Translations under genes and position numbers: made by a program | Notes under the pieces: generated by a model | Database searches by the model: none | What the model was told of the DNA's origin: nothing | The model's input: only the letters and a program-made list of their open reading frames with translations | Assembly (NCBI GenBank): GCA_003647765.1 | Contig: QMNM01000113.1 | Coordinates: 1 to 5,815, forward strand | DNA: 5,815 bases | Direction of reading: 5' to 3' | Source of the DNA: Candidatus Cloacimonadota bacterium | Lineage (GTDB): Bacteria > Cloacimonadota > Cloacimonadia > JGIOTU-2 > B8-G9 | Part shown: piece by piece, positions 1 through 5,815 of the stretch | Numbering within the stretch: position 1 is the first letter of the stretch | Layout of the letters: every line of letters begins with the position of its first letter

Positions 1-216
1 ATCAAAATTGATAATCTGCCAGGTTCTCAGGGACCAAACGAGTATGGAGATTATCAAGGCACAATGTCCAATCATCACAAGGTTTATGAAAATGTAGTTA
101 ATACTCTAAACGGGGAAGATGTTATTGATGTTAATGGTATTGAAGGAATGAAAACAGTTGAAATCATAGAGGCAGCTTATAAATCAATTGATGAAAAAAC
201 CCCTATTTTTTTATGA
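1..216 (+). CDS. Gfo/Idh/MocA family oxidoreductase, C-terminal fragment (5' end outside window)
   Basis: The first base is in frame with 71 codons ending in TGA at 214-216, so only the C-terminal tail of a longer protein (family members usually have about 320-350 residues) is visible. The tail carries SNHHKVYENVVNTLNG (residues 23-38 of the fragment) followed by GIEGMKTVEIIEAAYKSI. This is the closing signature of Gfo/Idh/MocA enzymes, in which the last helix follows a 'EG.K..EII.A.Y.S' pattern. The HH.VYENV..L form resembles WbpB/WlbA-type UDP-N-acetyl-hexosaminuronate 3-dehydrogenases, which feed surface polysaccharide synthesis with NAD(H). That specificity is inference, because the Rossmann domain and the catalytic EKP-type motif lie outside the window. 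A sugar-nucleotide enzyme would fit the glycan genes further downstream. Family assignment is fairly safe; substrate is not. Confidence 0.8.
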   Translation: MKIDNLPGSQGPNEYGDYQGTMSNHHKVYENVVNTLNGEDVIDVNGIEGMKTVEIIEAAYKSIDEKTPIFL

Positions 217-361
217 GACTGCTAATGACTAATATCTTTTTGTGTTTTTCCCGCATTACTAAATGTTCTCTGTGGCGAATTTACGCATTACTCCTTGTGT
301 GTTTTTGTGGCTAATAACAATTTGAATTTTAATTAAACAGAAAAATTACCTAAACAAAAAT
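217..361. other. Gene-free spacer 1, mosaic of short repeated words
   Basis: No coding region or convincing terminator hairpin is seen here. Two word types alternate: TTTTTGTG (237-244), CGCATTACT (252-260), TTCTCTGTGG (266-275), ATTTACGCATTAC (279-291, containing a second CGCATTACT at 284-292), then TTTTTGTG again (302-309) running into TGTGGCTA and ATAACAAT (306-321). The same ordered words recur in the spacer before 3391. The last 40 bases before the ATG at 362 are A/T-rich with no Shine-Dalgarno sequence. Any promoter of the next gene should lie here, but I cannot place one reliably in such AT-rich DNA. Confidence 0.75.
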
Positions 362-805
362 ATGATAAAATTTAATAAGCTTCCTAATAACGTATTACAT
401 AAAATCCCTGAATTGATTAAAAATTTAAATGAGGATAAAACAGTAGTTGCTTTCTATACCTTTAGCAGTGCTGCATTGGGAAATTTGAAACCGCTCAGTG
501 ATTTAGATTTTGCAGTTTTATTTTCTGATAAATTGAGTAAAGAAAGGATTCGCAAGAAATATTTAGATTTAATTGGCATCTTAATGGATATGTTGGAAAC
601 AGATGAATTTGATTTAGTGATTCTTAATACTGCTCCTATGCGTTTTGCATATAATATCTTAAAAAGTGGTAAATTAGAATTTTGTAATAATAAAGATTCT
701 TTGATAGATTTTACTGAACAGACAAATAAGATGTATTTAGATTTTAGATTTTTCCGCGAGCAGTTTGATAGGACTTTTCTCGCAAAATTAGGATATGTCG
801 GATAG
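362..805 (+). CDS. MntA-like minimal nucleotidyltransferase (type VII antitoxin family), apparently orphan
   Basis: The 147-residue protein has the size and fold signature of minimal nucleotidyltransferases of the MntA antitoxin family. These adenylylate a partner HEPN ribonuclease (HepT) and so silence it. The signature loop is seen at residues 34-52: FSSAALG, then SDLDFAV, with metal-binding D47 and D49. The third carboxylate is probably D84 in DEFDLVILN. The segment around residues 98-108 (NILKSGKLEFC) also fits the family. The usual G of the GS loop is a serine here (S35-S36), a departure in the nucleotide-gripping turn. The ATG at 362 has no Shine-Dalgarno, only an A-rich leader. HepT normally follows directly and often overlaps, but the next full gene is an unrelated lipoprotein. 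The protein may be an orphan antitoxin, a remnant, or a nucleotidyltransferase with another target. Confidence 0.8.
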   Translation: MIKFNKLPNNVLHKIPELIKNLNEDKTVVAFYTFSSAALGNLKPLSDLDFAVLFSDKLSKERIRKKYLDLIGILMDMLETDEFDLVILNTAPMRFAYNILKSGKLEFCNNKDSLIDFTEQTNKMYLDFRFFREQFDRTFLAKLGYVG

Positions 806-848
806 TAAAATTAAGGATAGTCTACAAAGATTTAGATATCTTAAATAG
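795..848 (+). pseudogene. Possible vestigial HepT toxin start (17-codon ORF)
   Basis: An ATG at 795 overlaps the end of the nucleotidyltransferase gene by 11 bases, the position expected for a hepT start. It reads MSDSKIKDSLQRFRYLK and then TAG. The K-I-x3-L-x2-F-x-YLK pattern is what a HEPN/DUF86 first helix tends to look like, but nothing recognisable follows, and the R-x4-6-H/Y catalytic region is absent. The match is short and could be chance. The stretch 809-834 also resembles 3212-3237 (20 of 26 bases), which would instead make it spacer DNA. Low confidence. Confidence 0.2.
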
Positions 849-863
849 AATGGAAAAAAGAGA

Positions 864-2360
864 ATGAATATTAACATAAAATGGCTGTTTATTATCAGTA
901 TTGTTTTATTATTATTTTTTACTTCCTGTGATTCTACTAAACCTGATAATAATGGCTCTTTATCAGGAAAAATTTTGTTAGATGGAGAAACTGACCATTC
1001 TGGCATTACTGTCGGAGTTTACAAACTCGCAGAGTTAAATCCTGACATTGTGGAAATAAACAGAAAATATTCTCAAATAGGTGTTATAATAAATCAGCAT
1101 ACAGAGTTTGACCATAGAACAGGAACTTTAGTAAAGCAAACATCTACAAATGCAGATGGGAATTTCAAAATCAGTGATATTCCAAACGGTAAATATAATG
1201 TAGTTGCTATAAAGGACTCTTTTGGTTTTAAGTATATTTATAATGTTAGCATTGCAAAAGGTGATAATTCATTGCCAGAAAGTCATACTCTTTATCGTGA
1301 GACATATATTACATCAGATATAAATGCAGATACAACCTGGTTGGCTGACCATCATTACATCATTGGAGAAGAACATCAAACTATTTCTGTTATTAATAAT
1401 GCTGTACTTACTATTGAACCTGGTGCTGTTGTAAGATTAAACAAGAATGTATCACTTTCTATTGGTAGCGATTGTGAACAAGGAAATCTAACAGCAATAG
1501 GCGAAAATAGTAATATGATTTGGTTCACGAAAAACGATGGAATAACAGAAAATCTAAATGAAATTATTTTAAATGATGATTATCAATGGGATGGAATATA
1601 TTTAACTGAAAATGCTAATGCAGAAGTTGAGTGGTGTAAGTTTGATTATTCTTCTAATGGACTTCAAAACAAGATAGATGGATTTTCTATATCAAATAGT
1701 ATCTTTAATAATTGTATAATTGGATTCCTTAGTTCATCTTCAACACACACTGATTCAACACACACTGATTGTTCTAACTTACTTTGTAGAAATATTGATT
1801 CACCAGCAGAGGGAGGAATATTTTTTGAAATGGTAAATACTGGCACTATTGAAAAGAATATTTTCTATAATTGCTATTATGGATTAAAGGTTAAAGATGG
1901 CTTTAAAGGTGAGATAAAGAATAATTACTTTAAGAATAATAATAATGGTGCTTGGCTAATGAAAGTTACTGTTGAATTTACTCATAACGAATTATACAAT
2001 AATAGTGAATGTGATATAAGAACTTCAGGTGCAACCTCTCCTAAAATTACTTATAATGAGATAAATTCTAATAATGGTATTCTTATAGAGTGTGATGTAG
2101 GTTATCAAGATTCGTCTCCTTTAATTCACAAGAATAATTTCTATAATGAGGATTGGTTTATTTATGTTAAAACTCACAATAGGATTGATATTGATGCAAA
2201 AGAAAACTATTTTGATGGACTGAATAATGTAGAAGATATTAAACAGAAAGTTTATGATAAGGAAGATTATCCAGCAAACCAACAATATGATATCGGAGAT
2301 GTTGATGTCTCTAACTTTCGTACTTACAAATATGATGATGCAGGTATAACAGGTGATTAA
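864..2360 (+). CDS. Surface lipoprotein with regulatory-like beta-sandwich and right-handed parallel beta-helix
   Basis: This 498-residue protein begins with a lipoprotein signal peptide: K6, a hydrophobic core at 7-19, and lipobox FTSC with the acylated cysteine at C22. The +2 residue is Asp, an inner-membrane retention signal in E. coli, though the rule may not hold here. Residues about 33-140 resemble a carboxypeptidase-regulatory-like beta-sandwich (NADGNFKISDIPNGKYNVVA at 96-115). From about 159 comes a pectate-lyase-type beta-helix, opened by AVLTIEPGAVVRL (180-192). Its coils show an I-x2-N-x-F ladder with asparagines at N278, N305, N332, N354, N375, N398, N424 and N448, about 21-27 residues apart. 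No catalytic residues can be named, so binding or adhesion is as likely as polysaccharide cleavage. The start at 864 is supported by GGA at 852-854 and by the signal peptide. The 3' end overlaps the next gene by 8 bases. Confidence 0.8.
   Translation: MNINIKWLFIISIVLLLFFTSCDSTKPDNNGSLSGKILLDGETDHSGITVGVYKLAELNPDIVEINRKYSQIGVIINQHTEFDHRTGTLVKQTSTNADGNFKISDIPNGKYNVVAIKDSFGFKYIYNVSIAKGDNSLPESHTLYRETYITSDINADTTWLADHHYIIGEEHQTISVINNAVLTIEPGAVVRLNKNVSLSIGSDCEQGNLTAIGENSNMIWFTKNDGITENLNEIILNDDYQWDGIYLTENANAEVEWCKFDYSSNGLQNKIDGFSISNSIFNNCIIGFLSSSSTHTDSTHTDCSNLLCRNIDSPAEGGIFFEMVNTGTIEKNIFYNCYYGLKVKDGFKGEIKNNYFKNNNNGAWLMKVTVEFTHNELYNNSECDIRTSGATSPKITYNEINSNNGILIECDVGYQDSSPLIHKNNFYNEDWFIYVKTHNRIDIDAKENYFDGLNNVEDIKQKVYDKEDYPANQQYDIGDVDVSNFRTYKYDDAGITGD
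1740..1769 (+). repeat. Perfect 15-bp in-frame tandem duplication
   Basis: TCAACACACACTGAT occurs twice in direct tandem (1740-1754 and 1755-1769) inside the lipoprotein gene. It is in frame and encodes STHTD twice (residues 293-302). The absence of any difference between the copies suggests a recent slippage event or selection on DNA sequence. It lies between two ladder asparagines of the beta-helix and adds five residues to that coil. Confidence 0.95.
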
Positions 2361-3210
2361 ATACTTTATAAAAGAAATCCGAATTTATCATTGGATAAAA
2401 AATCTTTTACTTTTCGTCCCTCTTATATTTTCCAAATCCTTTTTTGTTATTTCTACTGATATAGATATTATTATTGCGTTTATATGTTTTTCCTTTGCTG
2501 CAAGTGGGATCTATATTTTCAATGATATTTTGGATTTAGAAAGTGATAGACAGCATCCTCAAAAAAGGAATAGACCAATTGCTTCTGGCAAATTACCTAA
2601 AAACATAGCAATTGGCGGAATGATTATACTTTGGATTATTTCGGTGGTAATGTCTTTTCTTTTTGTCAATAGTAAATTCTTCTCAATTGTAGTAATATAT
2701 ATCATAGTAAATATCGTTTATTCAATAATATTAAAGCATATCGTTATCTTAGATATAATCATTGTGGCACTTGGTTATGTGTTGAGGATTTTTGCTGGTT
2801 CCTATGCTATAAGTGTGCCTCTTAGTAACTGGATTTTGATTACTACTATGTTCATATCTTTATTTCTTGCAATTGGAAAAAGGAGATACGAGTTTTTATA
2901 TATTCCAGGTGATAATAAGAAGCACAGGCAGGTATTAGAATGCTATTCTAAAGAACTATTAGACCAGATGATTGCTATTTCTGTCACAGGTACTTTGATG
3001 TCTTATAGTTTGTACACTTTTTTATCCAGTCCTACGCGGAAGTTAATGTGGACAATACCATTTGTTATTTATGGATTATTTCGTTATATGTTTCTTTTGT
3101 ATAATAAGATGGGTGGAGCAAGACCTGAGAGAGAATTATTTACAGATAAGCCCTTAATGATAGATATTGCACTTTGGACAATTGTATCTATTTTAATTAT
3201 TTGGAGGTGA
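2353..3210 (+). CDS. UbiA-family polyprenyl-phosphate phosphoribosyltransferase (DPPR synthase-like)
   Basis: The 285-residue, roughly nine-helix membrane protein matches the UbiA branch containing decaprenyl-phosphate phosphoribosyltransferase. That enzyme moves 5-phosphoribose from PRPP to a polyprenyl phosphate at the cytoplasmic membrane face. It opens with HWIKNLLLFVPLIFS (13-27), as this branch does. The first Asp-rich motif is NDILDLESDRQHPQKRNRP (57-75), followed by IASG. The second region is LDIIIVALGYVLRIFAG (133-149), followed by GKRRYEF (175-181). The C-terminal part has PFVIYGLFRYMFLLY (236-250) and a PERELFTDKPL loop (258-268), which favours DPPR synthase over ubiquinone- or menaquinone-type UbiA. 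Translation starts at GTG 2353 inside the lipoprotein gene, 8 nt after an AGG; no better start precedes HWIKN. The lipid chain length and the final product cannot be read from sequence. Confidence 0.88.
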   Translation: MIKYFIKEIRIYHWIKNLLLFVPLIFSKSFFVISTDIDIIIAFICFSFAASGIYIFNDILDLESDRQHPQKRNRPIASGKLPKNIAIGGMIILWIISVVMSFLFVNSKFFSIVVIYIIVNIVYSIILKHIVILDIIIVALGYVLRIFAGSYAISVPLSNWILITTMFISLFLAIGKRRYEFLYIPGDNKKHRQVLECYSKELLDQMIAISVTGTLMSYSLYTFLSSPTRKLMWTIPFVIYGLFRYMFLLYNKMGGARPERELFTDKPLMIDIALWTIVSILIIWR

Positions 3211-3280
3211 TAATTTAGGGTAGACCACAAAAATTTTTAGTCATAAAGTTACTAAGTTTTAATCCATATAATCTTTTCAA

Positions 3281-3300
3281 TCTTTATTAATCTTTATTAA
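3281..3300 (+). repeat. 10-bp tandem repeat (two copies)
   Basis: TCTTTATTAA is repeated exactly at 3281-3290 and 3291-3300 and is followed by TCTT, the start of a third copy. It lies directly before the CTCTGTG-rich part of spacer 2. Confidence 0.9.
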
Positions 3301-3335
3301 TCTTCTCTGTGCCCTCTGTGTCTCTGTGGTGGTGA

Positions 3336-3363
3336 TTTACGCATTACGCACTACGCATTACGC
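3336..3363 (+). repeat. Heptamer tandem array (four units)
   Basis: Four consecutive 7-base units are read: TTTACGC (3336-3342), ATTACGC (3343-3349), ACTACGC (3350-3356) and ATTACGC (3357-3363). Each ends in TACGC and varies only in its first two bases. The first two units correspond to the single ATTTACGCATTAC block of spacer 1 (279-291), so the array appears expanded here. Confidence 0.9.
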
Positions 3364-3390
3364 TGTATTCTCTGTGGCTATATAACAATA

Positions 3391-3903
3391 ATGATATTTA
3401 CACCTGATTATCAATTTGAAAATATTTTTGAGATTAATCTTGATGAACTTAATGATATTAAAACAATAATCTTTGATTATGATAATACTCTTGCTCCATG
3501 GCATTCGTCTATTGACAAAACCACAAACGACTTTATTGCAAATTTAGCGAATAAGTTTAGGATAGTGATTTTGTCAAATAGTAATTCAAGAAGATTAGAA
3601 AATTCTTTACAAATTCCAAATATAATAATTTATGGGAATTGTCATAAGCCATTTATACATAAAATAAAGAAGATTTTTACACATTTAGATATTGATGCTA
3701 ATAAGTGTATATTTGTTGGAGATAATTTAATAACAGACATATCTGTTGGAAATAGACTTGGTTGTAAAACAGTTTTAGTTAATAAAATTTCTTCAAAAGA
3801 ACATATTTTTACTTATGTATGGAGAATAATGGAAATATTTATTAGGATAGTTTGTAATTTAAAAAATGCTGACAAAGGAAATAAATGCAAAAAAGTATTT
3901 TAA
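3391..3903 (+). CDS. YqeG-type HAD-IIIA family phosphatase
   Basis: This 170-residue soluble protein shows all HAD motifs. Motif I is FDYDNT, with nucleophile D29 and acid/base D31. Motif II is VILSNS, with S62. Motif III is the lysine of HKP (K86). Motif IV is GDNLITD, with D111 and D116. The short cap-less layout and the end ([14 protein letters not shown], then a tail rich in aromatic residues) match the YqeG-like HAD-IIIA group, generally regarded as phosphatases. Placed between a phosphoribosyltransferase and an SDR, a plausible role is removal of the 5-phosphate from polyprenyl-phosphoryl-5-phosphoribose; that is inference from context. The ATG at 3391 lacks a Shine-Dalgarno and sits one base after the repeat words of spacer 2. 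The 3' end overlaps the next gene by 19 bases. Confidence 0.85.
3877..3884 (+). promoter_or_regulatory. Ribosome binding site for the SDR gene, inside the HAD gene
   Basis: AAAGGA at 3874-3879 precedes the ATG at 3885 by 5 nt. This is the clearest Shine-Dalgarno in the window, and it fixes the start of the SDR gene within the end of the HAD gene. Confidence 0.7.
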
Positions 3904-4928
3904 TTACAGGTGGGTCAGGGTTTTTAGGAATAAATTTAGTGAGATACTTACTTCATAAAGATTTTTCTGATATTATAGTTTTGGATATTGCTGATTTTGA
4001 TTATCCTGAAATGGATGAGATAAATTTTATTAAAGGGGATATCAGAGACAAAAAAACTGTTGCTAAATTGATGAAAGATGTTGAACTTGTTGTTCATTGT
4101 GCTGCTGCTTTGCCTTTATATAAAAAAGAAGATATTTTTTCTACTAATGTTAATGGCACAAGAAATTTGTTACAATATGGATATAAGAATAATATAGAAA
4201 GGTTTGTTCACATATCCACAACTGCTGTTTATGGGATTCCAGATCATCATCCGCTTTATGAAACTGACAAACTTGAAGGAGTTGGTCCTTATGGAGAATC
4301 AAAGGTTATGGCAGAGAAAATTTGTCAGGAATATCGTGAGAAAGGAATGTGTATTCCGATTGTTAGGCCAAAGTCCTTTATAGGCCCTGAACGGCTTGGA
4401 GTTTTTGCTCTCTTTTATGACTGGGCAAAGGATGGTAAAAGTTTTCCAATAATTGGAAATGGTAGAAATCGTTATCAACTTCTTGATGTAGAAGATTTGT
4501 GCGAAGCAATCTATCTTTGCTTAACTGAAGGCAAAAAAATTGTAAATGATACATTTAATATAGGTGCAGGAAAGTTCACAACTATGAGAAATGATTATCA
4601 AAGTGTACTTGATTATGCTGGCTTTGGAAAGAAAATAAAGGCAATTCCAGCAAAGCCTGCAATATTGATATTAGAAATTTTAGAATCTCTACATCTATCA
4701 CCACTATATAAATGGGTCTATGAAACTGCTTCAAAAGATTCTTTTGTTTCCATTGAAAAAGCAGAAAGAATTCTTGGGTTTAAACCGAAATACTCTAATA
4801 AAGACGCTCTAGTTAGAAATTATAAATGGTACATTGAAAACTTAGACAGTTTTAAAGAGCGAACTGGTATCTCGCATAGAGTGCCGTGGAAACAGGGAAT
4901 ATTAAAACTGGCAAAATTTTTCTTCTAA
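3885..4928 (+). CDS. Extended-SDR NAD-dependent epimerase/dehydratase
   Basis: The 347-residue protein is a complete extended short-chain dehydrogenase. The dinucleotide-binding loop is TGGSGFLG (8-15). D34 at the end of the second strand favours NAD over NADP. GDIRD (51-55) and HCAA (71-74) follow, then HISTTAVYG (109-117) with the catalytic Ser/Thr, and YGESK with Y136 and K140. RPKSFIGP (161-168) takes the place of the usual RP-x2-YGP. Members oxidise and epimerise or dehydrate nucleotide- or lipid-linked sugars. The C-terminus carries an extra [12 protein letters not shown] tail after the usual fold, which may mark a subfamily. In this operon it could act on the polyprenyl-linked pentose or on a separate sugar nucleotide. 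It is not a DprE2-type classical SDR, which has about 250 residues. The TAA at 4926-4928 shares one base with the next ATG. Confidence 0.87.
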
Positions 4929-5368
4929 TGAGAAAGAAATATCTCATATATATGTTCTTTGCTTTTTGTTCTATTTTAATAAATTTAGGAACGCAATTCA
5001 TAATAAGAATGTTAGTAAAAAATGCCAGATTTAATTCTTTGAAAATTTATAATATTGAATTAGGTTTTTTTATCCAATTGATTTCAGGAACAGCTGCAGG
5101 ATTTATCTTTAAATTTGTTATTGATAAGTTTGTTATATTTAAAAGTAATTATAATGGTATAACACACACTGCAAAACAATTATCTATTTATACCTTTTTT
5201 GCTTTTATTACAACAGCTATATTTTGGGGAACTGAGATATTATTTAAAGTTGCATTTGAATTTCCAAATAATGAAATATTAGGTGGAGGAATAGGGCTTT
5301 TGATTGGTTATACTGCGAAATTCTTTTTAGATAAGAAATGGGTGTTTGGTGAAAAAATTATTGTATGA
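4928..5368 (+). CDS. GtrA-family membrane protein, putative polyprenyl-phosphate-sugar flippase
   Basis: From ATG 4928 this is a 146-residue protein with four hydrophobic segments (about 5-26, 45-65, 84-106, 117-133), the standard GtrA size and topology. The GtrA hallmark 'K.-D-(K/R)-x2-(V/I)F' appears twice: KFVIDKFVIF (62-71) and KFFLDKKWVF (131-140), one after each membrane pair. FWGTEILF (99-106) and GLLIGYTAKF (123-132) also fit. Family members are linked to translocation of polyprenyl-phosphate-linked sugars, for example GtrA in O-antigen glucosylation and Rv3789 near the arabinan genes of mycobacteria. A GTG at 4886 gives a 14-residue longer, partly basic N-terminus, but I prefer 4928 because it forms a TAATG junction with the SDR stop and gives a normal length. 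No Shine-Dalgarno is obvious, so translation is probably coupled. Confidence 0.86.
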   Translation: MRKKYLIYMFFAFCSILINLGTQFIIRMLVKNARFNSLKIYNIELGFFIQLISGTAAGFIFKFVIDKFVIFKSNYNGITHTAKQLSIYTFFAFITTAIFWGTEILFKVAFEFPNNEILGGGIGLLIGYTAKFFLDKKWVFGEKIIV

Positions 5369-5815
5369 AAAGTAAAATACAAAGCAATAGTTTCTCAATT
5401 TTATTGATAGTAGTTATCTTAATTCGTGTAGGAGTATTTCTTACTATCCAACCACAAATAGCTAAAGACACGGGTGGGTATACCAATTTAGCTAATCATA
5501 TTTTGCGGCTAAATTTTAGTGATTATAGTGGTGCAAGAACCCCCGGTTATCCATTGATAATTGCTCTTGCTGATATGAATTTTAAGATTGTAATGATTTT
5601 TCAATTGCTAATGGGGATTATTATATCTATCTCATTATATAAAATAATTCTTATACTTACAAAAAGCAAGTTGCTATCACTATTTTCAGGATTATCATAT
5701 TCTTTGTATTTGCCACAATTGTATAGAGAAACTGTAATTCTTACTGAAACGACAGCTACATTTTTTATAGTTCTATCATTTTTATTTCTTCTTTATTTGA
5801 TGAAAAGCCAGGATG
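5365..5815 (+). CDS. GT-C type membrane glycosyltransferase (ArnT/PMT-like), N-terminal part
   Basis: The reading frame opens with ATG 5365, which overlaps the GtrA stop as ATGA, and runs off the window after 150 codons. The fragment has hydrophobic segments at about 10-28, 76-98 and 124-145. The first periplasmic loop carries KDTGGYTNLANHIL (34-47) with D35, then ARTPGYPLIIAL (57-68). This D-x3-Y-x2-LA plus R-x-PGYP layout is typical of GT39/ArnT-like and related GT-C transferases, where an acidic residue in that loop is catalytic. TETTATFF (127-134) matches the next conserved SE-type helix. Such enzymes transfer a sugar from a polyprenyl-phosphate donor to an acceptor outside the cytoplasm, so it would use the product of the upstream genes. 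Acceptor and sugar are unknown. The full family length is about 400-600 residues. Confidence 0.82.
   Translation, partial: MKSKIQSNSFSILLIVVILIRVGVFLTIQPQIAKDTGGYTNLANHILRLNFSDYSGARTPGYPLIIALADMNFKIVMIFQLLMGIIISISLYKIILILTKSKLLSLFSGLSYSLYLPQLYRETVILTETTATFFIVLSFLFLLYLMKSQD

Follow-up and report, generated by a model that had tools for sequence, protein, structure and literature searches.

A gene cluster in a Cloacimonadota bacterium that most likely loads a five-carbon sugar onto a membrane lipid

Introduction

The mycobacterial cell wall gave the first known case of the route from PRPP to lipid-linked pentofuranoses. The mycobacterial decaprenyl-phosphoryl-arabinose (DPA) pathway comprises Rv3806c, Rv3807c, DprE1/DprE2, Rv3789, and Emb/Aft. 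The phosphatase Rv3807c has been described as unrelated to HAD-family phosphatases (PMC11127046). Outside Actinobacteria, UbiA phosphoribosyltransferase pathways have been reported for Azorhizobium noeCHOP (PMC5080398) and Pseudomonas pilin D-Araf (PMC12369383). Both Nod-factor arabinosylation by noeC(N)HOP of Azorhizobium/Rhizobium and pilin modification in Pseudomonas paraeruginosa are arabinose pathways related to that of mycobacteria.

A three-component pentofuranose system has been described in Citrobacter youngae O1/O2. It contains ORF15 (PPPRS-PRP), ORF14 (flippase), ORF12 (GT136), and ORF13 (SDR epimerase) (PMC11127046; Kelly et al. 2024). This system is proven, and its single SDR turns lipid-linked ribofuranose into xylofuranose (PMC11127046).

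Here we analyzed a window of 5815 bp, the whole contig G000:C139, with the flanks beyond the contig ends lying outside view. The preliminary description of this DNA had presented it as a candidate assembly line for a lipid-linked pentofuranose outside Actinobacteria. The gene set was real, but its novelty did not hold, as the Azorhizobium, Pseudomonas, and Citrobacter cases were already known. By analogy, the Citrobacter system (PMC11127046) appeared to be the best match.

Results

The open reading frames agreed with the description of five genes on the forward strand. They encode a UbiA protein (2353–3210, start GTG), a HAD phosphatase (3391–3903), an SDR (3885–4928), a GtrA protein (4928–5368, start ATG), and the N-terminus of a GT-C protein (5365–5815, open at the window end). 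The last four overlap as described, by 19 bp (HAD/SDR), 1 bp (SDR/GtrA), and 4 bp (GtrA/GT-C). A 180-bp gap containing a dispersed genomic repeat separates UbiA from HAD. UbiA is thus not part of the four-gene overlap, and its co-transcription with HAD is presumptive.

UbiA matched PF01040 (E = 6e-26) and the NCBIfam equivalog models PRK12324/NF008977 (254 bits, cut-off 234) and NF008978 (218 bits, cut-off 207). It also matched the PRPP-bound structure 8j8j in the PDB (E = 1.1e-37). Alignment to the 8j8j sequence indicated that it keeps the equivalents of Rv3806c R22, K28, Y70, N73, D77, K87, R90, Y138, and K143, with residue roles in the Mg/PRPP site taken from PMC10994848. Neither the HPxK stretch nor the LKH/GKRR context occurred in E. 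coli UbiA, MenA, CyoE, or the second UbiA of the window's own genome. In phylogenetic trees, UbiA grouped with the Rv3806c type, apart from the quinone, heme, and GGGP UbiAs (SH-aLRT 99; second tree 97/89). A separate group of decaprenyl-phosphate phosphoribosyltransferases has also been noted in the paper on the aromatic prenyltransferase Ubi-297. The models, the 8j8j match, and the trees thus agreed with the likeness to Rv3806c proposed earlier, and the models, site residues, and trees ruled out a quinone, heme, or GGGP prenyltransferase. Judged by its sequence, UbiA is a member of the DPPRS/PPPRS family of polyprenyl-phosphate phosphoribosyltransferases. Its predicted activity is the conversion of PRPP and polyprenyl phosphate to polyprenyl-P-ribose-5-P.

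The cluster was found again in G058, a genome (96% complete) from another family of the same class. G058 clusters SDR-GtrA-GT-C, HAD, and UbiA in an order that differs from the window, with PRPP-synthetase and flippase genes inserted. The PRPP-synthetase homologue overlaps UbiA, and the flippase is a 114-aa protein resembling E. coli ArnF/ArnE. The same PRPP-synthetase/UbiA/SMR trio is present in G097, where the SMR protein is ArnE/F-like. The overlap of a PRPP-synthetase homologue with UbiA in these two relatives points to PRPP as the substrate and adds a separate line of genomic evidence that PRPP is the real donor.

The HAD protein is of the HAD-IIIA YqeG/PGP-phosphatase type, scoring just under the curated cut-off of the YqeG-like model TIGR01668 (86 bits, cut-off 89.1; PF09419, E = 1e-9). 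The motifs D29xD31, S62, K86, and GDNLITD are common to the window and G058. HAD proteins of this type occurred in three of the 124 genomes of the class. Two of the three have the cluster; the third, G034, has no UbiA, suggesting that the HAD protein may have another role, for example as a PGP phosphatase. In the proposed pathway, it would strip the 5-phosphate from polyprenyl-P-ribose-5-P.

The SDR (347 aa; PF01370, E = 4e-45) is an extended, GalE-like protein of the NAD-dependent type with both the TGxxGxxG and YxxxK motifs. It is 68% identical to the SDR of G058 and 48–51% identical to SDRs at UbiA loci of four haloarchaeal plasmids. These proteins fall in a clade of nine members (support of only 89/96 in a careful tree) that share 39–68% identity. 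Alignment indicated that the SDR keeps the clade's own C-terminal HRVPWxQG stretch and lacks the Asp-Glu pair of the 4,6-dehydratase RfbB. A 4,6-dehydratase identity was rejected on the absence of this pair.

Among the 124 genomes of the class, the SDR was present in two, solely where UbiA was present. Both proteins were also encoded in all four WOR-3 group genomes searched, on different contigs, and at one locus in the four haloarchaeal plasmids, Streptomyces SAT1, and Nonomuraea. Wherever we examined it (the window's class, WOR-3, haloarchaeal plasmids, and Actinomycetota), an SDR of this clade adjoined UbiA or shared its genome, whereas phosphatase and flippase types were exchanged between lineages. 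Comparable cassettes were UbiA-HAD-GtrA in Lactococcus and UbiA-HAD-SMR-SDR-DUF6044 membrane protein on a phage-labelled contig. What is new here is the association of this SDR clade with UbiA, at one locus or in one genome, in both bacteria and archaea, with phosphatase and flippase types exchanged.

From its close association with UbiA and by analogy with Citrobacter ORF13, we infer that the SDR is an epimerase or oxidoreductase of the lipid-linked pentofuranose. It would alter the lipid-linked ribofuranose, most likely by single-enzyme epimerization to xylofuranose; arabinofuranose or another derivative would be a less likely product. The likeness to ORF13 was drawn from motifs and the published description. 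Extended SDRs usually use nucleotide sugars, and the solved structures nearest to this one include TDP-glucose dehydratases. Citrobacter O1 transfers unmodified ribofuranose (PMC11127046). Ribofuranose itself might likewise be transferred here, and the SDR might modify a nucleotide sugar destined for a different residue in that glycan. We considered this unlikely, because the SDR clade accompanies UbiA in both bacteria and archaea, lacks the dehydratase Asp-Glu, and retains its own C-terminal stretch.

The preliminary description had also drawn a parallel with DprE1/DprE2. A search with the DprE1 homologue of L011 gave no match at E ≤ 0.001 in either the window's genome or G058. As the window's genome is 88.8% complete, the absence there is not absolute. 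Genuine DprE1/DprE2 homologues neighbour UbiA in L011, L042, and L045. In BLAST searches, the DprE2-like protein of L011 matched its counterparts in L042 and L045 at 42–47%, and the window's SDR was not among the matches. The relatives of this SDR matched the extended type alone, and no similarity between the SDR and DprE2 was detected. The parallel therefore failed, and the mycobacterial arabinofuranose route was disfavoured. A mycobacterial-type DPA pathway, with polyprenyl-phosphate-D-arabinofuranose as the product, the SDR as DprE2, and an unlinked DprE1, would fit the part list of UbiA, phosphatase, SDR, GtrA, and GT-C at the family level, and UbiA does have genuine DprE1/DprE2 neighbours in L011, L042, and L045. 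The negative DprE1 search and the extended type of the SDR, absent from the DprE2 matches, make it quite improbable, and we rejected it.

GtrA (NF037976, 107 bits, cut-off 50) is a small membrane protein, 59% identical to GtrA of G058. A longer form starting with GTG at 4886 is possible. GtrA would flip the lipid-linked pentose outward. GtrA proteins also act in hexose pathways.

The GT-C fragment covers the N-terminal 150 residues with four hydrophobic segments. Its matches to PMT (E = 0.003) and PMT_2 (E = 0.025) were below the curated cut-off. It is a putative PMT-like glycosyltransferase, the weakest family call of the five. G058 has a multi-pass protein in the same position, likewise cut by a contig end. 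For this counterpart, a PDB search gave no meaningful match, and its AlphaFold model (pLDDT 49) was too poor for a structure search. Profile comparison gave no signal for an ArnT-type assignment, which was dropped. Judging from the gene fragment, GT-C would transfer the pentofuranose in the periplasm to a glycan or protein.

Genes for the SDR, HAD, and UbiA are all uncommon, and the same two of the 124 genomes have all three. The clustering of UbiA, HAD, SDR, and GtrA homologues again in G058, as co-occurrence had been proposed as a check, indicated that the set in the window is not due to chance. A fortuitous assembly, in which GtrA and GT-C would modify a hexose, HAD would be a phospholipid phosphatase, and UbiA would be unrelated to them, could draw on the repeat-containing gap, the GtrA/GT-C pairs that serve hexoses elsewhere, and the HAD of G034, but the recurrence of the set in another family, reordered and with genes inserted, and the coincidence of three rare genes make it highly improbable.

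Discussion

These results suggested that the operon most likely attaches ribose, or a reshaped form of this five-carbon ring sugar, to a membrane lipid for handover outside the membrane. It is probably a three-component-type system that adds a pentofuranose outside the cytoplasmic membrane. Common to Citrobacter and the window are a UbiA-type PPPRS and a single extended SDR, and the window's predicted HAD phosphatase, putative small multi-pass flippase, and putative GT-C protein would be further shared parts. The HAD protein is a separate YqeG-like protein in the window, whereas it is fused to UbiA in Citrobacter. The flippase would be GtrA in the window and is ArnE/EmrE-like in Citrobacter, and G058 has both types. 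The GT-C protein of the window appears PMT-like from its 150-aa fragment, whereas that of Citrobacter is GT136.

Like the mycobacterial pathway, the locus combines a PRPP-type UbiA with a small membrane protein (in mycobacteria Rv3789, a proposed exporter) and with a GT-C that would use a lipid-linked pentose. Unlike in mycobacteria, DprE1/DprE2 were not found, and a HAD protein takes the place of Rv3807c. Of the proposed equivalence to the mycobacterial pathway, the PRPP-type UbiA and the clustered gene set stood, while the DprE1/DprE2 arabinose route did not. Compared with noeC(N)HOP and pilin D-Araf, the window likewise carries a single extended SDR in place of DprE1/DprE2. The E. coli arn system (ArnC/ArnE/ArnF/ArnT) is similar in its polyprenyl-phosphate pentose, flipping by small proteins, and GT-C transfer, but it uses a nucleotide-sugar donor via ArnC and has no UbiA.

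We tentatively suggest, at somewhat less than even odds, that the SDR is the founding member of a family, common to bacteria and archaea, whose enzymes each epimerize polyprenyl-phosphate-pentofuranoses on their own. Such a family, marked by a conserved C-terminal RxxWxQGxLxxAK stretch, would replace DprE1/DprE2 and be combined with interchangeable phosphatases (HAD, PHP, and the endonuclease/exonuclease/phosphatase family) and flippases (GtrA, ArnE/F-like, and possibly LPG-synthase-TM proteins). If so, haloarchaea would use lipid-linked pentofuranoses made by UbiA, and some relatives of the window's genome would have a PRPP synthetase dedicated to the pathway. The PRPP route to lipid-linked pentofuranoses would then be a mix-and-match module across bacteria and archaea, and the SDR clade beside UbiA would be a marker predicting makers of non-ribose pentofuranoses without DprE1/DprE2. 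One enzyme doing the job of DprE1/DprE2 would also be of use as a tool and as a clear test case.

Two further features differ from Citrobacter: the PRPP-synthetase homologue added in the relatives and a linked beta-helix lipoprotein gene in the window. The latter (864–2360, forward strand; PF13229, E = 9e-13; NosD, E = 8e-10) encodes a lipobox-like ...FFTSC, a carboxypeptidase-regulatory-like domain, and a right-handed beta-helix. Its product is possibly a surface acceptor or a glycan-interacting protein. The end of this gene overlaps the start of UbiA by 8 bp, and a homologue lies directly upstream of the G058 cluster.

UbiA belongs to the polyprenyl-phosphate phosphoribosyltransferase branch

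The window UbiA (2353-3210) matched two NCBIfam equivalogs for decaprenyl-phosphate phosphoribosyltransferase, both above cut-off, and, at E = 1e-37, the M. tuberculosis structure 8j8j, which contains bound PRPP. The Mg-PRPP-binding residues defined for the mycobacterial member, Rv3806c (PMC10994848), were kept in the alignment: R and K of the first helix, Y, N and D of YIFNDILD, K and R of HPQKRNRP, and Y and K of YSIILK. As the preliminary description had proposed, trees grouped the protein with Rv3806c and other polyprenyl-phosphate phosphoribosyltransferase (PPPRS) proteins, with no resolved branch order inside that group, and apart from E. coli UbiA, MenA, and CyoE. They also separated it from the second UbiA of the same genome, which is GGGP-synthase-like.

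Gene layout

The window is one complete contig (5815 bp) of a 1.97-Mb draft genome (360 contigs, 88.8% complete). ORF calls confirmed the positions and common strand of UbiA, HAD (3391-3903), SDR (3885-4928), GtrA (4928-5368), and GT-C (5365-5815), and the head-to-tail overlap of the last four. UbiA overlaps the upstream beta-helix lipoprotein gene (864-2360), and the gap between UbiA and HAD measures 180 bp. The last reading frame is open at the contig end, and sub-threshold profile matches suggest that it may encode a GT-C enzyme.

A dispersed short repeat, TCTCTGTGTCTCTGTGG, lies in the UbiA-HAD gap (3313-3329), and related text occurs at 252-276 and 3354-3378. With up to two mismatches allowed, 129 copies were counted genome-wide versus 5 for the reversed control. 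A nucleotidyltransferase (362-805) scored 71 bits, above the cut-off of 60, with the model for MntA type VII antitoxins; no HEPN toxin partner was seen within the window. Positions 1-216 are the C-terminal end of a Gfo/Idh/MocA oxidoreductase, truncated by the contig start.

The cluster recurs in another family of the class

Window-type UbiA was present in 3 of 124 class genomes. UbiA, HAD, SDR, and GtrA were clustered again in one from another family (G058), which bears out the predicted co-occurrence. This cluster, on one strand, comprises a beta-helix lipoprotein, HAD, a 298-aa PRPP-synthetase homologue, UbiA, a 114-aa ArnF/ArnE-like protein, SDR, GtrA, and a multi-pass protein truncated by the contig end. 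Identities to the window proteins were 45% (UbiA), 37% (HAD), 68% (SDR), and 59% (GtrA). HAD was found in three of the 124 genomes and SDR in two; the window genome and G058 contain both along with UbiA. A class member without window-type UbiA encodes a HAD (L072:7967-8428) with 38% identity to the window protein.

Another class genome (G097) keeps PRPP-synthetase, UbiA, and a small transporter together beside polysaccharide genes, without SDR. The divergent PRPP-synthetase homologues of G058 (L023:3684-4577) and G097 (L027:12885-13790, minus strand) both overlap UbiA and possibly provide a dedicated PRPP supply. The G058 homologue scored 108 bits against TIGR01251, below the cut-off of 113; solved ribose-phosphate pyrophosphokinases aligned with it, and D-x-H, K-x-R, and DDExxxGxT-like motifs were recognized by eye.

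The SDR subfamily is linked to UbiA

The best plasmid matches of the window SDR (48-51%) came from four haloarchaeal plasmids, at the same loci as the UbiA matches. The three annotated loci encode SDR, a DolP-mannosyltransferase-like GT-C, UbiA, a PHP-domain protein, and an LPG-synthase-TM protein; in the unannotated fourth, SDR adjoins UbiA, as it does in Streptomyces SAT1 and Nonomuraea. All four WOR-3 group genomes searched contain both genes, on separate contigs. The window, G058, and WOR-3 SDRs formed a supported clade (98/97), and the clade including haloarchaea and actinomycetes had support of 89/96 (98 in a quick tree). Near the C-terminus, R332, W335, Q337, G338, L340, A343, and K344 were kept in 7/7 aligned members. 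Window-type UbiA is also present where this SDR subfamily is not adjacent, as at all 17 other UbiA loci from genome contigs. The rule that this SDR implies UbiA is based on about 12 genomes and plasmids, several of them mutually close relatives.

In three WOR-3 genomes, a secreted beta-helix-like protein gene (by eye) directly precedes SDR (L053:10423-12387, L069:1362-3305, L070:7296-9260). The window and G058 clusters, too, come with a beta-helix lipoprotein gene.

Proposed chemistry and sugar

In Citrobacter, PPPRS and a HAD phosphatase produce polyprenyl-P-ribofuranose, which a GT-C enzyme transfers; one SDR sets ribofuranose versus xylofuranose (Kelly et al. 2024, PMC11127046). The same authors report DprE1/DprE2 in arabinose systems and an ORF13 homologue in xylose systems. 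The window encodes a single extended SDR (TGxxGxxG and YxxxK motifs in the alignment), and no DprE1 was found in its genome or G058; it thus matches the xylose-system pattern, with ORF13 likened by description only. By this analogy, xylofuranose is our tentative leading candidate for the product sugar. Arabinofuranose made by one enzyme would be unlikely and unmodified ribofuranose slightly more so, the remaining probability falling to other derivatives. The analysis establishes which genes are present, to which family UbiA belongs, and how the genes are conserved and linked; we infer all catalytic steps, the flippase role of GtrA, and the acceptor.

Other arrangements around PPPRS-type UbiA

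UbiA accompanies DprE1 and DprE2 homologues at three loci (L011, Flammeovirgaceae L042, and Kovacikia L045), and a Lactococcus capsule locus has UbiA-HAD-GtrA. An 'UNVERIFIED' contig deposited as phage (MT837543.1, L061, 898-6646) carries a compact UbiA-HAD-SMR-SDR-DUF6044 protein-flippase cassette. Its UbiA grouped with a Prevotella sequence, and the contig may be bacterial DNA. An Aminicenantes genome (G126, L054:5091-7223) and rhizobial plasmids (L038/L039) share an SDR pair forming two matching clades, which suggests a two-SDR variant tied to UbiA or SMR genes. A related protein adjoins this UbiA type in two unrelated genomes (L027:10506-11588, minus strand; L006:10834-12006, plus strand); both copies are weak Npun_F2552 family matches and appear DUF362-like by eye.
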